A stretch of DNA of 8,049 bases. Source: Candidatus Lithacetigena glycinireducens (GTDB taxonomy: Bacteria > Coprothermobacterota > HKB111). Each line of letters starts with the position of its first letter. The first letter of the stretch is position 1. A model generated the notes under the pieces. It had not been told where the DNA came from, ran no database searches, and worked only from the letters and a program-made list of their open reading frames with translations. Location: assembly GCA_018725485.1 (NCBI GenBank), contig QLUP01000042.1:1-8049 (forward strand), read 5' to 3'. Below are positions 1-8,049 of the stretch, one piece after another. The translations under genes and the position numbers were made by a program.

Positions 1-153
1 TTAATTATTCCTTCTGCAACCTGGTTGGAAACCTCTGGAACCATCACCAACTTAGAAGGTAAAACTCAGAATATTTCATCAATTATTGAAGCTCCTGAGG
101 GTGTGAAAACAGATAAGGCTATTATTGAAGATCTGATGAAAGCTTTGGGTTAA
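1..153 (+). CDS. C-terminal end of a NuoG/HoxU-like hydrogenase electron-transfer subunit (partial, 5' cut)
   Basis: An open frame enters from the left edge and ends at TAA 151-153, giving the last 50 residues of a longer protein. The visible part contains PSATWLETSGT followed by TNLEGKTQ. This resembles the P-A-x-x-E-x-x-GT-x-x-N-x-EGR-x-Q signature near the end of molybdopterin-oxidoreductase-fold proteins such as complex I subunit NuoG, formate dehydrogenase alpha and NuoG-like hydrogenase subunits. Only about 28 residues follow the signature, so the extra C-terminal domain of true formate dehydrogenases seems absent, which favours a NuoG-like subunit. Its place 11 bases before hoxY suggests it is the iron-sulfur diaphorase subunit that links NAD(P)H or ferredoxin to the hydrogenase; this role is inferred. 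A formate dehydrogenase-like subunit remains possible because the N-terminal domains are outside the window. Confidence 0.68.
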   Translation, partial: LIIPSATWLETSGTITNLEGKTQNISSIIEAPEGVKTDKAIIEDLMKALG

Positions 154-159
154 AGGAGG
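154..159 (+). promoter_or_regulatory. Ribosome binding site of hoxY (AGGAGG)
   Basis: A full AGGAGG lies directly after the stop codon of the upstream gene, five bases before the ATG at 165. It is a consensus Shine-Dalgarno site at good spacing, supports the chosen hoxY start, and contrasts with the weak sites of most genes farther downstream. Confidence 0.85.
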
Positions 160-164
160 ACAAA

Positions 165-710
165 ATGGCAAAAGTTAAACTTGCATCAACCTGGCTGGAA
201 GCATGTGCAGGTTGTCATATGTCCATACTTGATATAGATGAAAGAATTGTTGAATTAGTCCAGGCAGGCGTGGAGTTCACCTCCACCCCTATTACTGACT
301 TGAAACATCCACCTGAAGAAGGAGTTGATATCGGAATCATTGAAGGTGCTATTGGAACAGACCTTCATGAAGAAGAAGCCAAACATCTGAGAAAAAAATG
401 TAAGATCTTAATTGCTCTTGGTGATTGCGCGGTTTTTGGTGGAATTGTCACCATGCGTAACTACTTTAGCAGAGAAGAACTTCTGGCCAGAGGATATATT
501 GAGACAGAAAGTACTAAAGATGGTAAAGTTCCAAATTCACCCGAGCTTGGAAAATTACTTCCCAAGATTAAAGCTGTAAAAGATGTAGTTAAAGTAGATT
601 TCTTTATACCTGGCTGCCCACCTTCAGCTGATTCTATTTATACTGCCCTTAAAGAATTGCTGGAAGGCAGAGTACCGGTTTTAAAGGGCGATTTACTAAA
701 ATACGATTAG
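165..710 (+). CDS. hoxY: [NiFe]-hydrogenase small subunit, HoxY type
   Basis: This 181-residue protein is the electron-transfer small subunit that pairs with the large subunit encoded next. The cysteine pattern of the proximal [4Fe-4S] cluster is complete: Cys14 and Cys17 in the CAGC motif, Cys88 in GDCAVFGG, and Cys151 in PGCPPS. There is no twin-arginine signal peptide and no C-terminal domain for medial and distal clusters, so the protein is short and cytoplasmic, as in group 3 soluble hydrogenases (HoxY, MvhG/FrhG-like) rather than membrane-bound uptake enzymes. Length matches HoxY proteins. The ATG at 165 has an AGGAGG five bases upstream. The gene starts 11 bases after a diaphorase-like subunit and ends 9 bases before hoxH, consistent with one transcript. 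The assignment to subgroup 3d rather than another group 3 branch is inferred. Confidence 0.93.
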   Translation: MAKVKLASTWLEACAGCHMSILDIDERIVELVQAGVEFTSTPITDLKHPPEEGVDIGIIEGAIGTDLHEEEAKHLRKKCKILIALGDCAVFGGIVTMRNYFSREELLARGYIETESTKDGKVPNSPELGKLLPKIKAVKDVVKVDFFIPGCPPSADSIYTALKELLEGRVPVLKGDLLKYD

Positions 711-714
711 GAGG
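709..714 (+). promoter_or_regulatory. Ribosome binding site of hoxH (AGGAGG overlapping the hoxY stop)
   Basis: AGGAGG starts inside the TAG stop of hoxY (708-710) and ends five bases before a GTG at 720. It is the signal that fixes the GTG as the hoxH start. The overlap with the stop codon suggests that ribosomes finishing hoxY can reinitiate on hoxH, giving balanced subunits. Confidence 0.85.
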
Positions 715-719
715 AACCT

Positions 720-2147
720 GTGGGAGAAAAAATTACTATATCACCAGTTACCAGAATTGAAGGTCATGCCAGGGTTACCATATATTTAAATGATAATGGA
801 CAAGTAGATAAAACTTTTGTGCATATTGACCAATTCAGAGGTTTTGAAAAATTTTCCGAAGGCAGACCTTATTTTGAAATGCCGCAAATCACACCCCGTA
901 TTTGCGGGATATGCCCAATTAGCCACCACTTAGCTGCTGCTAAAGCCTGCGATGCCTTGATAGGTGTAGAACCCCCCCAACCAGCAAAACTGCTTCGAGA
1001 ACTTATTCACATGGGTCAATGTGTGCAATCTCATGCTATGCATTTTTTCCACCTTGCTGGTCCTGACCTTTTACTGGGGTGGGATAGCGACCCTGCCCTT
1101 AGAAATGTGGTAGGTCTGGTTTTAGCCAATCCCGAGTTAGCTTTAAAAGCGGTAAAACTTCGCAAATATGGCCAGGAAATAATTGCTAAAGTTGCTGGGA
1201 GAAGAATACACCCCACATTTGCTGTTCCAGGTGGGGTAAATACACAACTTACTGTTGAATTTAAAGATAGTATTCTTTCAGAATTAGATACCATGATTGC
1301 TTATATTCAGGAAGGCATTTCCATTGCTAAAACCTGGATGGAAGCTAATATGGAGGTTATTGAAAAATTTGGAAAATTCCCTAGCGGTTATCTGGGATTA
1401 GTAAATGAGGGTGATAGCCTGGAACTTTATGATGGCACTTTAAAATTAACCGATTCAGAAGGGAAAGTTTGGGAAAGATTTAAACCAGCTAACTATCTTG
1501 ATTATATCGAAGAAAGAGTAGAAGATTGGTCATATCTTAAGTTCCCTTATTATAAGAAGCTTAGTTATCCGGAAGGTGTTTATCGCGTAGGACCCTTAGC
1601 CAGGGTGAATAATGCAGAAAAGATTACCACACCTTTAGCGAACGAGGAACTGAAAACCTATAAATCGTTAGGTAATGGCAAGCCCCTTGAGGGTTCACTT
1701 GTTTATCATTATGCCAGATTAATTGAATTACTTTACTCGGCTGAAAGAGCCGGTCAGATACTTAATGACCCCGATGTGCTATCTAACGACATTATTGCAA
1801 TACCTGGAGAACTTCAACCTGAAGGGATTGGTGTTATTGAAGCTCCACGAGGCACTTTAATTCACCACTACTGGATCGATGAAGACGGTGTTATGCAAAA
1901 AGCAAATTTAATAGTTTCTACCGGACACAATAACTGGGCAATTTCCAAAGCAGTTGATGATGTTGCTAAAAATTTCCTTGATGGGAAAAAGCTTAAAGAA
2001 GGTATGTTGAACATGGTTGAAGGGGCTATAAGGTGTTACGACCCCTGTTTCTCTTGTTCTACCCATGCTATAGGAAAAATGCCCCTATTAGTAGAACTGA
2101 AATCAGCTGAAGGCATACTTCTTGATTCAGTAAAGAGAGAAGGATAA
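720..2147 (+). CDS. hoxH: [NiFe]-hydrogenase large (catalytic) subunit precursor, HoxH type
   Basis: The 475-residue product holds the Ni-Fe active site that interconverts H2 with protons and electrons. Four metal-binding cysteines are present as two CxxC pairs: Cys62/Cys65 in the N-terminal RICGICPISHH motif and Cys443/Cys446 in the C-terminal DPCFSCSTH motif. The upstream RGFE and EGRP segments are also typical of the family. The position of Cys443 is a normal TGT codon, so this is not a selenocysteine ([NiFeSe]) enzyme. A 26-residue tail follows His449, the usual cleavage site, so the gene encodes a precursor processed by a specific endopeptidase, which is encoded just downstream. Translation starts at GTG 720 with AGGAGG at 709-714. 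Length and motifs fit group 3 (HoxH-like) subunits; the exact subgroup was not tested against references. Confidence 0.95.
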   Translation: MGEKITISPVTRIEGHARVTIYLNDNGQVDKTFVHIDQFRGFEKFSEGRPYFEMPQITPRICGICPISHHLAAAKACDALIGVEPPQPAKLLRELIHMGQCVQSHAMHFFHLAGPDLLLGWDSDPALRNVVGLVLANPELALKAVKLRKYGQEIIAKVAGRRIHPTFAVPGGVNTQLTVEFKDSILSELDTMIAYIQEGISIAKTWMEANMEVIEKFGKFPSGYLGLVNEGDSLELYDGTLKLTDSEGKVWERFKPANYLDYIEERVEDWSYLKFPYYKKLSYPEGVYRVGPLARVNNAEKITTPLANEELKTYKSLGNGKPLEGSLVYHYARLIELLYSAERAGQILNDPDVLSNDIIAIPGELQPEGIGVIEAPRGTLIHHYWIDEDGVMQKANLIVSTGHNNWAISKAVDDVAKNFLDGKKLKEGMLNMVEGAIRCYDPCFSCSTHAIGKMPLLVELKSAEGILLDSVKREG

Positions 2148-2156
2148 AAAAAGGCT

Positions 2157-2633
2157 CTGACAGAAAATAACAAAAATCATATACCTAATAAAAAGAATCA
2201 CTGTTTAATAATTGGATATGGGAATACAGCCAGGAGAGATGACGGAGCAGGTATTATTGCTGTTGAGTCTCTCCCTGGTAATTTCCCTGCAGATTTATTA
2301 ATACAACAGGAACTTGGTTTAGAGCTAATAGAAACTGTCAGTGCTTATAAACTGGTCATTTTTGTTGATTCATCTGTTGAAGAAGATGTTCCGGATATCT
2401 TCTTGAAGGAGATAAATCTTGAAAGAAAAGGTCCGGGTTTTTCTCACACTCTCAGTCCTTCTACTATTTTAACTCTTTCTAAACAACTATACGGTTCTTC
2501 TACTAAAGGGTACATTATGTCCATTAAGGGGTATGATTTTGATTTAGGAGAGGGTTTAAGCCCTATGACTGAAAAATTAACCAAGCAAGCAATCGAAATA
2601 ATAACTAACCTGGTGGAAAACTGGTCAGGTTAA
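2157..2633 (+). CDS. [NiFe]-hydrogenase maturation endopeptidase (HyaD/HoxW family), non-standard start
   Basis: This protein cuts the C-terminal tail of the large subunit after nickel insertion. The family hallmarks are all visible: GYGNTARRDDGAG near the N-terminus, whose second Asp (residue 29 if counted from CTG) matches the first nickel ligand of HybD-type proteases; FVDSS with Asp71; and FSHTLSP with His97. The C-terminal GEGLSPMTEK segment is also typical. The frame is the same as hoxH and opens right after its TAA stop. No ATG, GTG or TTG occurs before TTG 2403, which lies after the first two ligands and would give an inactive 76-residue fragment. I chose CTG 2157, with AGAAGGA at 2138-2144 twelve bases upstream, giving 158 residues, a normal family length. 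ATA 2181 is an alternative that gives a more typical N-terminus but has no ribosome site. The function call is firm; the start is not. Confidence 0.85.
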   Translation: MTENNKNHIPNKKNHCLIIGYGNTARRDDGAGIIAVESLPGNFPADLLIQQELGLELIETVSAYKLVIFVDSSVEEDVPDIFLKEINLERKGPGFSHTLSPSTILTLSKQLYGSSTKGYIMSIKGYDFDLGEGLSPMTEKLTKQAIEIITNLVENWSG

Positions 2634-2636
2634 ATT

Positions 2637-2981
2637 ATGCATGAGCTTTCTTTAGCCAGGGAAATATTAGATATTTGCCACCGGGAGACAACTGGGAAAA
2701 AAATTAAACAGTTAAACCTGCGAATAGGTGAGTTATCCAGCGTTTCACCAGAATCCCTGCTTTTCTATCTGGATAATATTTCCCTAAAAAGCTGCCTGGA
2801 GGGAGCTATAATAAATTATAAAATAATTGAGGCTTCGCTACTATGCCATAATTGTGCGGTCTATTTTAAGACTGATGATTGGATATGCCCTTATTGTGGT
2901 AAAACTATTACTGAATACGGAATAGGTAGAGAATTAGAGATAGAGAGTATTGAATTAATTGATGAAACCGATAATAATTAA
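2637..2981 (+). CDS. hypA: Hydrogenase nickel incorporation protein HypA
   Basis: HypA is a small zinc protein that delivers nickel, with HypB, to the hydrogenase large subunit. The 114-residue product has the invariant N-terminal MHE, whose His2 binds nickel, and a zinc site made of Cys70, Cys73, Cys84 and Cys87 (CHNC and CPYC). Length is normal for the family. The MHELSLA start is family-typical, so ATG 2637 is secure even though only a weak AGGT (2627-2630) precedes it. The gene begins three bases after the protease stop and overlaps hypB by 20 bases, which points to translational coupling within the operon. Confidence 0.95.
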   Translation: MHELSLAREILDICHRETTGKKIKQLNLRIGELSSVSPESLLFYLDNISLKSCLEGAIINYKIIEASLLCHNCAVYFKTDDWICPYCGKTITEYGIGRELEIESIELIDETDNN

Positions 2982-3609
2982 AATAAATAAAGACATTTTA
3001 TTTAAGAATAATTTAAATGCCCAGGAAGTCAGGCAATTTTTAACAACAAGGGGAATAACAGCTTTTAATATTATGGCCTCTCCTGGTGCGGGAAAAACCA
3101 GTCTTATTTTAAGCGCCCTTAAATTAATTAATCACCGCGTATTAGTCATAGAAGGTGATATCGCTTCTTCTATCGACACCCATAAAATAAAGGAATGCGG
3201 ATTTGAAGCCCTACAAATTAACACCGGTGGAAGTTGTCACCTTACAGCCTTTATGATTAAAAATATACTCTCTGAAGTTAAAGACCACACTTATAAACTT
3301 CTTTTTATTGAAAATGTCGGCAACCTGGTATGTCCCGCACCTTATGATTTAGGAGAAAGCTATAAAATAGTTATCTCCAGTGTTCCTGAAGGCGATGATA
3401 AGCCATATAAATACCCAAAAATATTCTCAGTAGCTGATGTGATTGTTTTAAATAAAATTGACTTGATTAATTCTATTGATTATAACTATGAATATTTTGA
3501 AAAAGGTATAAGAGCGGTAAACATCAGGGCGCCTATTTTTAAAACCTCCTGCAAAACAGGGGAAGGGTTGCAGGAATGGGTAAATTGGATTTACAGCAAC
3601 TTGAATTAA
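2962..3609 (+). CDS. hypB: Hydrogenase nickel incorporation GTPase HypB
   Basis: HypB is a SIMIBI-class GTPase that works with HypA to insert nickel. Counting from ATG 2962 (215 residues), the Walker A motif SPGAGKT is at residues 40-46, EGD at 64-66, and the guanine motif NKID at 164-167. The metal site at the dimer interface is present as Cys92-His93 and Cys124, with the same spacing as in characterised HypB proteins. The N-terminus is short: it has neither the CxxCGC high-affinity nickel motif of E. coli HypB nor a histidine-rich nickel store. One deviation is CHLTA where most relatives have CHLDA. A TTG at 2959 would add one residue and cannot be excluded; ATG is preferred. The start lies inside hypA and the end overlaps hypF by 34 bases. 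No clear ribosome site is visible, so coupling to hypA translation is likely. Confidence 0.95.
   Translation: MKPIIIKINKDILFKNNLNAQEVRQFLTTRGITAFNIMASPGAGKTSLILSALKLINHRVLVIEGDIASSIDTHKIKECGFEALQINTGGSCHLTAFMIKNILSEVKDHTYKLLFIENVGNLVCPAPYDLGESYKIVISSVPEGDDKPYKYPKIFSVADVIVLNKIDLINSIDYNYEYFEKGIRAVNIRAPIFKTSCKTGEGLQEWVNWIYSNLN
3559..3567 (+). promoter_or_regulatory. Likely ribosome binding site of hypF (GGGGAAGGG) inside hypB
   Basis: A purine-rich GGGGAAGGG lies within the hypB coding sequence eight bases before the hypF ATG at 3576. It supports that ATG as the start despite the 34-base overlap between the two genes. Confidence 0.55.
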
Positions 3610-5879
3610 AAAAAATCCTGATAAAAGGTATTGTCCAGGGTGTTGGTTTTCGTCCCTTCATCTATAGGCTTGCTCATAAATTTCAGGTTAAAGGTTATAT
3701 AATAAATACTTCTAATGGAGTGGTATTAGAAGCTGAAGCTGTAAAACCAGTTTTAAATAAATTTATTGAAGCTATAACCTCTGAAGCCCCCCCATTATCC
3801 AGGATTGAAGAAATAATCATTCAAGAACTGAATCCCAAATATTATTCAGCATTTGAAATCAGAGAAAGCCAGGCTGATGATGGTTACCAATTAATCTCAC
3901 CTGATATTGCAACCTGTAAAGATTGCCTGGATGAATTATTTGACCCTAATGACAGGAGATACCAGTATCCCTTTATTAACTGTACTAACTGTGGTCCCCG
4001 ATTCACTATTATCCAGGATATACCCTACGACCGGGCTAAAACCACCATGTCTATTTTCCCCATGTGCCCACAGTGCAATGAGGAATATCATAATCCTTTG
4101 CACCGTCGTTTTCATGCTCAGCCCAATGCTTGCCCTGCTTGCGGACCCCACCTGATGCTTACCGACAGAACCGGGGTAGAGATAAAAACTGAAAATCCCC
4201 TTAAAAACGCTATTAATTATTTAAAAGAAGGAAAAATTATAGCTATTAAAGGACTTGGAGGGTTCCATTTAACCTGTGATGCTCAAAATAAACAGGTCGT
4301 AGAACTTCTCAGGAAAAGAAAGAATCGGCTTTTTAAGCCTTTTGCCCTGATGATGAAAAGCCTGGAAGATATACATAAATACTGTTATTTAAATAATGAG
4401 GAGATTAAACTTCTCTCCTCGCCACAAGCACCAATTGTACTACTTAAAAAGAAAAATAACACGAATATCGCTCCATCTGTAGCTCCTAATAACAACTATC
4501 TCGGAGTGATGCTTCCTTATACCCCTCTCCATCACCTTCTTCTGAATGGATACCAGGACCCACTGGTAATGACCAGTGGAAATCTGTCAGAAGAACCCAT
4601 CTCTTTTATTAACGAGGAGGCGCTCGAACGGTTAAATAATATGGCTGATTACTTTCTCCTGCATAACCGGGATATCCATGCCTGTTATGATGACAGCGTT
4701 TTGACTATTTTTGAAAATAAAACTTACCCTATAAGAAAAGCTCGCGGATATTCTCCTACAGCTTTAAAACTGAATTTTAAAAAACCTGCTGTGGTATTAG
4801 CTTGCGGTGCAGATCTAAAAAACAGTTTCACTTTTATCAAAGATGGGTATGCTTTTGTAAGCCAGCATAATGGTGATTTAGAGGATTATCAAACTTATAC
4901 AAACTACCAGAGAAACATAGATATTTACCAAAAGCTTTTTCGGCTTGAACCTGATACCGTAGCTTACGATTTACACCCGGATTATTTCTCCACTTTATAC
5001 AGCCAAAGCCTTTCTGCTAAATCCAGGCTTATCCCCATACAACATCATTATGCTCACACAGCCTCCTGTATGACAGATAATGGTTTGAATGAAAGAGTCA
5101 TTGGCATATCTTTTGATGGAGTTGGCTATGGGTTGGATGGTAATTTATGGGGTGGTGAATTTATGATAGCTGATTTCCATGGGTTTGAGAGAGTTTCTCA
5201 CTTAGAGTACCTTCCATTACCAGGAGGAGATATTTCAGTAAAAAAACCCTACAGGATCGCTCTTTCTTATATACACACCTTACTGGGAAAATTACCTCAC
5301 AACCTTGAATTATTAAAATATACAGATGATGAAGAAGTTAACTTGATAATTCAACAGATAGATAAAAACTTTAATACCTTTCTAACTTCCTCCTGTGGAA
5401 GGCTGTTTGATGCTGTTTCCAGCATATTAAACATCTGCCAGAATGTTACTTACGAAGGCCAGGCAGCTATTGAACTGGAAATGTTATCCGAAGATAGGTC
5501 AGATAGCAATGCAGATTATTATCCATTTGACTTGAAAGAAACAGGGAATAGCTGGGTTATTAAGTTAGGGTTACTACTAAATTACCTCCTTGATGACTAC
5601 CTGAAAGGCATAGATAAAGGGGTCATAGGTAATCGCTTTCATAATACCCTGGCAAAAATAGCCTTAACTGTTTCAGAATTAATAAGAGAAAATTACGGTT
5701 TAAATAAGATTGTTCTTAGTGGAGGTTGTTTTCAAAACCAACTCCTGTTAAAAAAGACAATTATGCAAATGCAAAACCAGGGTTTTGAAGTTTATATACA
5801 TAAGAATGTTCCCACTAACGATGGTGGTATTTCTTTAGGACAGGCGGTGATAGCTTATGTGCGTAGCAGTTCCTGCTAA
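3576..5879 (+). CDS. hypF: Carbamoyltransferase HypF (hydrogenase cyanide-ligand synthesis)
   Basis: HypF uses carbamoyl phosphate and ATP to carbamoylate the C-terminal cysteine of HypE, the first step in making the CN ligands. The 767 residues show the full domain order. An acylphosphatase domain has VQGVGFRPF at 20-28 with Arg26 and the NTSNG Asn. Two zinc fingers keep the exact Cx2Cx18Cx2C-x24-Cx2Cx18Cx2C spacing (Cys114, 117, 136, 139, 164, 167, 186, 189). A YrdC-like domain covers about 200-380, with the KRKNRLFKP and TSGNLSEEP segments. A Kae1-like domain has HHYAH at 490-494, FDGVGYG at 513-519, SGGCFQN at 715-721 and Asp749. Length is normal and nothing appears truncated. The ATG lies inside the end of hypB with a good ribosome site, and the gene's end overlaps hypC by 23 bases. 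Confidence 0.97.
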   Translation: MGKLDLQQLELKKILIKGIVQGVGFRPFIYRLAHKFQVKGYIINTSNGVVLEAEAVKPVLNKFIEAITSEAPPLSRIEEIIIQELNPKYYSAFEIRESQADDGYQLISPDIATCKDCLDELFDPNDRRYQYPFINCTNCGPRFTIIQDIPYDRAKTTMSIFPMCPQCNEEYHNPLHRRFHAQPNACPACGPHLMLTDRTGVEIKTENPLKNAINYLKEGKIIAIKGLGGFHLTCDAQNKQVVELLRKRKNRLFKPFALMMKSLEDIHKYCYLNNEEIKLLSSPQAPIVLLKKKNNTNIAPSVAPNNNYLGVMLPYTPLHHLLLNGYQDPLVMTSGNLSEEPISFINEEALERLNNMADYFLLHNRDIHACYDDSVLTIFENKTYPIRKARGYSPTALKLNFKKPAVVLACGADLKNSFTFIKDGYAFVSQHNGDLEDYQTYTNYQRNIDIYQKLFRLEPDTVAYDLHPDYFSTLYSQSLSAKSRLIPIQHHYAHTASCMTDNGLNERVIGISFDGVGYGLDGNLWGGEFMIADFHGFERVSHLEYLPLPGGDISVKKPYRIALSYIHTLLGKLPHNLELLKYTDDEEVNLIIQQIDKNFNTFLTSSCGRLFDAVSSILNICQNVTYEGQAAIELEMLSEDRSDSNADYYPFDLKETGNSWVIKLGLLLNYLLDDYLKGIDKGVIGNRFHNTLAKIALTVSELIRENYGLNKIVLSGGCFQNQLLLKKTIMQMQNQGFEVYIHKNVPTNDGGISLGQAVIAYVRSSSC
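5846..5850 (+). promoter_or_regulatory. Ribosome binding site of hypC (GGTGA) inside hypF
   Basis: GGTGA, a perfect match to part of the anti-Shine-Dalgarno complement GGAGGTGA, lies six bases before ATG 5857, still within the hypF coding region. It supports the overlapping start of hypC. Confidence 0.6.
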
Positions 5880-6072
5880 AATAGTCTCCATTTCAGGAGA
5901 AGAAGCTATGGTAGACTTCGGTGGTCTATTCAGAACCATCAGTCTTCTTTTTACCCCGGAAGCTCAGGTAGAAGATTATGTAATTGTCCATGCGGGCTAT
6001 GCCATTAGTTTGTTGACTGAAGAAGAAGCCCTGGAGACCATCTCTTTGCTTGATAAACTGGAGCAAAAATAA
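5857..6072 (+). CDS. hypC: Hydrogenase maturation chaperone HypC
   Basis: HypC carries the iron centre with its CO and CN ligands, together with HypD, and hands it to the large-subunit precursor. The 71-residue product begins MCVAVPAKI, which contains the essential Cys2 and the family's N-terminal signature, so the start at ATG 5857 is certain even though it lies 23 bases inside hypF. The conserved histidine appears as His45 in VIVHAGYAIS. The protein is at the short end of the family, with a compact C-terminal helix. Its TAA stop shares one base with the hypD ATG (TAATG). Confidence 0.96.
   Translation: MCVAVPAKIVSISGEEAMVDFGGLFRTISLLFTPEAQVEDYVIVHAGYAISLLTEEEALETISLLDKLEQK
6060..6063 (+). 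promoter_or_regulatory. Ribosome binding site of hypD (GGAG) inside hypC
   Basis: GGAG near the end of hypC is eight bases before ATG 6072. It favours this ATG over the in-frame ATG at 6081, and with the TAATG stop-start overlap suggests reinitiation. Confidence 0.55.
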
Positions 6073-7166
6073 TGAATTTAATGGCTAAATACAAAGACCC
6101 TTCACTATTTAGGTATATAATTAAAAATATGTCTGATTTATCAGTCCAACCCTTGACTTTTATGGAATTCTGTGGAACACACACTCAGGCAATTTTTAAA
6201 CACAGTATAAGAAAACTGCTTCCCAAAAATATTAAAATGCTTTCAGGACCTGGATGCCCTGTATGCGTTACTGACCAGAAGGAGATTGACCATTCTATCG
6301 CACTTTCACATTTACAGGGAGTAATTATTGCTACTTTTGGAGATTTTTTGAAGGTTCCCGGAAGCGATGGTTCCAACCTGCAAAAAGCAAGGGCTCAGGG
6401 AGCTGATATCAGGGTAGTATATTCCCCCTTGGACGCTATACAAATTGCCCAAAAAAATAAGGAGAAAAAAGTAATTTTTCTTGGTATAGGTTTTGAAACT
6501 ACTGCTCCTATAGTTGCTGCCTCTATTTTAAAAGCAGTTAAAGAAAATATCTCCAATTATTATGTTTTTTCCATGCATAAGTTAACTCCACCTGCAACCA
6601 AAGCTATCTTAAACCTTGGCGAAATCAAGCTGGATGGAATACTTGGTCCTGGCCATGTTAGCACCATTATTGGATCCTTAGCCTGGGAATTTCTACCCTC
6701 TATATATAATATGCCTTTTGCTATATCAGGCTTTGAAGCGATTGACATTTTAAAGGGCTTAGAAAGCCTGCTTAAACAATGTATTGATAAAAAGCCCCAG
6801 GTTATTAATACCTATTCCAGAAGTGTAAAACCCGAAGGTAATACTCGGGCAATTAACACCATGTTTGAAGTTTTTTACGAAGATGTAGCTCACTGGCGTG
6901 GTTTAGGCGCTATTCCAAACAGTGGGTTAAGTATTAAGAGTTCCTACAGGGAATTTGATGCAAAGCACCAATTTGATATCGAAATTCCAGATTCTAAAGT
7001 TTTATACTCCTATGGTTGCCAGTGCCACGAAGTTATCCGGGGTTTAATTGAACCACCAGAATGTCGCTACTATAAAAATATATGCACCCCTGACAATCCC
7101 TTAGGTGCTTGTATGGTTTCATCTGAAGGCGCTTGCTCTGCCTATTATCTTTACTCTTATGAATAA
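6072..7166 (+). CDS. hypD: Hydrogenase iron-cofactor assembly protein HypD
   Basis: HypD is the [4Fe-4S] scaffold on which, with HypC, the Fe(CN)2CO unit is built. The 364-residue product has the central motif CGTHTQ with Cys34, and GPGCPVCVT with Cys62 and Cys65, matching the 28- and 3-residue spacing of the essential cysteines in E. coli HypD. GFETTAP follows. The C-terminal cluster region is complete, with Cys316 and Cys318 (YGCQCHE), Cys331, Cys338, Cys347 (GACMVSSEG) and Cys355. ATG 6072 overlaps the hypC stop by one base; an in-frame ATG at 6081 would shorten the protein by three residues. The end overlaps hypE by eight bases. Length is normal. Confidence 0.97.
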   Translation: MNLMAKYKDPSLFRYIIKNMSDLSVQPLTFMEFCGTHTQAIFKHSIRKLLPKNIKMLSGPGCPVCVTDQKEIDHSIALSHLQGVIIATFGDFLKVPGSDGSNLQKARAQGADIRVVYSPLDAIQIAQKNKEKKVIFLGIGFETTAPIVAASILKAVKENISNYYVFSMHKLTPPATKAILNLGEIKLDGILGPGHVSTIIGSLAWEFLPSIYNMPFAISGFEAIDILKGLESLLKQCIDKKPQVINTYSRSVKPEGNTRAINTMFEVFYEDVAHWRGLGAIPNSGLSIKSSYREFDAKHQFDIEIPDSKVLYSYGCQCHEVIRGLIEPPECRYYKNICTPDNPLGACMVSSEGACSAYYLYSYE

Positions 7167-8049
7167 TCAGGATACGATTCTGTTAGCTCACGGAAGTGGA
7201 GGAAAACTGAGTCATGCCCTTGTAAAAAACGTCTTCCTGAAGTACTTTACCGAGCCTCAACTACTAAATAATGAAGATGCCAGTATTATCCCCGATTTAC
7301 CAGCTGGTAAATTATGTTTCTCCACTGATAGTTATGTGGTTAACCCGATATTTTTCCCGGGTGGTGATATAGGTAAGTTAGCAGTATGCGGGACGGTTAA
7401 TGACCTTTCTATGAGGGGAGCCCTGCCACTTTATCTGAGTGTAGGCTTTATTATTGAAGAGGGCTTTCTAATTGAAGATTTAGAAACCATTGCCCGCTCT
7501 ATGTTTCAATATGCTAAGAAAACAGGTGTGAAAATTATTACGGGAGATACTAAGGTGGTTGAAAAAGGAGCTGCTGATAAAATATTTATCAACACCTCCG
7601 GTATTGGAATTATTCCGCAAGGTAGATTTGTTTCCACCACTAACGCTAAAGTAGGGGATTTGATAATAATAAATGGAACAATAGGGGACCACGGGATAGC
7701 TATCCTCAGCCAGAGGGAAGGGATGAAGTTTTCTTCAGCTATACAAAGTGACTGCGCTCCCTTAAATATAATTATTGAATCACTATTCAAAATATCTTCT
7801 AATATCCATGTTTTAAGAGATCCTACCAGGGGAGGTTTAGGAACTTCCCTTAATGAAGTTGCCTTAGCTTCTAATCTAGGTATCGAAATATTTGAAGATT
7901 CAATTCCCATAAATAGTGCAGTTATTAACGCCTGTGAAATGTTAGGCCTTGAACCGCTTTATCTGGCAAATGAAGGAAAATTTATAACTTTTGTTTCAGA
8001 AGAGGACGCTGAAAAAATATTAACTGAGATGAAGAAAAATGAGTTAGGT
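7159..8049 (+). CDS. hypE: Carbamoyl dehydratase HypE (partial, 3' cut by window end)
   Basis: HypE dehydrates the carbamoyl group that HypF places on its C-terminal cysteine, giving the thiocyanate that supplies CN. The frame from ATG 7159 stays open for 297 codons to the last base. Visible family motifs are HGSGGK at residues 11-16, FFPGGDIGKLAVCGTVND ending at Asp82, the ATP-site segment TGDTKVV, and DPTRGG at 221-226. HypE proteins are usually about 330-340 residues, so roughly 35-45 residues are missing, including the C-terminal PRIC-type motif with the modified cysteine. The start overlaps the hypD stop within ATGAATAA. The bases just before the ATG are pyrimidine-rich and no ribosome site is visible, so translation probably depends on hypD. 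Confidence 0.95.
   Translation, partial: MNNQDTILLAHGSGGKLSHALVKNVFLKYFTEPQLLNNEDASIIPDLPAGKLCFSTDSYVVNPIFFPGGDIGKLAVCGTVNDLSMRGALPLYLSVGFIIEEGFLIEDLETIARSMFQYAKKTGVKIITGDTKVVEKGAADKIFINTSGIGIIPQGRFVSTTNAKVGDLIIINGTIGDHGIAILSQREGMKFSSAIQSDCAPLNIIIESLFKISSNIHVLRDPTRGGLGTSLNEVALASNLGIEIFEDSIPINSAVINACEMLGLEPLYLANEGKFITFVSEEDAEKILTEMKKNELG

Follow-up and report, generated by a model that had tools for sequence, protein, structure and literature searches.

The protease gene directly behind the [NiFe]-hydrogenase large-subunit gene in the window, which is the whole 8,049-nucleotide stretch of DNA analyzed here, lacks an ATG, GTG, or TTG codon from which an intact protein could be made, and the same holds for its counterpart in a sister species. 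Comparison of the two sequences points to a non-canonical start conserved within the genus, most likely the CTG at 2157, and we put the probability that the gene is functional and translated from this codon at roughly 75%. A real gene with a rare CTG start is the most likely explanation because the sister species also lacks standard starts and keeps the same CTG and ribosome-binding site.

Absence of standard start codons for the protease in the window and a sister species

The MAG from which the window comes is congeneric with Candidatus Psychracetigena formicireducens, the sister species. They belong to the candidate phylum Lithacetigenota, which was described from serpentinite-hosted springs and for which a Hox hydrogenase has been reported (PMC9751293). 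A search of the phylum found no third member of the genus, and comparisons within the genus are of two genomes. Genes for the [NiFe] small subunit, the large subunit, and the protease are followed in the window by hypA, hypB, hypF, hypC, hypD, and hypE-like genes, with hyp names assigned from sequence and order. The features relevant to the protease start are as follows.

165–710: [NiFe]-hydrogenase small subunit
720–2147, plus strand: [NiFe] large subunit (hoxH/vhuA-like) with a GTG start; the tail after DPCFSCSTH is the expected protease substrate; the only large subunit found in each of the two genomes (G000, window; G001)
2138–2144, plus strand: Shine-Dalgarno-like AGAAGGA within the final codons of the large-subunit gene and unchanged in the sister; aligned spacing to the CTG 10 nt (sister, 9 nt)
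2145–2147, plus strand: TAA stop of the large subunit, 9 nt before CTG 2157 (sister, 8 nt; frame relation not conserved)
2157–2159, plus strand: CTG proposed to initiate the protease, opening a conserved L-T-E-N-N, with a Shine-Dalgarno sequence and a 1-nt indel just upstream
2157–2633, plus strand: predicted hydrogenase maturation protease of 158 aa, HyaD/HycI/HybD family (TIGR00072; HybD/HycI fold; dN/dS 0.17)
2181–2183, plus strand: rival start, a conserved in-frame ATA lacking a Shine-Dalgarno sequence of at least 4 nt
2211–2213, plus strand: weak rival start, a conserved in-frame ATT within the first beta strand of the model
2403–2405, plus strand: first standard start codon, TTG, past two of the three nickel-ligand positions; TTC in the sister

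The best NCBIfam match of the large subunit was VhuA (462.8 bits, below the cut-off of 800) and its C-terminus also matched VhuU; the published MAG annotation names the enzyme Hox.

The large-subunit frame ends at TAA 2145–2147 and then stays open to TAA 2631–2633. A frame check bore out the original prediction that no ATG, GTG, or TTG occurs between the hoxH stop and TTG 2403; the near-cognate codons noted in this interval are CTG 2157, ATA 2181, ATA 2208, and ATT 2211, the last of which was not among the original options. The chance that 82 coding codons of the window genome would lack all three standard starts is about 0.025, and this absence alone is not extreme. What lifts it above chance is that the sister species shows it too, and that purifying selection acts on the frame. 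The sister protease is 82% identical and likewise has no ATG, GTG, or TTG for 72 codons, up to a GTG inside FVDSS. Between the two species, dN/dS was 0.162 over the 82 codons before TTG 2403, 0.181 after it, and 0.17 for the whole gene; the stretch before TTG 2403 is therefore coding and selected, as divergence there is strongly synonymous. In neither species could an intact protein be made from ATG, GTG, or TTG. The original prediction had held that a CTG start, an ATA start, readthrough, and sequence error could not be told apart from sequence and had proposed aligning the junction from related genomes; the alignment, in which the sister also lacks a standard start and keeps the CTG and Shine-Dalgarno sequence, decides most of the question.

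The protease frame scored 55.5 bits against NCBIfam TIGR00072 (cut-off 47.45), which identifies it as a hydrogenase maturation protease; Pfam profiles gave no match. Residues D28/D29 (counted from the CTG), D71, and H97 were invariant in both alignments, and we take them to correspond to the metal ligands of HybD/HycI proteases, of which there are three: an acidic residue behind GxGN, an Asp, and a His. As had been predicted, two of the three come before TTG 2403, which follows the D28/D29 pair and Asp71 and precedes His97; a start at this TTG would consequently lose two ligand positions. A predicted model of the protease (mean pLDDT 78.7) had HycI and HybD as its top PDB matches, with E values from 2e-7 to 2e-6 and TM scores of 0.60–0.64. 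The first beta strand of the model begins at residue 16, and the first seven residues after the CTG are disordered (pLDDT below 50), so the fold can probably do without them, a point against the CTG start. One TIGR00072 protease was found per genome in both species, beside one [NiFe] large subunit, with the caveat that the window genome is 83% complete; no substitute for the protease is therefore visible. The tail that follows DPCFSCSTH in the large subunit is the cleavage substrate expected from sequence.

CTG 2157 as the candidate initiation codon

Multiple observations support the CTG at 2157. First, in the one genome pair available, an in-frame CTG, the residues LTENN from the CTG onward, and AGAAGGA 9–10 nt upstream (aligned spacing) are common to both genomes. 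Both large-subunit genes share the end AGAGAAGGATAA, which places AAGGA at an aligned spacing of 10 in the window and 9 in the sister; Shine-Dalgarno spacings of at least 9 occur in about 36% of 239 Psychracetigena gene pairs with Shine-Dalgarno sequences, and the spacing to the CTG falls inside the range of the genome. Second, CTG 2157 is the first conserved in-frame near-cognate after the hoxH stop, and with AAGGA it forms a conserved near-cognate with a properly spaced Shine-Dalgarno sequence in two genomes. Third, the distance from stop to start, 9 nt in the window and 8 nt in the sister, is inside the interval (–8 to +10 nt) used to predict termination-reinitiation (PMC10666635). Folding of the RNA around the start revealed no structure common to both species, and dN/dS between the CTG and ATA 2181 was 0.63 over just 8 codons, too few to discriminate between starts. 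Conservation and Shine-Dalgarno spacing thus favor the CTG start with AGAAGGA that was among the original options, with ATA 2181 staying its main rival.

Ribosomes that end the large subunit at TAA 2145, or that are recruited by AGAAGGA at 2138–2144, would reach this CTG, where ordinary fMet-tRNA would initiate 9 nt downstream of the TAA. Initiation at the CTG is probably coupled to hoxH termination. With E. coli components, CUG initiation complexes are less stable than those on AUG, GUG, or UUG (PMC11497404), which counts against the CTG. Most ribosomes would fail to initiate at so weak a start, and the yield of catalytic maturase would be low relative to its substrate. Scarcity of a catalytic protein is plausible by analogy, as relatives often start the protease at TTG or GTG, and a low yield of protease may be useful. 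If this reading is true, a weak start sets a hydrogenase maturation step, at the far end of the TTG/GTG tendency in many related operons.

It is improbable, although less so than the explanations taken up in the next section, that translation begins further downstream, at ATA 2181 or ATT 2211, so that the protein would lose 8 or 18 residues from its N-terminus. The sister retains each of these codons in frame, and ATA 2181 lies 33 nt upstream of the GYGN motif (counted to its first Gly codon), a position at which several relatives carry TTG or GTG. AUA starts are documented for infC and ccpN of S. aureus (PMC13009471), and a start at ATA 2181 would leave the predicted fold whole, with its first beta strand from residue 16. 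By contrast, ATA 2181 has no Shine-Dalgarno sequence of at least 4 nt upstream, lies 33 nt beyond the hoxH stop, a distance at which reinitiation is weak (PMC10666635), and is preceded by the conserved LTENN stretch; ATT 2211 lies inside the first beta strand and has AAAG as its only Shine-Dalgarno match. Of the two ATA codons suggested originally, 2181 is thus conserved but less likely than the CTG for want of a Shine-Dalgarno sequence, and 2208 is not conserved, being ATT in the sister.

Sequence error, loss of function, and readthrough

An assembly or sequencing error, or a recent mutation of the start codon, could in principle have removed a standard start; AAG 2151, for example, differs from ATG by one base. 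We consider this highly improbable, since a separate MAG of another species also lacks a standard start and the protease frame shows no other damage and evolves under purifying selection. AAG 2151 as a damaged ATG was rejected, because the codon at this position in the sister is ACA or ACT and nothing like ATG. A homopolymer indel in the A run was likewise unsupported: downstream of the hoxH stop, the first ATG in any of the frames is at 2218, which is already within the active-site motif. The length of the protease from the CTG onward is the same in both species. The sister MAG thus disposes of the suggestion that the missing start was an error.

It is equally hard to sustain that the gene is a pseudogene from which full-length protease is no longer made, as the lack of a standard start ahead of the active-site residues might suggest. 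The frame has a dN/dS of 0.17 across its length and retains the three ligand positions. No other protease of this type was found, with the caveat that the window genome, G000, is 83% complete, and the large subunit beside it still has a tail for cleavage.

Least probable of all is low-level readthrough of TAA 2145 to give a HoxH-protease fusion, another of the original options. The window frame does run past the TAA without a further stop, but the sequence from stop to CTG is AAA AAG GCT CTG in the window (9 nt) and AAACAACT CTG in the sister (8 nt), and this 1-nt indel puts the sister protease out of frame with hoxH, so that readthrough there would give K-Q-L-stop and a fusion is excluded. 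Overlap of the protease start with the stop of the large subunit is common among relatives and places the two genes in different frames, and an in-frame continuation past the stop is not conserved. A fusion is therefore unlikely in the window as well, and the frame common to hoxH and the protease there is accidental.

Start usage in the genus, related operons, and known systems

The 239 Psychracetigena gene pairs start at ATG (157), TTG (52), or GTG (30). A screen covered 370 aligned gene frames that are preceded by a stop in both species. Of the genuine genes among them, only three had a clearly coding N-terminus with no standard start: the protease, an exported protein of 774 residues (AGGAGG-ATACT-ATC), and phoH (GGAGG-A6/7-GTA). 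The screen was filtered against antisense shadow frames, and its remaining matches, which comprised non-coding leaders, residual antisense shadows, and pieces of selenoproteins downstream of an in-frame TGA, were sorted out by eye. Frames at L072 from 12090 and L078 from 4215 (both plus strand), which are selD-like and glycine reductase (grdB-like), also have an N-terminus without a start in both species; by eye, they look like the portions of genes downstream of a selenocysteine TGA.

The gene for the 774-residue protein (L122, contig C140 of G000, 4225–6546, plus strand; L090 in the sister) runs for 84 codons without a standard start in both species, and its product has, by eye, a signal-peptide-like N-terminus, repeats, and an S-layer-homology-like C-terminus; it likely starts at the conserved ATC, 5 nt after AGGAGG. 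The phoH-like gene (L110, contig C125 of G000, 5266–6249, minus strand; L138 in the sister) has a coding N-terminus without ATG, GTG, or TTG in both species, and GTA, with GAA after it, stands at ideal spacing from its Shine-Dalgarno sequence (AGGAGG-AAAAAA); as a start codon, GTA would be highly unusual. The screen misses genes with an in-frame GTG or TTG inside the Shine-Dalgarno sequence, such as infC, which in E. coli starts at AUU. In both Psychracetigena species (L210 and L211), infC has an apparent ATC start behind GGAGGTGA and serves as a positive control for non-canonical starts.

An altered initiator tRNA and missing IF3 were considered as causes. The initiator tRNA showed no sign of alteration, with a normal GGG/CCC anticodon stem in the window genome and the same anticodon arm in the sister, and the IF3 gene is present; the initiation machinery accordingly looks ordinary. 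A tentative and rather doubtful extension would be that Psychracetigena uses several conserved starts outside ATG, GTG, and TTG (CTG for the protease, ATC for infC and the 774-residue protein, and perhaps GTA for phoH), with the protease CTG as a tuned, IF3-sensitive device that sets the ratio of maturase to hydrogenase.

In 20 related operons, the protease gene behind the large subunit had a standard start in every case (TTG in 9, ATG in 7, and GTG in 4, by manual reading, with L179 and L190 ambiguous), and many of these starts overlap the large-subunit stop. Since related proteases often start at TTG or GTG, a CTG would extend an existing tendency toward weak starts, and a single transition from TTG to CTG would offer a route from a TTG ancestor. 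At L190 (genome G168), the junction is a CTGA overlap where relatives have TTGA or GTGA, and CTG may be a possible protease start there too, although an in-frame GTG follows 12 nt later.

For the annotation of deep-branching MAGs, the proposed CTG start is a warning: gene finders limited to ATG, GTG, and TTG would cut the protease to 76 residues or miss it. We know of few documented natural CTG starts in bacteria, and our literature search found none for a hydrogenase maturation gene, which is weak evidence of absence.

The protease has the sequence motif and fold of the HyaD/HycI/HybD proteases (TIGR00072), along with their three ligand positions, and its gene likewise lies behind that for the large subunit; it differs from its relatives in the 20 operons, with their TTG, GTG, or ATG starts often overlapping the stop, in lacking a standard start. 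With termination-reinitiation pairs (PMC10666635), it shares a short stop-to-start distance (8–9 nt), but its start is not ATG, GTG, or TTG and does not overlap the stop. Conserved non-canonical starts are known for infC (AUU in E. coli, AUA in S. aureus), pcnB (AUU), ccpN (AUA), and cvfC1 (AUU), and S. aureus reporters with such starts were expressed at about 10–30% of the AUG level (PMC13009471). Like these, the protease is a chromosomal gene with a lineage-conserved start outside AUG, GUG, and UUG and with a Shine-Dalgarno sequence. Unlike these, which use AUU or AUA and in S. aureus have extended, strong Shine-Dalgarno sequences, it would use CUG behind a short one (AAGGA); its start would lie directly behind the stop of another gene, and it encodes a predicted metalloenzyme maturation factor. 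Non-canonical starts conserved within a lineage are thus already established, and the protease adds a case.
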